NCBI RefSeq assembly: GCF_000725345.1
Contig: NZ_CP008852.1
Span: 2,633,693 to 2,697,692 of the forward strand
Source: Pelosinus sp. UFO1
GTDB lineage: Bacteria > Bacillota > Negativicutes > DSM-13327
DNA length: 64,000 nucleotides
Direction of reading: 5' to 3'
The notes beneath the pieces are model-generated. The model did not search any database. It had not been told where the DNA came from and was given only the letters and a program-made list of their open reading frames with translations. The translations under genes and the position numbers were made by a program. This document shows positions 1 to 64,000 of the stretch, piece after piece. Every line of letters begins with the position of its first letter. Positions within the stretch are counted from its first letter, which is position 1.

Positions 1-173
1 TCATTTGAAAGTATTATACATCATTCATTTATTTCAACATAAATACCAATTTCCCTTTTTTTATTCTAATAAAAAGACTTATATCCTAATAAAATATTTC
101 AAAGGTCCCAATTATCGTAAACTAGAACAAATTTATACATTTTTTTACAAATAAAGACTTGAAATATCAACCT

Positions 174-213
174 AAAAAAATTTTGCCGCTCTTATGAGCG
201 GCAAATTTTTTTT
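174..213 (-). terminator. Rho-independent terminator after sbp
   Basis: A 7-bp GC-rich stem (GCCGCTC at 185-191, GAGCGGC at 196-202) with a 4-nt loop is flanked by A and T runs on both sides, so it can work in either direction. It lies just beyond the stop codon of the minus-strand sbp gene and probably closes the dcw transcription unit. The remaining sequence from 1 to 173 is AT-rich and I see no gene in it. Confidence 0.85.
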
Positions 214-218
214 ATATA

Positions 219-548
219 TTATTTTCTTAAAAAATAACGACGAATAATTGCCAGATTTTGAAATATACGCAACCCAAATGCTAATAATGCTACATAGTAT
301 AAATCAATACCCAAGCGTTCTCCAATGTAAACTAAGCCTGCTGCCATTAACGCATTTGTGAAGAAGCCAGTAATAAACACTGTATTATCAAACTTCTCCT
401 CAGCACCAGCTCTAAGACCACCAAATACTGAATCCAGAGAAGCTAGTAGTGCAACTGACATAAATTTAGCATACTCGACGGGTATGGTTAATGGAAAAAA
501 GGCCCCAATAATAATCCCAACAATAAGTCCAATTAACGGTAAAGCCAT
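219..548 (-). CDS. sbp: Small basic family protein (DUF1290, Sbp)
   Basis: This 109-residue membrane protein has about three hydrophobic segments (near residues 3-20, 28-42 and 57-95) and a basic C-terminus ending RRYFLRK. It matches the DUF1290 small basic protein that follows the YlxW/YlxX (DUF881) genes at the end of the Bacillus division cluster. Its start ATG overlaps the stop of the upstream DUF881 gene by one base, so the two are translationally coupled. The biochemical role is unknown; the context suggests cell division or envelope work. Confidence 0.85.
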   Translation of the reverse strand: MALPLIGLIVGIIIGAFFPLTIPVEYAKFMSVALLASLDSVFGGLRAGAEEKFDNTVFITGFFTNALMAAGLVYIGERLGIDLYYVALLAFGLRIFQNLAIIRRYFLRK

Positions 549-1240
549 TACTTTCCACCTTCCTTTACCGGTTTAGCATATTCAAAACGAAAGGCACCTT
601 TATATGCTGGTATTTGTACCATATCCTGTTTTTTAACACTTACCGAAATGCCCCAGAACTGTAATGTTTCTATTACTCCGCCCCTCATTTTAAGAGAATT
701 TTCTAGGGTTTGTGGTTCACCAATTACTAATATCTCATATGGTGGTGAATAGCGTGTGTTATTCACTGATAAGGTTGGCCCAGCGCATCGTATTTCTGAA
801 GTAGCAATCAATCTTTGTCCATTAATAGAAATAGCCTCAGCACCAGCTGCCCATAGTTCGTTAATTACTTTAAGCATATCTTCATCATGAATTAAATATA
901 AGTTCGGATTTTCCCCTGGTTTTGATAATCTTTTACTATCATCGATGGTTATGACAAGGCCTGTACCAGAAACCGCAACCACACCAGCACCCATTTTAAT
1001 ATTCTCAACTTCTTTTGTTACCGATCCTACTTCTGTCGCTTGACGCAATTCATGAACCTGCTTGAGTAGTATATCACGTTCCTTTTCAGTCTGGCTTAAG
1101 CGTTGCGATAAGTCTTCAATACGCTGAAAAGGAATACTTGATCGAATATCCTGTGTCGTGCGAAATTGTACTGCTAGCATGAATCCCAGCACTACACAAA
1201 CAAAAGCAATAGCAGCCTGTCCCTGTTTAAGATGTAGCAA
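548..1240 (-). CDS. DUF881 (YlxW/YlxX-like) division-cluster protein
   Basis: This 230-residue protein has one N-terminal membrane anchor (about residues 8-26), a short coiled coil (about 40-68) and a DUF881 domain. The order TM, coiled coil, globular domain on the outer face is usual for the family. The start is TTG, preceded by a GGAG ribosome binding site about 8 nt upstream. It sits between ftsQ and sbp, as in Bacillus (divIB, ylxW, ylxX, sbp), but only one DUF881 gene is present here. The function is not known in detail. Confidence 0.8.
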   Translation of the reverse strand: MLHLKQGQAAIAFVCVVLGFMLAVQFRTTQDIRSSIPFQRIEDLSQRLSQTEKERDILLKQVHELRQATEVGSVTKEVENIKMGAGVVAVSGTGLVITIDDSKRLSKPGENPNLYLIHDEDMLKVINELWAAGAEAISINGQRLIATSEIRCAGPTLSVNNTRYSPPYEILVIGEPQTLENSLKMRGGVIETLQFWGISVSVKKQDMVQIPAYKGAFRFEYAKPVKEGGK

Positions 1241-1277
1241 CTTTTTTCTCCTTTCACTAAAACCACATTTTTTTAAA

Positions 1278-2039
1278 TTAATTTAACTGTTTTATCTTAA
1301 TAAACGGTGAAGCATACGTAAGATCAAGATATTCTACCATCATTTTTTTATTACCAATCTCATACAATATATCATTAGTTAGCTTTGCCTTATCAGACAA
1401 TCTATCACTACTCCCTAAACGAATATGCACTGATGAAATCGTATATGCATTGATTTGCTCTGGGGATGTAGCATTAACTTCAGAAATCTGATTTAAAACA
1501 TCTTCATTTAGTAGCGATAAATAATACAAAATACTCTTAATTTCTGGATTTTCAATTTTATCACCTACATATTCATCATCCAATCGAATTCCCGTAATAA
1601 TTGGCACATTCATCTTTTTGATATTTTTAACTACTGCCAGAACAACCCCCTGCTGATCTAATTCTAAAAAACCATAACTACCAGCAACATATGCCGTAGG
1701 CTTGCGTTCTTTTATGCTAATAACAATAGTAGCTGGAAATTTTCTTGATACATCAACTTCTGAAATCCTCAAATCGTGAAGCAAACGGGTTCTTATATCC
1801 GCAGCATTTAAATTAAAGATATTTAATTTCTCAGGTATCTCTGCTATCTGATATACATCTTCTACTGTTACATAGTGATTGCCTTCCACCACCACTGCCC
1901 CCACTGTAAAATAAGATGATTTGATAAATAACAGTCCTGCAATTAGGATAACTAGGACTAAAATAAGTCCAACAAACCTTTGACCCAGTATTGATCCTTT
2001 ATCTTTTGACATATACTGCAATGGTTCTTGTTCTCTCAT
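1278..2039 (-). CDS. ftsQ: Cell division protein FtsQ/DivIB
   Basis: This 253-residue bitopic membrane protein belongs to the divisome subcomplex with FtsL and FtsB/DivIC. It has a short cytoplasmic N-terminus, one membrane segment (about residues 20-40) and then a POTRA domain (begins near YFTVGAVVVEGN) and an FtsQ-type beta domain. An upstream in-frame start at 2072 would add 11 residues, but the ATG at 2039 has AGGAG with 7-nt spacing, so I prefer it. It follows ddl after a 219-bp spacer in which I see no gene. Confidence 0.88.
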   Translation of the reverse strand: MREQEPLQYMSKDKGSILGQRFVGLILVLVILIAGLLFIKSSYFTVGAVVVEGNHYVTVEDVYQIAEIPEKLNIFNLNAADIRTRLLHDLRISEVDVSRKFPATIVISIKERKPTAYVAGSYGFLELDQQGVVLAVVKNIKKMNVPIITGIRLDDEYVGDKIENPEIKSILYYLSLLNEDVLNQISEVNATSPEQINAYTISSVHIRLGSSDRLSDKAKLTNDILYEIGNKKMMVEYLDLTYASPFIKIKQLN

Positions 2040-2258
2040 TTCATCGCTCCTTGGACAGGTTGATATATACAATTATAAAGATAATCATACAACAATTCTA
2101 GTCCATAATGCAATATAAAAAGTAGACAGCATATTATATTTTGCCTAATAATTTCCTTTACAGGTCACTGTGAAGCTAGTGTAGCATCATAGTAACTGTT
2201 AATTATTAGATCCCATACAAACACTGTCTATATAACTCTATTCTTTTAAAATACTACT

Positions 2259-3191
2259 CTACTTGTTCGTTACCATGCACAACAATCGCTCACATAATGC
2301 GGGGAATGTTATTCCTGCTGCTGCTGCTGCTTTTGGAACTAAGCTGGTAGCTGTCATTCCAGGTATTGTATTTACTTCTAACACATAAGGCCTATCATTA
2401 CTATCAAGCATAATATCAACCCTTGCAATACCACTACATCCTAATATAAGAAAAGCCTCAATTGCTATTTTTTGTACAAGAGTAGAAGTTGCTTTATTCA
2501 GCTCAGCTGGTACAATGTACTCTGTTGCACCACTTGTATATTTAGAATGGTAATCATAACGACCTGAATGAGGTACAATTTCAATAATAGGTAACGCCTC
2601 TGGTTCCTTGTTTCCCCAAACAGCAACCGTTAGTTCTCTACCTTTTACAAATTCTTCAATTAAAATAGTATCACTATATTTGAAAGCTTGTTGAACAGCT
2701 TCTAATAAATCGCCATTTTTCTCAACAATAACGACACCAATACTAGATCCTTGTGATGATGATTTTACAACAACTGGAATACTAAATTCCGTTACAATTT
2801 CCGCGACTAAATCTCGGTCCATATCAGCCTTTGTAAATAAAAGAGAGCGTGGGGTTGGGATGTCTGCAGATAAAAACATTCTTTTAGATATCCCTTTATC
2901 CATAGCCATTGCACTAGATAACACACCTGATCCAGTATAAGGAATTCCTAAAAGTTCCAATGCCCCCTGCAATATTCCATCTTCACCATATTGACCATGA
3001 ATCGCATTAAATACAACCTCAATCCCTTCCTCAGTTAATTGCTCTACAAATCGAGTTGGTTCAAGATCAATACCTACTGCATTATAGTTTGACTCTTTAA
3101 GTGCAGCTAAAATTGCTTTACCAGTGTTTAAAGAAACCTCTCTTTCAGCGGATGGCCCTCCCATTACCACTGCAATTTTCTTATCTTTCAT
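2259..3191 (-). CDS. ddl: D-alanine--D-alanine ligase
   Basis: This cytoplasmic ATP-grasp enzyme joins two D-alanines to give the dipeptide that MurF adds to the peptidoglycan precursor. At 310 residues it is full length. The N-terminal GGPSAEREVSLNTG motif and the C-terminal EVNTIPGMT metal/substrate motif are both present, as is the ATP-grasp lysine/serine loop (VVVKSSSQGSSIGV). It lies 11 nt downstream of murA, so the two are probably cotranscribed. No catalytic residue appears to be missing. Confidence 0.95.
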   Translation of the reverse strand: MKDKKIAVVMGGPSAEREVSLNTGKAILAALKESNYNAVGIDLEPTRFVEQLTEEGIEVVFNAIHGQYGEDGILQGALELLGIPYTGSGVLSSAMAMDKGISKRMFLSADIPTPRSLLFTKADMDRDLVAEIVTEFSIPVVVKSSSQGSSIGVVIVEKNGDLLEAVQQAFKYSDTILIEEFVKGRELTVAVWGNKEPEALPIIEIVPHSGRYDYHSKYTSGATEYIVPAELNKATSTLVQKIAIEAFLILGCSGIARVDIMLDSNDRPYVLEVNTIPGMTATSLVPKAAAAAGITFPALCERLLCMVTNK

Positions 3192-3202
3192 ATTGCGTCC
3201 CC

Positions 3203-4456
3203 CTAGTCCTTTTTATGCCGTGAGATATTAGCCCCCAAGCTTCTTAGCTTTTCCTCTAATGCTTCATATCCTCGATCGATATGATAGACATTCTCTATTT
3301 CAGAAGTTCCTTCAGCAGCCAAAGCGGCAAGAACTAATGCTCCACCAGCCCTTAGATCATGTGCTGCAACAATGGCGCCTGTCAATTTTGGTATACCGCG
3401 TATTATGGCAGTACGACCTTCCACTTTAATCTTGGCTCCCATACGAATCAATTCATCTACGTGTTTAAATCGATTTTCAAAAATAGTTTCCGTTATAATA
3501 CTCGTGCCTTTGCCATTGGTGACCAAGGAAAGCATTGGCGCTTGCAAATCCGTAGGAAACCCAGGGTATGGCAATGTTTTTATATCAACACCACGCAGAT
3601 CTCCACCCTGCACACGAATATAATTTTTCCCAGTAGTAATTTGCACACCCATTTCTTTTAGTTTATCCGTCACTGAAAATAAATGCTCTGATAAGATATT
3701 TTCTACCATCACATCGCCACGAGTGATGGCTCCTGCTACAAGGAAAGTGCCAGCCTGGATACGATCAGACATTACAATGTGCTCAGTAGCAGTAAGTTTA
3801 TTCGTACCATCAATTCTAATAATATCAGAGCCAGCGCCCATTACTTTTGCGCCCATTTTATTAAGAAACACTTGCAAGTCATAGATCTCAGGTTCACGGG
3901 CAGCATTTCGTATAATCGTTGATCCTTTTGCTAGTACTGCAGCCATCATCGCATTTTCAGTGGCTCCTACACTAGGATAGTCAAAATTAATTTCACCGCC
4001 TGTTAAACAATTGGTTTGCGCCTCAATAAAGCCAAATCCTTCTTTAACATCGGCACCAATTTTTTCTAAAGCCTTAATATGCAAATCAATGGGTCGTGGC
4101 CCAATTGCACAGCCACCAGGGTATGACATTCTTACTTTGTGAAATCTGCCTAACATTGGTCCCATTAGAAAGACGGATGCACGCATCTCTCTCATTAAAT
4201 GTTCTGGAATTTCCGTATCTTGTATAGTAGTTGTATCAATTACTAATGTATTCTTTTCTCTAGTAATCTTCGCACCTAGTAATGCTAAGATGTCCTGCAT
4301 GACGTTAATATCCCGTAAATAGGGAACGTCATGAATAATACTTATTCCGGAACATAAAAGTGTTGCTGCCATAATTGGTAATATGGCATTTTTAGCTCCA
4401 CTCATTCTAATTGTTCCATTTAATTGTACCTCTCCCTTGACGATAAATTTCTCCAT
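3203..4456 (-). CDS. murA: UDP-N-acetylglucosamine 1-carboxyvinyltransferase MurA
   Basis: MurA transfers enolpyruvate from PEP to UDP-GlcNAc, the first committed step of peptidoglycan synthesis in the cytoplasm. The 417 residues contain the N-terminal KNAILP motif with its catalytic lysine (about residue 22) and the fosfomycin-target cysteine in GGCAIGPRPIDLH (near residue 116), so the enzyme should be fosfomycin-sensitive type. The start has GGAGGGG upstream. It occupies the position after murC where murB lies in many dcw clusters. Confidence 0.95.
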   Translation of the reverse strand: MEKFIVKGEVQLNGTIRMSGAKNAILPIMAATLLCSGISIIHDVPYLRDINVMQDILALLGAKITREKNTLVIDTTTIQDTEIPEHLMREMRASVFLMGPMLGRFHKVRMSYPGGCAIGPRPIDLHIKALEKIGADVKEGFGFIEAQTNCLTGGEINFDYPSVGATENAMMAAVLAKGSTIIRNAAREPEIYDLQVFLNKMGAKVMGAGSDIIRIDGTNKLTATEHIVMSDRIQAGTFLVAGAITRGDVMVENILSEHLFSVTDKLKEMGVQITTGKNYIRVQGGDLRGVDIKTLPYPGFPTDLQAPMLSLVTNGKGTSIITETIFENRFKHVDELIRMGAKIKVEGRTAIIRGIPKLTGAIVAAHDLRAGGALVLAALAAEGTSEIENVYHIDRGYEALEEKLRSLGANISRHKKD

Positions 4457-4756
4457 CGCCTACCCCTCCTAGAAAAGTACAATCACCCTATATAACATTG
4501 AAAATTAGATATGTCTAAGCCTCAGCAAGACATAACTCTTAGTTATGTAAAAGTTATCAACTTATTTACATAAATTTATATAGTTTATACATCATAGAAT
4601 CTGTCTCAAAATACCCATTTATCTTTACCATATATTTTTATTCAAAAGTAGCTCATACCTAACCTTTGGGCATGATAACACAGTCTTGTCTTACTAAAAA
4701 TGTATATTTTTGTACTCTACAATAGAGAGAATCCTCTTAAGCCATTAAACCTGCTT
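4457..4756. other. 300-bp intergenic spacer between murC and murA
   Basis: This AT-rich spacer interrupts an otherwise tightly packed cluster. No ORF of convincing coding character and no murB remnant are visible. It contains the short palindrome listed separately and the murA ribosome binding site at its end. I could not assign a confident promoter. Confidence 0.6.
4530..4548. repeat. Short perfect palindrome (operator-like) upstream of murA
   Basis: ACATAACT and AGTTATGT form 8-bp arms around a 3-nt centre about 75-90 bp upstream of the murA start. It lacks a U-run, so it is not a terminator. A dimeric repressor site is possible, but this is only an inference from symmetry. Confidence 0.35.
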
Positions 4757-6136
4757 TTACTGTTCTTGAACTAAATTTTCTATTAGTTCTTCTCCTACAC
4801 GATAAACATTTCCAGCACCCATAGTTATAACTAAATCACCAGGTTCAACAATTTCTTTGAGATACCTAGCTATCTTATCTTTATCTGCGATATAGATTAC
4901 TTTCTTGCCTGTTTGGTTCTCAACCTCCTCTTTCAAAACCTCACCAGTAATTCCTGGAATCGGGGTTTCGCCAGCTGCATAGATATCAGTAAGTACTAGT
5001 ATATCACTAGAGCTAAAGGCACTACCAAACTCATTTCGTAAGAAAGCAGTACGTGAATAACGGTGAGGCTGAAATACGCAAATCAACCTCTTCGGCTCAG
5101 TCTGACGCGCTGCCAACAAAGTAGTGGTTATTTCTGTAGGATGATGTGCATAATCATCTATAATCCAAACTCCATTAATTCTTGCCTTCGTTTGAAAACG
5201 ACGCTTAGCTCCTTGAAAATAGGACAATCCTTCAACAATTTGTTCAAAGGTTAGGCCAACACGTAAACCAACAACAATTGCAGCTAAAGAATTAGATACG
5301 TTATGCTTACCGGGAACATTAATTTTTATATTACCGAGTAACTTATCTTCATGATAGACGTCGTATGTTGTCACTGCTCCCTGGGTCCTAAGGTTACGTG
5401 CCATATATTGGGCTTCATGATCAATCGCATAAGAGATATAAGGCCGATCTACATCATTGACTAATCCACGGATATGTGCGTTATCAAAGCACAAAATACC
5501 AAGTCCTGTATCAGATGGTAAATTACGCAAGAACTTCTTAAACGTATGTAAAACATTATCCATCGTTTTGTAATAATCCATATGATCATTTTCAATATTT
5601 GTAACTACAGCAATATGAGGTGAAAACTTTAAGAAAGAGCCATCACTCTCGTCAGCTTCGGCTACTAAATATTCTCCCAGCCCTAACTTTGCGTTGCCAT
5701 TTAAGTAATCTACTTCACCACCAATAATCACTGTAGGATCCACCCCAGCATGCTCAAGCATAACAGCAATCATAGACGTAGTCGTTGTTTTACCATGGGC
5801 ACCAGCAACAGCAATCCCCTTGTATTGTAGCATTAAATAGGCAACGATATCTGCCCGATGAAAAATAGGAATCTTTTTTTCTCGTGCCAACTTAACTTCA
5901 GGGTTGGTCTCTGGAATAGCTGTTGAAACTACGATAGCTTGGGTATCACAGAGATTTTCACCACTATGCCCTAAAAATACACGAGCCCCCATGCTTTCTA
6001 ATTTATTTGTTGTTTCCGTTTTAGTAAGATCAGATCCGGAAACACTATACCCCATTTCTAACAAAACTTTGGCAATTGCGCTCATACCAGCGCCACCAAT
6101 ACCAACAAAATGAATTTTTTTTATGTCCTTTAGCAA
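4757..6136 (-). CDS. murC: UDP-N-acetylmuramate--L-alanine ligase MurC
   Basis: MurC adds L-alanine to UDP-MurNAc using ATP. The 459-residue protein shows the Rossmann-like N-terminal motif HFVGIGGAGMSAIA, the P-loop GAHGKTTTTSM (about 111-121), the EADESDGSF motif and the C-terminal DDYAHHPTE signature, in the usual Mur ligase order. The start is TTG with GGGGAG about 8 nt upstream. It follows murG after 98 bp. Confidence 0.95.
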   Translation of the reverse strand: MLKDIKKIHFVGIGGAGMSAIAKVLLEMGYSVSGSDLTKTETTNKLESMGARVFLGHSGENLCDTQAIVVSTAIPETNPEVKLAREKKIPIFHRADIVAYLMLQYKGIAVAGAHGKTTTTSMIAVMLEHAGVDPTVIIGGEVDYLNGNAKLGLGEYLVAEADESDGSFLKFSPHIAVVTNIENDHMDYYKTMDNVLHTFKKFLRNLPSDTGLGILCFDNAHIRGLVNDVDRPYISYAIDHEAQYMARNLRTQGAVTTYDVYHEDKLLGNIKINVPGKHNVSNSLAAIVVGLRVGLTFEQIVEGLSYFQGAKRRFQTKARINGVWIIDDYAHHPTEITTTLLAARQTEPKRLICVFQPHRYSRTAFLRNEFGSAFSSSDILVLTDIYAAGETPIPGITGEVLKEEVENQTGKKVIYIADKDKIARYLKEIVEPGDLVITMGAGNVYRVGEELIENLVQEQ

Positions 6137-6234
6137 AAAACTTTCTCCCCTTTCTTGGGCACCCTATCTACCTACCAGCTCTTATGCGTGTTTTATTGTA
6201 TGCAGATACTAACGAGGGTGTTACAGCTTACTAT

Positions 6235-7350
6235 TTAATGTCGTTTAATAAGACTAAGAGCCATATTAGCAATACTTTCGGCAGCCTCTGGACGGCCTAT
6301 CTTTTTGCTGGCAATCGCCATAGTCTCTAACCTTTCTGGACTGTTTACTACATCATTAATACTTTTAATTAACAAGTCACCATTTAATTCTGTATCACGA
6401 ATAAGAATAGCAGCCCCCTGCTGCTCCATAACCCTAGCATTAAATTCTTGATGATTTTCAGCAGCATATGGATAAGGAATTAATATAGATGGGATCCCTC
6501 TAGACGTTAATTCTGCTAACCCAATGGCACCTGCTCGAAAAATTGCAAGATCCGCTGCTGCTAATGCTTGCGGCATATTGTATAAATATGGTTTGATGAT
6601 ACTATTTCCAGCTGTTGTTGTATCTATACCACATTGGCTAAGATTTCTAACTATGCCATTATACTCGCTTTGCCCGGTAACATGCAAGAGTTGTATCTCT
6701 TTGCTGTCGGCAAAATATTGATGTACTTGCAGCATAGCTTGGTTTATGCTGCGGGCCCCTCTACTACCGCCAGATATTAAAATAGTCCGCTTAGTTTTAT
6801 CAAGACCAAGAGCAACTATACTTTCCTCACGTTTAAACCGCATCACTTCATCACGTATAGGATTACCGCTAAAAAATGTCTTATTAGGATTAGGAAAATA
6901 ATTTTTCGCCTCTGCGTACCCTAAAGCAATCTTATCTACAAAGCGAGATAAAATTTTATTGGTGATTCCTGGAATTACATTTTGTTCTTGAATCATTGTA
7001 GGAATTCCCATTAGGCTTGCTGCCAACAAAACAGGTCCACAAACATAACCTCCAGTTCCAATAACCAGATCAGGCTTAAAATTCTGAATGATTTTTCGCG
7101 ACTGCCAGACACTCCCTATCGTTTTCATGATTGTCTGTATATTTTTTACCGACAGGCGCCGTTCAAACCCCGCTACATTAATAAACTGAATCTCCAATCC
7201 CTCTTTTGGTATAATGTCAGCTTCCAGCCCATGCTCTGTACCAATAAATAGTACCTCAGAAAAATTCACCTTCTCTTTAATCGCTTTTATTATAGTAATA
7301 GCGGGGTAGATGTGACCACCTGTTCCCCCGCCAGACACAATAATTCGCAT
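6235..7350 (-). CDS. murG: Undecaprenyldiphospho-muramoylpentapeptide beta-N-acetylglucosaminyltransferase MurG
   Basis: MurG converts lipid I to lipid II on the cytoplasmic membrane face. This 371-residue GT-B enzyme begins with the GGTGGHIYPA glycine-rich motif and has a second glycine loop (ISGGSRGARSIN) and a C-terminal UDP-GlcNAc site region (FRAGAIGLAEL, then PYPYAAENHQEFNA). The length and motifs are typical. It lies in the usual order between ftsW and murC. Confidence 0.95.
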   Translation of the reverse strand: MRIIVSGGGTGGHIYPAITIIKAIKEKVNFSEVLFIGTEHGLEADIIPKEGLEIQFINVAGFERRLSVKNIQTIMKTIGSVWQSRKIIQNFKPDLVIGTGGYVCGPVLLAASLMGIPTMIQEQNVIPGITNKILSRFVDKIALGYAEAKNYFPNPNKTFFSGNPIRDEVMRFKREESIVALGLDKTKRTILISGGSRGARSINQAMLQVHQYFADSKEIQLLHVTGQSEYNGIVRNLSQCGIDTTTAGNSIIKPYLYNMPQALAAADLAIFRAGAIGLAELTSRGIPSILIPYPYAAENHQEFNARVMEQQGAAILIRDTELNGDLLIKSINDVVNSPERLETMAIASKKIGRPEAAESIANMALSLIKRH

Positions 7351-7440
7351 ACTTTACTTGCCCCCTTAAGTCAGAAGAATTTAATTTGGGATTGGCTCTA
7401 GAGTAATTCGGCGGGCTGCCTTACATTACCCTCCACTATT

Positions 7441-8544
7441 TTACTTGTTCTGTACGTATCTTGATATATTAAGCAATATCCCTACCCCAATAAGTGTAAA
7501 AATTAATGCTGAACCGCCAAAACTAATAAATGGCAATGGAATGCCTGTAACTGGCATCGAAGCAGTAACTACTGAGATATTCATAAGCGCTTGCATAACA
7601 ATCATAGTTGTTAAGCCTGTTGCTAGCATGCTACCATAAATATCAGGTGCAGAAATGGCTATCTTAAATCCACGCCATGCAAACAAAAAGAATAATAATA
7701 TTACCGTTATTGTACCAATGAAACCCAACTCTTCACCAAGAATTGCAAAAATAAAATCAGTATGAGGCTCAGGTAAATATAGAAATTTTTCACGGCTACG
7801 TCCAAGTCCTACTCCAAATAAACCACCCGAACCCAAAGCATATAGGGATTGAATAATATGATACCCTGTATTTAATGGGTCAGACCATGGATCACTAAAA
7901 GCTAATAGTCTCTTGAGACGATAAGGCTCGAGAATTATAGCAGCAATAATACCAACAACACCAACACTACCTAATGACCCCAAGTGAGATAACTTTGCCC
8001 CTGCAGTAAATAACAACACAAAAATTGTCCCACCGATTGCCAGCGCAGTTCCAAGATCAGGTTCTTTTAGTATTAAGCCAAATACTACCAACAATATAAG
8101 TAGCTGAGGAACAAGCCCTTTTAAAAATGTAGTTATCTTCTCTTGGTTCCTTGCTAAACTAGCCGAAGAAAATAACACCATACTTAATTTTGCAATTTCA
8201 GATGGCTGTAAATATAATGAGCCAAATCCAAGCCATCTACGAGCTCCATTTACGACTTTTCCTAGTCCAGGTATTAACACTAAGATTAAAAGAATGAGTG
8301 TGAATATTAATATTGGTGTAGCTAATTTACGCCACACATGATAATCCATATTCAATGTTAATAGCATAGCTATTACACCAAGTGTAACCCAAATGATTTG
8401 GCGCTTTAAAAAATAATAACTATCATTAAAATTAACGTAGGCTGAGACTGCGCTCGAACTATAAACCATTACAACACCAAAAATCAATAATGCAATAACA
8501 GCAAAAAACAGAACAAAATCTGGCGACTTAGGTCTTACCGCCAA
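7441..8544 (-). CDS. ftsW: Peptidoglycan polymerase FtsW (SEDS family)
   Basis: This 367-residue SEDS protein, predicted with about ten membrane segments, polymerises lipid II into glycan strands together with the class B PBP encoded upstream. Diagnostic stretches include KEPDLGTALAIGG, which carries the catalytic aspartate region, the EPHTDFIFAILGEELGF motif and the C-terminal GIPLPFISFGGSALI motif. It starts at TTG with AGGGGAG about 6 nt away. SpoVE is a close relative; in this location FtsW is the likelier label. Confidence 0.92.
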   Translation of the reverse strand: MAVRPKSPDFVLFFAVIALLIFGVVMVYSSSAVSAYVNFNDSYYFLKRQIIWVTLGVIAMLLTLNMDYHVWRKLATPILIFTLILLILVLIPGLGKVVNGARRWLGFGSLYLQPSEIAKLSMVLFSSASLARNQEKITTFLKGLVPQLLILLVVFGLILKEPDLGTALAIGGTIFVLLFTAGAKLSHLGSLGSVGVVGIIAAIILEPYRLKRLLAFSDPWSDPLNTGYHIIQSLYALGSGGLFGVGLGRSREKFLYLPEPHTDFIFAILGEELGFIGTITVILLFFLFAWRGFKIAISAPDIYGSMLATGLTTMIVMQALMNISVVTASMPVTGIPLPFISFGGSALIFTLIGVGILLNISRYVQNK

Positions 8545-8594
8545 AAGAGCTCCCCTCCTAACGTAAAATGCTATTGATATCTAGCCACTCGAAC

Positions 8595-9950
8595 TTACAA
8601 TTCATAAACTAATTTCTTAAATAATTTGCCACGTTCTTCATAACTAGCAAACATATCATAACTAGCGCATGCTGGAGAAAGCAAAACAACTTGTGGTTTT
8701 TTGGCAATTTGCTGTGCTAATTGTACAGCAGCAGCTAAACTAGTCACACTGTGGATTTGATTAACCCCTTGTGCAATAGCTGCCACTTCAAACCTTTCTT
8801 TAGCTTCACCCAACAAAATCAAATGATCCACTTTTTCCTTTATTAATTGCATAAAAACAGTTAAGTCCGTATTTTTATCCCGTCCCCCAGCAATTAATAT
8901 AATGTTTTTATCAAAAGCCTCTAACGCTTTAATAGATGACTCAGGATTCGTAGCTTTAGAATCATTATAATAAGTAACACCATTTATCGTAGATACCATT
9001 TCAATACGATGCTCTACCCCAGTAAAATTAATTAAAGTTTTTACCATCGCAGATAAGGAAACTCCTGCAAAAAAAGCAACACCACAGGCGGCTAGTACAT
9101 TTTCAATATTATGTCCACCTCTTAGCTGTATTTTGCTAACAGGAACTACTGCATAAGTCTTCCCTTGCCACTTCATAATGATCATGCCATCTTTAACAAA
9201 GATCCCAGTCGTTAATTCTGCCTGTCGACTAAAGAAGAATACTTTGGAAGGTACTTTACTAGCCATTTCTCTTACAGTCAGATCATCATAATTTAAAACG
9301 ATATAATCATCACTTGTTTGATTTGCGAAAATCCGTTCTTTCATGGCGATATAATTCTCCATCGAATGATGCCGATCAAGGTGATCAGGAGTAATGTTTA
9401 AGATAGCAGCCACCCGAGGTCTAAAGTCAATACTTCCTTCTAGTTGAAAACTTGAAATTTCGGCTACTACAATACCTTTTTCACCGACTTCTGCTACTTC
9501 TTGCGATAGAGCCAGACCGATATTCCCGCCAACTACCACATTTCGATCTGTTGTTTTCACCATTTCACCAATCAATGTGGTAGTAGTCGTCTTACCATTG
9601 GTACCAGTAACAGCCAAAATTGGAGCAGGACATAATTGATATGCTACTTCAATTTCACTCATAACTTTTATATTTCTACTTTTAGCATTATTAATTAATG
9701 GAATATTAATTGATATCCCTGGTGAGACTACCACCCAGTCTACACCTTCTAATAACCCTTCATCTTGCCTACCTAAAGCTAGTGTTACACCACTTTCATG
9801 TATAGCCGAAAAATCCTTATTTTTTAGTAATTCTTGCGGTTTTGAATCACTTAACGTTACCTGTGCGCCACGATTCTGTAATACACAAGCAACGGATATA
9901 CCACTAATACCAGCACCAAGAACCAGGACTTTTTTTTCAATAAAATCCAC
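8595..9950 (-). CDS. murD: UDP-N-acetylmuramoylalanine--D-glutamate ligase MurD
   Basis: MurD adds D-glutamate to UDP-MurNAc-L-Ala. The 451-residue protein has an N-terminal Rossmann domain (VLGAGISGISVA), the ATP-binding GTNGKTTTTTL motif (about 115-125), the middle-domain motif ITPDHLDRHHSM and the C-terminal SKATNPES motif. The start is GTG immediately after the mraY stop codon, with the ribosome binding site inside the end of mraY, which implies translational coupling. Confidence 0.95.
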   Translation of the reverse strand: MDFIEKKVLVLGAGISGISVACVLQNRGAQVTLSDSKPQELLKNKDFSAIHESGVTLALGRQDEGLLEGVDWVVVSPGISINIPLINNAKSRNIKVMSEIEVAYQLCPAPILAVTGTNGKTTTTTLIGEMVKTTDRNVVVGGNIGLALSQEVAEVGEKGIVVAEISSFQLEGSIDFRPRVAAILNITPDHLDRHHSMENYIAMKERIFANQTSDDYIVLNYDDLTVREMASKVPSKVFFFSRQAELTTGIFVKDGMIIMKWQGKTYAVVPVSKIQLRGGHNIENVLAACGVAFFAGVSLSAMVKTLINFTGVEHRIEMVSTINGVTYYNDSKATNPESSIKALEAFDKNIILIAGGRDKNTDLTVFMQLIKEKVDHLILLGEAKERFEVAAIAQGVNQIHSVTSLAAAVQLAQQIAKKPQVVLLSPACASYDMFASYEERGKLFKKLVYEL

Positions 9951-10925
9951 TTATATCCCTCCAGTCTGACTAACAACTAAAATAACTAATGCGATGGCGC
10001 TAAAGACGACCCCTGTTAACCAAAATACAGTAACTACCTTAGACTCAGACCAGCCCGCTAGCTCAAAGTGATGATGTATTGGACTCATACGGAATACGCG
10101 CTTGCCTGTTAATTTAAAGGAGATTACTTGAATGATCACAGACAAGGCCTCAAGCACAAACACGCCACCAACAATAACAAGCAGTAACTCAGTTTTCGTC
10201 AGAACAGCTACAGTAGCTAATGCCCCTCCAAGGGCTAATGATCCCGTATCTCCCATAAATATTTTTGCCGGATGAGCATTGTACTTTAAGAAACCAAGGC
10301 TTGCACCAGCTAATGCTACACAGAAAATAGCCAAGTTAGTTTTCGCAAAACTCATAGCAATTACTGCATAAGCTACTGCTGCAATCGTAGTAGTACCAGC
10401 GGCTAAGCCATCGAGACCATCTGTAAGATTTACAGCATTCGTAGTACCCACCAGTACCAAAAATATTAATACGTAGTACAGCGGACCAAAATCAACTGTA
10501 ATTCCTAGTAAAGGCACCCATAAATCAGTACCCCGTCCCATATAATTCGTAGCAATGTATGCTAACGCTACAGCCATAATAATCTGACCTAGAAGTTTTT
10601 GTTTCGCTTTTAGTCCTAAAGAACGCCTTAAGGCCACTTTAATAAAATCATCCAAAAAACCAATTAAACCATGACCTAAGGTCACAAACAAAGCTAACCA
10701 AATTTCTGAACTCTTACCCCCAAAGATAACAACTGGTATGATAAGGGCGATTAGAATGATAATCCCCCCCATAGTCGGCGTACCCGCTTTGGCGTAATGA
10801 CTTTCAGGGCCTTCCTGCCTAATGCTTTGCCCAAATTTCAATCCTCTAAGAACAGGAATTATCATGGGTCCAATTAGTAAAGCTATAATGAATGCCATTG
10901 CTGAAGCATATAACAACTCCTGCAT
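9951..10925 (-). CDS. mraY: Phospho-N-acetylmuramoyl-pentapeptide-transferase MraY
   Basis: MraY moves phospho-MurNAc-pentapeptide to undecaprenyl phosphate, forming lipid I in the membrane. This 324-residue polytopic protein (about ten membrane segments) carries the catalytic aspartate motifs HGLIGFLDDFIK, NAVNLTDGLDGLAAG and FMGDTGSLALGG plus the MSPIHHHFEL loop. I start at the ATG at 10925, with GGAGG 6 nt upstream; a TTG at 10931 directly abuts that Shine-Dalgarno and is unlikely. Confidence 0.95.
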   Translation of the reverse strand: MQELLYASAMAFIIALLIGPMIIPVLRGLKFGQSIRQEGPESHYAKAGTPTMGGIIILIALIIPVVIFGGKSSEIWLALFVTLGHGLIGFLDDFIKVALRRSLGLKAKQKLLGQIIMAVALAYIATNYMGRGTDLWVPLLGITVDFGPLYYVLIFLVLVGTTNAVNLTDGLDGLAAGTTTIAAVAYAVIAMSFAKTNLAIFCVALAGASLGFLKYNAHPAKIFMGDTGSLALGGALATVAVLTKTELLLVIVGGVFVLEALSVIIQVISFKLTGKRVFRMSPIHHHFELAGWSESKVVTVFWLTGVVFSAIALVILVVSQTGGI

Positions 10926-11014
10926 AATCAACCTCCTAAACCATCAAAAAGAAACTTTTAAAATTTTACTGCTCTAATGTGCAGCACTAGAGCATGCTAT
11001 TGTCGTATAACCTC

Positions 11015-12373
11015 TTACGAAAACATTTTTATAATATTCTCCATTTTCATACCTCGTGATCCCTTGACTAAAATAGTATCACCAGGCTCAATTAGTTTTT
11101 GTAATGCTTGTTGTGCCTCTTTATGGTTAGCACAAGCCATTACCTTTTTTATACCGCATGCACTAGCTCGCCGCGCAATATTAGTCGCCAATTCACCTAC
11201 CGTTACAACTATATCAACTTGGCAATAAGCTAACCGATCTCCAATATTTCCATGGGCTTCTATTGCAACCGGACCCAATTCTAACATATCACCAAGTACA
11301 GCAACCGTTCTACCCTTAGCTACTTCAACCAATGTGTCAATCGCCGCTACCATTGACATTGGACTCGCATTATATGCATCATTAATGACAAGATAGTCGC
11401 TAATTTTTTCAATATGTAGCCGCATAGGACTTGCATTAAAGTTTTTACATCCAGCGCAAATATCTTCAACACTCAACCCTAGTTCTAGCCCGAGAGCTAT
11501 AGCCGCTAACCCATTGTAAACATTATGTTTACCAACTGCAGGAATCTCTACAGCAAATTCATGATGAGCAAAACGACATGAAAATTTCATATTTTGCGTT
11601 CCCATCTGAATATTTTCTGCCTTTATATCCCCTTGTTCTAAACCAAAAAATTGGACGCGACTATTCACTTGTTTGGACATTTCTTTTACATAACTATTAT
11701 CAGCATTCAATAGGGATAAGCCACTTTTAGGAATAAACTCCAGCAATTCAGCCTTAGCAGCAGCAATATTCTCTATTGAACCTAATAACTCAAGATGAGT
11801 TTCACCAACATTCGTGATAATAGCTATGGTAGGCAATGCAATGTTCGCTAATTGGCGAATTTGCCCCTTACCCCGCATACCCATTTCTACCACCGCTACT
11901 TCATGTTGCTTGGTAAGTTGTAGCAGCGTTAACGGCAAGCCAATCTCATTATTATAATTGGCTTCTGTTTTAAGAACATGAAACTTACTTGATAAAACAG
12001 CTGCAGCCATATCCTTTGTAGTCGTCTTACCATTTGAGCCGGTAATAGCTACAACAGGAATTGTAAAGCGCTGACGATGAAAACGAGCTAGATTTTGCAA
12101 TGCCAATAAGGTATCTGCAACCTCAATAGCCGTAATATCTTTAGAAATCAGCATATTTTTACGACTAAATATAACACCACTTGCCCCGTTCTTTATTGCT
12201 TGTTCAATGAAATCATGCCCATCAAAACTTTCCCCTACTAATGGGATAAATAAATCGCCTTGCTTCACAGTACGGGTATCTGTGGAAACACCAGTGAAGT
12301 TGACTAGCCCTATAGAATTGACAAGGTTTCCCTCTGTCGCCAAACATACTTCTTCAACTGTAAACTCTGCCAT
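11015..12373 (-). CDS. murF: UDP-N-acetylmuramoyl-tripeptide--D-alanyl-D-alanine ligase MurF
   Basis: MurF adds the D-Ala-D-Ala dipeptide made by Ddl to the UDP-MurNAc tripeptide. The 452-residue protein has the three Mur ligase domains, with the P-loop AITGSNGKTTTKDM (about 108-121), the ITNVGETHLELLGS motif and the C-terminal NDAYNASPMSM motif. Its ATG overlaps the murE stop by one base. Nothing unusual is visible. Confidence 0.95.
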   Translation of the reverse strand: MAEFTVEEVCLATEGNLVNSIGLVNFTGVSTDTRTVKQGDLFIPLVGESFDGHDFIEQAIKNGASGVIFSRKNMLISKDITAIEVADTLLALQNLARFHRQRFTIPVVAITGSNGKTTTKDMAAAVLSSKFHVLKTEANYNNEIGLPLTLLQLTKQHEVAVVEMGMRGKGQIRQLANIALPTIAIITNVGETHLELLGSIENIAAAKAELLEFIPKSGLSLLNADNSYVKEMSKQVNSRVQFFGLEQGDIKAENIQMGTQNMKFSCRFAHHEFAVEIPAVGKHNVYNGLAAIALGLELGLSVEDICAGCKNFNASPMRLHIEKISDYLVINDAYNASPMSMVAAIDTLVEVAKGRTVAVLGDMLELGPVAIEAHGNIGDRLAYCQVDIVVTVGELATNIARRASACGIKKVMACANHKEAQQALQKLIEPGDTILVKGSRGMKMENIIKMFS

Positions 12374-13866
12374 TATTTCATCTCCTTGACGATTGCCGAA
12401 GCTACCTCTTTATCATCGAAGGAAATAGTTTTGTCCTTAAGAATTTGATAATTTTCATGGCCCTTACCTGCAATTATCACTATATCATCCAATTCAGCTA
12501 AATGTAAGGCACGATCAATCGCTTGGCGCCTATCGCTAATTTTTTCATAAATTTTTCCTTCTTTTAGAGATCCCTTTATGCCATTTTCAATCTCGGCAAG
12601 AATGATTTCAGGATCTTCCGTTCTTGGATTATCTGATGTAGCAATTACAATGTCGCCATATTTCGCAGCTAATTCTCCCATAATCGGTCTTTTCGTTTTA
12701 TCACGATCACCACCACAACCAAATACTACTATGATACGCTTTGTAGCAATTTGCTGTGCAGTCTTTAAAATGTTTTCTAATCCATCTGGTGTATGAGCAT
12801 AATCTACAATTATACTAAATGGTTGCCCTGCATCTACTAATTCAAATCGGCCAGGTACGCTTTGGAATTCTTCTAAAGTTTCTTTTATGACCTGGATATC
12901 TATACCTTCTGCCAAGGCTGCCCCAACTGCAGATAATACATTATATACATTGAAGAATCCAGTAATTTTAAGCTCTAATGACATTGTACCAAAAGAGCCA
13001 ACAATATCAAACTGAGCACCTGATGCCTTAATATTTGTATTCTGTGCTTTAAGATCGACATTGTTGTCAATCCCATAAGTAATGGTTTTACACATTGTTT
13101 TTTCTATTATAAAAGAAGCCGCCTTATCATCTGCATTTATAATAGCAGTCTTTCCCTTTTTGTAACTATTCTTTATGCTAAGCAATTCAAAGAGTTTTGT
13201 TTTTGCTTCTAGATAATTTTCAAATGACACATGAAAGTCTAAATGATCCCGTGTCATATTTGTAAAAATACCTACATCAAATTCACAACCAGCGATTCGA
13301 TTCAGAGCCAATGCATGAGAAGATACTTCCATCACTACGTAATCGATACTAGCCGCTACCATCTCAGCTAAGAGTTTTTGTAAATCAATTACATCCGGTG
13401 TAGTATTCTGAGTGGGTACTATACGGTCGCCAATGCTATTTTGAATGGTGCCGATTACCCCTACTTTATACCCTGCCTTATTTAATATACTTTTAATTAA
13501 ATAGGTAGTGGTTGTTTTCCCATTTGTACCTGTAACCCCAATCATACGTAATTTGCGGCTTGGGTATTCAAAAAAATGAGGAGCTATCATCATCATTGCT
13601 GCCCTCGTATCAGCTACCTTTATTACCGTTAAACCCTGGGGAATATTTTCAACATCTTTTTCTACCAATATGGCTACTGCACCTTGGTGAAAAGCCTGCA
13701 TTATATAATCGTGCCCATCCGTCTTTACTCCAGGCAAACAAATGAATAATGTCCCGGCGATTACTTTACGGGAATCATGAGCTAAATCCATTATAGTAAG
13801 CTTTGTTTCTCCATGCACTACAGCGTTTGGTAATAAACCTATTAATTCTTGCAATTCCTTTTTCAT
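12373..13866 (-). CDS. murE: UDP-N-acetylmuramoyl-tripeptide synthetase MurE (meso-diaminopimelate type)
   Basis: MurE adds the third residue of the stem peptide. The 497-residue protein has the P-loop GVTGTNGKTTTTYL (about 108-121), the TNMTRDHLDFH motif and, near residue 405, TSDNPRTEDP. The DNPR sequence is the signature of enzymes that use meso-diaminopimelate rather than lysine, so the cell wall is predicted to be DAP type. The gene precedes murF with a one-base overlap. Confidence 0.95.
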   Translation of the reverse strand: MKKELQELIGLLPNAVVHGETKLTIMDLAHDSRKVIAGTLFICLPGVKTDGHDYIMQAFHQGAVAILVEKDVENIPQGLTVIKVADTRAAMMMIAPHFFEYPSRKLRMIGVTGTNGKTTTTYLIKSILNKAGYKVGVIGTIQNSIGDRIVPTQNTTPDVIDLQKLLAEMVAASIDYVVMEVSSHALALNRIAGCEFDVGIFTNMTRDHLDFHVSFENYLEAKTKLFELLSIKNSYKKGKTAIINADDKAASFIIEKTMCKTITYGIDNNVDLKAQNTNIKASGAQFDIVGSFGTMSLELKITGFFNVYNVLSAVGAALAEGIDIQVIKETLEEFQSVPGRFELVDAGQPFSIIVDYAHTPDGLENILKTAQQIATKRIIVVFGCGGDRDKTKRPIMGELAAKYGDIVIATSDNPRTEDPEIILAEIENGIKGSLKEGKIYEKISDRRQAIDRALHLAELDDIVIIAGKGHENYQILKDKTISFDDKEVASAIVKEMK

Positions 13867-13996
13867 GTGACTACCTCCTACACTCCAACTATTATTACCA
13901 TTGTTACCAATATTATCATAACAATGTGTAGATTACCATATCGGTTAACTTGAACAAGAAGAATTCCCCGTAAAATTACCTTCAATATAGCGCACC

Positions 13997-14047
13997 AGTG
14001 GACCACAAATCAATCGTGATATGGTTCTTTTATCTTTGTGGTCCACT
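13997..14047. repeat. 13-bp inverted repeat between spoVD and murE
   Basis: AGTGGACCACAAA (13997-14009) and TTTGTGGTCCACT (14035-14047) are perfect complements separated by 25 nt. On the transcribed minus strand no U-run follows, so it does not look like an intrinsic terminator. It lies in the 215-bp spacer between two cotranscribed genes and may be an RNA processing or attenuation hairpin. Confidence 0.6.
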
Positions 14048-14081
14048 TTCACCATCAGAACATAAGTGTTGTCTTCCTTAG

Positions 14082-16184
14082 TTATTCAAAGAATACAGTA
14101 ATCTCACTTCCTGGCGGCGCCTTACTACCAGCAGCAGGTTGCTGCTTAGTAGCTTTTACACCCACTCCCACTGGCTTAATGCTGAGACCAACTTCTGCCA
14201 ACATATCAGCTACCTCACGCAATGACTGACCACTACAATCAGGTACTGTAATCTCACCTAAGCCATAACGTGGTGTCATGGTATATAACAAGACACTCGA
14301 ATCTTTAGGAATACGGCTTCCCGGTTTTGGAATTTGATCTGCCACTCGTTCGCCTGATTCTTCAATTCTAGCATTTAAACCAGCTTTTTTAAGTTCTTGC
14401 GCAGCTTCCGTAACCAACAAATTAATCACACTTGGTACCATAATATGAGTTTCTTTATCATCAGGCGAATGGGATTCTATAACTTTAGGCGCAATTTTTA
14501 AATATTGTAAAACATCTTTCATAATCCCATTAAAAACAGGAGCGGCGATTTGACCACCATAATACAAGCCCACAGGTTCATCAATAATTACAACCATAAC
14601 GATCTGCGGATTATCTGCTGGTGCAAATCCAGCAAAAGATGCTACATATTTACCTGGCATATACCCGCCTTCTCCAACTTTTTGCGCCGTACCCGTCTTA
14701 CCAGCAATTCGATAGCCCTCAACATAAGCATTTTTACCAGTGCCGTTTTCTACAACACTTTCTAAAATTTCTTTAACTTCTTGCGCAGCTTGCTTATCAA
14801 CAACTTGATTTATTATGTCTGGTGTGAATCCTCGAATCACTTCATCGTTTTTATCTCTAACCTCTCGAACGATTTGTGGTCTAAGCCGCTGTCCACCATT
14901 TGCAACTGCTGCCACTGCGTTTAGTAATTGTAGCGGTGTTACCGCGATACTCTGCCCCATAGACATTGTCGCAATATTAATCGGCTTAACCTGTGACTTT
15001 GGTATAACAATACCTTTTGCTTCGCCTGGCAAATCTATATTCGTAGGTTTCCCTAAACCAAAAGCAGTAAAATATTTGTAAAAAGAATCAGCTCCCAGCC
15101 TAAGTCCAACATTTACAAAACCTACATTACAAGAATTTTCCACAACCTCCTTAAAAGATTGACTGCCATGCCCACCAGCTTTCCAGCAATGAATTGTCCG
15201 GCCTTGAACTTCCACAGATCCCGTATCAAAAAAACGCTCATTAGCAGATACTATTTTCTCACCCAGCACTGCAGTCGTCGTGAGAATCTTAAAGGTCGAA
15301 CCAGGCTCATACGCATTGGATATAGCAATATTACGCCATAACTTTGGATCATAATCTGCAAATTGATTTGGATTATAGGTGGGACGGTTCGCTAACGCTA
15401 GTATTTCACCTGTGTTCGGTTCGATGGCTATAATCGTCGCTGCCTTAGCCTTTGTATCTTGCATTACCTTCTCAAGTTCTCTTTCGACAATTTGTTGTAT
15501 TACAAGATCAATTGTTAGATAAATATTATATCCGTTAATCGGTTTGACAAATTGATGGGTTGCATGAGGAATTTCCTGCCCCCTTGCATCATACTCAACG
15601 ACAATACTGCCACTACGACCTTTTAAATAACTGTCAAAGGTTAATTCTACCCCATCTAGCCCTTGACTATCAATGCCTGTAAATCCTAATATATGGGCTG
15701 CTAGGCTATCATTTGGGTAATAACGCTGATTTTCTTGCGTTAATCCAATCCCTGGCAAATTAAGCAAGTTCACAGCTTTGGCTATATCATTATCTACCTT
15801 ACGCTTTACCCATGTAAAGGCTTGGCGCTTCTTCAATTTGTCAGTTAGTTTCTGCCTATCTAACGCCAAAATAGCAGCCAACTTGGCTGCTGTCTCTTCT
15901 ACGTCTACTATTTCAGCTGGTATAGCATAAATAGACTCAGTACTCACACTTACACCGAGTTCTTTACCATTACGATCATATATTGTACCACGCTTAGCTT
16001 CGACAGGAATGTCTCGTACGCGCTGATCAATGGCACTTTCTGTTAACCAATTGCTTTTATAAAATTGGAGATACATTAGACGACAACCAAGTGCTACCAT
16101 AATTACTGCAATCAATAGAAAAAGACAAGTCACCCTTTTCCTAATAGTAACATGCGCAGATGACGCCAATGGCCACTCCCCCAT
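14082..16184 (-). CDS. Class B penicillin-binding protein with two PASTA domains (FtsI/SpoVD type)
   Basis: This 700-residue transpeptidase cross-links septal or spore-cortex peptidoglycan and would partner with FtsW/SpoVE. It has an N-terminal membrane anchor (about 16-36), a PBP dimerisation domain, and a transpeptidase domain with SxxK in EPGSTFKIL (about 297), SCN (about 353) and KTGTAQK (about 500). Two PASTA domains follow (about 580-640 and 641-700). SpoVD usually has one PASTA and PBP2x two, so FtsI or SpoVD cannot be settled. A TTG at 16169 with GGGGGAG 6 nt upstream is a possible alternative start. Confidence 0.9.
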   Translation of the reverse strand: MGEWPLASSAHVTIRKRVTCLFLLIAVIMVALGCRLMYLQFYKSNWLTESAIDQRVRDIPVEAKRGTIYDRNGKELGVSVSTESIYAIPAEIVDVEETAAKLAAILALDRQKLTDKLKKRQAFTWVKRKVDNDIAKAVNLLNLPGIGLTQENQRYYPNDSLAAHILGFTGIDSQGLDGVELTFDSYLKGRSGSIVVEYDARGQEIPHATHQFVKPINGYNIYLTIDLVIQQIVERELEKVMQDTKAKAATIIAIEPNTGEILALANRPTYNPNQFADYDPKLWRNIAISNAYEPGSTFKILTTTAVLGEKIVSANERFFDTGSVEVQGRTIHCWKAGGHGSQSFKEVVENSCNVGFVNVGLRLGADSFYKYFTAFGLGKPTNIDLPGEAKGIVIPKSQVKPINIATMSMGQSIAVTPLQLLNAVAAVANGGQRLRPQIVREVRDKNDEVIRGFTPDIINQVVDKQAAQEVKEILESVVENGTGKNAYVEGYRIAGKTGTAQKVGEGGYMPGKYVASFAGFAPADNPQIVMVVIIDEPVGLYYGGQIAAPVFNGIMKDVLQYLKIAPKVIESHSPDDKETHIMVPSVINLLVTEAAQELKKAGLNARIEESGERVADQIPKPGSRIPKDSSVLLYTMTPRYGLGEITVPDCSGQSLREVADMLAEVGLSIKPVGVGVKATKQQPAAGSKAPPGSEITVFFE

Positions 16185-16190
16185 CTAGTT

Positions 16191-16610
16191 TTATTGTCCT
16201 TTGCTTTTTACCATACTAAGCATACCTTTTTCCTTTTCGGCATTCAACTTACTGCTGCTTTCTGAAGTAGTTGCACGGTATATACTTTGAGGCATCACCA
16301 TCCCAAGTTCTGAAGTAGCAATCGTTTGAATCCGTTGCGGTGATCTTAGTTTCGCAATATCTAACTGTAATAACTCATTTTCCTTTTCCAGTTTAACAAC
16401 TTGCGACTTCATCTTTACTAACTCATAACCCGATCTAATAATAGCTTCACTACTTACCGTTAAGAAAAAGGCAGCAAAGGCTACTATCATAACAGTTGTC
16501 AAACACTTAACTCGCAAAGCAATATCGGGTTTCACTAACTTTGTTTTATTAATGGATGGGACTTCTTGCTGTTGATAAATAGTCCAATCTTGTTTTTTAT
16601 TTACTAACAT
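16191..16610 (-). CDS. ftsL: FtsL-like division protein
   Basis: This 139-residue bitopic protein has a basic cytoplasmic N-terminus, one membrane segment (about 33-52) and an extracytoplasmic heptad-rich coiled coil (about 60-95). It lies between rsmH and the class B PBP, which is the usual ftsL position. FtsL sequences are poorly conserved, so the call rests on topology and location. It would join FtsQ/DivIB in the divisome. Confidence 0.8.
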   Translation of the reverse strand: MLVNKKQDWTIYQQQEVPSINKTKLVKPDIALRVKCLTTVMIVAFAAFFLTVSSEAIIRSGYELVKMKSQVVKLEKENELLQLDIAKLRSPQRIQTIATSELGMVMPQSIYRATTSESSSKLNAEKEKGMLSMVKSKGQ

Positions 16611-16669
16611 ATATATTCCCCTTCCTTAAATTTAGACCAATGTAATCCCTGATGATATTACAACGCTAC

Positions 16670-17626
16670 CTATAAAGCCACTTTTTCTGCTACACGCAAC
16701 TTAGCGCTTCGCGCCCGTGGATTCTCTTCTAATTCTGCTTCAGATGGAATTCGAGGTTTTCCTAATATTTTAATCTTTGGTTTATTTGTACACATACATA
16801 TAGGTAATTCTTTCGGACAAATGCAACCTTTTGCCATATTCTGCATCGTTTGTTTTGCAATTCTATCTTCTAAAGAATGAAACGTAATGATACACAATCG
16901 TCCACCTATCGCAAGTCTCTCAATCGAAGTATTAAATGCCTCTTTTAAGATTCCCAGTTCGTTATTCACTTCAATCCGAATTGCTTGAAATGTACGTTTT
17001 GCAGGATGAGGCCCATCACGCCTCGCTGCAGCAGGAATGGCCCTTTTTATTATATCTACTAATTCGCCAGTTGTTTCTATTGGTTTCACATTACGATACT
17101 CAACTATAAATTTTGCAATTCTCTTTGCCCAGCGATCTTCCCCATAATCTATAATAATCTGGGCCAACTGCTCCTCCTCATAATCATTAACAACATCATA
17201 AGCAGAAAAGCTACTATTGGGATTCATGCGCATATCTAGCGGAGCATCTTGCATATAAGAGAACCCCCTTTCAGCAATATCTAGCTGGTGGGATGACACT
17301 CCTAAATCAAACAAGATACCATCTACCTTACTAACTTGAAGTTCATCTAAGACACGTCCTATGTTTTGAAAATTATCTTGTACAATATCTATTTGACAAC
17401 TAGCATTTGCTAGTCTATCTTTACCTGTTTGTATCGCAGCTGGATCCTGGTCAATGCCAATAAATCGACCTGAAGAATGTAATTGATTTATTATTTGCTC
17501 AGCATGTCCACTACCACCTAACGTACAATCTACATAAATACCTTCAGGATTTGTTACTAACGCATCTACACTTTCTTTTAGTAGCACACTTACATGATGA
17601 AATTCCAAGTCCTTCACCCCATCCAT
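16670..17626 (-). CDS. rsmH: 16S rRNA (cytosine1402-N4)-methyltransferase RsmH
   Basis: RsmH (MraW) methylates C1402 of 16S rRNA at N4 using SAM. The 318-residue protein begins with the family hallmark HHVSVLLKE and the SAM-binding loop [14 protein letters not shown], followed by [11 protein letters not shown] and the C-terminal [10 protein letters not shown] motif. It lies 38 bp after mraZ, the conserved start of the dcw operon. The start may be one of several nearby in-frame codons. Confidence 0.95.
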
Positions 17627-17664
17627 TTTAAACTCTATATGAAAACTTAAATAGTATTTATCTT

Positions 17665-18096
17665 TTATATACCTAAATCAACTAGACTCTCCGCTATTTT
17701 CTCTACAGTTGGAGCGGTTTGCTCGTTGTAATTATCCCACTTAGTCCGGTCCCATATCTCAATACGATTGGACACGCCAATCACAACCACATCTTTATCA
17801 AGTTGCGCATATTCCCTAAGATTATTCGGTAATAATACCCTTCCTTGTTTATCGCATGAAATCTCTGCTCCACCTGAGAAAAAGAACCGAACAAAAGCTC
17901 TAGCTTCAGGTTTTGCTAACGGTAATTGTTTTAACTTACTTTCTAGGATAGCCCACTCTTTTCTATCATATACGAATAAACAATTATCAAGGCCCTTGGT
18001 GACAATAAAACTTTCTCCCAGTTCCTCACGAAATTTGGCAGGTAAAATGAGCCTTCCCTTATCGTCAATGCTATGTAGGTACTCGCCCATTAACAT
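17665..18096 (-). CDS. mraZ: Transcriptional regulator MraZ
   Basis: MraZ is a DNA-binding protein that controls the dcw operon, including its own gene. The 143 residues hold two SpoVT/AbrB-like swapped-hairpin repeats, the first with [21 protein letters not shown]-like sequence and the second with [16 protein letters not shown] (about 79-94). The length is typical. Three GTGG boxes lie just upstream and fit autoregulation. Confidence 0.95.
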
Positions 18097-18124
18097 AATT
18101 TTACACCACCAAGTTATTTAATCC

Positions 18125-18149
18125 ACCACTTCGCTCCACAATTACCCAC
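18125..18149 (-). promoter_or_regulatory. Putative MraZ-binding repeats (3 x GTGG, 10-bp period)
   Basis: On the minus strand GTGGG, GTGGA and GTGGT occur at exact 10-bp spacing (complements at 18145-18149, 18135-18139 and 18125-18129), about 30-50 bp before the mraZ start. Known MraZ operators are three or four TGGGN-type repeats separated by 5 nt, which is the same geometry. The spacing and position support an autoregulatory operator; the assignment is by pattern only. Confidence 0.75.
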
Positions 18150-18172
18150 TTTTAGTGTTCTATTTTAACAAA

Positions 18173-18203
18173 AAAAAATCCTTCCTAATTCTTGAAGGAT
18201 TTT
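18173..18203 (-). terminator. Rho-independent terminator upstream of mraZ
   Basis: AATCCTTC and GAAGGATT form an 8-bp stem; on the minus strand it is followed by a run of T residues. It insulates the dcw operon from the polysaccharide deacetylase gene read from further right. Confidence 0.75.
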
Positions 18204-18221
18204 AATTATTTTTAATTAAAC

Positions 18222-18252
18222 GACAAAGGGCCCATCAATAGGGCCCTTTGTC
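18222..18252 (-). terminator. Terminator hairpin after the polysaccharide deacetylase gene
   Basis: GACAAAGGGCCC and GGGCCCTTTGTC form a perfect 12-bp stem with a 7-nt loop, starting 11 nt after the deacetylase stop. The T-rich tract on the minus strand is weak (GTTTAATT), so it may act together with the next hairpin at 18173-18203. Confidence 0.75.
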
Positions 18253-18262
18253 CTGAACATAT

Positions 18263-19078
18263 TTAACTTTTAATTAGTCCTAACTCTTCTAAGATAGGTG
18301 CACCATTTAGCCGAATAAAAAAGCTCCGAAAGGTTTTTTGTCCCTTAAAAATAGGAATACGTTGTAATGAATATAAATCACTATCAGCACCAACTTGACC
18401 ATATTCAATCGTGAATGCTGCCTTATATTTATTAGCCCTAACCATTTCTTCAATTTCTGCGTTATAGGTGCCAGTTGGATATGCAAAATACTTTGGTGGT
18501 TTCCCCAATTGACGAGTCAATTCATCTCGAGACTCACTCAGTTCACTCATAACTTGTTCCTTAGTGAGAGTCGTAAGAGATTTATGATTTGCAGTGTGAG
18601 AACCAAAGACAATACCATTCTTTTGCATCTCTCTAACCTGGTCCCAAGTCATAAATCGATCATCATGATTAATTAAATTCGTTACTAGGAAGATAGTAGC
18701 GGTAAAACCATATTTTTTCAAAATTGGATACGCATTTGTATAATTATCAAGATACCCATCATCAAAAGTAATCAAAATAGGTTTATCTGGCAATTCTTTG
18801 CAAGACTTTAAATATGCCATTAGCTGATCCGGTGTAATAGTATGGTAACCATTTTTATATAGATATTCCATCTGCTCTTCAAATTCTTGAGGCGAAACAG
18901 ACAACGCATGATTTAATATGTCTACTTTGTGATAATTCAAAATAGGTATATTCTGAAGATTAATTGGGTTGTTTTCATTATAACTAGCCACAACCGAAGT
19001 AGAATCAAATTTTAAAAGTGATATACAGAAAAAAAATAGTATAATTCCCAATGTAATATATGTCTTTCGTTTATTCAT
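18263..19078 (-). CDS. Polysaccharide deacetylase (NodB-homology) family protein
   Basis: This 271-residue exported or membrane-anchored protein (signal/anchor about 7-24) has a NodB-homology domain (about 90-240). The metal and catalytic motifs are visible: TFDDGYLDN (first aspartate pair) and HTANH (the HxxxH-type zinc ligands). It probably removes N-acetyl groups from peptidoglycan or an exopolysaccharide on the outer face; the substrate cannot be told from sequence. It is a separate single-gene unit flanked by terminators. Confidence 0.85.
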   Translation of the reverse strand: MNKRKTYITLGIILFFFCISLLKFDSTSVVASYNENNPINLQNIPILNYHKVDILNHALSVSPQEFEEQMEYLYKNGYHTITPDQLMAYLKSCKELPDKPILITFDDGYLDNYTNAYPILKKYGFTATIFLVTNLINHDDRFMTWDQVREMQKNGIVFGSHTANHKSLTTLTKEQVMSELSESRDELTRQLGKPPKYFAYPTGTYNAEIEEMVRANKYKAAFTIEYGQVGADSDLYSLQRIPIFKGQKTFRSFFIRLNGAPILEELGLIKS

Positions 19079-19294
19079 AGTAATTCTTTTACCATCTCCT
19101 TATACAGGATAATTTTTTAAAAAAATCCATTAATTAACTACAATTTTCTACCTTCCCCCTAAAATAAATACGATTCTAACTTAGTATAACATTTCAGTTT
19201 TTGATTACAATAGCTAATAATAATTTCTTCCGTATTTTCTTAACTTTAGTCTTGAATATTGCAAAACGTAGCTAATTCTTCTTCCTTACAAAGA

Positions 19295-19323
19295 ATGACA
19301 ATTAAGAGCTACTATGCTATAGT
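19295..19323 (+). promoter_or_regulatory. Sigma-A-type promoter for the DUF1858 gene
   Basis: ATGACA (19295-19300) and TATAGT (19318-19323) are separated by exactly 17 bp, and a TGC immediately precedes the -10, giving an extended -10 element. It is about 37 bp before the start codon on the plus strand. Confidence 0.7.
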
Positions 19324-19359
19324 AATCGCAGTTACTGTAAATAATTAGGAGGTTTTTTG

Positions 19360-19563
19360 ATGCTTATTACTGAAAAAATGAGTATTTTAGAGGTGGTAGA
19401 GAAATATCCACAAACTATTTCTGTATTCCGTAATCATGGTATGGGATGTTTCGGCTGCTCTGCTGCACGATTTGAAAATATCGAACAAGGAGCCTCAGCC
19501 CACGGGATCGATATAACTGTACTTATGGCTGCTTTAAATGAAGCGGTAGAATCTAATTCTTAG
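19360..19563 (+). CDS. DUF1858 domain protein (hybrid-cluster-protein-associated disulfide domain)
   Basis: This 67-residue cytoplasmic protein has the DUF1858 pattern: a short helical segment around VVEKYPQTISVFRNHG, then MGCFGCSAARFE with a CxxC pair (about residues 28-31). Such proteins are small redox or metal-linked proteins of unclear function, often next to hybrid cluster proteins, though none is nearby here. I use the ATG at 19360 because AGGAGG lies 7 nt upstream; a TTG at 19357 would be too close. It is one of the few plus-strand genes. Confidence 0.85.
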   Translation: MLITEKMSILEVVEKYPQTISVFRNHGMGCFGCSAARFENIEQGASAHGIDITVLMAALNEAVESNS

Positions 19564-19580
19564 TCGTCTTACTAATAAGT

Positions 19581-19622
19581 TACATAAAAAAACTTGGCAT
19601 TTTGCCAAGTTTTTTTATGTAA
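19581..19622 (+). terminator. Bidirectional terminator between DUF1858 gene and feoA
   Basis: A long stem pairs TACATAAAAAAACTTGGCA with TGCCAAGTTTTTTTATGTA around a 3-nt loop. The A and T tracts inside the stem let it end both the plus-strand DUF1858 transcript and the converging feoB-feoA transcript. Confidence 0.9.
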
Positions 19623-19657
19623 CTCTATACTTAATTTCCGTCGCTACTCCTTAAGCC

Positions 19658-19891
19658 TTATTCTAATGTCACAATAATATTTTTTGCAATTTCAAAATCT
19701 AAAGCAATCTGTGTATATCCTACTTCCAATACAAAAACAGGATAGGTTTGTAAAATCTTAATCAGCACCCCCGGTAAGATTCCAAAGGCAGCCATTTTTC
19801 GTAAATGACTATCTTCGCTACTTAGTAAAAGCCTTACAACACGTACCATATTCCCTTTCTTAAGCCTTACAATGGGTACAGGCTTCACCAT
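19658..19891 (-). CDS. feoA: FeoA-domain ferrous iron transport accessory protein
   Basis: This 77-residue protein has the small SH3-like FeoA fold pattern (LRKMAAFGILPGVLIKILQ, then VLEVGYTQIALDFEIAKNIIV). FeoA acts with FeoB in ferrous iron uptake at the membrane. I start at the ATG at 19891, which has AAGGAG 8 nt upstream; a TTG at 19909 overlaps that site. It lies 41 bp downstream of the 3' half of the interrupted feoB, so the original order was feoB then feoA. Confidence 0.85.
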   Translation of the reverse strand: MVKPVPIVRLKKGNMVRVVRLLLSSEDSHLRKMAAFGILPGVLIKILQTYPVFVLEVGYTQIALDFEIAKNIIVTLE

Positions 19892-19932
19892 ATCTTCATC
19901 TCCTTGCAAATAGCCATTAAAGGCAATTCTTG

Positions 19933-20626
19933 CTATAAGCTAATTGACCAATAGTATAGTAAATGAGATAGTACGAATCCGCCAATAAAAGCTAAAAAAA
20001 TGATAGTTAATAGCATTAACATGGAGATAAATACTCCTCTTTCCTTTATCATTACCGCAACTTGCGCTACACATGGTACAAATAGTGTTAATGTCGTACT
20101 AGCAATCAATAGCTGTTCTTTACTTAGGCGATTCGTAGCACACATCTCATATAGCCCAGCAGCCCCATAGTCTCTTCGGAAAAATCCTAATAAGAACGGC
20201 TGCGCGGTTTCTATTGGCAAGCCTAGTAATACCATAATAGGTTCTAGTTGACTTATAATATAAGATAAAACTCCATATCGGTCTCCACACCACATAATAA
20301 AACTCGTTATGAGGAAAACTGGCAATATTTCCACAAAATACCACCACATGCGGATGAACGCCTTGTGGAAAACATTCGATAATTTTGGAAGACGTAGGGG
20401 TGGTATTTCCATATAAAAAGCACTACTAGTTCCAGGCATTAACTTCCCAGACAGCCATCCAATACCCGTGAAAATGACTAGCATATAGACTCCCCATATT
20501 ACCACTGATAAAGAAGATTCAGATAATAGTGCTAAAATAACGCCTAATTGTGCGGAACAGGGTATTGTTAAAGCAAGTAAGAAGGTTGACAGAATTCTTT
20601 CGCGGCGTGTTTCCAATGTTCGAGTT
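19933..20626 (-). pseudogene. feoB: 3' fragment of feoB (C-terminal membrane domain), separated by the element
   Basis: The fragment encodes the second half of the FeoB membrane domain, starting in frame at VTRTLETRRERIL and containing PCSAQLG, the second gate-type motif (VPCVAQVAVM), and several membrane segments. The only start codon near the 5' end is a TTG at 20616 without a clear ribosome binding site, so it is probably not translated by itself. Reading upstream from CGA ACA TTG gives VTR, the same residues with which the other half (23617-24873) ends. Joined, they make one FeoB. Confidence 0.85.
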
Positions 20627-20639
20627 ACAACGCGCGAAA
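20598..20639. other. Putative attL (C-terminal feoB junction of the element)
   Basis: TTTCGCG (20598-20604) and CGCGAAA (20633-20639) form arms of an imperfect inverted repeat around the junction, extended by GCGTGTT against CAACGC. Large serine recombinases typically bind such two-armed sites about 40 bp long. The segment 20620-20628 matches 23626-23634 at six of nine bases. The exact 2-bp core cannot be fixed; CG at 20621-20622 and GT at 20624-20625 are candidates. Confidence 0.6.
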
Positions 20640-20714
20640 AACAAACGCACCAAGTCTTCCTCTTATTACTTGACGCATGATATAAACCTTGTCCACGTTA
20701 AGCCGAGTCTGAAT

Positions 20715-20843
20715 TTATTCGCTTTGTTTTTGCGGAATAAAGAATGGCTTTAAAGCATTTAACAGGTCATCAATAAATTCTTTTGGTGGTTCATCTTCGG
20801 AATATATCCTTCCATCTATCTCATATTCAAAAATTACTTCCAT
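20715..20843 (-). CDS. Small acidic protein encoded in the feoB element
   Basis: An ATG preceded by a GGGGGGG-rich Shine-Dalgarno (about 8 nt upstream) opens a 42-residue ORF starting MEVIFEYEIDGRIYSEDEPP and ending FFIPQKQSE. It is acidic with no membrane segment or cysteine. It sits about 90 bp from the left end of the element. I do not recognise the family. A recombination directionality factor is one possibility because such factors are small and often encoded near an attachment site, but nothing in the sequence proves it. Confidence 0.6.
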   Translation of the reverse strand: MEVIFEYEIDGRIYSEDEPPKEFIDDLLNALKPFFIPQKQSE

Positions 20844-21020
20844 CTTAATCCCCCCCATTACTATATATGCTTAAGATTTGTCCATATTGCTACAAAAAAA
20901 AATAAGCATGGAAATAAGCATTCGGTAAATAGGTTATAAAAAAGAATAAATTTGACCTGCAATTGCCTGCTTGCCTCACTAAGAAAGTTAAAATTTGTTT
21001 ACATTATTCTAAATAAAAAA

Positions 21021-21060
21021 AAGACAAGGCTCTTCAAATAGAGCCGTGTCTCTTTTTTTT
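21021..21060 (-). terminator. Bidirectional terminator after yitT-like gene
   Basis: AGACAAGGCTC and GAGCCGTGTCT pair around an 8-nt loop, with T runs on both sides. On the minus strand it ends the YitT-like gene about 40 nt after its stop codon. Confidence 0.85.
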
Positions 21061-21097
21061 AGCTTCGTCGCTTTATAGAACATTCATACTTTTGACA

Positions 21098-21958
21098 TTA
21101 ATGGATTGACTTCTTTTTGACTCTGCCTCCCATGACATCATGTACATCCGTTACTGTAACGAAAGCAGTTTCATCTTTTTCTTGCACAATCGTTTTGAGT
21201 TTGGCTATTTCAAGACGTGTAATGACGGAATATAGAATCTTTTTAGATTCTCCCGAATAACCGCCTTCGCCATGAAAAATGGTTACACCTCTCCCTAGAC
21301 GAGCCATTAGCGCATCTGCAATTTCGTCAGGAGCTTCTGTAACAATCAGAATTCCTTTCGATTCATCTAACCCTTCAATCGTTATGTCAATCACTTTAAA
21401 AGCAATAAAATACGCTACTAAGGAATACATGGCTTTATCCCAGCTAAAAACGAAACCTGCACTGCCCAAAATAAAAAGATTAAAAAACATAACGATTTCA
21501 CCAATAGAAAATCCTGATTTTTTCCCTAGCAAAATGGCGACTATCTCCGTCCCATCTAAAGATCCCCCATACCTGATAATTATGCCGACACCGATTCCAA
21601 CGACGATTCCCCCAAAAGTAGCCGATAAAAATAGATCTCTAGTAACTTCAGTAATGGGATGAAATATTGAGACCCAGTAGGATAAAGATAAAATTGAGAA
21701 AACGGTTGAAATGGCAAACGTTTTTCCAATTTGCGTATATCCCAAATATAAAAAAGGTAGGTTTAACAGCACCAAGAACAGACTTAATGGCATGCCAGTC
21801 AAATGACTTGCCATAATAGATATTCCTACAATACCGCCATCAATGATTTGGTTAGGCACTAAAAATTCTTCTAGTCCAATGGCAGTAAAAATAGAGCCGA
21901 TTAAAAGCATTATGTATTTTTTTATTGTGGATATAATTATTTTTTTCTTCTTTTGCAA
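21098..21958 (-). CDS. YitT family membrane protein with DUF2179 domain (element cargo)
   Basis: This 286-residue protein has five to six N-terminal membrane segments (about 15-195) with the YitT hallmarks (GLEEFLVPNQIIDGGIVGIS, then RYGGSLDGTEIVAILLGK) and a soluble C-terminal DUF2179 domain (about 215-280, VTIFHGEGGYSG). The function of the family is not established. The start is TTG with AGGAGGGGGAG about 10 nt upstream. It is carried inside the feoB-interrupting element and is divergent from the recombinase. Confidence 0.85.
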   Translation of the reverse strand: MQKKKKIIISTIKKYIMLLIGSIFTAIGLEEFLVPNQIIDGGIVGISIMASHLTGMPLSLFLVLLNLPFLYLGYTQIGKTFAISTVFSILSLSYWVSIFHPITEVTRDLFLSATFGGIVVGIGVGIIIRYGGSLDGTEIVAILLGKKSGFSIGEIVMFFNLFILGSAGFVFSWDKAMYSLVAYFIAFKVIDITIEGLDESKGILIVTEAPDEIADALMARLGRGVTIFHGEGGYSGESKKILYSVITRLEIAKLKTIVQEKDETAFVTVTDVHDVMGGRVKKKSIH

Positions 21959-22160
21959 TACGAGACGTCTCCCCCTCCTACATAAAATTTAGTAAATTGG
22001 TATTTCTTTTAACTTTAAATTCTATAAAAAAGTATTATCCCCTTTTTAATATTACATCAGCCCCAAAATAATCCTCATGATGTTCATGAAACTATTTCTA
22101 AGATTTTATGAATTGAATATATTTTATTCATAGATTAACTAATATTTTATGGAGGATATT

Positions 22161-23612
22161 ATGAATGCTCTTTACTGTCGTGTAAGTACAGACCTTCAGG
22201 CAGAAACAGGATATTCAATTGGTGATCAAATACGTACTTGCCGCGAACATGCGCTTGAGCTTGGCCTAGAAACATTTAGAAACTTTGAATATATTGATGA
22301 TGGTTATAGTGGGGAGTACTTAGAAAGACCTGCTCTTGACCGCTTAAGGGAAGATCTAAGAGCTAAACTAATACAAGATGTCATAATATACGATCCAGAC
22401 CGCCTTAGTCGTAACTTAACCAACCAGTTGCTTTTAGCTGATGAAATTGAAAAAGCTGGTGCAGTGCTACACTTTGTAACTGGCAGCTATGATGCTTCAC
22501 CTGAGGGGCGTCTTTTTTTCTCAATTCGTGGTGCGATCAGCGCCTTCGAAAAGGCCAAAATTCGCGAACGAACTCTACGGGGTAAACGCGCAAAAGCCTG
22601 GAATGGTAAAATCATACAAAATGGCCATGCTTACGGATATGATTGGGACGAGGAAAATAGTACCTACATCATTAATCAGAAAGAAGCTGCCATTGTTAAA
22701 ATGATTTATGATTTATATCTCAGTCGAAAACATACCATAAAAGATATTGCACTTTTTCTTAAACAGCAAAACATTTTCAATCGAAAAAATAACCCGTTTA
22801 CTCTTTCTATGATTTATCGAATTTTAACTGATGAAAAATATGCGGGTATAAAATGGTCATTTAATATATATGATAAGAAAATTAGTCAATATAAACGCAA
22901 GAAAATAGCAAGACCGCAGGAAGAGTGGATTCCTATTCCGATTCCTCCAATCATTACATCCGATGAATATCAAACTGTACGGCAAATTCTATCGGAAAAC
23001 AGACGCAAAAGTCCACGTAATACAAAACAACAGTACCTTTTACGTAATTTTATCAAATGTGCAGTTTGCGGCTATGGCATATCTGCCCATCATAAGCTCT
23101 ACTCTTCTGGTAAAGAATATTCTTGGTATAAATGTCATTCTGGAGGAACCGATAAATCATTAACCCCTTGTGGTAACCCTGCTGTTTCTGCTTTAGAGCT
23201 TGATGATCTAATATGGAAGCATCTCTGCAGGCTTACCTACAGTCAAAAAGAACCTGCTTCAATTTTGCGGCAAGAAACAGTTCTCGATGATACAGCACAG
23301 CTAACTAAGCTAAAAGATTATCACAATCAGCTTAAAAAGAAACAGACTACTATAGTACGCTGGTTTCACGATAATATGTTATCTCCCGACGACGCAGAAA
23401 AAGAACTACAGTTTCTAAAAAGAGAACTACAAATTACCTTTTCTTCTATCAGTAAACTATCTTCCAAAATAACAAAAGGGCCTACTACAACTCCTGAAGA
23501 AATTCTATCAGCAACATCCTTCGCAGAACGCCGTACAATTTTCGAAAATCTAGGCTGGAAAGTATTAGTTGATAATCGTCAGAAACCAGTAAGAATACGA
23601 TTTAAAATATAA
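22161..23612 (+). CDS. Large serine recombinase (site-specific integrase/excisionase)
   Basis: This 483-residue enzyme has an N-terminal resolvase catalytic domain (YCRVSTDLQAETG, catalytic Ser about residue 9; FFSIRGAISAFEKAKIRERT), a Recombinase domain (about 150-260), a zinc ribbon (CAVCGYGI, then the later cysteines of YKCHSG and TPCGNP) and a coiled coil (about 390-435). I use the ATG at 22161 because GGAGG lies 5 nt upstream; an ATG at 22149 precedes that site. It is the probable agent of insertion and excision at feoB. A CATAGATTA at 22129-22137 resembles the -10 of mother-cell sigma factors, but I see no convincing -35. Confidence 0.93.
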   Translation: MNALYCRVSTDLQAETGYSIGDQIRTCREHALELGLETFRNFEYIDDGYSGEYLERPALDRLREDLRAKLIQDVIIYDPDRLSRNLTNQLLLADEIEKAGAVLHFVTGSYDASPEGRLFFSIRGAISAFEKAKIRERTLRGKRAKAWNGKIIQNGHAYGYDWDEENSTYIINQKEAAIVKMIYDLYLSRKHTIKDIALFLKQQNIFNRKNNPFTLSMIYRILTDEKYAGIKWSFNIYDKKISQYKRKKIARPQEEWIPIPIPPIITSDEYQTVRQILSENRRKSPRNTKQQYLLRNFIKCAVCGYGISAHHKLYSSGKEYSWYKCHSGGTDKSLTPCGNPAVSALELDDLIWKHLCRLTYSQKEPASILRQETVLDDTAQLTKLKDYHNQLKKKQTTIVRWFHDNMLSPDDAEKELQFLKRELQITFSSISKLSSKITKGPTTTPEEILSATSFAERRTIFENLGWKVLVDNRQKPVRIRFKI

Positions 23613-23616
23613 TCTT

Positions 23617-23634
23617 TTATCTTTCACGTGTGAC
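23617..23634. other. Putative attR (N-terminal feoB junction of the element)
   Basis: In the feoB direction the gene reads GTC ACA CGT (VTR) and then leaves homology, meeting a TAA two codons later that the element supplies. The segment 23626-23634 aligns with 20620-20628 at the other junction. Confidence 0.6.
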
Positions 23635-24873
23635 CATAACTGCCATTGTTCCACATCCAAGTCCCAATGCAAAAGGAATGACAGCTCGACCATTAAGACT
23701 CAATTTCTTAAATATAATATCCATTAACATTGCTAAACGCGGCAAGTATCCACTGTCTTCAAGAATTGCAAATACGAAGAAAAAAGTACTAACAATTGGC
23801 AATATGATAATAAATGCATAGCGAAAACCTAACGTGAATAACCCATACTTACCTACTACTAATGACTGCATCCATTCCCAAGGAATGAATTGATATACAA
23901 ATAATTGTACGAGAGGATTAATATAGGGCACAAAAATACTATTATCAATATAATCCACTAAAAAACCTGCTCCAAACCTTCCGACAAATTGATATATTCC
24001 AAAAAATAATACTAAACATAAAATGGGTAACCCAGTTGCAGGTTCCCTCGTTAAACGCCCCAGTTTTTCACCGGCTCCTTGTTGATATATTCCCCGCTCT
24101 TTTAAAACCTTATCACATATACTATCAACAATTTTTTGGCGTTCTATCGTTATTATATATTCCATGCCATACTGGTAACAATCACCTAATTTATTTATTT
24201 CGGTAATCATCTCACAAAATAAAGGCTCCTTACCAGAAGCTAGTTCGTAGAACGCTTTATCTCTCTGTATCAGCAAAAGAGCTACCATACGAGGTGATAT
24301 GCCATACCCTTCCTTTAATTGATTACTAATTAGCATAATAGATTGTTCAATCGTATTAGTAAATTTCATATGAAAGCACGACTGTACTGGACGATATTGT
24401 CTAATCTCTTTTTTTAGACTCTCCAATCCAATGCCATTTATCGCTGATGCTGGGATGACCGGAATTCCTAGTATTCTACTAAGATGCCCAATATCAAGAA
24501 CAATACCATTTTTTTCAGCTTCATCCATTAAATTAACAACTACTATTACGGGAAACCCCATATCTAAGAGCTGTATTGTTAGATTTAACATCCTGCGAAT
24601 ATTCTTAGCGTCCATTACGTGCACAACAATATCTGGCTTTTCTTGCAATAATATAGACCTAGCTACTCTTTCTTCATCCGTAATTGTTATGAACGAGTAC
24701 ATACCTGGAGTATCTATAATTTCATACATTCTACCATTTATTTTACAATATCCAGAAGAAACATCAACAGTGGTTCCTGGATAATTAGATACAGCAACAT
24801 ACTGTCCTGTTAAATAATTAAAGATTACACTTTTACCTACGTTAGGTGAACCCACTAACACAACTTTTGCCAA
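23617..24873 (-). pseudogene. feoB: 5' portion of feoB (G domain and first membrane half), truncated by element
   Basis: The 418-residue product contains the full GTPase domain (GSPNVGKS at about 8-15, DTPG about 54, NLMDEAEKNG about 115, SAINGIG about 144) and the first part of the permease up to the first gate motif GCGTMAVMVTR. It then ends after two element-encoded residues (ER). A full FeoB needs the second half at 19933-20626. The start is TTG with GGAGGG about 8 nt upstream. The product might fold as a soluble GTPase with some membrane helices, but it should not transport ferrous iron. Confidence 0.9.
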
Positions 24874-24940
24874 TCATCTTCCCTCCACCACTAAAAATTA
24901 TATTGCTATTTTCCTATTCAAAAAACAACATAATTAGAAC

Positions 24941-24985
24941 AAAAAACAACCATATAACAGCTACGCTGTTATATGGTTGTTTTTC
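24941..24985 (-). terminator. Strong bidirectional terminator between trxA and feoB
   Basis: A nearly perfect stem of about 20 bp pairs AAACAACCATATAACAG with CTGTTATATGGTTGTTT and ends in T runs on both strands. It begins at the trxA stop codon and separates trxA from feoB transcription. Confidence 0.92.
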
Positions 24986-25309
24986 TTATAGCAAAGGTGT
25001 AATTTTGTCGCTAATAGCTGATTTTGGCATAAAGCCCATTAGCTTTTCAACCTTTTCACCTTTTTTCATTAGAATCATAGTTGGTAAACTCATTACACTA
25101 TACTTTTGCGCTAAAGCTTTGTTTTCATCCACACTAATCTTTACGAATTTTACCTTGCCACTCATATCAGCAGCTAATTCATCAAAAACGGGCGCTAACT
25201 TAGTACAATGTCCACACCAAGGGGCCCAAAAATCGACTAATACAGGTAAATCAGACTCTACTACTTCCCTTTGAAAAGTTTCTTCATTTACTATAATTAC
25301 ATTCGACAT
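24986..25309 (-). CDS. trxA: Thioredoxin with CGHC active site
   Basis: This 107-residue protein has the thioredoxin fold: FWAPWCGHCTKLAP (about 27-40), the conserved cis-proline region MSLPTMILMKKG and the KISVDENKALAQKY strand. It reduces disulfides in the cytoplasm. The active site reads CGHC where canonical thioredoxins have CGPC; CGHC is the motif of protein disulfide isomerases and would raise the redox potential. It lies 4 bp after the CoA-binding protein gene, so the two are probably cotranscribed. Confidence 0.92.
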   Translation of the reverse strand: MSNVIIVNEETFQREVVESDLPVLVDFWAPWCGHCTKLAPVFDELAADMSGKVKFVKISVDENKALAQKYSVMSLPTMILMKKGEKVEKLMGFMPKSAISDKITPLL

Positions 25310-25313
25310 TATG

Positions 25314-25706
25314 CTATGCCTCCTTTTTTCTAAGCTCTACCATAATACAAGCATGATGTACCACTGTAAGTCCTAATTCCTCGGCAACTTGAATGACCTG
25401 CTTTGCATCAGCACCTGGTTGCAGCCAAACATTTTGTATACCAAGTTCAGCACATTCACGCATAATAGCTTCCCCCACTTTTGCTGGCACTACCACATCT
25501 ACCGCATCTGGTTTTTTAGGTAAGTCCTTTAAAGCAGGATAGCATTTTTGTCCTAATATCTCACTTACACCTGGATTAATAGGATATACCTCTAATCCTG
25601 CATCTAACATGACTTTAAAAATTTTATATCCAAATTTTTCTTTATTATCTGTAGCTCCCACAACTGCCCAAGTTTTCAAGTTTAGCATAGTATCGATCGT
25701 GCTCAA
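25314..25706 (-). CDS. CoA-binding domain protein (YccU/CoA_binding_2 family)
   Basis: This 130-residue protein is a stand-alone Rossmann domain of the CoA_binding_2 type, with TWAVVGATDNKEKFGYKIF at the nucleotide site, YPINPG, DVVVPAKVGEAI and NVWLQPGA as the usual strand motifs. The physiological role is unknown. The start is TTG with GGGAGGA 6 nt upstream. It precedes trxA directly. Confidence 0.85.
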   Translation of the reverse strand: MSTIDTMLNLKTWAVVGATDNKEKFGYKIFKVMLDAGLEVYPINPGVSEILGQKCYPALKDLPKKPDAVDVVVPAKVGEAIMRECAELGIQNVWLQPGADAKQVIQVAEELGLTVVHHACIMVELRKKEA

Positions 25707-25774
25707 GTATGTTCCTCCCTTATATTCACTTTAGTTACATTATATTCCCCTAGATATTTTAGGTCAACATTTCA

Positions 25775-26608
25775 TTATAGATTAAAAAACAAAGTAACTA
25801 GAGATAGGCAAATTTCAATACCAATTAGAATAATAACCGCCCATTCCAAACGAGTCCCTCTTTTGGCATGAGCTAGTCCTGAAAAGACCTCTGTAATATC
25901 CATTAATGTATCTATTTTATGACGAAGTTTCTCATAACGATCTGCCAACTCAAATAAAGTAGCAAGCTCATTAAATAATTCGCCCGCTTTTTCATTATTC
26001 CAAGTTATCGCAGGTTTATCCAATAACATGATATAGGAAATAGTACTCAATTTGAACTCTAAAATGCTGGCTGATAATTTTGCTAATTTCTCATCCGAAA
26101 CTGCTAATTCCCCTTTGTGCAAGCTATTAACAACATCTTCTATTTCATCTAATACACGGGATATTTCCATTTCAATCTTTTCTAATGCTACTGACTTTGC
26201 CAATATAGTCGAAACAATGTCAAATTGGTACTCAGCTTGCTCTTCTGTTACCATATAATCATTATTAATGGCATATTCACTATCCGGATTATTTTCTATT
26301 TTATACTCATCAACATACTTAAACGGATTTGAGTCATTTATACCAACTTCTATATTTTTCAAGTAATTAACTACGTCCATTATTTCATGGTGTTGAAAAT
26401 TTAAAAAGACAATGCTACCAAAATGAAAAAGATAAACCCTTTTCTCCTCGAAGTCACGTACAATGCCTTGTAATTCGCTCCCTTTGAGAATTAAATATTC
26501 TTCCCATTTCAATTTACGATTACTGCCAAAATGCTGGGAAATTTTATTCAAGTTCATCTCGTTCCCTAATACAATGGCTTTAAACTCTGTTTCAACCAAT
26601 TGTTTCAC
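25775..26608 (-). CDS. RMD1/YagE family (DUF155) membrane protein
   Basis: This 277-residue protein is mostly soluble and helical with a single C-terminal membrane segment (about 257-275), the DUF155 layout. Features include YLFHFGSIVFLNF (about 57-69) and a helical region ending LAHAKRGTRLEWAVIILIGIE. In yeast RMD1 relatives act in mitochondria and meiosis; bacterial function is unknown. The start is GTG at a compact ribosome binding site. It is divergent from the ArsC-like gene. Confidence 0.8.
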   Translation of the reverse strand: MKQLVETEFKAIVLGNEMNLNKISQHFGSNRKLKWEEYLILKGSELQGIVRDFEEKRVYLFHFGSIVFLNFQHHEIMDVVNYLKNIEVGINDSNPFKYVDEYKIENNPDSEYAINNDYMVTEEQAEYQFDIVSTILAKSVALEKIEMEISRVLDEIEDVVNSLHKGELAVSDEKLAKLSASILEFKLSTISYIMLLDKPAITWNNEKAGELFNELATLFELADRYEKLRHKIDTLMDITEVFSGLAHAKRGTRLEWAVIILIGIEICLSLVTLFFNL

Positions 26609-26797
26609 TCTCCATGTAAGCTAATAAAATATCTTTAAACTCGGCTCATAGTAAAAGACTTGGCTTAATGCCAAGCACTAGAGGACATTGGTCTCTCTAA
26701 AAAAAGAATTAACACTACTATTTTTTGCAATTTAATTGCTTTTATCTATCTATTGAGATATTTTATAAGAGATACTACTAGAAAAGAGGGTCACTTT

Positions 26798-27136
26798 ATG
26801 AATATTCAAATCTTTGGCACAAAAAAATGTCAAGATACTCGAAAAGCAGAGCGGTACTTCAAAGAACGAAAAATCCCTTATCAATTCATTGACTTAACAA
26901 TAAAAGGACTTAGTAAGGGAGAGTTAACCAGTATACAGCGGTTTATTAATATAAGAGAGCTCATTAATACAACAAGTAAGGAGTATCAAGCAAGTAACTT
27001 AAGATACATTGTTCACAATACAGAGGACATACTTTTAAATAAGCCTTTATTATTCAAGACCCCGATTGTCAGAAATTCACCAATAGGAGCAACTGTCGGC
27101 TATTGCCCCGACAGTTGGAAACAATGGCAGGATTAA
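26798..27136 (+). CDS. ArsC/Spx/YffB-like thioredoxin-fold protein
   Basis: This 112-residue protein has the ArsC-family pattern: IQIFGTKKCQDTRKAERYFKER with a single active-site cysteine (about residue 10), then an IDLTIKGLSKGEL segment and the KPLLFKTPIVRN region that matches the conserved cis-proline/arginine stretch. It may be a thiol reductase or a Spx-like regulator; it lacks a CxxC. I use the ATG at 26798 with GAGGG 7 nt upstream, rather than an upstream in-frame codon at 26753. Confidence 0.82.
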   Translation: MNIQIFGTKKCQDTRKAERYFKERKIPYQFIDLTIKGLSKGELTSIQRFINIRELINTTSKEYQASNLRYIVHNTEDILLNKPLLFKTPIVRNSPIGATVGYCPDSWKQWQD

Positions 27137-27172
27137 TGAAATGATAAACTCCCAACCAAATAAAACACCGTC

Positions 27173-27232
27173 GCTACCTTTACACAAAGGAACTTATCTA
27201 AAGCTCCTTTGTGTCTGAAGATAGCTTTTTTT
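27173..27232 (+). terminator. Terminator after the ArsC-like gene
   Basis: ACACAAAGGA (27182-27191) pairs with TCCTTTGTGT (27205-27214), extended by GCTA/TAGC, and eight T residues follow on the plus strand. It abuts the converging proS stop codon. Confidence 0.8.
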
Positions 27233-28935
27233 TATAATCTAGCTAATAAATTCTTTATCTCATCTAAATAATTATTTACATCAAAATAGAAGACTTCTCC
27301 AGTACGTCGCACTTTAACTTCAATTAGATTTTCATTGATTGTTTTCGGACCGACAGTTACTTTTAAAGGATATCCAATCAGATCAGCATCTTTAAATTTT
27401 ACTCCAGGACGTTCGTTGCGATCATCAAAGACAGCTTCAACGCCAGATGCATTTAAATCTTGATATATTTTATTAGATAAAGACATTTGCGCCTCATCTT
27501 TAGGACTAATAGGAACTATTACCACATGATATGGCGCAATCGCAACTGGCCAAACAATACCATATTCATCATTATTTTGCTCAATTGTGGCAGCCATAGT
27601 ACGACTTACCCCAATACCATAGCATCCCATAACCATAGGTTTTTCTCTACCATTTTCATCTAGATATGTCGCCTTTAAAGCCTCACTATATTTAGTATGA
27701 AGTTTAAACACCTGACCTACCTCAATACCTCTTGCAGTTTTAACAGCTACATCACAATGAGGGCATGGATCATTCTCCTGAATTAAACGAATATCTGTAA
27801 CTATTGTTGGAGAAAAATCACGTTTAGCATTTACATTACGGTAATGTTGATTAGGAGTATTCGCTCCACATACCGCATTGTATAAATTCATAACAGTAGG
27901 ATCTGCAACAATAATAGGACATTTTATGCCTACAGGACCAATAAACCCTGGAGTACTTCCAAGATCCTCAACTATTATTTTTTCATCTGCCAATTCTATA
28001 GTTAAGCAATCAACTATATTTTGCAGTTTAATCTCATTCACTTCGTGATCGCCACGTACCAAGGCCATGACAATGCCTTTGTCCGTATTATATACAAGTG
28101 TCTTAATCGTCTTATCTGCAGAAATCCCTAATAAAGCTGTCACAGACTCTATTGACTTAGTTCCTGGCGTGTCTGTGATGGTTAAACTTTGTAACTCTTC
28201 TTCTGGCATTAAGATTGGTTTCAATTCTGCTTTTTCAACATTTGCCGCATAATTACAAGATGGACAATATACAATAGCAGCTTCTCCTGAATCTGCTATT
28301 ACCATAAATTCATGGGTTTTACTGCCACCTATGGCCCCACCGTCTGCTTCTACAGCTCTAAAAGTTAATCCGCAACGACTAAATATGTTGGTATAGGCGT
28401 CATACATTTGATCATAACTATTAGTGAGCCCCTCTTCATCTTTATCAAAAGAGTATAAATCTTTCATGATAAACTCACGACCACGCATAAGACCAAAACG
28501 AGGACGACGTTCATCACGATACTTATTTTGTATTTGATATAATTTTAAAGGTAATTGACGATAAGATCGAACATCTGACCGAACTAAGGTAGTAATCATT
28601 TCTTCGTGAGTAGGCCCCAGACAAAAATTACGATTATGACGATCCTTTAGTCTAAACATCTCATCACCATAGACATCCCAACGTCCAGTTTCCTGCCACA
28701 TTTCGGCAGGTTGTATAATCGGCATTAATAACTCTTGACCGCCCTTACAATCCATTTCCTGACGCACGATTGTTTCAATTTTTCTGAGTACGCGTAGCGC
28801 CAAAGGCATATAAGTATAGATTCCACCAGCTGCCTTTCGAATCATGCCAGCCCGTAACATAAGCTGGTGACTGACCACCTCGGCCTCTGCTGGGGTTTCT
28901 CTTAATGTTGGAGCATATAATTGTGATACACGCAT
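27232..28935 (-). CDS. proS: Prolyl-tRNA synthetase
   Basis: This class II aminoacyl-tRNA synthetase charges tRNA-Pro. The 567 residues form the bacterial type: catalytic motif 1 region near the start, [10 protein letters not shown], motif 2 ([22 protein letters not shown]), a YbaK-like editing insertion (about 225-380), motif 3 ([13 protein letters not shown]) and an anticodon-binding C-terminal domain. I start at [13 protein letters not shown], the usual N-terminus, since the longer frame begins inside ispG. It follows ispG by 4 bp. Confidence 0.95.
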
Positions 28936-28939
28936 AGTT

Positions 28940-30007
28940 TTATTTTTCCTCCTCAATGAGTTTGTCAATTTCTGAAAATAATGCTGTAATTAGTTGATCT
29001 TCAGGGACTTTTTTTAGTATTTCGCCTTTGCGAAATACTAATCCTTGTCCTTTACCACCGGCAATTCCAATATCGGCTTCCTTAGCCTCACCTGGCCCAT
29101 TCACAACGCATCCCATTACTGCAACTTTAAAAGGCTTACGTACATTACTCAATTTTTGTTCCACTTGTTCCGCAATTGCTGCTAAGTCAATATTACAACG
29201 ACCACAAGTTGGACAGGATATCAAGGTTGGACCATATTCTTTTAAGCCTAATGACTTTAAAATTTCATTTGCGACCTTTACTTCTTCTACAGGATCACCT
29301 GTTAAGGATACACGAATAGTATCTCCTATACCTTGTGCTAATAAAGCACCAATTCCTACAGCTGATTTAACAATGCCTGATTTTATGGTTCCCGCCTCTG
29401 TAATCCCTAAGTGCAATGGGTAATCAATTACTTCAGACATTAATTGATACGCTTTTATCGTAGTCGGAACATCATTTGCTTTTAAAGATATTTTAATATC
29501 GCGAAAATCTAACTTTTCTAAAATAGCAATGTGTTGCAGTGCGCTTTTCACCATACCCGCAGGAGTGGGGTGACCACCGCATTCTTCTAAAATGCTTTTT
29601 TCTAAAGAGCCTGCATTTACACCAATACGAATTGGAATGCGCCTTTTTTTTGCTTCTTTGACAATAATGGCGACATGCTCTACATCACCAATATTACCAG
29701 GATTAATGCGCAACGCATCTATACCATTTTCGATGGCCGCAACAGCTAAACGATAATCAAAGTGAATATCGGCAATTAAAGGCGTTTTTACTTTTGACTT
29801 TATCTCTTTGATAGCCATAGCAGCAGCCATATCAGGTACAGCTAACCGCACAATATCACATCCTACAAGCTCTAACCTCTCAATTTGTGCTACCGTAGCA
29901 ACTATGTTGTCGGTTTTCGTATTGGTCATTGATTGTACCGATATGGGAGCTGAATCTCCAATCAATATGTTACCAATTCGTATAGGAGATGTTTTTTTTC
30001 GTTGCAT
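28940..30007 (-). CDS. ispG: 4-hydroxy-3-methylbut-2-enyl diphosphate synthase (IspG/GcpE)
   Basis: IspG makes HMBPP in the MEP isoprenoid pathway, which also includes the dxr gene of this cluster. The 355-residue bacterial-type protein has the TIM-barrel start ([17 protein letters not shown]) and the 4Fe-4S cysteines in CPTCGRC and [11 protein letters not shown] use the ATG at 30007; a TTG at 30034 would add nine poorly conserved residues. The gene is flanked tightly by proS and rseP. Confidence 0.95.
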
Positions 30008-30085
30008 TTTTTTCACCCATTTCTCACCTGCCAAAAAACCATCCCATTTCGCAGGTGGTATATTTTTGCCCGCCTTTATTATTTC

Positions 30086-31117
30086 TTAAAATATCTTCAA
30101 CCGAGAAATATCCTTAAAGGTAGCTACTAAGAATAAAAGCATCAATAATGCAAAACCAATCATTTGTATCAGCTGCATATGCTTTTTATCTAAAGGTTTG
30201 CCACGCAAACCTTCTATTGCTAGAGTCACAAAATGACCACCATCAAGCATAGGTACCGGCAATAAATTAATAAGCCCTAAATTAATACTTAAAAATGCCG
30301 CAAATTGCAACAACGGCATCAATCCTAATTGTGCTACCTCTCCAGCCATTTGTGCTACACCAATTGGTCCAGCGACCTCTGCTGCAACTTTTCCGGTAAC
30401 CATTTGTGCTATGCCAACTACCATGCTGCTAGCCACTAGATAGGTCTGCTTAACAGCCAAACCAAAAGATTCCACGAAACCTGGATGGTATTTATCAATC
30501 TGTGGCATAACACCTATAATGCCTCGATTGGCTTTCTCATCATATTCTGGGACAATTATAGTGGTTTTAATTTCTTCGTTATGCTGATACCGTAACTTTA
30601 GTGGATTTCCCGCATTTACTTGTACAATATCAACAAAACCTCGCCATGATGTAATTTCTGTATCATTGACAGATACAATTTTATCACCGAGAGACAATCC
30701 TGCTTGAGCTGCTGGCTTATCAGCAAATACATTTCCAACAATAGGAACATTAGAAGGAGTGTCAATACCTGAATTTAGGAATATAGTCATAAATAATAAA
30801 ACTGGCAATACAAAATTCATAGTTGATCCAGCGACTATCACTAACATTCTAGCGGGAATTGATTTTGCACTAAAAGAGCCTTCATCTTGTTCTTCATCCG
30901 GGTCCATACCTGCAATCTTGTTAAAACCACCTAGTGGTATAATTCTCCAAGAATATAAGGTTTCACCATGCTTGTAACTAATTATCTTAGGCCCAAAACC
31001 AATGGCAAATTCGTCGACTCGCATGCCAGCCATCTTTGCTGTAACAAAATGCCCTAACTCATGAACCAATACCAGAAGACCAAAGACGAAAATGGTAGCA
31101 ACAGCTGTCATCAACAA
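30086..31117 (-). CDS. rseP: RseP-family site-2 zinc metalloprotease
   Basis: This is an intramembrane protease of about 343 residues. The catalytic HELGH motif lies in the first membrane segment (about 20-24), followed by a PDZ domain (about 120-190) and the second metal motif in NLLPVPMLDGGH (about 290-301). It cleaves membrane-bound anti-sigma factors or signal peptides. The best-spaced start is a TTG at 31117 with AGGAG 8 nt upstream; a GTG at 31126 overlaps that site. Confidence 0.92.
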   Translation of the reverse strand: MLMTAVATIFVFGLLVLVHELGHFVTAKMAGMRVDEFAIGFGPKIISYKHGETLYSWRIIPLGGFNKIAGMDPDEEQDEGSFSAKSIPARMLVIVAGSTMNFVLPVLLFMTIFLNSGIDTPSNVPIVGNVFADKPAAQAGLSLGDKIVSVNDTEITSWRGFVDIVQVNAGNPLKLRYQHNEEIKTTIIVPEYDEKANRGIIGVMPQIDKYHPGFVESFGLAVKQTYLVASSMVVGIAQMVTGKVAAEVAGPIGVAQMAGEVAQLGLMPLLQFAAFLSINLGLINLLPVPMLDGGHFVTLAIEGLRGKPLDKKHMQLIQMIGFALLMLLFLVATFKDISRLKIF

Positions 31118-31150
31118 TAAAATCACTCCTATCTTTTTATTATAAGAAAT

Positions 31151-32308
31151 CTATTCCCTAATCGCCCTTAAAATTTCCTTAGACTTACTTCGCGCTACCA
31201 TATCCGTATGATAAATTTCATTCAAATCAGGTGCATTAATGAAGCTGTGGCTTTGCATTACACTATGTATCACTGTGAAAATATCAAGATAGCGAAGTTC
31301 TCCTTCAAGAAATGCATAAACAGCTTCTTCGTTTGCAGCATTAAATACACAAGGCATTGTTCCACCAGTATATCCTGCATCAAAAGCAAGTTGCAATATC
31401 GGAAAAGTAATTTTATCTGGAGGAGAAAAGGTTAAATCTGATAACGTTTTAAAATCAAGTCTGGGATAGTCTGTAACAACCCTTTCTGGATAAGTAAGAG
31501 CGTATTGAATAGGTACCCTCATATCGGGCTTTCCTAACTGCGCAATAACAGATCCATCTATAAACTCAACCATGGAGTGAACAATGCTTTGTGGATGTAC
31601 GACAACCTCAATTTGGGAGTACTCCACCCCAAACAACCAACGAGCTTCAATCACTTCTAACCCTTTATTGGCTAAAGTAGAGGAATCTACGGTAATTTTT
31701 TTTCCCATTGACCAATTAGGATGACGTAAACAATCTTCCACTGTTATATTTTGTAATGCTTCTGTTTTTAATCCTCGAAAAGGACCACCTGATGCCGTCA
31801 GAAGAATGCGATTTATATTCTTACTATTTTCGCCTTGCAAACATTGAAAAATAGCACTATGTTCACTATCAACGGGTAAAATTTTAACATTTTTTTCTTT
31901 TGCAAGTTGCGTTACCAATTCACCAGCAGCTACCAAAGTCTCTTTATTGGCAAGAGCAATATTTTTACCAGCCTCAATAGCGGCAATCGTCGGTTTTAAA
32001 CCTGCGAATCCTACTAAAGAAGTTAGTACTGTTGTTACTGCCACATGAGTAGCTGCTGCTATTAAACCTTCTTCGCCTGTCAAAATACGAGTAGGACCTG
32101 AATACCTTCTGACTAGTCTATCTGCTGCTTCCTGATCCACTAGTACAGCAATTTGGGGCTTAAAATATTCAATTTGTTTTTCAAGTAAAATATCATTATG
32201 GTAAGCAGCCAAAGCAGTTACAGAAAATTTATCTTGATGAGCTGCAATGACCTCTAAGGCTTGTGTGCCAATCGAACCTGTACTGCCTAATATCGATATA
32301 TGTTGCAT
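31151..32308 (-). CDS. dxr: 1-deoxy-D-xylulose 5-phosphate reductoisomerase
   Basis: Dxr converts DXP to MEP with NADPH, the first committed step of the MEP pathway. The 385-residue protein opens with the nucleotide-binding GSTGSIGTQAL and has the metal/substrate motifs LPVDSEHSAIFQCL and TASGGPFRG, and NKGLEVIEARWLFG. It is full length with typical composition. It lies between cdsA and rseP, as in many Firmicutes. Confidence 0.95.
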   Translation of the reverse strand: MQHISILGSTGSIGTQALEVIAAHQDKFSVTALAAYHNDILLEKQIEYFKPQIAVLVDQEAADRLVRRYSGPTRILTGEEGLIAAATHVAVTTVLTSLVGFAGLKPTIAAIEAGKNIALANKETLVAAGELVTQLAKEKNVKILPVDSEHSAIFQCLQGENSKNINRILLTASGGPFRGLKTEALQNITVEDCLRHPNWSMGKKITVDSSTLANKGLEVIEARWLFGVEYSQIEVVVHPQSIVHSMVEFIDGSVIAQLGKPDMRVPIQYALTYPERVVTDYPRLDFKTLSDLTFSPPDKITFPILQLAFDAGYTGGTMPCVFNAANEEAVYAFLEGELRYLDIFTVIHSVMQSHSFINAPDLNEIYHTDMVARSKSKEILRAIRE

Positions 32309-32386
32309 ATAAACTCTCCCTTAACAGACTTGACATCTTATAAATCCCTTGTAAGTATTTAATAAAAATCTCTAAAAAAGATATTA

Positions 32387-33211
32387 TTATAGTATAAAAA
32401 TATGTATATAGTAGTAAATAACAGGAACTGCAAATAATATGCTATCGAAGCGGTCTAAAATACCCCCGTGCCCCGGCAGTATTTTCCCAGAGTCCTTAAC
32501 GCCTGCAAATCGCTTCAAAGCAGACTCTGCTAAATCACCAATAGGCGCGACGATGCCAACTAAAAACCCCATAATTAAACTATGACCGATAGGTAACTGA
32601 AAGAGGTATCCTAGTCCAACAATAGCCACTACACTCCCAAATACACCTCCGAGAGCCCCCTCTACCGTTTTGGCAGGACTAATTCCAGGACATAGCTTAT
32701 GTCTTCCAAACTTAGAGCCAACAAAATAAGCGAAAGTATCATTCGCCCAAGTCCCAACAAAGGCTAACCATACGTAAGCAGCTCCCGCAGACAAGTTCCC
32801 TAAAGAAGTAACTATGTGTAAAGAATTATTACTATATCTGAGAAGTAGTAAATGGGAAAAGGACAATCCAATATAAGTAATGCCAAATAAAGAAAAGGCC
32901 GCATCTACAACCGTAAATTTATTAGCCGAGACTACAATTTTATATAATACAAGCAAAGTACTAAAAAAAAGTGTCATTATAAGTTCTTGTGAATTTCCGA
33001 GCCATGCACACCCTAATATAATTATATTAGCTAAAAAACCTATGTAATATAAGACTTTAATATTCTTATTCTGTAACATAGTATAAAATTCATCCCATGC
33101 TAATAATGTAAGAATAAGAATCGCAGCAGCAAATAACCATTCTCCATATTGAATAACAAAAATTGTAATTGGTATACCTAAGGCCGCAGTCAAAACTCGC
33201 CTACCAAGCAT
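32387..33211 (-). CDS. cdsA: Phosphatidate cytidylyltransferase CdsA
   Basis: CdsA makes CDP-diacylglycerol, the precursor of most phospholipids, in the membrane. This 274-residue protein has about seven membrane segments and the C-terminal signature (ESALKRFAGVKDSGKILPGH, then GGILDRFDS) with the metal-binding aspartates. I use the second codon ATG at 33211 because a TTG at 33214 directly precedes it and the GGGG Shine-Dalgarno spacing is better. It follows uppS by about 20 bp. Confidence 0.94.
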   Translation of the reverse strand: MLGRRVLTAALGIPITIFVIQYGEWLFAAAILILTLLAWDEFYTMLQNKNIKVLYYIGFLANIIILGCAWLGNSQELIMTLFFSTLLVLYKIVVSANKFTVVDAAFSLFGITYIGLSFSHLLLLRYSNNSLHIVTSLGNLSAGAAYVWLAFVGTWANDTFAYFVGSKFGRHKLCPGISPAKTVEGALGGVFGSVVAIVGLGYLFQLPIGHSLIMGFLVGIVAPIGDLAESALKRFAGVKDSGKILPGHGGILDRFDSILFAVPVIYYYIHIFIL

Positions 33212-33229
33212 CAAAACACCCCTGTAGTT

Positions 33230-33997
33230 TTATTTTTTCAAACCGCCAAATCTTCTCTCTCGCTTCTGATAGTCTATTATAGCCTGAATAAAATGCTCTG
33301 GCTTAAAGTCAGGCCAGTTAATATCAGAAAACCAAAATTCCGCATAAGCTGATTGCCATAATAAAAAATTACTTATCCGATAATCCCCACTTGGACGAAT
33401 AACTAAATCAGGATCAGGTAAATCAGCAGTATATAAATTGTCCCTTATACTTTTCTCAGTAATATCTTGAGGAAGTAATTCACCACTAGCAATTTTCTCA
33501 CCAATTACCCGAACAGAATGTAGGATCTCTGCTCGTCCGCCATAATTAACGGCCAAGTTAAAGACCAGACCCGTATTTTTTTTAGTATACGCCTGTGCTT
33601 CTTCAACCTTTTTCTGTAATTCAGCAGCCAATTCATCCACATTGCCAATAAAGCGAATTTGTACATTTTTCTTATGAAGTTCATCAATTTCACTATCAAG
33701 ATATTCAGAGAATAACCTCATTAGTAAATTTACTTCATCTGCTGGTCTTTTCCAATTTTCAGTAGAAAATGCATAAGTAGTCAATACTTTAAGTTTCATG
33801 TTCACAGCAGTCGTGACAATATCACGCAGACTCTCTACACCAGCTCTATGACCAAGAGTGCGTGGCAATCCCTTTTTCTTTGCCCACCGACCATTACCAT
33901 CCATAATAATTGCAATATGTTGTGGCATATTTTCTAATTTTACTAGGTCATATGTATCAATTTTAATATTTTTTTTATTAAACCAGTTCTTCCACAT
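33230..33997 (-). CDS. uppS: Isoprenyl transferase (undecaprenyl diphosphate synthase)
   Basis: UppS condenses isoprenyl units to make the undecaprenyl carrier used by MraY. The 255-residue protein carries the catalytic IMDGNGRWAKKKGL motif, the GHRAGVES motif, YAFSTENWKRP and the C-terminal DLVIRPSGDYRISNFLLWQ signature. The ATG has GGAGG 7 nt upstream. A hairpin and a ferredoxin pseudogene lie just upstream. Confidence 0.95.
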   Translation of the reverse strand: MWKNWFNKKNIKIDTYDLVKLENMPQHIAIIMDGNGRWAKKKGLPRTLGHRAGVESLRDIVTTAVNMKLKVLTTYAFSTENWKRPADEVNLLMRLFSEYLDSEIDELHKKNVQIRFIGNVDELAAELQKKVEEAQAYTKKNTGLVFNLAVNYGGRAEILHSVRVIGEKIASGELLPQDITEKSIRDNLYTADLPDPDLVIRPSGDYRISNFLLWQSAYAEFWFSDINWPDFKPEHFIQAIIDYQKRERRFGGLKK

Positions 33998-34031
33998 GTT
34001 ATGACCTCCAAATTAATCTGGTAAGAAACTA

Positions 34032-34053
34032 AACCCCCTCTCGCGAGGGGGTT
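34032..34053 (-). terminator. GC-rich hairpin after the ferredoxin pseudogene
   Basis: AACCCCCTC and GAGGGGGTT pair around a short CGC-type loop, and a TTTAGTTTC tract follows on the minus strand. It lies 4 nt after the pseudogene stop codon and 35 bp before uppS, and would have ended the old ferredoxin transcript or now ends the rpsB-frr transcript. Confidence 0.7.
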
Positions 34054-34057
34054 CCAG

Positions 34058-34216
34058 TTATGGAGCCAAAATAGCACCAACAGGGCAAACCGCCGCTCAG
34101 GCACCGAGATCTACACATTTCCTGAAACTGATAGTAAAAACATTCTACTACCAGTATTTCCGTAGTAATTGTTCACAAATACCCGGTCATACTTCATCAT
34201 TAACATGTATAGCCAA
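34058..34216 (-). pseudogene. Decayed 2[4Fe-4S] ferredoxin
   Basis: One continuous frame of 53 codons is collinear with a short bacterial-type ferredoxin but holds four premature stops (TGA, TAG, TAG, TGA). Recognisable parts are AIHVNDE near the start, GICEQ, and KCVDLGA, stop, AAVCPVGAILAP at the end. Five of the eight expected cluster cysteines are lost (for example VDC to VDL, and TGC to TGA in GAC). The length (52 residues) and position of motifs fit a ferredoxin of about 55 residues. Confidence 0.75.
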
Positions 34217-34222
34217 TAATTT

Positions 34223-34426
34223 TTAAGCTTTCCCTTTTACCACTTTATTAGCAGTTACTAAATGATACATATCACCATCAAATCGTTGCCTTATAACATA
34301 AGGGCAACTCTCATCTAAGTTAGCTGCTTGGCGAGTTGGATGTGATATTGTAACTTTATAATTTATCTTTGCTTCATCTAAATGTGTCTTAACCAAAGCA
34401 AAGGGTTTAGCTACTGTATCTATCAT
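34223..34426 (-). CDS. Small conserved-looking protein of unknown function after frr
   Basis: This 67-residue soluble protein (starts MIDTVAKPFALVKTHLDEAK, contains SHPTRQ and CPYVIRQRFDGDMY) is not a family I recognise. The ATG lies 2 nt after the frr stop codon, so it is translated as part of the frr transcript. A longer frame would begin inside frr and is less likely. The regular codon use and position argue that it is real. Confidence 0.65.
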   Translation of the reverse strand: MIDTVAKPFALVKTHLDEAKINYKVTISHPTRQAANLDESCPYVIRQRFDGDMYHLVTANKVVKGKA

Positions 34427-34427
34427 A

Positions 34428-35752
<1,325 letters not shown>

Positions 35753-35873
35753 TTAAGGCCTGTTAATAAACTTAAGAAAAGACAAAGCTATTACCCCCTA
35801 TCCTTAGATATAGAAATAAGCTTTGTCATTCTTAGTTTGAAATCAAAATCAAGTATACTTCTTGATTTCCTAG

Positions 35874-35905
35874 AAAATAAGAGAACACTGCAGTGTTCTC
35901 TTATT
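35874..35905 (-). terminator. Palindromic terminator at the end of tsf
   Basis: A perfect palindrome (AATAAGAGAACACTG and its complement) carries A and T runs and overlaps the tsf stop codon. It separates rpsB-tsf from the pyrH-frr genes, although read-through is likely since pyrH has no obvious promoter of its own. Confidence 0.85.
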
Positions 35906-36548
35906 TTTTAACAGCAGCCATTACTTCAGCAGCAAAATCATTGGCCTTTTTTTCAATACCTTCACCAAGTTGATATCTCGTAAATCTTCTGATGGAAATA
36001 TTTTCACCAATCTTAGAAATATTTTCATTAATAAGTTGAGTAATCGTCTTGTCTGGATTTTTAATGAAAACTTGCTCCATTAAACATACTTCTTTATAGT
36101 ATTTTTCAACACGACCTGTAATCATTTTTTCCACAATATTAGCAGGTTTTCCTTCGTTTAATGCTTGAGCTTTAAGGATTTCTTTCTCATGTTCTAACAC
36201 TTCAGCAGGAACCTCTTCGCGACGTACACAAGTTGGATTAGCAGCAGCAATTTGCATTGCAATATCTCTGGCTAAGCTTTTAAAATTATCTGTTTTAGCT
36301 ACAAAGTCAGTTTCACAGTTAATTTCAACCATTACACCAATACGTCCGCCACCATGTATGTATGCTTCAATAACCCCTTCAGAGGCAATTCGATCCGCTT
36401 TTTTAGCAGCAGCAGCTAATCCCTTTTCACGCAAGTAATCAACAGCTTGATCAAGTTCACCTTTCGTTTCAGTTAAGGCTTTTTTACAATCCATCATTCC
36501 TGCACCTGTACGTTGGCGCAATTCTTTTACCATTTCAGCAGTTATCAT
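35901..36548 (-). CDS. tsf: Elongation factor Ts
   Basis: EF-Ts recycles EF-Tu by nucleotide exchange. The 215-residue protein has the N-terminal UBA-type motif ([18 protein letters not shown]), the [17 protein letters not shown] core and a short C-terminal part; it is of the short type common in Clostridia. It follows rpsB by 77 bp and shares its promoter. Confidence 0.95.
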
Positions 36549-36625
36549 CTATGTAGTCCTCCTATCTATTGTTAAAGGTAAGGGAAAAAACACTAGTTGT
36601 CCCCCTTACCTTTATCTAAATATAG

Positions 36626-37327
36626 TTACTCAGCTTCTTCTACTTGTTCACCTTGTCTTGCTTCCAAAACAGCGTCCGCCATTTTAGCAGTAAGTAATTT
36701 AACAGCACGAATTGCATCATCATTACCAGGAATAACATAATCAATTTCATCAGGATCACAATTAGTATCAACAATAGCTACAATTGGTATACCAAGTTTT
36801 TTAGCTTCAGCAACAGCAATGCGCTCTTTGCGAGGATCAATAATGAATAATGCTCCAGGTAACTTAGTCATATTTTTAATACCACCAAGGAATTTTTGCA
36901 ATCTTTCCATTTCATGGCGAAGAGTGATTACTTCCTTTTTGGATAGCACTTCAAATAACCCTTTTTCTTCCATTCCTTCTAATTCTTTCAAACGACCAAT
37001 ACGTTTTTGAATCGTTTGGAAATTAGTCAGCATACCGCCAAGCCATCTTTCATTAACAAAATACATGTTAGAACGAATTGCTTCTTCTTTTACAGCATCT
37101 TGCGCTTGTTTTTTCGTTCCAACAAATAAAATAGTTTCATCTTGTGCAATTTCACGCACAAAATTATAGGCATCTTCTACTTTTTTGACTGTTTTTTGTA
37201 AGTCAATTATGTAGATGCCATTACGCTCCGTAAAAATATAAGGAGCCATTTTAGGGTTCCACCTTCTAGTTTGATGTCCAAAATGAACACCGGCTTCCAA
37301 AAGTTGTTTCATAGAAATTACTGACAT
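36626..37327 (-). CDS. rpsB: Ribosomal protein S2
   Basis: S2 is part of the small ribosomal subunit. The 233-residue protein begins [18 protein letters not shown], with motifs [24 protein letters not shown] and [12 protein letters not shown]. The ATG at 37327 has AGGAGG 7 nt upstream; a frame extension to 37402 has no support. It leads the rpsB-tsf pair from the promoter at 37445-37473. Confidence 0.96.
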
Positions 37328-37444
37328 ATTTATACCTCCTGTTAAATTACCGCCGCAATCCGCATCTTTTATTTTCCACCAATGCTGTATAAGCTCTGGC
37401 ACAGTAAATAAAATTGGTTTGCGTGTGGATTTAGAATACGAATC

Positions 37445-37473
37445 ATTATATCATATATTTTTTTATGTAACAA
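37445..37473 (-). promoter_or_regulatory. Sigma-A promoter for rpsB
   Basis: On the minus strand TTGTTA (37468-37473) and a perfect TATAAT (37445-37450) are separated by 17 bp. The transcript would have a leader of about 110 nt before the rpsB ATG, long enough for an S2 autoregulatory structure, although I could not identify a known leader fold. Confidence 0.8.
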
Positions 37474-37484
37474 GTATTTTGTTA

Positions 37485-38042
37485 TTATTTTTTATTCAAC
37501 TGTAATAACAGTATAATTTCGCTTTTACTAATACCTGTAATTTTCGCAATCTCGGTACTACTATACCCCTGATCAGCCATCGATAATATAGTATTACGTT
37601 TATTACTGCGGGCTAATTCTTTATAATTATCTACGCCAATTTTTTGATTTCCATTGATAGGCATAGCCATTTGACCTAACTCTTTAACTTCCTTTTTCTG
37701 ATCTTCTTCAAGTTTAATTTCTGAAGGATTCGATATAACCTCAATTGGACAATCTATTCTGTCCTCAGTTTTTTTCTCTAAAGGTTTGTTTGCAGCCCTA
37801 ATCTTTTCATCCAATAATACAATACTTGTATCAGCTGTTTCCAATAGTTCTTCTAAATGCTTAATTCTTTCTTCAAGTTGCTGAATCACAAGGTCAGCTG
37901 TCTTCTCTAATTCTTCTTGTAATTGATTTGCAGAGGATTTCATATTCAGAGAAAATACTTGTAATAACATATTCCTTTTATAAAATATAAAAAGAATTAC
38001 AAAAATAATCACGAGTATTGAAACCAAAACACTTGATAACAT
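37485..38042 (-). CDS. DUF6115-like membrane protein with C-terminal HTH
   Basis: This 185-residue protein has an N-terminal membrane segment (about 4-22), a coiled coil (about 35-90) and a small C-terminal helix-turn-helix-like part (ILSMADQGYSSTEIAKITGISKSEI). The layout matches the DUF6115 type often found at the end of flagellar operons; its function is not known. It lies directly before the rpsB promoter. Confidence 0.7.
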   Translation of the reverse strand: MLSSVLVSILVIIFVILFIFYKRNMLLQVFSLNMKSSANQLQEELEKTADLVIQQLEERIKHLEELLETADTSIVLLDEKIRAANKPLEKKTEDRIDCPIEVISNPSEIKLEEDQKKEVKELGQMAMPINGNQKIGVDNYKELARSNKRNTILSMADQGYSSTEIAKITGISKSEIILLLQLNKK

Positions 38043-38077
38043 ACTACCACCTCATTAGCCACGCGTACAGCATTACG

Positions 38078-38413
38078 TCATGTTTTTATATCAACCAAAT
38101 GACCCAGTATGGGATCTTCATTAGATGCATGGTTCAACGTTTCACACTCTTTGTCATTCTTCTTAGTACCTTTGGAATTTTGCTCATCTCTTGAATGATT
38201 TTTTTCCCTTGGCTCTTTTTCTCGCCCAATCTTACCGCCTTCACTTTTAGCTGTGCCTTGCACTTGTTGTTGGCGATTTGTCGAAATATCTTTCCATTGT
38301 TCAGCAAATTGTTGTTGCTGTAAAGTGTCTTGTTGTTTTGCAATCGACTGCGCTTTGCCAACTTCCGTAGCCTTAGGGATCAGTACTTGTAAATCGACTG
38401 AGTTAATAGCCAT
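38078..38413 (-). CDS. Small hydrophilic protein in the flagellar operon
   Basis: This 111-residue, charged, Gln- and Lys-rich protein starts MAINSVDLQVLIPKATEV and has no membrane segment. Similar short proteins with an N-terminal IPK/xEV motif follow fapA in related operons, but I do not know a function. I start at the ATG at 38413. A second frame over the same region (38134-38361) is a shadow. Confidence 0.6.
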   Translation of the reverse strand: MAINSVDLQVLIPKATEVGKAQSIAKQQDTLQQQQFAEQWKDISTNRQQQVQGTAKSEGGKIGREKEPREKNHSRDEQNSKGTKKNDKECETLNHASNEDPILGHLVDIKT

Positions 38414-38484
38414 ACCCCTCACCACCCCATTACAATATACAAATGTCTGACTTACAATAGACTATCAGAACCTAATAATACATG

Positions 38485-40113
38485 CTATTTAAAATTACCA
38501 ACTTTGATTTCTCCATCTTCTGCGTATAAGGATACAAATTTCAAAGTATCTCGTATCGGTTTAACTAGTGTACCAACAACAACCTTTACACCAGGATAAA
38601 TCGCCTCTGCTACCTTTATACGTCCAGCGCGCATTTCTTCAAATTCTCCTTCGATAACTTTCATACGGGTACGCATAGTTTCGGCTTGGCCAACGAGATG
38701 GAATTGAGCTTTTGTTAATTTTAAAAGCATTTCTCGTTTATCAGCGGGTATAGTATGCTGATCCATTGCTCTTAGAATGTTTAAAGCCTTTTGCGTTTGT
38801 TCAAGATTCACTTCTACCTTTTTAATTTCCCGCCGTATATGCTGATATTCTTCCCTAATTGTTGGGTTGACGCCAACTTCCAACTCCGTACTTGTTGACA
38901 TCTGGGTTCCAACTACTTTTGCACGGATTTCCTCACCCGCCATAATATTCCCACCAACAATCAATCCACGACGTCCTTCGACCTGGACTTTTTTACCTGC
39001 AGTAATACGCGAATGCATAACTACATCACTAACTAGTATTTCTACCCCCGCATGAACTGTGGCATTTTCAATAAACTTAGCGACTACATTTTCTTTTGCC
39101 TTTACATAGCCACGATGCATACCTTGAATACCCATTTTTATTACCACATTTTTTCCTTCAACTGTTCCGCCGCTGACAGAGCCAAAAATTTCTACATTAC
39201 CATCAGCTTTCACCGAAAATCCTGGCATTACTGATCCACGCACTGTAACATTACCAATAAATTCAATATTCCCTGTAGAAACATCTACATCTTCTTTAAT
39301 TTCAATAATTGGCAATACATTAACTTTATTATTTACAATTAAGAGTTGTCCTGCAATTTCAGCTCTGATTGTATTCGTATCAACAACCTTGACATTTTTC
39401 CCTACAGGTAGCATTAGATCTTTACCCGGTTTCGCAATAACTGGATGACCTAATACATCAGTTCCTGGGACTCCTGGGGTTGCCAAAATTTTTTCGGCCA
39501 ATAAATCATCTGGCTGCACTGTAGTAAAGAGATTCATCTTTTTAAAATCTACACTACCATCCTCCAACTCCTGTGGACGGGCCTTATCTGCAATCGTTAC
39601 GTGGTATTTTATCTGGGCATTGGTACCATGAACGGCTTGTTGTCCAGTAGCAAATACTACACTATTACCGGGAGAATCATATGCCTTTTTGATAGCGTCA
39701 TGGTTCAGCCCAAAAACTATACCACTTGCTTTGATTTTCTCTAATACTGTTTCCATATTCAATGGCTTACATTTTGGCGGTAAGATAATTTCTAGAGATG
39801 CTTCCATCTTATCACGTGTCACTACAATTCGAATTTCGGGTTCAGGTGGAGGAACTAGAACAGGCTTTTCTGCAATTTTTGCCGGCTGGCCATCAGCTGT
39901 TTTTATTGTCTGTATGATAGCATTTCTATTAAATTCAGTTATATCCCGCTTATTTAATTGTTCAATTATCGCAATTTCGCTCACAGAAGTTTGCCCTTCC
40001 GCAAGAGCGTCAATTTTTAAATACACACCGCTGCTATTCGTTGTAATTGAATAGCCAGCAAATAAATCCGTTTTTTCTCCAGCCTCAACTACAGCGCGTT
40101 CATCATCACTCAT
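38485..40113 (-). CDS. fapA: Flagellar assembly protein FapA (DUF342)
   Basis: This 542-residue protein has the DUF342 architecture: an alpha/beta N-terminal part, a right-handed beta-helix in the middle (about 255-420, with repeated G-N-V type turns) and a C-terminal coiled coil (about 430-500). It may help target polar flagella or regulate FlhF/FlhG-linked assembly. The ATG at 40113 has AAGGGGG 8 nt upstream; the longer frame to 40140 overlaps sigD. It follows sigD closely. Confidence 0.85.
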   Translation of the reverse strand: MSDDERAVVEAGEKTDLFAGYSITTNSSGVYLKIDALAEGQTSVSEIAIIEQLNKRDITEFNRNAIIQTIKTADGQPAKIAEKPVLVPPPEPEIRIVVTRDKMEASLEIILPPKCKPLNMETVLEKIKASGIVFGLNHDAIKKAYDSPGNSVVFATGQQAVHGTNAQIKYHVTIADKARPQELEDGSVDFKKMNLFTTVQPDDLLAEKILATPGVPGTDVLGHPVIAKPGKDLMLPVGKNVKVVDTNTIRAEIAGQLLIVNNKVNVLPIIEIKEDVDVSTGNIEFIGNVTVRGSVMPGFSVKADGNVEIFGSVSGGTVEGKNVVIKMGIQGMHRGYVKAKENVVAKFIENATVHAGVEILVSDVVMHSRITAGKKVQVEGRRGLIVGGNIMAGEEIRAKVVGTQMSTSTELEVGVNPTIREEYQHIRREIKKVEVNLEQTQKALNILRAMDQHTIPADKREMLLKLTKAQFHLVGQAETMRTRMKVIEGEFEEMRAGRIKVAEAIYPGVKVVVGTLVKPIRDTLKFVSLYAEDGEIKVGNFK

Positions 40114-40136
40114 AGCCACAACCCCCTTAAACTGTA

Positions 40137-40895
40137 TCAAATAAAGCTTGATTTAATACGTGATAGTGCCCCTCTTAATCTAAAAATTGACTTCGTATGA
40201 AGTTGAGAAATACGTGCCTCAGACAGTTTCATAATTAGACTAATTTCTTTTAATGTTAAACCTTCATAATAGTATAATGTAACCACTAATCGTTCTTTTT
40301 CAGGCAATTTATCAATTGCCCTTGCCAAAGCTTGTTTGACTTCTTCCACTTCTATCTGCTCAGAAGGATTTGCTAAATGGGAAGAAGATGTTTCTGTTTT
40401 AATAAACTCCTCTAAAGGGACTATAGTACAAGCATTAAGTTGGTTTAGTAAGGTATATAACTCATTTAGTGTAATATTAAGTGCTTGAGCTATCTCATTG
40501 TCAGTAGCGACGCGGCATAGTTTGTTTTCAAGTTGGGATACCGTCTGTTCATATTGTTTCGCTTTTTGTCTGACGCTAGTAGGTACCCAATCTTGTGCAC
40601 GAATCGCATCTAACATAGACCCTCTGATACGGACTACCGCATATGTTTCAAATTTAATCGCCCGCATAGGATCATATTTTTCAATTGCATCAAGTAAGCC
40701 AAAAAAGCCATTACTAATTAAATCGTCTTTATCTACATACTGAGGCAAGCTAATTGCAATACGGCTAGCAACTAACTTAACTAATGGTAAATAACGTTCA
40801 ATCAATTTTTCTCTTGTTTCGACTTTTCTAGTTTGTTGATACTCTAACCATAATTTCATAATGTCTTCTATTTTAGCCTGGTTATTAACCATCAT
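40137..40895 (-). CDS. sigD: Flagellar sigma factor sigma-28 (SigD/FliA/WhiG)
   Basis: This 252-residue sigma factor directs transcription of late flagellar and chemotaxis genes. It has region 2 (RIAISLPQYVDKDDLISNGF, then YAVVRIRGSMLDAIR), region 3 and a region 4 HTH ending in KLSEARISQLHTKSI. It ends the chemotaxis block as in Bacillus. An anti-sigma FlgM is not found in this window. Confidence 0.93.
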   Translation of the reverse strand: MMVNNQAKIEDIMKLWLEYQQTRKVETREKLIERYLPLVKLVASRIAISLPQYVDKDDLISNGFFGLLDAIEKYDPMRAIKFETYAVVRIRGSMLDAIRAQDWVPTSVRQKAKQYEQTVSQLENKLCRVATDNEIAQALNITLNELYTLLNQLNACTIVPLEEFIKTETSSSHLANPSEQIEVEEVKQALARAIDKLPEKERLVVTLYYYEGLTLKEISLIMKLSEARISQLHTKSIFRLRGALSRIKSSFI

Positions 40896-40926
40896 TTATA
40901 ATTACCCCCAATAACTCACATATACA

Positions 40927-41247
40927 TCATTCTTTGGGGCGCGATATCTGCTCAAAATTTCCAGAGGTAAATGGGGCAAATTCAGAATCTATAGATAAAT
41001 CTTCGAGCGGTTGCTGCTCGTTAATAATCTCTGTTTCCTGTTCACGTCCCATCTCTTTTTCTAACACTCTTTTTAAAAATTTTTCGGCTATAATACCTAT
41101 ACCATAACCAATAAAACCAAACACAGCAATTGAAATAATAATACGATACAAAACAGTTTCTATTCTAGCACCTTGTAATATACCATTTAGGAGTGTCAGA
41201 GCGCCAACAATTGATGCCAAACCTAAAGCAATGCGCAACTTAAGCAC
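40927..41247 (-). CDS. Small membrane protein between sigD and cheD
   Basis: This 106-residue protein has two hydrophobic segments (about 6-23 and 33-53) and an acidic C-terminal tail. I do not recognise the family. It is placed within the fla/che operon 18 bp after cheD and 32 bp before sigD, so it is very likely expressed with them. Confidence 0.65.
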   Translation of the reverse strand: MLKLRIALGLASIVGALTLLNGILQGARIETVLYRIIISIAVFGFIGYGIGIIAEKFLKRVLEKEMGREQETEIINEQQPLEDLSIDSEFAPFTSGNFEQISRPKE

Positions 41248-41264
41248 TCTCTATCCCTCCCTAA

Positions 41265-41750
41265 TTATAATTCTTTCTCGCCCTTAGCAATTGTCCTAAC
41301 ACGATAGATCCCTGTATCTAATTGCAATTCCACTGTTCGTCCATAATTTCCACCCGTATCATCTGCTACGAGTTTAATATCCATCTTTTTAAGCAACATT
41401 CGTACCGCTTCTGAGTTACGTTCACCAACGCGCATAACATCCGTTGCATTTGCGAAGGTAAACATTTGAGCTCCACCAGCAATCTTTGCCGTGATCCGGG
41501 ATTTTACTGCTCCTAATTTTAACATTTCATCAAGCATTAAAGGTAAAGCTGTATTCGCAAACTTTGCAGGGTTTTCTGCAGAACGAGCTTGTGTACTATC
41601 TGGAAGCATTATATGAGCTAATCCACCAATTTTACTCACTAGATCGTATAATGCAATACCAACACAAGATCCTAGTCCGTAACTTATCAGACTACTAGGA
41701 TTCCGACCAACTTTATAATCAGCCATCCCTACTTTTATCAGTTCTGACAT
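41265..41750 (-). CDS. cheD: Chemoreceptor glutamine deamidase CheD
   Basis: CheD deamidates receptor glutamines and binds CheC in the Bacillus-type adaptation system. The 161-residue protein shows the catalytic Cys in YGLGSCVGIALYD (about 30) and His in GLAHIMLPDS (about 46). The ATG overlaps the end of cheC, which fits their partnership. Confidence 0.93.
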   Translation of the reverse strand: MSELIKVGMADYKVGRNPSSLISYGLGSCVGIALYDLVSKIGGLAHIMLPDSTQARSAENPAKFANTALPLMLDEMLKLGAVKSRITAKIAGGAQMFTFANATDVMRVGERNSEAVRMLLKKMDIKLVADDTGGNYGRTVELQLDTGIYRVRTIAKGEKEL

Positions 41751-42379
41751 TATTCCTTCACCCCTATTGCCGCCAAAATAGTATTTAACGAACCAGGATC
41801 AGGAATTAAGAAGAAATGTCCTTTTACACCATCACTCTCAGTTGTAAATTCAGTTTCAATTACTAGGGCATGATCTCCCATTTGACCTAACTGAATTAAG
41901 ATTACACTTAAAATAGCTCCAGCCATATCCATAGCCAACGCAGGAATAGATGGTAATAATGTCAACTTCGTGAAATGAGATAATGCATTTAAGTATGCAC
42001 CTGCAAGAATATTACCAATCTCCATCAAGGCTGATTCATCCATTGAGTTTAGCGATGTTGTATGACCTTGTTCTCGCCCCATTAGCATATCTACTAAATA
42101 AAAGGCACTATCCCGCGGTAGTAGAAATAAAATACTGCTAGGTGCAGGACCATATACACGTAAATATACGCCTGCAACCATTGCATCAGGGCCACCTACT
42201 ACATCTGGTACTTCCCCTAATGGCATAATAGCAATTTTAGGAACCGTCATATCTATTTTTCGATTGATAATTTGGGACAAAGCTGTGGCGGAATTACCAG
42301 CACCGACATTGCCAATTTCTCTTAATGCATCCAATTGCAAATTTGATAAATTCAATATTTCATCCGACAATATTTCCAC
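41750..42379 (-). CDS. cheC: CheY-P phosphatase CheC
   Basis: The 209-residue protein has two D/E-IGN-type phosphatase motifs (LREIGNVGAGNSATALS near residue 20 and ALMEIGNILAGAYLNAL near residue 118). CheC dephosphorylates CheY-P and is stimulated by CheD. A TTG at 42370 has a better-spaced ribosome binding site than the GTG at 42379, so the start may be three codons later. Confidence 0.92.
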   Translation of the reverse strand: MEILSDEILNLSNLQLDALREIGNVGAGNSATALSQIINRKIDMTVPKIAIMPLGEVPDVVGGPDAMVAGVYLRVYGPAPSSILFLLPRDSAFYLVDMLMGREQGHTTSLNSMDESALMEIGNILAGAYLNALSHFTKLTLLPSIPALAMDMAGAILSVILIQLGQMGDHALVIETEFTTESDGVKGHFFLIPDPGSLNTILAAIGVKE

Positions 42380-42400
42380 CTCATTTATAGTTCAAAATAA

Positions 42401-42865
42401 CTATATCGCTTTTGTTTCCTGTCCAATCCCAATAATTTCTTCTAAGTTTAGTAAAATTAATAGTCGATTCTCTAATTTACCCACTCCACTAAGGTAACTA
42501 GCTGCTACACTTCCTGCAACAACATCTGGGGAATCGATATTTTCCTGATTGATAGTCATAACTTCGGATACCGCGTCTACAATCATTCCCACGGATAGTT
42601 CGTCAACTTTTACAATAATTATACGGGTGTCTTCTGTAACTACTTGCTGAGGCAAATTGAGACGTTTTTTTAAATCAATAACAGGTAAAACACTACCTCT
42701 TAAGTTAATTACACCTTTTATGTAATCCGGAGTGTGAGGAACTCTTGTAATATCTGTAATACGCTTTATTTCTTGGACTTGTAAAATACTTACACTATAT
42801 TCTTCCCGGCCTAATTTAAAAACAACTAATTGTACTTCACTATTTGAGTAAATTTGCTCTGACAT
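42401..42865 (-). CDS. cheW: Chemotaxis coupling protein CheW
   Basis: This 154-residue protein couples receptors to CheA at the membrane. It is a single CheW domain with VFKLGREEYSVSILQVQEI, the VPHTPDYIKGVINLRGSVLP motif and IDLKKRL, all typical. It sits between cheA and cheC. Confidence 0.95.
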   Translation of the reverse strand: MSEQIYSNSEVQLVVFKLGREEYSVSILQVQEIKRITDITRVPHTPDYIKGVINLRGSVLPVIDLKKRLNLPQQVVTEDTRIIIVKVDELSVGMIVDAVSEVMTINQENIDSPDVVAGSVAASYLSGVGKLENRLLILLNLEEIIGIGQETKAI

Positions 42866-42879
42866 GTGCTGTCCCCCCC

Positions 42880-44913
42880 TTATTGGATTAATGAACCTAT
42901 ATCTAAAATAAGAGCTACTTGACCATTACCCAAAATAGTCGCACCAGCAATAATCTTTATACCAGCTAATAACTTACCTAAAGATTTAATAACAATTTCT
43001 TGCTGACCTATTAAGTTATCAACAATAATCCCTGCACGTTGCTCACCGATATGTACAATTACAACAAATAATTCTTCTTGTTGCTGTTCTTGCTGTTCCG
43101 TTTCAGGTATATTAAGTACATTAGCTAACCTGACGATCGGAATAATCTGCCCCCGCAGCAGAATCACTTCTTTATTTTGTACTGTCTTAATTTCTGATGG
43201 CATGATGTTAATCGTACTATCAATGGAACCTAATGGAATTGCATAAATTTCTTCAGAAACCTTAACTAATAATGCCTGGATGATTGCTAATGTTAACGGT
43301 AAGCGAATTTTGAACTTACTACCTTCATTTACCTTGGTTTCAACATCAACCATCCCACCAAGGGACTCTATCTTATTTTTTACCGCGTCCATACCTACGC
43401 CTCGGCCTGATACATCAGTAACAACGGCAGCAGTTGAAAAACCTGGTAAGAAGACTAACCGAACTGCTTCATTCGCGTCCATAGCATCTGCTTCCCCTTG
43501 GGAGATAAGTCCCTTCTCAACAGCTTTGCGTTTAATAACATCAGCATTAATCCCTTTGCCATCATCTTCAACCATTATGATTACGTTGTTTCCTTCATGA
43601 CGAGCAATTAAACGAATCTCACCAATAGGATTTTTGCCCTTTTCTTCTCTTTCATGGGGCTGCTCAATACCATGGTCGATTGAATTACGTAATAGATGAA
43701 CTAGAGGGTCACCAATTTCATCAATAACAGTGCGATCAAGCTCGGTTTCCTCACCTTGAATAATAAGATTAATTTCTTTATTAAGATCCCGGGATAAATC
43801 GCGAACCATCCGTGGAAAACGATTAAATACCTGTCCAACTGGAACCATACGCACTTTCATCACTACGGCCTGTAGATCAGTAGTTACCCTGTCCATTTGC
43901 TCAATGGTTTCAACTAAATCTGTTAATTTATGTGTCAAACCAATTTGCTCTAATCTTGTCTTGTTTATAACTAATTCACCAACAAGATTTAATAAGGTAT
44001 CTAACTTGTCAATGTCTACACGTACGGATTGACCACTTTTATTCTTTTTTTCTACAACAGGTTGTGAAACTGTTGTAACAGCAGTTTTTTCAACTTCAGA
44101 CTGTATCTTTGACGGCTGTTCCGTTATTTTTAGCGTAGACTCTTGCTTATGTATTTCATCAGGCAATACGCATGGTAAAACATCAGCTTTATCAATTTCT
44201 GAAATTGATAGTACGGTTTGCTGAATTTTATCTGCTTCAGAGCCAGTAACTATAACAACTTGAAAGGAAAGTGTAAAATTTTCTTTTTCTAATTCCTCTA
44301 CTGCTGGAACACTTTTAATTACATCGCCTATTTCATCTAATGCGTTCATAACCATATAAGACCTGGCCGATTTTAAAAGACAACCTTCACGCAAAGAAAC
44401 TTGTATTTCATAGGCTTGCATACCTTGTGCCCGAGCCTTTTTAATAATAGCTATTTCCGTATCACTAAGTACTAAGGAAGAAGCTTCAACTACACTTTTA
44501 ACCTCTGCGTTAGTAACACTCGTCGGGACTGGTTCACCTTTCGCTAACGCCTTAAGTTTAGTTATAAGCGGTTTACTGTCAACAGAACTTTCACTATTAG
44601 TAGCAACACTTTCAACTAATTGTTCCAAGGTGTCTACACATTTAAAGATTGTATCAATAATATCATGACTAGCTTTTAATTGCCCCTTACGGAGCAAATC
44701 CAAAATATTTTCCATCTCATGTGTTAATTCAGCAATCGTTGTAAAACCCATTGTCGCTGACATACCCTTGATTGTATGTGCACTACGAAATATTTCACTT
44801 AATACGGATAAATTATCAGGATCATTTTCCAAATCCAATACACAACTATTTAGAGTTTGCAAATGTTCACGCGACTCTTCTAAAAACATTCCCATATATT
44901 GATTAGTATCCAA
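42880..44913 (-). CDS. cheA: Chemotaxis histidine kinase CheA
   Basis: CheA autophosphorylates and passes phosphate to CheY and CheB. The 677 residues hold an N-terminal HPt domain (phosphoaccepting His in RSAHTIKGMSATMG, about 46), a linker/P2-like region, a dimerisation helix pair, the ATPase (LLRNSIDHGIE, DDGKGI, and GRGVGMDAV) and a C-terminal CheW-like domain. The TTG at 44913 gives the usual start (DTNQYMGMFLEE) with GGAGGTGG upstream. Confidence 0.95.
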   Translation of the reverse strand: MDTNQYMGMFLEESREHLQTLNSCVLDLENDPDNLSVLSEIFRSAHTIKGMSATMGFTTIAELTHEMENILDLLRKGQLKASHDIIDTIFKCVDTLEQLVESVATNSESSVDSKPLITKLKALAKGEPVPTSVTNAEVKSVVEASSLVLSDTEIAIIKKARAQGMQAYEIQVSLREGCLLKSARSYMVMNALDEIGDVIKSVPAVEELEKENFTLSFQVVIVTGSEADKIQQTVLSISEIDKADVLPCVLPDEIHKQESTLKITEQPSKIQSEVEKTAVTTVSQPVVEKKNKSGQSVRVDIDKLDTLLNLVGELVINKTRLEQIGLTHKLTDLVETIEQMDRVTTDLQAVVMKVRMVPVGQVFNRFPRMVRDLSRDLNKEINLIIQGEETELDRTVIDEIGDPLVHLLRNSIDHGIEQPHEREEKGKNPIGEIRLIARHEGNNVIIMVEDDGKGINADVIKRKAVEKGLISQGEADAMDANEAVRLVFLPGFSTAAVVTDVSGRGVGMDAVKNKIESLGGMVDVETKVNEGSKFKIRLPLTLAIIQALLVKVSEEIYAIPLGSIDSTINIMPSEIKTVQNKEVILLRGQIIPIVRLANVLNIPETEQQEQQQEELFVVIVHIGEQRAGIIVDNLIGQQEIVIKSLGKLLAGIKIIAGATILGNGQVALILDIGSLIQ

Positions 44914-44930
44914 AATTTCCACCTCCATAT

Positions 44931-45974
44931 TTATTTGACAAGAGATTTAATAATTTCTGCAGCAATAGATGAAAGAGGTACAACTTTATCAACTACACCT
45001 AATTCAATAGCGGACTTTGGCATACCAAAAACAACTGCTGTAGATTGATCTTCGGCTATAGTATATCCCTGTTGCTGTTTTATCGCTTGTATACCCTTCG
45101 CCCCATCATGCCCCATTCCAGTGAGTATGACACCTACAGTTCGTCCTCCATAAATCTTTGCTACTGATTCCATCATTGGATCTACTGCTGGTCGATGCCC
45201 TCCAATCGGAGGATCTTGATTCAATTTTACTACTTTGTTATTTCCTTCTCGCTCGACTGTCATGTGGTAATTACCAGGAGCAATGAAAACCATTCCTGGA
45301 CGTATCACATCATTATGCTCAGCCTCTTTAACTGTCAAAGCGGATAAAGAATTTAAACGCTCCGATAGCGATTTCGTAAAACCTGGTGGCATATGCTGTA
45401 CGATCACAACCCCACAAGGCAGATTACCGGGTAACCTAGTAATAACTTCTTGTAGCGCTCGTGGCCCACCCGTGGATGTGCCAATCGTTAAAATTTGTTC
45501 ATTCGTTGATACCGCAGGTGATAAAGTAAGATTGGTCATAGATGGTAGATTTACCTTATGCTTACTTAACTGAGGCATATTAGCCTTACTCGCAGCTCGA
45601 CATTTAGACAATATTTCAGTTCCAATGCCCGCAATGCTGGAAATAGCTCCAGCAGTTTTTGCAACAAAATCCACTGCTCCTAATTCTAAGGCAGCTAACG
45701 TTGCATCTGCCCCAGCACTAGTTAAGCTACTGAGCATAACAATTGGAGTTGGTTTTTCCCGCATAATGATTTCTAATGCTTGTATTCCATTCATAATTGG
45801 CATTTCAACATCCATAGTTACTACGTCTGGTTTAAAGTGTTTCACTTTATCCACAGCATCTTGACCATTACGTGCTGTATCGACTACTAAAAAATCAGGT
45901 TCATTAGAAAATAGGTCTGATAATAATTTTCGCATGAAAGCAGAATCGTCAACAATTAATATTCGTATCATCAT
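44931..45974 (-). CDS. cheB: Chemotaxis methylesterase/response regulator CheB
   Basis: The 347-residue protein has an N-terminal receiver domain (ILIVDDSAFMRK; phospho-Asp in VVTMDVEMPIMNG, about 56) and a C-terminal methylesterase domain with catalytic Ser in GTSTGGPRALQEV, a His in VQHMPPGFT and an Asp in GMGHDGAKG. It removes methyl groups from receptors when phosphorylated by CheA. A second in-frame ATG at 45971 is also possible. Confidence 0.95.
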   Translation of the reverse strand: MMIRILIVDDSAFMRKLLSDLFSNEPDFLVVDTARNGQDAVDKVKHFKPDVVTMDVEMPIMNGIQALEIIMREKPTPIVMLSSLTSAGADATLAALELGAVDFVAKTAGAISSIAGIGTEILSKCRAASKANMPQLSKHKVNLPSMTNLTLSPAVSTNEQILTIGTSTGGPRALQEVITRLPGNLPCGVVIVQHMPPGFTKSLSERLNSLSALTVKEAEHNDVIRPGMVFIAPGNYHMTVEREGNNKVVKLNQDPPIGGHRPAVDPMMESVAKIYGGRTVGVILTGMGHDGAKGIQAIKQQQGYTIAEDQSTAVVFGMPKSAIELGVVDKVVPLSSIAAEIIKSLVK

Positions 45975-45982
45975 CCTACCTC

Positions 45983-46636
45983 CTATAAGTTATAGCCCTT
46001 TTGACGCAGCTCCAACTGCTTCTTAAATATAAATCGACTAATTTTATCCCTTACACCGTCGCGAGCACCAATAAATTTTATACTCGTCCAAAATAATGGC
46101 CGATCAATTTGAGGCTTATGGATTCTAATCACTTCACCTTCAACCTGAATTTCATTTTGTTCAGGTAAAGTGATTATCATATTTACTTTCGTTCCAATTT
46201 TAATTTCTTTCTCACATACAGCCTGCAGTCCACCACCGCTAAGATCCTTAGTAACGACATTAAGAGAAATCAATTTCTCCTGATCATTCTCCAATGCATA
46301 CTCAATTAAAAGTGGCTGTGCAACATCAAAACGAACAAAAGAACGTTGCTGCGTTTTTTCTATATCATAAGGAGGAGTAATAATCCATACCGGCAAAGGG
46401 CTCATTCTCTTAGTCAAAAATTTACTTTTAAAAACATAAACTCCAGTTTCATCAAACAGTTTTCCATAAAATCCTCTTCCAGCATCAAGCAAAATAGGAT
46501 GTCCCTTCTGCATTGGCATGGCAATCATCACTTGATTAGAGGTTATTTCTTCAACACGACTTGTAAACTTGGGAGAATTGACATTTTTCGATAACATAAT
46601 TTCTAAACGTTGATTTATCTTTAAAATATTTTCCAA
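45983..46636 (-). CDS. PilZ-domain flagellar protein (YcgR-like)
   Basis: This 217-residue protein has an N-terminal YcgR_2-like domain and a C-terminal PilZ domain with the c-di-GMP motif region RSFVRFDVAQP (RxxxR-like) and the DLSGGG motif (about 135-140). Binding of c-di-GMP would slow or stop the motor, in line with the YcgR role. The start is TTG after GGGGA. It lies between flhG and cheB. Confidence 0.85.
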   Translation of the reverse strand: MENILKINQRLEIMLSKNVNSPKFTSRVEEITSNQVMIAMPMQKGHPILLDAGRGFYGKLFDETGVYVFKSKFLTKRMSPLPVWIITPPYDIEKTQQRSFVRFDVAQPLLIEYALENDQEKLISLNVVTKDLSGGGLQAVCEKEIKIGTKVNMIITLPEQNEIQVEGEVIRIHKPQIDRPLFWTSIKFIGARDGVRDKISRFIFKKQLELRQKGYNL

Positions 46637-46669
46637 GCTAATCCCCTTTTCCTCCTTACTGGAATGTTT

Positions 46670-47557
46670 TTATCGCATTAGTCCTACTAATTTACTAAAA
46701 AATCCTTTAATTCCATCTGTTTTTTTTATAGTAGTTCCATATAACAGACGATTAGCAATTTCATCAATACAACGTGCTGATGAAGAATTAGGAAATGCCA
46801 ATAATAAAGGCGTTTGCTTTTTTACAGCCCTAACTAAATTAAGATCTTCACAGACAAAACCCAGACTATTGATTGATAATCCAAGAAACTTTAGAGAAAC
46901 CTTTATTAATTTATCTGCAGTAATGTTACCCTCATTTGGCTCCAATACACGGTTAATGACCAATTTCAACACAGCATCACTAGAGTGATTAGCATAAGTT
47001 TTCATCATGGCATAGGCATCCGTAATTGCAGTTGGTTCTGGTGTTGTAATTATAATAACCTCATCAGCAGCTACCACAAAATTCATTACACTCTTATTTA
47101 TGCCTGCTCCTGTATCAATCAAAATAATATCCGCTATATCATCTAATAAAGTAATCTGATTCACAATTCGGTTTAGCTGCGAATCATTTAAGTTGGCTAA
47201 ATTATAAATTCCAGAGCCCCCTGACAAGAATTTTATACCAAGGGGACCGTCCGCTATAATATCAATTAAAGAAAATCCGCCTTCTAATAAATGCAAAAGA
47301 TTATAAGGGGTTGAGCAACCTAATATAACATCTACATTACCCATGCCTAGGTCTGCATCTAAAATTACAACTCTCTGACCTAGTTTAGCTAACGCTAGCG
47401 CTAAATTCACTGTGAAATTAGTTTTGCCAACCCCCCCCTTACCACTTGTAACAGTAATTACGCGGGTATTCGTATGATTTGCCTTAATCACAGAACTACT
47501 AGGTTTAAGAGGAACACTTTGTACCATCTTTCGTAATTTTTCTGCTTGATCCCACAT
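46670..47557 (-). CDS. flhG: MinD-like ATPase FlhG (FleN)
   Basis: FlhG controls flagellar number and placement together with FlhF. The 295-residue protein has the deviant Walker A motif TSGKGGVGKTNFTVNLA (about 37-53), ILDADLGMGNVD (Walker A') and ILIDTGAG (Walker B). The length and context directly after flhF are typical. Confidence 0.94.
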   Translation of the reverse strand: MWDQAEKLRKMVQSVPLKPSSSVIKANHTNTRVITVTSGKGGVGKTNFTVNLALALAKLGQRVVILDADLGMGNVDVILGCSTPYNLLHLLEGGFSLIDIIADGPLGIKFLSGGSGIYNLANLNDSQLNRIVNQITLLDDIADIILIDTGAGINKSVMNFVVAADEVIIITTPEPTAITDAYAMMKTYANHSSDAVLKLVINRVLEPNEGNITADKLIKVSLKFLGLSINSLGFVCEDLNLVRAVKKQTPLLLAFPNSSSARCIDEIANRLLYGTTIKKTDGIKGFFSKLVGLMR

Positions 47558-47558
47558 G

Positions 47559-48647
47559 CTAATCCCTCAAAATTAACGGTGTTAATTTACTAAAATCGAC
47601 TAATTCTATATCATCAGGCACATTTTGACCATTAGTAACATAAGATAAAGATAATGGAAACTGATGCAAAAGATTAATTATTGTACCGATATTTCGAGTC
47701 TCATCAATTTTAGTAAAAATAACTTTATCCGGTGAACAGACAGAGAACTTTTTCACAATATCTAAAGCATCTTTGTACTTTGTAGTAGCACTCAATACCA
47801 AATACTTTTCAATCGTTTCATCTATTTGCAGAAGACTCTGTAATTCTTCTATCTGATCACTATTATGAGGGCTACGACCAGCCGTATCAATTAATATTAG
47901 TTGCTTATCCTTATTAGAATTCAAGACTTTTTTTAATTCATCTCCATCATATACAATATGGATTGGCATCCCCATAATATCAGAGTACGTCTTTAATTGC
48001 TCAACAGCGGATATACGATAGGTATCTGCTGTCACTAGAGCAACTTGATATCCGTCTTGAATTGCAAATTTGGCAGCCAATTTTGCAATCGTTGTTGTTT
48101 TGCCAACCCCAGTTGGTCCAATAAACGCAACTATTTTCCTACCCTCTTTAGGGATTTCAATCCCGGAAACACATTCCAAACAGGTCTGAATTTGTGCAAT
48201 TATCATCTTACGAAGTTCAAAACTCGCAGTATCAAATTTAGATGAATCAACCGGTAATTCCTGCAATATTTTCTCAGCGACATTAATATCAATATCGTTA
48301 TTAATTAATAGTTCAAGTGCTGGAGAACTCTTACCATCCTTTGGAATCTTATGTAAAACCTTCTCTAATAAGTTACGCATGCTAGCAAGCTCAAATTGTA
48401 CTGCGACATCCTTAGATGTTTCTTTACTATTAGGTTCTATTTTTTGTACCGAGGGTGCTGACACTGGTGGCGCTATTGGTGTCTCAATCGCTGCAGTGAC
48501 TTCTACTTTCTCTTTTAAAAAGTAGCCAAAAATGCCACCTCTACGAATCTTTCTTGTATGTAATATAATTGCATCACGGCCTAAAACACCCTTGACTTGC
48601 GCCATAGCTTCCTGTATAGAATCAGCAGTAAACACTCTAACTTTCAA
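47559..48647 (-). CDS. flhF: Flagellar SRP-type GTPase FlhF
   Basis: This 362-residue protein has a variable N-terminal region, and the SRP-type NG domain with G1 GPTGVGKTTTIAKLAA (about 174-189), G3 IDTAGRSPHN and the FTKIDETRNIG segment. It sets flagellar position and recruits the basal body. It begins with TTG right after the flhA stop codon. Confidence 0.94.
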   Translation of the reverse strand: MKVRVFTADSIQEAMAQVKGVLGRDAIILHTRKIRRGGIFGYFLKEKVEVTAAIETPIAPPVSAPSVQKIEPNSKETSKDVAVQFELASMRNLLEKVLHKIPKDGKSSPALELLINNDIDINVAEKILQELPVDSSKFDTASFELRKMIIAQIQTCLECVSGIEIPKEGRKIVAFIGPTGVGKTTTIAKLAAKFAIQDGYQVALVTADTYRISAVEQLKTYSDIMGMPIHIVYDGDELKKVLNSNKDKQLILIDTAGRSPHNSDQIEELQSLLQIDETIEKYLVLSATTKYKDALDIVKKFSVCSPDKVIFTKIDETRNIGTIINLLHQFPLSLSYVTNGQNVPDDIELVDFSKLTPLILRD

Positions 48648-50720
48648 TTATATTTTCACCATCCCTAACGATTGCACTTCAACATTGGATTCCATTTCTG
48701 CATAAGATAAAACAATTAAATTAGGTATGCTACGCTCCACTAATTTATAGAAATAAGTTCTAACAGCAGGACTTGTAAGAATAATTGGTTGATAACCAAT
48801 ATTTGTAATTCTAGGTAACTCTTTAGACAAGCAAGATATAATTGTCTGTAGGACAGTTGGTTCAAGAGCTACATAGGAACCATTTTCATTACGTTGAACT
48901 GCGCCTGCAATCAGGTTTTCCAACTGTGGATCAACAGTTAAGCAGGTCAAAACATTATTTTGTGCATATTGCCTTGAAATTTGTCTAGCTAATGCATGAC
49001 GAACATATTCGGTTAAAATATCTGTATCCTTTGTCAACTGAGCATAGTCCGCCAGGGTTTCAAAAATTGTCACCATATCTCGTATGGAGATCCGCTCACG
49101 TAATAATTTAGCTAATACTTTTTGAATATCACCAATTGATAACAAGTTCGGTGTTAATTCTTCTACTACAGTTGCATTATTTTGCTTCACGGATTCAACT
49201 AAGGTTTGAACTTCTTGACGTCCCAAAATTTCAAATGCATGACTCTTAACAACTTCTGTAAGGTGAGTCGCCAATACTGATACAGGATCTACCACAGTAT
49301 ACCCTGCCAGTTCCGCTTGTTCTCGATTTGCCTCTTGAATCCATAATGCAGGTAAACCAAAAGCGGGTTCTACCGTTTCAATGCCGCTAACTTCCTCAAA
49401 GACGGTGCCTGAGTTCATAGCCAAGTAATGATCAAGTAATAATTCGCCCTTAGCAATCTCTATTCCTTTTAATTTTATTACATAGATATTAGGTTTCAAT
49501 TGAATATTATCCCGAATCCGGATAGTAGGAACAATCAGCCCTAATTCTAAAGCACATTGGCGACGGATCATAACTACGCGATCAAGCAAATCCCCGCCTT
49601 GAGAAATGTCTACCATAGGTATGAGACTATAACCAATTTCAAGCTCCATAGTATCAATTTGTAGTAATGATACTATATTTTCTGGATTACGTACCTCTTG
49701 GTTTTCCTTTTCCTCCAAATTATTTATCTCTGACTGCACCTCATGCTGCATGCTTCGTCTTAACACAAAGCCAATTGCAAAAGCAATAAGAGCAAGAGAT
49801 AAAAAAGGAATAATTGGCAAGCCAGGAACAAAAGATAACATTGCCAATACGCCGGATACAATGAAAAATACTCTTGGAGTTGTAAAAATCTGTGCTACAA
49901 GATCATGACCCAAATTTGAATCTGATGCAGCTCTCGTAACCACAATACCTGTTGCGGTAGAGATTAATAATGCTGGTATCTGATTTACTAAGCCTTCTCC
50001 CACAGTCAATAAGGTGTAGCTTTGCAATGCTTGCACTACACCTAAATTCCGCTGAACCATGCCAATAATAAAACCACCAACAATATTGATAACAATAATA
50101 ATAATTGCTGCTATCGCATCCCCTTTTACAAACTTACTCGCTCCGTCCATCGCTCCATAAAAATCAGCTTCTCGCTGAATCTTAACGCGGCGATGACGTG
50201 CTTCAGCATCTGTAATCGCTCCAGAATTCAAATCAGCATCAATACTCATTTGTTTACCTGGCATAGCATCCAAAGTAAACCTAGCAGCAACTTCCGCGAC
50301 ACGCTCAGAACCTTTGGTAATAACCATAAACTGTATAATAATCAAAATAACAAACATAATAAAACCAATAATAGCATTACCACCAACTACGAAATTACCA
50401 AAGGCCATAATGACCTCACCTGCATACCCATCAAGTAAGATAAGTCGCGTCGACGACACATTTAGTGCTAGTCGAAATAAGGTGGTAATTAACAATAAGG
50501 AAGGAAAGATTGAAAACTGCAATGGCTCAACATTATAAACAGCTATCATTATAATAATAAGAGCTAGGGTAATATTTAATGTTAACAATAAATCCAGTAA
50601 AACAGATGGCAATGGAATTATCATCATGACAACAATCATAATAATTGCAAGACCAACTACAATATCACTATATTTTGTTATTTTAGAAAAACCTGAGAAC
50701 GGCGCTGTTTGTGTAGCCAC
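48648..50720 (-). CDS. flhA: Flagellar export protein FlhA
   Basis: FlhA is the large export gate protein of the flagellar type III system. The 690 residues comprise about eight N-terminal membrane segments (about 15-320), the FHIPEP signature region (RFTLDAMPGKQMSIDADLNSG) and a cytoplasmic domain that binds chaperone-substrate pairs. It starts at GTG with AAGGAG 7 nt or so upstream. The length is typical. Confidence 0.96.
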   Translation of the reverse strand: MATQTAPFSGFSKITKYSDIVVGLAIIMIVVMMIIPLPSVLLDLLLTLNITLALIIIMIAVYNVEPLQFSIFPSLLLITTLFRLALNVSSTRLILLDGYAGEVIMAFGNFVVGGNAIIGFIMFVILIIIQFMVITKGSERVAEVAARFTLDAMPGKQMSIDADLNSGAITDAEARHRRVKIQREADFYGAMDGASKFVKGDAIAAIIIIVINIVGGFIIGMVQRNLGVVQALQSYTLLTVGEGLVNQIPALLISTATGIVVTRAASDSNLGHDLVAQIFTTPRVFFIVSGVLAMLSFVPGLPIIPFLSLALIAFAIGFVLRRSMQHEVQSEINNLEEKENQEVRNPENIVSLLQIDTMELEIGYSLIPMVDISQGGDLLDRVVMIRRQCALELGLIVPTIRIRDNIQLKPNIYVIKLKGIEIAKGELLLDHYLAMNSGTVFEEVSGIETVEPAFGLPALWIQEANREQAELAGYTVVDPVSVLATHLTEVVKSHAFEILGRQEVQTLVESVKQNNATVVEELTPNLLSIGDIQKVLAKLLRERISIRDMVTIFETLADYAQLTKDTDILTEYVRHALARQISRQYAQNNVLTCLTVDPQLENLIAGAVQRNENGSYVALEPTVLQTIISCLSKELPRITNIGYQPIILTSPAVRTYFYKLVERSIPNLIVLSYAEMESNVEVQSLGMVKI

Positions 50721-50738
50721 TTTATTCGCTCCTTCAAA

Positions 50739-51839
50739 TTAAGAAAAACGTTTTTTTAATTTATAAACATATGCTAATACTTCTGCTACGGCCTGGTATA
50801 ATTCTGGTGGCACTGGTTGATTAATCTCAACAGCAGCATATAAGGCTCGAGCTAATATTTTATTTTCAACAATAACAACACTATTTTCTTTGGCAATTTC
50901 CTTAATTTTTTGCGCTATTAGATCTTGCCCCTTTGCTACAATGACGGGGGCCAACATCTCTTTATCATATTTTAAGGCAACAGCAAAGTGAGTTGGATTT
51001 GTCACAATTACATCAGCCTTCGGGACCTCTTGCATCATACGTTGCATAGACATAGCCCTCTGACGCTGTTTGATTTTCCCCTTTATTTGTGGGTCACCTT
51101 CCATTTGTTTAAATTCTTGCTTAATATCATCTTTACTCATCATCAGACTTTGTTTGTGTTCCCACCACTGATAAAAATAATCGAAAGCGGCCAACACCAT
51201 CATTACAGCACTAATTTGAAAAACCAAGTCCAAAATAAGTGACGCCGTTAAGTGCAAAGAATCAATTAATTCTGCACCCACTAAAGCAGGAATCTGTAGT
51301 GTTTGTTTGATCATAAAGCGATAAATAAAATAACCAATAATAACTATTTTCAATATTGATTTTGCCAGTTCCACTATGGATCGTTTAGAAAATAAACGTC
51401 CAAACCCTGCAATCGGATTTATTTTACTAAAACTAGGCATAAGAGGTTCTAATGAAAAGATAAAACCAACCTGAATAAAATTAATTGTCAAAGATATTAG
51501 CAAAATAACACACATCATTGGTAGGGCAGTTTTTAAAAACACAACACCAAAACCAAAAAAAATCTCTTGCAGAGAATTTATTGTAATGTCTGGTAAAACT
51601 AAATTAGTAAAAACCAATTGCATATAACCGATTAATTCATCGTAAATATAAGAACCAATAATTTTAAGTGTAAAGAAAGCTGCTAAAATAACAAATACGG
51701 AATTCACTTCCGTGCTTTTAGCAACTTGTCCCTTTTCCCTGGCTTCTCCCTTGCGTTTTGCAGTACCCTCTTCTGTTTTTTCCCCAGCAAATAACTGTAA
51801 GTCAAAATCTAATTTACTATAAGAATAACATAGATTCAC
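50739..51839 (-). CDS. flhB: Flagellar export switch protein FlhB
   Basis: FlhB controls the switch from hook to filament export. The 366-residue protein begins near FDLQLFAGEKTEEGT, has four membrane segments (about 30-210) and the autocleavage site NPTH in VIVTNPTHFAVALKY (about 266). I prefer the GTG at 51839, which directly follows the fliR stop codon; the longer reading frame to 51887 runs inside fliR. Confidence 0.92.
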   Translation of the reverse strand: MNLCYSYSKLDFDLQLFAGEKTEEGTAKRKGEAREKGQVAKSTEVNSVFVILAAFFTLKIIGSYIYDELIGYMQLVFTNLVLPDITINSLQEIFFGFGVVFLKTALPMMCVILLISLTINFIQVGFIFSLEPLMPSFSKINPIAGFGRLFSKRSIVELAKSILKIVIIGYFIYRFMIKQTLQIPALVGAELIDSLHLTASLILDLVFQISAVMMVLAAFDYFYQWWEHKQSLMMSKDDIKQEFKQMEGDPQIKGKIKQRQRAMSMQRMMQEVPKADVIVTNPTHFAVALKYDKEMLAPVIVAKGQDLIAQKIKEIAKENSVVIVENKILARALYAAVEINQPVPPELYQAVAEVLAYVYKLKKRFS

Positions 51840-51840
51840 T

Positions 51841-52620
51841 TTATCCCAAGAGTGCCAAGAGTCGGAAAATATCTTTATACATTCCATTAAACGCCATCTC
51901 CAAAAAAATTATATAAAAAGGCAATGCTAAAGATAATACAAAAAGACCAATAAGAATTTTTCCCGGCACACCCACAACAAAAATATTCATTTGTGGCATT
52001 GTTCGAGCTAATATTCCTAAAGCTATATCTGTAATTATTATCGTGATAAGGATTGGCATACTAATCTTTAGTGCAATAACAAAAGTTCCACTAACCATAT
52101 TAATAATAAAGTCAGATAATGCTGCCTGAACTGTAAATCCAGTTACAGGTACTAATTTAAAGCTAGAAAACAAGGCAGACAACAAAACATGATGACCATT
52201 CGTAGCTAAGAACACTAGCAATGCTAAGATATATTTAAAATTACCAATCAGCGGAACCTGAGTACCTGATTGTGGATCAAATATATTAATAACACCAAAG
52301 CCTATCTGCATATCAAGTAATTGACCTGCCATTTGAATGGAAGAAAAGACTAGAGAACTTACAAATCCTATAATCAAACCAATAACAAGCTCTCCCATAA
52401 CAACGAAAAGATATGGAAGAAAATGTTCTGGTATTACTACCCCACTTTGAAACGCCAGCGGAAATAATATATATGTAATAATTAGCGCTAGGCCTACTTT
52501 AATATACTTATTAATGTTCTTACTACCGAAAATAGGAGTCAACATAAATATGCCAGTAATACGAATAAATATTAGTAGGAAAAAGCCTATTTGATTTTGC
52601 ATTAACGCAAAAAAATCCAC
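51841..52620 (-). CDS. fliR: Flagellar export protein FliR
   Basis: FliR is a core export gate membrane protein that forms a complex with FliP and FliQ. The 259-residue protein has about six membrane segments and the conserved regions ITGIFMLTPIFGSKN and MQIGFGVINIFDPQSGTQVP. The start is GTG with GGAG about 8 nt upstream. Confidence 0.94.
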   Translation of the reverse strand: MDFFALMQNQIGFFLLIFIRITGIFMLTPIFGSKNINKYIKVGLALIITYILFPLAFQSGVVIPEHFLPYLFVVMGELVIGLIIGFVSSLVFSSIQMAGQLLDMQIGFGVINIFDPQSGTQVPLIGNFKYILALLVFLATNGHHVLLSALFSSFKLVPVTGFTVQAALSDFIINMVSGTFVIALKISMPILITIIITDIALGILARTMPQMNIFVVGVPGKILIGLFVLSLALPFYIIFLEMAFNGMYKDIFRLLALLG

Positions 52621-52637
52621 AAAAATTACTCCTTACA

Positions 52638-52907
52638 TCAACGGACCATATTTGGTAAATTAGTGAAAATTTCACGTGTATAATCAACCATCAAACTTAA
52701 CATCCATGGACCAAATACCAATATTGCAACAAAGATGGCAATTATTTTAGGAATAAAAGCTAGTGTTTGTTCTTGGATCTGTGTCGTAGCTTGAAAAATA
52801 CTAACCAAAACACCAACTAATAGGCCAAGCCCTAACATGGGTGCTGCGATAAGCATCACCATTGACAAAGCATCACGACTAATTTGGACTGCCATATCAC
52901 CTGACAT
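52638..52907 (-). CDS. fliQ: Flagellar export protein FliQ
   Basis: This 89-residue protein has two membrane segments (about 17-38 and 53-75) and the usual motif LVSIFQATTQIQEQTLAFIPK. It belongs to the FliPQR export gate. It lies between fliP and fliR with short spacers. Confidence 0.95.
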   Translation of the reverse strand: MSGDMAVQISRDALSMVMLIAAPMLGLGLLVGVLVSIFQATTQIQEQTLAFIPKIIAIFVAILVFGPWMLSLMVDYTREIFTNLPNMVR

Positions 52908-52918
52908 AAAACCCTCCT

Positions 52919-53683
52919 TTAGTGGAAACTATGAATCAATGAGAGAACAATCAAGTGCCAACCATCCACTAATATAAATAATAATAATTTAAAAGGTAGT
53001 GAAATCATTACGGGTGGCACCATCATCATACCCATTGACATTAAAGTACTTGCCACCACCATATCCACGACAATAAAGGGAATGTAAATTAAAAAACCGA
53101 TTTGAAAAGCAGTTTTCAGTTCACTAATAATAAAAGAGGGTATCAACGTAGTAGTTGGTACATCCTCTGGGGAATTAGGACGGGGACCTTCTGTCAAATT
53201 AACAAATAAGGCCAAGTCATTTTCTCGCGTCTGTTTAAACATAAACTGACGCATCGGCTTTAATACTTCTGTCATAGCCGTCTCCTGAGAAACAGTACCC
53301 GCCAAATAAGGTTGAAGGCCATTCTGATTAGCCTGATCAAGATACGGCGACATTGTAAAGAAAGTTAAGAATAACGCTAAACCTACCAAAACCTGATTTG
53401 GTGGCATCTGCTGTGTGGCAAGAGCACTACGCAAAAAAGATAATACGACAATAATCCTTGTAAAAGATGTCATCATTATTAAAATTGATGGCGCTAAGGT
53501 TAACACGGTCATAGTAAGTAGAATTTGCAAACTAAGTGCTACATCCTTGGGATCAGTAGCAGCCTCTACCCCAATATTTAGATTTGGAACTGGAACTAAT
53601 GGAGCAGAACTAGCTAGTGACGGAGTAACAAATAAGACGGTGAAAGCAATCACACTAAAAAATATGTTTCGATATTTAGACAC
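52919..53683 (-). CDS. fliP: Flagellar export protein FliP
   Basis: The 254-residue protein has a cleavable signal peptide (about 1-25) and four membrane segments, with [20 protein letters not shown] and [18 protein letters not shown] as diagnostic stretches. It forms the core of the export gate. The start is GTG next to AGG-rich sequence. Confidence 0.95.
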
Positions 53684-53688
53684 TTACC

Positions 53689-54255
53689 TTACCTCTTCTC
53701 GCTTTCCTGTTTTTGTTCATTTTGCGTAAACGCGCCAAAAGTAGTAGGAAATGTTTGGGAAAGTCGTTGTAGAGAAGCGAGTTGCCTTTGAAAAACCCCC
53801 TCAAACTGCTCTTTAGGCACAGAAAGCTGTTCTACTTTCAATTTTTCAATTTCCTCAACATCTGTTATTTCTTGTAAAACACTAATATTCTGATCTGTAA
53901 CTCCTAAAATCAAAAACTTACCTGCAATTTCAACGATGTACACTGCTCGGTTAGCTCCTAAAGACAAGGTACTAACTATTTTATTGCTGCCAATTGCCGA
54001 TAAACCTCCCAACTTTTTTCCTAAAAAACGGGAGGCAAAATAGGCAAGCCCAATAACAAGTGCAAAAGTCAGTAATAGAGAAAAAATATAGGAAATGGTA
54101 GAAAACCAAGATACAGAGGCAGTGGACTTTGGTTCTTGATATTGCAAGTATTCGCCACCAGCTTCTGCAGCATAAACTGGGTCAATTGTTAATACTCCGG
54201 AGAAGAGTATTAACAATACTAATATAAACATTCCTAGGTATCTCTTATTATTCAT
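53689..54255 (-). CDS. fliO: Flagellar biosynthesis protein FliO/FliZ
   Basis: This 188-residue protein has a signal peptide (about 6-29), a membrane segment (about 55-72) and a cytoplasmic domain with GANRAVYIVEIAGKFLILGVT, typical of FliO. It helps assemble FliP. It lies between cheY and fliP. Confidence 0.88.
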   Translation of the reverse strand: MNNKRYLGMFILVLLILFSGVLTIDPVYAAEAGGEYLQYQEPKSTASVSWFSTISYIFSLLLTFALVIGLAYFASRFLGKKLGGLSAIGSNKIVSTLSLGANRAVYIVEIAGKFLILGVTDQNISVLQEITDVEEIEKLKVEQLSVPKEQFEGVFQRQLASLQRLSQTFPTTFGAFTQNEQKQESEKR

Positions 54256-54257
54256 TA

Positions 54258-54620
54258 TTAACCAACTGCTTTACGAACAGCTTCCAATACTCTATCAGGT
54301 TGAAAAGGTTTTACAATAAAATCACGAGCACCAGCTTGAATGGCTTCAACAACCATTGCTTGTTGTCCCATTGCACTGCACATGATGACTTTTGCACTAG
54401 GATCAAGTTTTTTAATTTCTTTTACGGCAGTAATACCATCCATTTCAGGCATAGTAATATCCATCGTAGTAAGATCAGGTTTTAATTCTTGAAACTTTTC
54501 AACGGCCTTAAGACCATTTTCCGCCTCACCAACTATTTCATAGCCATTTTTACTTAAAATATCCTTTACCATCATGCGCATGAACGCCGCATCATCAACA
54601 ATTAAAACTTTTGTTGCCAT
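54258..54620 (-). CDS. cheY: Chemotaxis response regulator CheY
   Basis: This 120-residue single receiver domain has the acidic pair in IVDDAAFM, the phospho-Asp in TTMDITMPEMDG (about 54), the Thr/Ser switch in IMCSAMGQ and the invariant Lys in FIVKPFQ. When phosphorylated by CheA it binds the switch. It directly follows fliY, as in Bacillus. Confidence 0.96.
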   Translation of the reverse strand: MATKVLIVDDAAFMRMMVKDILSKNGYEIVGEAENGLKAVEKFQELKPDLTTMDITMPEMDGITAVKEIKKLDPSAKVIMCSAMGQQAMVVEAIQAGARDFIVKPFQPDRVLEAVRKAVG

Positions 54621-54683
54621 TTCTATATCTCCCCCTAATTACTTATATAACGTTTATTAATCAATCATTAATAGAAAGATAAT

Positions 54684-55787
54684 TTACTGCAAATTATAGG
54701 TACGTTCTAGCGGACTAATAATGTCAGTAATTCGAACACCAAAGTTTTCATCAATAACTACAACTTCACCTTTGGCAATCAATTTTCCATTTACTAATAT
54801 ATCGACAGGTTCTCCAGCTAATTTATCTAGTTCAACAACTGAACCTGGTGCCAATTCTAAAATATCGCGAATCAATTTACGGGTTCGCCCTAACTCCACA
54901 GTAACCTGTAAAGGAACATCCATTATAAGATCAATATTTGTGTCAGTGCTTGGCATAGCTCCCGGCATCAACGGTGCAAACTGTACTGGTTGTACATTTA
55001 CATGCTGAATAGGTTGTTGCTGTTGCACTGGCATAGCAACTTGTTGCTGCACTTTTGGTGTTTGTGGTGATGAAGCTGCTACTTTAGGCGCTTGAACAGC
55101 AGGTGGCGCATTGACTGGTTCTACAGCATTCATTAAGCTATCGACCATTTCTTTAGCTACATCAATCGGTAAGATTTGCATAATTTCACTATCAATTAAA
55201 TCTTCTACTTCCATACGGAAAGCAACACGAACAATATCGTCATTCGTCCCAACAGCATTTGTAATACTAGAAGCAACAGCAAAATCAATTAAGTTAACAC
55301 TAGGTGGTGAAATATCTATTTTTTTACGGAACATAGTTGACATGGAGGTAGCAACCCCTCCCATCATCTGGTTCATAGCCTCACTCACCGCGCTCATATA
55401 TAGCTCATTTAATTCAGTCGGTGGATTTGTTCCATCCCCACCCATCATCAAATCTGCAATGATTAATGCATCCTGTTCTCTTATCGCTAGCACATTTGTT
55501 CCGAGAATACCATGCGTATATCCAACCTCAATAACCAAATAAGGAAGAGGATACTGGCCCTTTATATCTTCTAAATTAGATACAGATACACGTGGCGTAG
55601 TAATTGATACTCGTCGGCCAAGCAGCACTGATAATGTAGTTGCTGCACTGCCCATAGAAATATTACCAATTTCACCAAGAGCATCTTTTTCTATATCCGA
55701 TAAATCAGGGGCTGGAGAGGATGAAGTCGCCTCGCTGCCCTTCAGCAAAGCATCAATCTCATCTTGGGAAAGAAAGCCTTCACTCAT
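54684..55787 (-). CDS. fliY: Flagellar switch phosphatase FliY
   Basis: The 367-residue protein combines a N-terminal CheC-like part (LGEIGNISMGSAATTLS and MSAVSEAMNQMMGG phosphatase motifs), a Pro/Gln-rich linker (about 225-275) and a C-terminal FliN domain (VTVELGRTRKLIRDILEL). FliY is a switch part and dephosphorylates CheY-P. The ATG at 55787 is used; it overlaps the fliM end. Confidence 0.93.
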   Translation of the reverse strand: MSEGFLSQDEIDALLKGSEATSSSPAPDLSDIEKDALGEIGNISMGSAATTLSVLLGRRVSITTPRVSVSNLEDIKGQYPLPYLVIEVGYTHGILGTNVLAIREQDALIIADLMMGGDGTNPPTELNELYMSAVSEAMNQMMGGVATSMSTMFRKKIDISPPSVNLIDFAVASSITNAVGTNDDIVRVAFRMEVEDLIDSEIMQILPIDVAKEMVDSLMNAVEPVNAPPAVQAPKVAASSPQTPKVQQQVAMPVQQQQPIQHVNVQPVQFAPLMPGAMPSTDTNIDLIMDVPLQVTVELGRTRKLIRDILELAPGSVVELDKLAGEPVDILVNGKLIAKGEVVVIDENFGVRITDIISPLERTYNLQ

Positions 55788-56784
55788 TATTTTCATCTCC
55801 TTCAGAAATCACTTTTGTAACTTGTAATGCAACTTTGTGCCCAGAAATCCCTGGTTTCCCTCTGAATTTTTTATTTTGACCTACCATAACATCTAAATCA
55901 TTTTCAACTTTGCTATTTAATTGTAGGACGTCATTCACCGTTAAACCTAACAATTCCTGTACGGTTATGGTAGTTTTACCCAACTCAACAAATAGAGGGA
56001 TAAAAGCTTTCTCTAGTTTACGTTGTATAGCATTAATATGCTCTGGTAATGCCTGTTTTGCAACCGAGGACGCAACCCAATAAGTCGTTGTTAATTTGGA
56101 CATAATTGGCTCAAGAACTAAATAAGGGATACAAATATTAACTAATCCCTCAGCTTGACCAATTTTAATGTGTAAGGTAATAATAACAACCATATCATTA
56201 GGCGGTACAATCTGAGTGAACTGAGGATTTGATTCCATTACTTCTAGCTTAGGTTCTATTGCAACAACTTGTTTCCAAGCTTCTTGAAAACATTCTAAGG
56301 TTTTATTAATAACCCGTTTAACAATAGCTTCTTCAATATCCGTTAAAGAACGTGTTTTCGTTGGTGGTAAGCCAGGTCCGCCAAATAGCCGATCAATAAT
56401 CGAAAAAATGACATTAGGATTAAATTCTAAAATTGCATTTCCTTTAAGCGGACGCATTTGAAATACACCAATTACACTTGGATTTGGCAATGAACGAATA
56501 AACTCTTCATACGTCAATTGATCAACAGAAGCCACATCAATATGTACAATTGTCCGAAGATGTGCAGAAAGGTAAGTGTTCATAAGGCGAGCAAAGTTTT
56601 CATGTAACATATACAATGTGCGAATTTGATCCTTAGAGAATTTATCAGGTCTCTTAAAATCATAAGCTTTAATTTTCCGTTGCTTTTGCTCATCCTTAAT
56701 TTCTTCAGCAGACACTACCCCCGTAGATAAGGCAGACAATAGATCATCAATTTCAGATTGTGATAATACATCTGATCCTGCCAA
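55780..56784 (-). CDS. fliM: Flagellar motor switch protein FliM
   Basis: FliM is the main CheY-P-binding switch protein. The 334-residue protein has an N-terminal CheY-binding motif (VLSQSEIDDLLSAL), a CheC-like middle domain with MRPLKGNAILEFNP and a C-terminal FliN-like domain. The start is TTG with AAAGGAGGGGG upstream. Confidence 0.95.
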   Translation of the reverse strand: MAGSDVLSQSEIDDLLSALSTGVVSAEEIKDEQKQRKIKAYDFKRPDKFSKDQIRTLYMLHENFARLMNTYLSAHLRTIVHIDVASVDQLTYEEFIRSLPNPSVIGVFQMRPLKGNAILEFNPNVIFSIIDRLFGGPGLPPTKTRSLTDIEEAIVKRVINKTLECFQEAWKQVVAIEPKLEVMESNPQFTQIVPPNDMVVIITLHIKIGQAEGLVNICIPYLVLEPIMSKLTTTYWVASSVAKQALPEHINAIQRKLEKAFIPLFVELGKTTITVQELLGLTVNDVLQLNSKVENDLDVMVGQNKKFRGKPGISGHKVALQVTKVISEGDENNE

Positions 56785-56844
56785 TATTCCCCCTCCTTTC
56801 CCAGCTAATCTATTACTTATTATAATACGACATAATTTTTAAAT

Positions 56845-57318
56845 CTACTGCAAAACAAAATTAGTAATATATACGTCATAGACTCTATCGTCACCAAACG
56901 CTTTATTAATTTCATTTTTTAGAAGTTCTTTTAATTGTTCTTGCTTTAAAGGATCAAAGTCCTCAATTTTTTGTGAACGCAATACATATACTGCTGTATC
57001 AGCTAACTTTACTTCCTCAGGAGAAGTACCTTTTCCTGTAGCCGCCGCACTCTTTTTATCAGGCTTTAATTCGACAATAAGCCCAATTTTTAGATAACGT
57101 CCACTATTCGCTCCGCCAATATTAATAATTAATCCATCTTTTGCATCACCCAATTTAACAAAAACACCTGGATCTCGTTGAGAAGATTTTTTATCTACCG
57201 TTCTGTCCGAGACAATTTTAGTAGCAATAAAATAGGAAATCCCCCCTGCCAACAATAAACCAACTACAATCATTCCTACAATCATCATCATAGAAAACTT
57301 CTTTTCACCATCAGCCAC
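56845..57318 (-). CDS. fliL: Flagellar basal body-associated protein FliL
   Basis: This 157-residue protein has a membrane segment (about 10-32) and a periplasmic/extracytoplasmic FliL domain ending in VYDVYITNFVLQ. FliL supports stator function. I use GTG at 57318, which has GGAGG 7 nt upstream; the frame could also extend to 57351. The next 185 bp towards flbD hold no gene, and motA/motB, often placed here, are absent. Confidence 0.9.
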   Translation of the reverse strand: MADGEKKFSMMMIVGMIVVGLLLAGGISYFIATKIVSDRTVDKKSSQRDPGVFVKLGDAKDGLIINIGGANSGRYLKIGLIVELKPDKKSAAATGKGTSPEEVKLADTAVYVLRSQKIEDFDPLKQEQLKELLKNEINKAFGDDRVYDVYITNFVLQ

Positions 57319-57503
57319 TGCTACACCTCCAATTTCATCTAAACGCACCACTGTAAATCGCCATTTTCAATAATGTCTTATTCTTTATGCATCTAAGAAC
57401 TAAGGCATCTTACAAGATAACTTTATTCAAAATGATAAGATAACAAGAAAAATTTCTATTTATCATATAATTTTCTCTTTTAGTTTTTTCTAATGTGCTT
57501 AAT

Positions 57504-57698
57504 TTATCTAAACTTACCCAAGATAGCCCGGCGGTAATCCATAACTTTACGTACTACCTCATCCATGGATTCTTCTACAATTAATTTCCTACCACCGGTA
57601 AGAGTAATAACCGTATCAGGAGTCTCTTCAATGGTTTCAATTAATTCGGCATTTAATACAAATTCTTCTTGTGATTTAAGACGCGTAACTTTTATCAT
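57504..57698 (-). CDS. flbD: Flagellar FlbD family protein
   Basis: This 64-residue protein begins MIKVTRLKSQEEFVLNAELIE and belongs to the FlbD (swrD-like) small proteins of Firmicute flagellar operons. It is involved in motor power in Bacillus (SwrD). GGAGGG lies 6 nt before the ATG at 57698; the longer frame begins upstream of it. Confidence 0.9.
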   Translation of the reverse strand: MIKVTRLKSQEEFVLNAELIETIEETPDTVITLTGGRKLIVEESMDEVVRKVMDYRRAILGKFR

Positions 57699-57758
57699 AA
57701 AACACCCTCCATAACTTAACAATTTATAAGATAAGGGGGATATAATCCCCCTACACTA

Positions 57759-59447
57759 TTATCGTTTTAGGTTCACAAGCTCTTCCAGCATGCTATCATC
57801 AGTTGTAATAATTTTAGAGTTAGCCTGGAAGGCACGTTGCGCAACAATCATATTTGTAAATTGTTGGGCCAAATCAACATTAGACATCTCCAAACTACCA
57901 GGAGTAAATGTGCCACGGCCACCAGTACCAGCCGTACCAATCTGAGGTTCTCCCGAATTAGTAGATTTAGAATACAAACTACCACCTGAGGAAATCAAGC
58001 CATCCGGATTATTAAATACAGCTAAAGCAACTTGACCAATAACCTGCGTTTTTCCATTCGTAAAACTGCCAATAATTGATCCATCAGTACCAATTGATTG
58101 ACCATTTAAAGTACCTGCAGCATATCCATCTGTATCAGCTATTTTAGCCGTTGAATCACTACCATTTTGCGTCAATGCCGAACCACTAGGTTGAACTGTA
58201 AAAGCACCTGCACCTGCATACGGACCTCCAGCTGGATCAATTGTTAGAGAATTAAAGACTGTGCTAGTATTAAATGTGCCATCTGCATTAAATTTAATCG
58301 TAGATGGTCCCCCAGTAACAGTAGCAACTGTAGTTTTTCCATCTGCACCGCCAATGATTGTTGAAGCTGGTGTAAATCTCCACGTATTACTTCCTGTTTT
58401 CGTGATCGTACCTGTTAAGGTATATTTATTTCCTTGTGTATCATATAGATCCAAAGAAACTGGCTGAACCGAATCATTAGTAGATGCTGCAGTTGCTGAA
58501 GTCACAGTTGCACTGGTAGCTGTGGTAGCTACCGGGGCTGCGGCGGTCATGGCTGACGCAGCCGTAGTAATTGCTGCTGTAACTCCTGCATCTGCCGCTA
58601 TTGCGCTACTTGCCGCTGAAGCCGAAGTTGCAGCAGTATTCGCTGCCGTCGCTGCGGCGTTCGCTGCGGCTAAGGCAGCTGCAGCTGTACCTGTGCCTGC
58701 AACTAAGTTAGCTGCGGCAGTTTGAGCTAATAGAGCCTTTGCTACAGCATTATCTGCATCTGTTTTTGCTGTATCTACAAGACTTTTTGTAGCCGCTGTA
58801 AGTGGTCCATAAGCTGTTACCACAGCTGCTACCTTTGTTTGTAATGTAGTAGTATCCGTTACAGCTGTATCAGCATTACTTTTTACTGTGGCTGAATCTA
58901 AAGCAGTAGCACCAGCATTTAAATTACCACTCAGTGTAATTGCAGTCGATACTTTGGCAGCCATAGTAGAACCCACTGGAATTTTCAGTGCTGAAATTGG
59001 CTGCGTAGTGTCAACAACACCAGAGGCATTAGCTTGCCAACCTAGTACACTATAACCTGCACTATTAACGAAATTACCTTGTTTATCAGGAGAAAAATCG
59101 CCACTACGAGTATACATTTGATTTGTAGGCGTACCTACAACAAAAAACCCATCTCCGGAAATTGCTAAATTTGTTGCAATACCTGTCGATTGTGTACTTC
59201 CATCTGTAAAATTCGTACTAATACTAGCTACACTTCCCCCAAGACCAACCTGCATTGGGTTAGTTCCTCCCTTATTGCCTGAAGGACTGGAGGCACCTTT
59301 TAGTGTTTGACTTAGCATATCTTGAAAAGTAACATTAGAAGTTTTATAGCCTGTTGTATTAACATTTGAAATGTTATTACCAATAACGTCCATATAAGTT
59401 TGGTTATTTTTCAACCCAGAAACAGCAGCGTACAAGGAACGCATCAT
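57759..59447 (-). CDS. flgE: Flagellar hook protein FlgE with Ala-rich insertion
   Basis: FlgE polymerises into the hook. The N-terminal rod motif (SLYAAVSGLKNNQTYMDVIG and NNISNVNTTGYK) and the C-terminal MSNVDLAQQFTNMIVAQRAFQANSKI are intact. The 562 residues exceed the common 400-450 because of an Ala/Thr/Ser-rich region at about residues 179-325 that is locally GC-rich; it lies after the LSGNLNA motif, where the exposed D2/D3 region is. Confidence 0.93.
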   Translation of the reverse strand: MMRSLYAAVSGLKNNQTYMDVIGNNISNVNTTGYKTSNVTFQDMLSQTLKGASSPSGNKGGTNPMQVGLGGSVASISTNFTDGSTQSTGIATNLAISGDGFFVVGTPTNQMYTRSGDFSPDKQGNFVNSAGYSVLGWQANASGVVDTTQPISALKIPVGSTMAAKVSTAITLSGNLNAGATALDSATVKSNADTAVTDTTTLQTKVAAVVTAYGPLTAATKSLVDTAKTDADNAVAKALLAQTAAANLVAGTGTAAAALAAANAAATAANTAATSASAASSAIAADAGVTAAITTAASAMTAAAPVATTATSATVTSATAASTNDSVQPVSLDLYDTQGNKYTLTGTITKTGSNTWRFTPASTIIGGADGKTTVATVTGGPSTIKFNADGTFNTSTVFNSLTIDPAGGPYAGAGAFTVQPSGSALTQNGSDSTAKIADTDGYAAGTLNGQSIGTDGSIIGSFTNGKTQVIGQVALAVFNNPDGLISSGGSLYSKSTNSGEPQIGTAGTGGRGTFTPGSLEMSNVDLAQQFTNMIVAQRAFQANSKIITTDDSMLEELVNLKR

Positions 59448-59527
59448 AATAAATCAACCTCACTTTTATTTATTTTTGACTGTATCCATCATTCAACAGC
59501 CAAAGGCTCTCCACTAGAGGTCCAGCC

Positions 59528-59929
59528 TTACACAATTACCGCACTATCAATATTCGTAAAAACATTCTCTTTACTATTTGCACCATCCATAACCGTAATC
59601 ACTGTTTTATTTTTCACACTAACTACTAAAGCTAGATTACTATTACTCATGAATACCAAAGATTCATTCGCACCTTTTTGTGCAGCTTTTTCTACTGCAT
59701 CATTCAATTTAACTAACTCGGCCTGCCCTAGCTTAATACTCCTACTTTGCAATCGTTGCTGAGCATGCTGAGAAAATTTTACACCTGCTATCTCTTGCGT
59801 TAAAAGTTGATTAAAAGATGTAGTACTATTTTTACCTTGGTTATAATTAGTGTTATATGCTGGATTACCAGTAATCTTAGTTACAGGAGCCATAGATTGT
59901 TGCAATTGATATATACTATTTTCAGCCAT
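59528..59929 (-). CDS. Flagellar operon protein (TIGR02530 type)
   Basis: This 133-residue protein shows the TIGR02530 pattern: GVKFSQHAQQRLQSRSIKLGQ (about 49-69), KANESLVFM-type and LVVSVKNKTVITVMDG strands. It is found between flgD and flgE in Firmicutes and its function is unclear, perhaps in hook assembly or control. It is 28 bp from flgD. Confidence 0.85.
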   Translation of the reverse strand: MAENSIYQLQQSMAPVTKITGNPAYNTNYNQGKNSTTSFNQLLTQEIAGVKFSQHAQQRLQSRSIKLGQAELVKLNDAVEKAAQKGANESLVFMSNSNLALVVSVKNKTVITVMDGANSKENVFTNIDSAVIV

Positions 59930-59956
59930 ATCTTCTAACCTCCTGATAACGCAACA

Positions 59957-60574
59957 CTATTTTGTAGTATCAGTTACTTTACTCACATCTACTTTAGTTG
60001 GAACTATCAGTCTAGTGATTTTTGTTGATGCAAAAGTACTTGTTGTAGTCTTTCCACTTGAATCTGTTTCCGTTGCTGTAACTTTTACTGCTCCACTACT
60101 ATCAACGGTTGCGCTCGTAATTACACCGGAATGGGACACTTTACTACTATCAGTCCAGCTAACTGCACAATTTACTAAGTCGCCTGTTGTAGTTGGAAGA
60201 TATTTTGGATACTGCACCGCATCTACCCCAACAACCAAACTAGTAACTCCAGAAGCAGTACTTGTTCCCGCCACGACCCCTGAAATAACATTACCACTAT
60301 CATTTTTGAAATTTATAGTATTACCAATCATATTACTAGCCTGCATATTAGTCATAGTAGTATTTAGATTTTGCATTTGTTCCAAGCTAGAAAATTGAGC
60401 CATTTGTGCAACAAATGCTGTATTATCCATAGGGTCTAATGGATTTTGATACTGAAGTTGTTTAACAAGTAAATTCAAAAAATCATCTTTCCCTAAAGAA
60501 CTATTTGATTTAGTCGCTGTAGCTGTATTGCCATTAGTATTAGTATTTGTTGCACTACTAACTGCATTAGACAT
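59957..60574 (-). CDS. flgD: Flagellar hook capping protein FlgD
   Basis: FlgD caps the growing hook. The 205-residue protein has the N-terminal signature LGKDDFLNLLVKQLQYQNPLDPMDN (about 28-52) with FVAQMAQFSSLEQMQN, followed by an Ig-like part. A Thr/Asn-rich N-terminus precedes it. It lies between fliK and the TIGR02530 gene. Confidence 0.94.
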   Translation of the reverse strand: MSNAVSSATNTNTNGNTATATKSNSSLGKDDFLNLLVKQLQYQNPLDPMDNTAFVAQMAQFSSLEQMQNLNTTMTNMQASNMIGNTINFKNDSGNVISGVVAGTSTASGVTSLVVGVDAVQYPKYLPTTTGDLVNCAVSWTDSSKVSHSGVITSATVDSSGAVKVTATETDSSGKTTTSTFASTKITRLIVPTKVDVSKVTDTTK

Positions 60575-60589
60575 AAAACCATCTCCTTT

Positions 60590-61972
60590 TTATATGCGAT
60601 AATCTACACCGGATACTTCTGAAGTCGATTCGCTTACACTAGTAGACTCTAGTGCATCAATAAAATCTTCCTCAATTTTCTTATTATGTACTTTCACTTC
60701 CGGGTATTGTTGGCTTTCCCGCTGTTCATTAGAAAAGAAATCTCCTAAACCTGCATATACACCAACATTCTCGATTTTTAACCCTTGATTCGATAGATCT
60801 TGTTTCAGTTGTGGAAGCGATGCTTCAATCATGTTACGAACTTCGCTATTATTAGAATGGAAACTCGCACTAACTACGCCACTTTCAACGGTTACTTTGA
60901 AAGTTAATTCTCCCAAATGTTCTGGCTTAAGCTGAATAATCATTTCTGAATTTTTCGAACCTGTTACTAGGCGTGCCTGTTCAACAATTTGTGAAGAAAT
61001 ATTATAAGGGTCTTTCACTGGTTGCTGTACTACTTGCTTTACCTCAGGCGCTACAACTACTGTTTCATTTTTAACCGTTTGCTGATTCAAAACATTTACA
61101 AAAGTTTCTGTCTTATCTGCCGCTTTAGTAGATAAGCTGTCCTCGGCACTTAACTGTTCCTTACCGTCTAAAAGTAAAGAATTCAATTTGCTATCACTTG
61201 TCGTCGTGACTTCTTCTGGAGCGTTTGCTATTTGAGGAGCGTTCACAGTGTTTAGATCAGTATCAACCACTTCAGGAACTACAGATGTTACTATTGTCTG
61301 AGGCGCACTTGATGTGTTTGATTTTATGAATTTCCCCGCACCAATATCATTTAGATTAATACTTTTATTCTTAGATTGGGAAACATTATTATTGCCTACC
61401 CCATTACTACTTTCCGTAGAGGCAACTGCCGAAAGTAATGCTTGATTCGCTGTCAAGTCTATACTTTTCGTAGAATTAACAGTTAATTGTACTTGCCCTG
61501 TTGATTGCACTTGTTCTACTGACTGTACTTCATTCAATAACTCTTGCAATTTAGCTTGTTGCGATCCAAGATTATTACTCTCAACAGGTTCATTTACAGT
61601 CGTCATTTTTTGCATCAAATTTGTCAATTCATTTTGAGTCATTTTCTGACTTGCAATCCCCATCTCTGACAGCTGATCTTTAGCGTCCACTATTTGCGTT
61701 ATCCCATTATCTAACACATCATCGCTTTGAGTTGCTATTACATTTATAGTAGCCGGCAAAGCCATCCCCATAAGTCCTAACATTAACGGAGCAGCGGTAG
61801 AACTATTCGCTTCGTTTGTATCAGCTTTTGTTGCTTTTTCCGTCTGAATGTCTAATGCTTTAGCAAACCCTAATGCTGACTTACCATTGTCAGTACTACT
61901 TCTTTGACTTCCAGCTTTCGGCGCAACCTGTGCTTTTGTTTCTACCGGAATCACATTTACCATTGTAGCCAT
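60590..61972 (-). CDS. fliK: Flagellar hook-length control protein FliK
   Basis: This 460-residue secreted ruler protein has a long low-complexity, Ser/Thr/Asn-rich middle and a C-terminal FliK domain (Flg_hook) with MIIQLKPEHLGELTFKV (about 345-361). Binding to FlhB triggers the substrate switch. The ATG at 61972 has GGGAGG 7 nt upstream. Confidence 0.9.
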   Translation of the reverse strand: MATMVNVIPVETKAQVAPKAGSQRSSTDNGKSALGFAKALDIQTEKATKADTNEANSSTAAPLMLGLMGMALPATINVIATQSDDVLDNGITQIVDAKDQLSEMGIASQKMTQNELTNLMQKMTTVNEPVESNNLGSQQAKLQELLNEVQSVEQVQSTGQVQLTVNSTKSIDLTANQALLSAVASTESSNGVGNNNVSQSKNKSINLNDIGAGKFIKSNTSSAPQTIVTSVVPEVVDTDLNTVNAPQIANAPEEVTTTSDSKLNSLLLDGKEQLSAEDSLSTKAADKTETFVNVLNQQTVKNETVVVAPEVKQVVQQPVKDPYNISSQIVEQARLVTGSKNSEMIIQLKPEHLGELTFKVTVESGVVSASFHSNNSEVRNMIEASLPQLKQDLSNQGLKIENVGVYAGLGDFFSNEQRESQQYPEVKVHNKKIEEDFIDALESTSVSESTSEVSGVDYRI

Positions 61973-62013
61973 TTTTTCACCTCCCTTCACTAAATTCCCT
62001 TTATGTTTAAAGG

Positions 62014-62631
62014 CTAATTTATGTTTTTGCCTCTAAGCATGGCTTGTGTTAAATTTGCTGCCCTACTAGGATCAAGTAATGCCATAATTTTTGAGACTTG
62101 TTCATCTTCCATTTTACTCAAAATGTCCAATACCGTATTATCATCTAGCTTATTCAAAATACCTACTGCTTCATCAGGTTTCATGCCACCATACAACCTA
62201 GCTAACTTAGAAATGCGTTTGGCTTCTTCTTGTTGCTTTATTTTAGCTTGTTTTTGCAATTCGGTATCATCTACTTTCCCTTTCACACTAGAAACGTCCG
62301 GCATCACCACTGGTGGAACAACTTGGGGACTAGCAGGTGTTAGTGCTAACTCAGGATTCTCCTGCTCTAATTCAACAGGTTCAAAATTAGTCTTGGGCTG
62401 AGGAAAATACTGACCAATAACTGGATATTCATTTAGTTTCAAACTTTTTGTTAGTCCTTCTATATCAAATATCTTTAAATAGATTCCCAATGCAAAACCA
62501 GCACCAGCAACGATTAGCAAAACAACCCCAATAAGTAGCATTTTAAAAATCAGACCCGCTCTTTTTTTAGGTTTTTCAAGTTTACTATCCGTTTTTTTTA
62601 TTTTATTATCAATCTTCACTTTTTCTGCCAT
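62014..62631 (-). CDS. MotE-like flagellar protein (MgtE_N domain)
   Basis: This 205-residue protein has one membrane segment (about 27-48), a Pro-rich linker, a coiled coil and a C-terminal MgtE N-like domain with MKPDEAVGILNKLDDNTVLDI and MEDEQVSKIMALLDPSRAA. It resembles MotE/FliG-like chaperones that act on motor parts. The ATG at 62631 has AGGTGG 5 nt upstream. Confidence 0.8.
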   Translation of the reverse strand: MAEKVKIDNKIKKTDSKLEKPKKRAGLIFKMLLIGVVLLIVAGAGFALGIYLKIFDIEGLTKSLKLNEYPVIGQYFPQPKTNFEPVELEQENPELALTPASPQVVPPVVMPDVSSVKGKVDDTELQKQAKIKQQEEAKRISKLARLYGGMKPDEAVGILNKLDDNTVLDILSKMEDEQVSKIMALLDPSRAANLTQAMLRGKNIN

Positions 62632-62685
62632 ATTTTCCACCTACCTTTGAAGGCTGCGTATCTATTAAGCCTACAGAACCTATTT

Positions 62686-63201
62686 TTACTTAGACAATTC
62701 CATTACTTTGGCTACATATGCCTTCGTTTCCGAATACGGAGGAATACCATTATAATTTTTTACAGCCTGAGGCCCAGCATTGTAGGCAGCAACCGCTTTC
62801 GTGACATCGCCATCAAAAGTGGAAATTAGTTGTTTTAAATAACGTACGCCACCATCAATATTCTCACGTGGATCTTTAATATTATGAACGCCTAATCCTT
62901 GCGCTGTCTCAGGCATCAGTTGCATAACCCCTACTGCGCCAGCCGAGGAAACAACATCGGGTGACAAGTTAGACTCTACTTTTGCAACTGCCATGGCAAG
63001 TTTAGGATCTACTCCATACTTTTTAGCTGTAAATTGAATCATTTTGCCAATATCGTCTGATGCAAAGGTCTTTTCCCCTGTAGCATTACTCTTTTCTACC
63101 CCAGCTAAAACCTTAGAAAAATTCATTGCAGGAACTGGAGAATAATTAAACCTTTGCTCTATGGCGTCTATACGTTGTAATACTTTATTTATACCATCCA
63201 T
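62686..63201 (-). CDS. Lytic transglycosylase (SLT domain)
   Basis: This 171-residue protein ends in an SLT domain: catalytic Glu in MAVAKVESNLSPDVVSS (about 92), GAVGVMQLMPETAQGLG and AYNAGPQAVKNYNG. It has no evident signal peptide, so it may be exported by the flagellar system to open peptidoglycan for the rod. It lies between fliJ and the MotE-like gene. Confidence 0.9.
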   Translation of the reverse strand: MDGINKVLQRIDAIEQRFNYSPVPAMNFSKVLAGVEKSNATGEKTFASDDIGKMIQFTAKKYGVDPKLAMAVAKVESNLSPDVVSSAGAVGVMQLMPETAQGLGVHNIKDPRENIDGGVRYLKQLISTFDGDVTKAVAAYNAGPQAVKNYNGIPPYSETKAYVAKVMELSK

Positions 63202-63210
63202 ACAATCACC

Positions 63211-63654
63211 TTAGTTTTCTCGTACATAAAGTTGCAGACCGATTTCATCTAACATTTTTTGCTCTTCCTTTATCATCTCATCCTGATAATGCTGCAACTT
63301 TTTTTCACGAAATTTTTCTACAAGCTTATGATTTTTTACCGCTTCTTCTAGGTTACGTAAACATTCTTTTCGTTTTTCATCGAAAGCTAGTACACGTTCC
63401 TTTTGCTTCGTAATTTCATATTTAATCTTTTCAAAATAATACTGGTATGCCCTTAACGTTTCAATCGTTAGTGCATCTTGCTGGTAGTTTCGTAATTGCT
63501 CTATATTTTGCGATAACTTACTTTCTAATTCTCCCAATTTTTGTTTTTCTATTTGAAATTGATTCGTAGCCTGCCAAAATGCAATTTGTACTTGTTCCTT
63601 TTGCATTTTTCTAAATTTAAGCAAAGTTTCTAAACGGAATGTAAAAGATTGCAT
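63211..63654 (-). CDS. fliJ: Flagellar export protein FliJ
   Basis: The 147-residue protein is almost entirely coiled coil and starts MQSFTFRLETLLKFRKMQKE, the FliJ signature. It couples the FliI ATPase ring to FlhA. It directly follows fliI with a 25-bp spacer. Confidence 0.9.
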   Translation of the reverse strand: MQSFTFRLETLLKFRKMQKEQVQIAFWQATNQFQIEKQKLGELESKLSQNIEQLRNYQQDALTIETLRAYQYYFEKIKYEITKQKERVLAFDEKRKECLRNLEEAVKNHKLVEKFREKKLQHYQDEMIKEEQKMLDEIGLQLYVREN

Positions 63655-63679
63655 TTAGTTTCACACCTTAAAGTTAAAA

Positions 63680-64000
63680 TCAGGAAATCAAAGACAGTAA
63701 CTTTGCAATCGTTTCATCGGCAGACATGTGTTCATTTACATCTTGCTGCAAAAAGGTTTTAATGGCGTCAATCTTTGCTATGGATTGATCAATATTTACG
63801 TTACTCCCTGTTGCGTAAGCACCAATATTAATCAGATCCTCCGCTTCACGATAAGTGGCCATAATAGAACGCAATTTTTGTGCTGCTGTATAATGTCCCT
63901 TCTCAACAATGTCTATCATAACCCGGCTCACACTTGCAAGCACATCAATCGCCGGATAATGATTTTGCGTAGCAATGTTACGAGATAGAACAATGTGGCC
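63680..64000 (-). CDS. fliI: Flagellum-specific ATPase FliI (partial, 5' end outside window)
   Basis: The frame is open to the window edge and encodes the last 106 residues of FliI, beginning GHIVLSRNIATQNHYPAIDV and LASVSRVM. These match the arginine-finger region and helical C-terminal domain of flagellar ATPases. FliI powers export with FliH and FliJ. Only the C-terminal part can be seen here. Confidence 0.92.
   Translation of the reverse strand, partial: GHIVLSRNIATQNHYPAIDVLASVSRVMIDIVEKGHYTAAQKLRSIMATYREAEDLINIGAYATGSNVNIDQSIAKIDAIKTFLQQDVNEHMSADETIAKLLSLIS

Follow-up and report, generated by a model that had tools for sequence, protein, structure and literature searches.

A conserved serine-recombinase element splits feoB in Pelosinus and may be excised during sporulation

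The split feoB locus

The window (the whole 64,000-nucleotide stretch of Pelosinus sp. UFO1 DNA analysed here) encodes the ferrous iron transporter FeoB in two pieces. The 5′ half of feoB (23617–24873, reverse strand; 418 amino acids as read) specifies the N-terminal GTPase, the cytosolic helical domain and the start of the first Gate domain, and terminates in ...MAVMVTRER*, of which the final residues are encoded by intervening DNA. The 3′ half (19933–20634, reverse strand) opens with VTRTLETRRER... and carries the FeoB_C domain and the second Gate domain; feoA (19658–19909, reverse strand) lies immediately 3′ of it. As the halves cover positions 1–376 and 374–594, respectively, of the NCBIfam feoB model TIGR00437, together they make up one full FeoB. 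Two further loci with a FeoB_C domain (open frames of 798 and 490 amino acids) are present in the same genome, which is 5.1 Mb in length and assembled as one contig.

Between the halves lies an element of 3,006 bp (20627–23634, reverse strand), measured between two GT dinucleotides (20627–20628 and 23633–23634). It contains a large serine recombinase (22149–23612, forward strand) that is convergent with the feoB 5′ half, a YitT-family membrane protein with a DUF2179 domain (21098–21958, reverse strand) and an open reading frame (ORF) of 42 amino acids (20715–20843, reverse strand). The recombinase has the Resolvase, Recombinase and zinc-ribbon domains and the conserved catalytic serine of large serine recombinases of the phage-integrase type; its true start is probably the ATG at 22161, behind GGAGG. 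The TP901-1 and A118 integrases are among its closest solved relatives, and its match to the XisF model falls below the cutoff. Phage structural genes and transfer genes are absent from the 3-kb element, which rules out a functional prophage or an integrative conjugative element. A recent phage or plasmid insertion was also rejected, as all phage and plasmid recombinases among those listed are less than 40% identical (best phage match, 37.6%; best plasmid match, 35.3%).

A first-pass annotation had described feoB as split by a serine-recombinase element of about 3.0 kb, the precise excision of which would restore an in-frame FeoB of about 644 residues. The halves, their coordinates, the junction codons and the gene content of the element are all borne out, and fusion at the valine codon common to both halves gives a protein of 644 amino acids.

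Attachment sites and crossover point

On the side of the feoB 5′ half, the putative attachment (att) site (23613–23664, reverse strand) comprises a feoB arm ending in GTTATG, the GT core (23634–23633) and an element arm beginning CACACGTGAAAGATAAAAG. On the side of the 3′ half (20597–20658, reverse strand), an element arm ending in TTTTTCGCGCGTT is followed by the GT core (20628–20627) and a feoB arm beginning AACTCGAACATTGG. This core is common to both att sites in all element-bearing species. The suggestion that recombination at any dinucleotide shared by the two junctions would suffice proved too permissive: the 5′ half ends ...MAVMVRSKR* in four other Pelosinus species (G001, G002, G005 and G007), and therefore the only core that restores VTRTLE everywhere, in 7/7 genomes, is the GT of the valine codon.

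With the core taken as GT, we reconstructed attP for the seven genomes and slid the centre of symmetry over 23 positions. In every genome the resulting site proved to be an imperfect inverted repeat (12–13 of 18 positions match) whose best centre is exactly GT; such symmetry about a central dinucleotide accords with published descriptions of serine-recombinase attP sites (PMC5595907). Like the gene-intervening elements of sporulation, the locus has a split coding gene whose frame excision would restore, a recombinase encoded by the element itself and att sites with a common core.

Conservation and history of the element

We compared the locus across the class (381 genomes from 102 genera). Seven of the eight Pelosinus genomes have an orthologous recombinase (67–93% identical to that of the window) in the syntenic feoB and at an identical codon, together with YitT and the small ORF; common neighbours are genes for a DUF155 protein, a CoA-binding protein, thioredoxin, FeoB, FeoA, a DUF1858 protein and a polysaccharide deacetylase. 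That seven species keep an identical split places its position far beyond chance. Outside Pelosinus, a recombinase at this level of identity was found in only one of the 381 genomes, from another family (G047), in which it adjoins a feoB 5′ half that is broken at the same place.

An intact feoB in relatives, on which the excision proposal had been made to hinge, does exist: the gene is whole at the syntenic place in most other relatives with this feoB, and in Pelosinus fermentans JBW45 (G004) it is an uninterrupted frame of 650 amino acids, with no close recombinase in the genome. In a tree built from eight flanking genes, JBW45 falls within the element carriers, with 97–100% support at the decisive nodes. 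The YitT tree follows the species order, and so does the recombinase tree except at weakly resolved short branches. The JBW45 junction, ATG-GT-AACGCGAACATTGG, is identical to what excision would leave in its nearest element-bearing relatives. As JBW45 is nested among carriers and has an intact gene, the ancestor of Pelosinus most likely already had the element, which was then precisely lost in JBW45; judged by this junction, feoB of JBW45 is a naturally occurring case of the rebuilt gene. The position has most likely been kept since the genus ancestor with both halves intact, from which it follows that the gene is probably rebuilt by excision of the element.

Selection on the halves and the element

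For pairs of split species, Ka/Ks is 0.11–0.18 for the feoB 5′ half, 0.05–0.18 for the 3′ half and 0.10–0.16 for the recombinase; YitT, with values of 0.05 or less, is the element gene under the tightest constraint. Internal stops were found in none of these four in these pairs. Synonymous sites are near saturation between G000 and the other split species (Ks > 1.5). Splitting has not accelerated the 3′ half: its rate relative to that of the 5′ half is no higher in split feoB genes than in the intact genes of relatives. From these comparisons, purifying selection acts on both feoB halves as well as on the recombinase and YitT genes, and the element is, on the same grounds, a real and selectively maintained gene-intervening element. 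Another complete feoB had been thought sufficient to reduce this copy to a plain pseudogene; two other loci are present and yet both halves are selected.

A start codon or ribosome-binding site conserved between species was not found for the 3′ half. Four species have an in-frame ATG without a Shine–Dalgarno sequence, G003 has no ATG, and G000 and G006 have only TTG. Selection on a half-gene of this kind is most simply explained by its being rejoined to the 5′ half in some cells.

A small ORF behind a promoter-like block

No copy of the element lacks the 42-amino-acid ORF, and in G047 a homologue of 47 amino acids adjoins the recombinase. No such ORF was found next to the other recombinases that were retrieved. 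The encoded protein has no match in PHROGs, NCBIfam or the PDB and, in these searches, shows no similarity to a described directionality factor. We consider it a good candidate for a recombination directionality factor.

A conserved promoter-like block (20850–20891, reverse strand) precedes this ORF, with the arrangement CAATAT-GGACAA-N7-GCATATATAGTA..GGGGGGG, in which we recognize a sigma-E-like −10 element, a SpoIIID-like GGACAA and a Shine–Dalgarno sequence. Across copies the block reads CAATAT(T)-[GA]GACAA-N-GCATATA-N-TA-GGRGGG and is conserved amid a mostly diverged spacer; in G047 the GGACAA, GCATAT and Shine–Dalgarno parts recur before the small ORF. The SpoIIID consensus of Bacillus subtilis is WWRRACARNY. 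SpoIIID and SpoIVA are both present, and their genes provide comparisons: the Pelosinus spoIIID promoter region contains GCATATATA after TTGTCC (GGACAA reversed), with the same −10 GCATATA, and AATATT-N13-CATATATTTA (−10 CATATA) occurs before spoIVA. The sigma-E and sigma-K promoters of Clostridioides difficile have a very similar −10, with a −35 of ATA (sigma-E) or AC (sigma-K) (PMC3789822). In the block, the spacing to the −35 varies and is short in G000 and G006. Genome-wide, the sigma-E-like pattern is not enriched (22 matches versus 18 for a control), and for this reason we did not use it as stand-alone evidence. From the sequence of the block and by analogy with the C. difficile skin factor CD1234, we infer that it may be a promoter read by sigma-E with SpoIIID.

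Proposed excision in the sporulating mother cell and its alternatives

A skin-type excisable element in feoB is strongly supported by these sequence comparisons, because the insertion point is conserved, both halves have remained whole under selection, the att sites suit a serine recombinase and one precise loss is recorded. As to when excision would occur, we favour, with moderate confidence, a reading in which FeoB is rebuilt in the sporulating mother cell and the 42-amino-acid directionality factor is made by sigma-E with SpoIIID. A vertically inherited, domesticated element would sit in feoB; the large serine recombinase would join the two GT cores, releasing a 3-kb circle and leaving an intact, in-frame gene; and the 42-amino-acid protein, produced in the mother cell under sigma-E and SpoIIID, would be the directionality factor that permits this. 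The gene would stay split in the vegetative cell, the mother cell would gain FeoB and the spore would inherit the split copy. In its boldest form, in which diderm spore formers turn on FeoB during sporulation by mother-cell-specific excision of a minimal element of three genes, through a 42-amino-acid factor read by sigma-E and SpoIIID, while the germ line keeps the split gene, we give the proposal even chances.

Mother-cell expression of FeoB has a precedent, as feoA–feoB of C. difficile depends on sigma-K (expression ratio of 0.05) (PMC3789822). Were excision confined to a terminal cell, the persistence of a cleanly removable element in the germ line of seven species would also be accounted for. 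It counts against the mother-cell reading that FeoB does not belong to the classical sporulation proteins. No consistent sigma-E or sigma-K consensus was found in the feoB promoter, and element-bearing Pelosinus assemblies contain no excised junction or circle, with one match to the feoB 5′ half per genome.

The first-pass annotation had left open whether excision would be developmental or random. The skin-type switch itself is retained; we lean towards the developmental mode, and regard random phase variation as less favoured, because of the promoter-like footprint, the genus-wide retention and the C. difficile precedent. Our analysis speaks neither for nor against control by iron. Reversible or stochastic switching in growing cells, by phase variation or under iron limitation, such that a subpopulation expresses FeoB, is in our judgement unlikely. 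In this view the recombinase would excise and reinsert the element. A single serine recombinase can both integrate and excise with the right factor; the two other feoB loci could meet basal iron needs, and a conserved sequence in the feoB promoter region could be metal-regulated. Against this, only the integrated state occurs in every element-bearing assembly, and a 3-kb circle in which no replication gene is apparent would disappear from the germ line, as in JBW45, whereas seven species have kept the element. Moreover, the block before the small ORF resembles sporulation sites; no Fur box or riboswitch was identified, and Rfam gave no match to a riboswitch or other RNA.

It is more doubtful still that FeoB works as two separately translated polypeptides, with the element retained for its YitT cargo and excision incidental. 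The constraint on YitT, the tightest in the element, and the open, selected state of both halves would fit this arrangement, but the 3′ half lacks a conserved start codon or ribosome-binding site, the recombinase and the att inverted repeat are likewise conserved, and feoB of JBW45 is a normal fused gene. Least plausible is that a mobile-element remnant turned feoB into a pseudogene and that the common position is merely shared ancestry: two other feoB loci exist and the element is small and devoid of transfer and phage genes, but the low Ka/Ks values and the absence of lesions rule out a decayed gene, the halves are undecayed although synonymous sites are near saturation (G000 versus the others), and the recombinase is maintained too.

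If mother-cell excision of the element is correct, programmed genome rearrangement would control the supply of iron to a developing cell. For mechanistic studies, the element would also provide a compact pair of recombinase and factor whose GT core is defined. In agreement with the first-pass annotation, we found no description of feoB as an excision or integration site in the literature searched, the coverage of which was incomplete.

Comparison with known intervening elements

The intervening elements of spore formers compared here split sporulation regulators or coat and envelope genes, whereas the target in Pelosinus is a metal-uptake gene. In addition, nearly the whole genus, whose members are diderm spore formers, has the element as a stable trait. 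Its coding content is minimal: a recombinase, a single membrane protein and a very small protein that is the candidate directionality factor.

One close parallel is the skin element in sigK of C. difficile, in which the recombinase (CD1231) is constitutive and a 72-amino-acid directionality factor (CD1234) is under sigma-E and SpoIIID control (PMC5025042). Both systems combine a large serine recombinase with in-frame rebuilding of a gene and a small factor, here a candidate, behind a promoter of sigma-E/SpoIIID type or likeness (PMC5025042). They differ in target (a sigma factor in C. difficile and an iron transporter here) and in content, the feoB element having 3 kb, three ORFs and no prophage genes, and its excision is a prediction.

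In Bacillus cereus ATCC10987, gerE is interrupted by gin, similarly a non-phage intervening element with a serine recombinase and a small factor; its inverted repeat of the attP type is likewise centred on a dinucleotide (PMC5595907). However, gin comprises 31 genes, including three recombinases, and interrupts a sporulation regulator, whereas the feoB element encodes a single recombinase and occurs nearly genus-wide. Site-specific excision with in-frame reconstitution in spore formers is also known for yin (yabG, Clostridium botulinum) and SP-beta (spsM, B. subtilis); these are prophages or prophage-like, their targets are spore coat or envelope genes, and yin is known from one isolate.

The interruption elements of heterocyst-forming cyanobacteria (for example, fdxN/XisF) belong to another phylum and another cell type, and their sequence similarity to the feoB element is at the family level only. 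They can nevertheless be as small as a recombinase alone and, as proposed here for feoB, they split a metabolic gene that is rebuilt in a terminal cell type (PMC4874684).

A divided feoB in another family

In a genome of another family (G047), in which a related recombinase lies beside a feoB 5′ half broken at the same place as in Pelosinus, the two halves of feoB are on separate contigs, C67 (L030 and L075) and C77 (L074 and L060). Both halves are open frames, and the GT core, the dinucleotide of a valine codon proposed as the crossover point, is retained at the att sites. Core chromosomal genes (SpoIIP, Der, GpsA and LytB) lie within 25 kb of the G047 recombinase on its element side. Either the chromosome has been rearranged here, or the segment that separates the halves is very large.

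Among the relatives compared, orthologues of the split feoB of the window are found mostly in larger genomes, and many families of the class with small genomes lack one. A short TGAATAGGAAATA-like motif upstream of feoB (window about 24890–24930), perhaps a metal-responsive operator, recurs in many Negativicutes.

Conserved components of the element

The YitT protein encoded by the element (window 21098–21958) is extremely constrained. Its paralogues elsewhere in the genome show 65–72% identity in the other species; those in UFO1 (G000) and in G006, another element-bearing Pelosinus genome, reach only about 33–34%, and the element YitT is therefore the sole close copy there. A second conserved TGGACAAG (window about 20680–20700, minus strand), immediately past the 42-amino-acid open reading frame and close to the 3′-half att site, is present in all seven elements.

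Related recombinases

Ahead of the window, at a distance of about 4.2 kb, lies a further large serine recombinase, 46% identical (G000:C1:2628110–2629477). In Clostridiaceae bacterium BRH_c20a (L071:2650–2830), GGACAA-N10-GCATAT, the same composite motif as that preceding the 42-amino-acid frame, precedes a small open reading frame immediately upstream of a serine recombinase with 36% identity. This is possibly another sporulation-controlled excision module, or a chance resemblance.

Follow-up and report, generated by a model that had tools for sequence, protein, structure and literature searches.

What became of the gene between frr and uppS in Pelosinus sp. UFO1, and why is its last stretch so much better kept than the rest? 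The window, which here means the whole 64,000-nucleotide stretch of DNA that was analysed, comes from a genome assembled as a single contig of 5.1 Mb. Along its minus strand the order is frr, a small ORF, a dead ferredoxin gene, a terminator hairpin and uppS, an essential cell-wall gene (Table 1). The small ORF had been listed as 34223-34459, from an upstream GTG, but the ATG at 34426 is the more likely start. By tblastn its 67-residue product matches 20 of the 30 loci, counting its own, and not the other 10; identity is 92% in the nearest genome and 31-51% elsewhere. It found no Pfam match at E 0.001 and no NCBIfam match at E 1. Judged by these matches, it is a conserved protein with no function assigned.

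Table 1. Features of the frr-uppS interval and the genes that bound it, in positions of the window.
Feature	Position	Strand	Basis and remarks
frr (ribosome recycling factor)	34428..34988	-	PF01765, E 5.4e-69; upstream neighbour of the small ORF
Small ORF, family not assigned	34223..34426	-	Between frr and the dead ferredoxin; tblastn
5' two thirds of a 2[4Fe-4S] ferredoxin gene, decayed	34106..34216	-	Three stops and several indels from the TTG 'start' at 34216 on; most cysteines gone
Core of the conserved block, GGTGCCTGAGCGGCGGTTTGCCCTGTTGGTGC (one mismatch to GGTGCCTGTGCGGCGGTTTGYCCNGTTGGTGC)	34074..34105	-	Contains the fourth stop; constraint in intact genes, retention in dead loci of four families
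Possible small hairpin, UGG-U-GCUA-UUU-UGGC-U-CCA	34061..34079	-	Single and consensus folds both predict it; overlaps the core end
Former ferredoxin stop codon TAA	34058..34060	-	Reading of the frame
Terminator hairpin GAACCCCCTC-GCGA-GAGGGGGTTT, then an interrupted T tract (AGTTTCTT)	34031..34054	-	Part of the retained block; predicted
uppS (undecaprenyl diphosphate synthase)	33230..33997	-	PF01255, E 1.8e-87; start ~34 nt after the hairpin

An earlier note on this DNA had read the interval as a dead 2[4Fe-4S] ferredoxin in a frame from TTG to TAA, with four internal stops and three cysteines where intact relatives have eight, followed directly by a terminator hairpin and uppS. All of this holds on the minus strand, where positions 34216-34058 translate as LAIHVNDEV, a stop, PGICEQLLRKYW, two stops, NVFTISFRKCVDLGA, a stop, AAVCPVGAILAP and the final stop. 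The remnant is readable over its whole length; with X at the stops it scores 92 against intact neighbours, and the maximum among 500 shuffles is 39. Its 3' part scores 83 (shuffle maximum 54) and its 5' part 33 (shuffle maximum 29, so that 0 of 500 shuffles reach it), remnant and shuffles having been scored on the same few intact references, one of which was the best of 18. Supporting this, intact orthologues occupy the same interval in relatives, and the remnant shares both homology and position with them, although the two CxxCxxCxxxC motifs in one open frame that mark a 2[4Fe-4S] ferredoxin are absent from the window. It descends from the clostridial-type 2[4Fe-4S] ferredoxins (NCBIfam NF058577, FdxA_fam), a model that the intact uppS-linked protein of locus L018 matches at 84.5 bits against a cut-off of 65. 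Unlike the ferredoxins of that family, the window has both cluster motifs broken, and its retained 3' block is not under protein selection. The tie that the note made to IspG finds no support here: the window genome still has 85 matches to the pattern CxxCxxCxxxCP, one of them in a separate 58-residue frame with two Fer4 matches at 2561669-2561821.

Two other statements of the note did not stand. The remnant was said to be almost free of indels; aligning its 159 nt with intact genes of 168 nt takes several gaps over the first ~110 nt, whereas the last ~50 align without any, and that the frame looks open is therefore partly luck. Nor does the gene appear to have been recently lost, as all six genus loci examined (L009-L014) are dead, and so is one locus of the sister genus (L015); two other genus members, G003 and G007, gave no frr match. 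Sequencing error at the stops is unlikely because a second genome (G006, locus L010) carries the same stops together with a further 1-nt deletion. At L011-L014 the 5' half is barely above chance, with 1 to 9 of 200 shuffles reaching its score in a test that compared the real sequence with 18 references and the shuffles with three, and which thus favours the real sequence.

The same note had proposed looking for an intact ferredoxin in the frr-uppS interval of related genomes, and the search bore it out. frr was matched in 57 of 60 relatives' genomes, and of the 30 loci taken first, 18 hold an intact two-motif ferredoxin of 54-56 residues in this gap. Over 54 gaps, an intact two-motif ferredoxin frame is present in 35 and missing from 19, but the 24 later loci were partly chosen by matches to the conserved block, so 35 of 54 is not an unbiased rate (L237 was also fetched and is no frr-uppS locus).

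It is within the dead loci that the two ends of the gene part company: the 5' part has decayed and the 3' part has been retained. Between the two genus clades (L009 and L011) a 48-nt block is identical at 46 of 48 positions; the same pair agrees at 60 of 133 four-fold sites of frr and uppS (0.45) and at 0.2-0.45 in 30-column windows over the 5' part of the dead gene. Windows from ~34119 into the terminator reach 0.87-1.0, and those past the terminator 0.79-0.83. Intact L019, of another family and with a four-fold identity of 0.35 over frr and uppS, differs from the dead gene at two positions in its final 49 nt. The sister-genus locus L015 no longer has a 5' half, and two 1-nt deletions break the frame of its block, which is nevertheless 0.85-0.90 identical to those of L009 and L011. 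L164 (family f7) and L178 (f20) have no ferredoxin 5' half, the sequence up to the block being unrelated, and both keep the terminator and the core with one mismatch; in neither is there an ATG, GTG or TTG in the block frame from the preceding stop to the block. The terminator stem of L178 differs (GAACCCCTC/GAGGGGTTC) yet, by eye, still pairs. L222 (f12), which was detected by covariance model, likewise lacks the 5' half and carries a shorter version of the block with its terminator. Since it was a search for the block that led to L164, L178 and L222, loci that kept it and loci that lost it do not form an unbiased ratio.

Taken as a set, these six dead loci (two genus clades, the sister genus, f7, f20 and f12) are 0.71-0.96 identical over the block in 15 of 15 pairs, and the same pairs have four-fold identities of 0.24-0.45. 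Five of the six have almost the same spacing between core and terminator, and L222 has a shorter one; the distance to uppS varies between loci. A midpoint-rooted FastTree of frr and uppS puts f1, f7, f12 and f20 in four places, with supports of 0.06-0.9 at its deeper nodes. As f12 groups with the ferredoxin-less f10 and f16, its gene loss may be shared with them; four independent ferredoxin losses are likely, not certain.

How widespread is the block? A 26-nt core pattern, allowing up to three mismatches, was found in 41 of 380 genomes of the class (2 of 380 for a reversed-pattern control), with no mismatch in 20 genomes of 12 families and one mismatch in six more. TGTGCGGCGGTTTGYCCNGTTGGTGC with at most one mismatch occurs in 26 of 380 class genomes, every time at frr-uppS, and the core is single-copy in all 26, counting only matches of this quality. 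The covariance model R1 also picks up ordinary ferredoxin coding sequence, and its detections in 189 of 380 genomes are thus no evidence for an element.

The core is not kept everywhere. Nine of the 19 ferredoxin-less gaps are without it (f8, f10, f16, f19, f26), and by eye seven of these nine retain the terminator. Intact genes with a relaxed core occur in f6, f11, f13, f21, f22, f23, f28 and one of two f24 loci, where mismatch counts of 6 or more may fall at motif 1 and are lower bounds only. Because the core is lost or relaxed in such families, the putative element must be dispensable in places. Among the Sporomusa-like f23, seven loci (L020, L190, L191, L223, L233, L235 and L236) combine an intact ferredoxin with a relaxed core of at least 3 mismatches. 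In the Propionispira-like f11 (L231 and L239) the protein is much like that of core-bearing neighbours and six core positions are changed, mostly synonymously, as if the element had been lost and the protein kept. A natural contrast to the window is L234 (genome G322, f26), a decayed ferredoxin with a readable middle in which the 3' core is destroyed.

If the block were retained for something other than the protein, living genes might carry a trace of it at their silent sites, and they do. The constraint analysis took 14 of the 18 intact genes, leaving out L022 and L030 (near-duplicates) and L033 and L034 (nearly identical to each other, their core relaxed). Four-fold pair identity in these genes is 0.328 for frr and 0.334 for uppS, with best 13-codon windows of 0.51 and 0.64, respectively; the best such window of the ferredoxin, which lies over motif 2, reaches 0.77. 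Five of the eight core columns attain 0.73 or more, against 1 of 78 columns of frr and uppS, and 0 of 13 columns do so in the rest of the ferredoxin (one stands at 0.725). Fisher's p is 9e-6, a descriptive value, as are all p-values here, because the limits of the core and the 0.73 threshold were chosen after looking. Four-fold sites at 0.73 outside the ferredoxin are column 139 of the uppS codon alignment and the last frr codon (column 185), which adjoins the start of the small ORF.

Constrained and free positions are interleaved within the core (GCG 1.0, GCG 0.74, GTT 1.0, CCN 0.29, GTT 1.0, GGT 0.85). Counted over 15 of the 18 intact genes, L033 included, its codons are GCC 11 times, TGT 14, GCG 12, GCG 12, GTT 14, GTT 13 and GGT 13. 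Motif 1, which encodes the same peptide CPVGAI as the core, has a four-fold identity of 0.31-0.44. In 13 uppS-linked ferredoxins of other Negativicutes, a control chosen by hand, the core columns reach only 0.24-0.59, and one Ala column outside the core stands at 1.0 (45/45). Among 52 unlinked clostridial ferredoxins many columns lie at 0.37-0.83, because most of these genes are close relatives, and the core-equivalent columns (0.38-0.70) do not stand out. GCGGCGGTTTGC is absent from all 85 CxxCxxCxxxCP matches of the window genome. With these negative controls, the constraint on the core points to an element that overlaps the coding sequence in one group of families, and not to codon preference.

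Other accounts of the silent sites were tried and rejected. Codon preference is ruled out by the unconstrained motif 1 peptide and by the 85 other pattern matches without these codons. Worked through by hand, an overlapping ORF fails because in the other forward frames variation at the core's free Y and N positions would alter residues, and an antisense ORF fails because, in the frame where the Y and N positions are silent, the constrained third positions of GCG and GCG are silent too.

Would such an element be a folded RNA? A strong fold of the core was not found in single or consensus folds, and the fold z-scores of -1.8 to -3.5 refer to whole blocks with the terminator included. Alignment A1 comprised 21 of the 24 prepared blocks (L014, L020 and L030 out) plus L015; in the consensus alignment 1 of 21 predicted block pairs is changed on both sides, which makes a structure plausible, not more. 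In the consensus fold the core pairs with neither terminator arm, and there is no antiterminator pairing. None of the three matches that seven loci gave in Rfam release 15 (E up to 5) reached its gathering score. The hairpin is followed by uppS after a spacer of 26-47 nt in 39 of the 49 gaps parsed, that of the window among them, the exceptions being L188, L230, L238 and f23 (the terminator was not parsed in 5 of the 54 gaps). As the spacer of the window leaves no room for a promoter, transcription from upstream must pass the hairpin to reach uppS. On the minus strand between 33900 and 35100, a search for sigma-70-like sites upstream of the block found none.

The 5' two thirds of this ferredoxin are dead, and I consider it probable that its last ~50 nt with the terminator (34105-34031, minus strand) are a nucleic-acid element, one that already shared the 3' end of the gene when this still made its protein and that would have been kept by selection once it no longer did. 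The active form of this element is quite probably RNA. More tentatively, it may be a 3'-end small RNA that acts in trans. The 3' end of the transcript, roughly 75-95 nt, would then contain the conserved and weakly paired stretch GCGGCGGUUUGCCC, possibly a small hairpin as well, and a terminator of its own; it is the conserved stretch that would pair with other RNAs. What one would look for in such an RNA is here in outline, namely a predicted intrinsic terminator at the 3' end, a weakly paired stretch conserved beyond coding need, and an Hfq-type chaperone, for which the genome has one match (E 2.9e-32). Targets do not stand out from chance: across 11 genomes, a search with 12 nt of the core hit 12 sites outside the locus, compared with 14 for the reversed pattern, and these hits are shared only within the close-relative pairs G000/G006 and G001/G002. 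About 0.6 sites per genome complementary to 12 nt of the core are expected by chance. One exact 12-nt complement, in the window genome at G000:C1:3653285-3653296 (L258) and in its nearest relative G006 at L246, falls by eye in codons 7-10 of an open frame starting MANKKSGQTAFNVAAG.

Slightly less likely than this trans-acting RNA is control in cis, in which block and terminator would form an attenuator or antitermination element that sets read-through from the frr side into uppS and the genes behind it. The arrangement expected of an attenuator, a terminator between the element and a gene without promoter room of its own, is what most parsed gaps contain; the T tract is interrupted, the absence of a sigma-70-like site upstream of the block agrees with it, and in f23, where spacers are 87-155 nt and the best promoter-like sites match 7-9 of 12 positions, 7 of 7 loci have the relaxed core. 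The association is broken in both directions, however. L188 (f32) has a perfect core despite a 10-of-12 promoter-like site past its terminator, and L238 (f9) keeps its core (2 mismatches) with a spacer of 143 nt, whereas f6, f10, f11, f13, f21 and f22 have short spacers and yet a relaxed or absent core; nor does the core pair with the terminator arm in the consensus fold. Sequence alone does not choose between a small RNA in trans and control in cis. I find it improbable that the block is instead bound by a protein as double-stranded DNA. That it is primary sequence and not pairing that is conserved, in a core present once per genome, would suit a binding site, but no dyad symmetry is seen by eye, and the spacing to the terminator kept in five of the six dead loci is something a DNA site would not need.

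To the remaining explanations I give little credence. A plain recent pseudogene, in which the 3' end looks good merely because decay has not got there yet, agrees with the readability of the window remnant, but it is very improbable: across families with a four-fold identity near 0.3 the block is conserved at its synonymous sites, whether the gene is dead or living, L011-L014 pair a random-looking 5' half with an unchanged block, and L234 has decayed in such a way that its middle can be read and its core is gone. Harder still to believe is a surviving half-ferredoxin, the 3' part still encoding a single-cluster peptide (CVECGACAAVCPVGAILAP), even though L011-L014 keep the frame and all four cysteines of motif 2. 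L012 has no ATG, GTG or TTG in that frame, a stop and lost cysteines interrupt it in the window and in L010, it is broken in L015 and without a start in L164 and L178, and the synonymous constraint would be left unexplained. The very high identity over so short a stretch might also bring to mind gene conversion or transfer homogenising the block among families, but both flanks are diverged, each family has its own substitutions, and there is variation at the free third positions (CCN, TGY), so that I attach almost no weight to it.

Returning to the small RNA, its nearest likenesses are CpxQ, SdhX and OppZ, which, as sections of PMC9438474 describe them, share the layout predicted here, in which the short 3' end of a transcript combines an intrinsic terminator with conservation near the stop codon. 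The same sections have 3'-end small RNAs cut or started near stop codons, and the CpxQ region more conserved than the rest of cpxP; they also lead one to expect fewer processed 3'-end small RNAs in Gram-positive bacteria, owing to RNase J1. Compared with CpxQ, SdhX and OppZ as portrayed there, the present candidate, known from sequence, has its conserved stretch inside the former coding region, and its host gene is dead in four families. HK022 put, in the account given in part of PMC9378689, offers a different likeness, that of an RNA of ~70 nt that could affect read-through without a dedicated protein; put has two stem-loops, however, and the core here has no strong fold. Full-text literature searches, judged from their result listings, turned up no recognised frr-uppS ferredoxin element.

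Thus, for the Sporomusa-like Negativicutes, one possibility, a little short of an even bet, is that an undescribed regulatory RNA arose within the last codons of a ferredoxin gene and stayed when its host gene died or was deleted around it in four families. The locus would then be a natural experiment, apparently repeated in several lineages, in which a protein is no longer needed and the nucleic-acid element overlapping it remains, so that two layers of information laid over the same bases are separated. It may show cleanly how the 3' end of an mRNA can give rise to a small RNA or leader element that becomes independent, and it would place an uncharacterised element directly before uppS in a little-studied class of bacteria.
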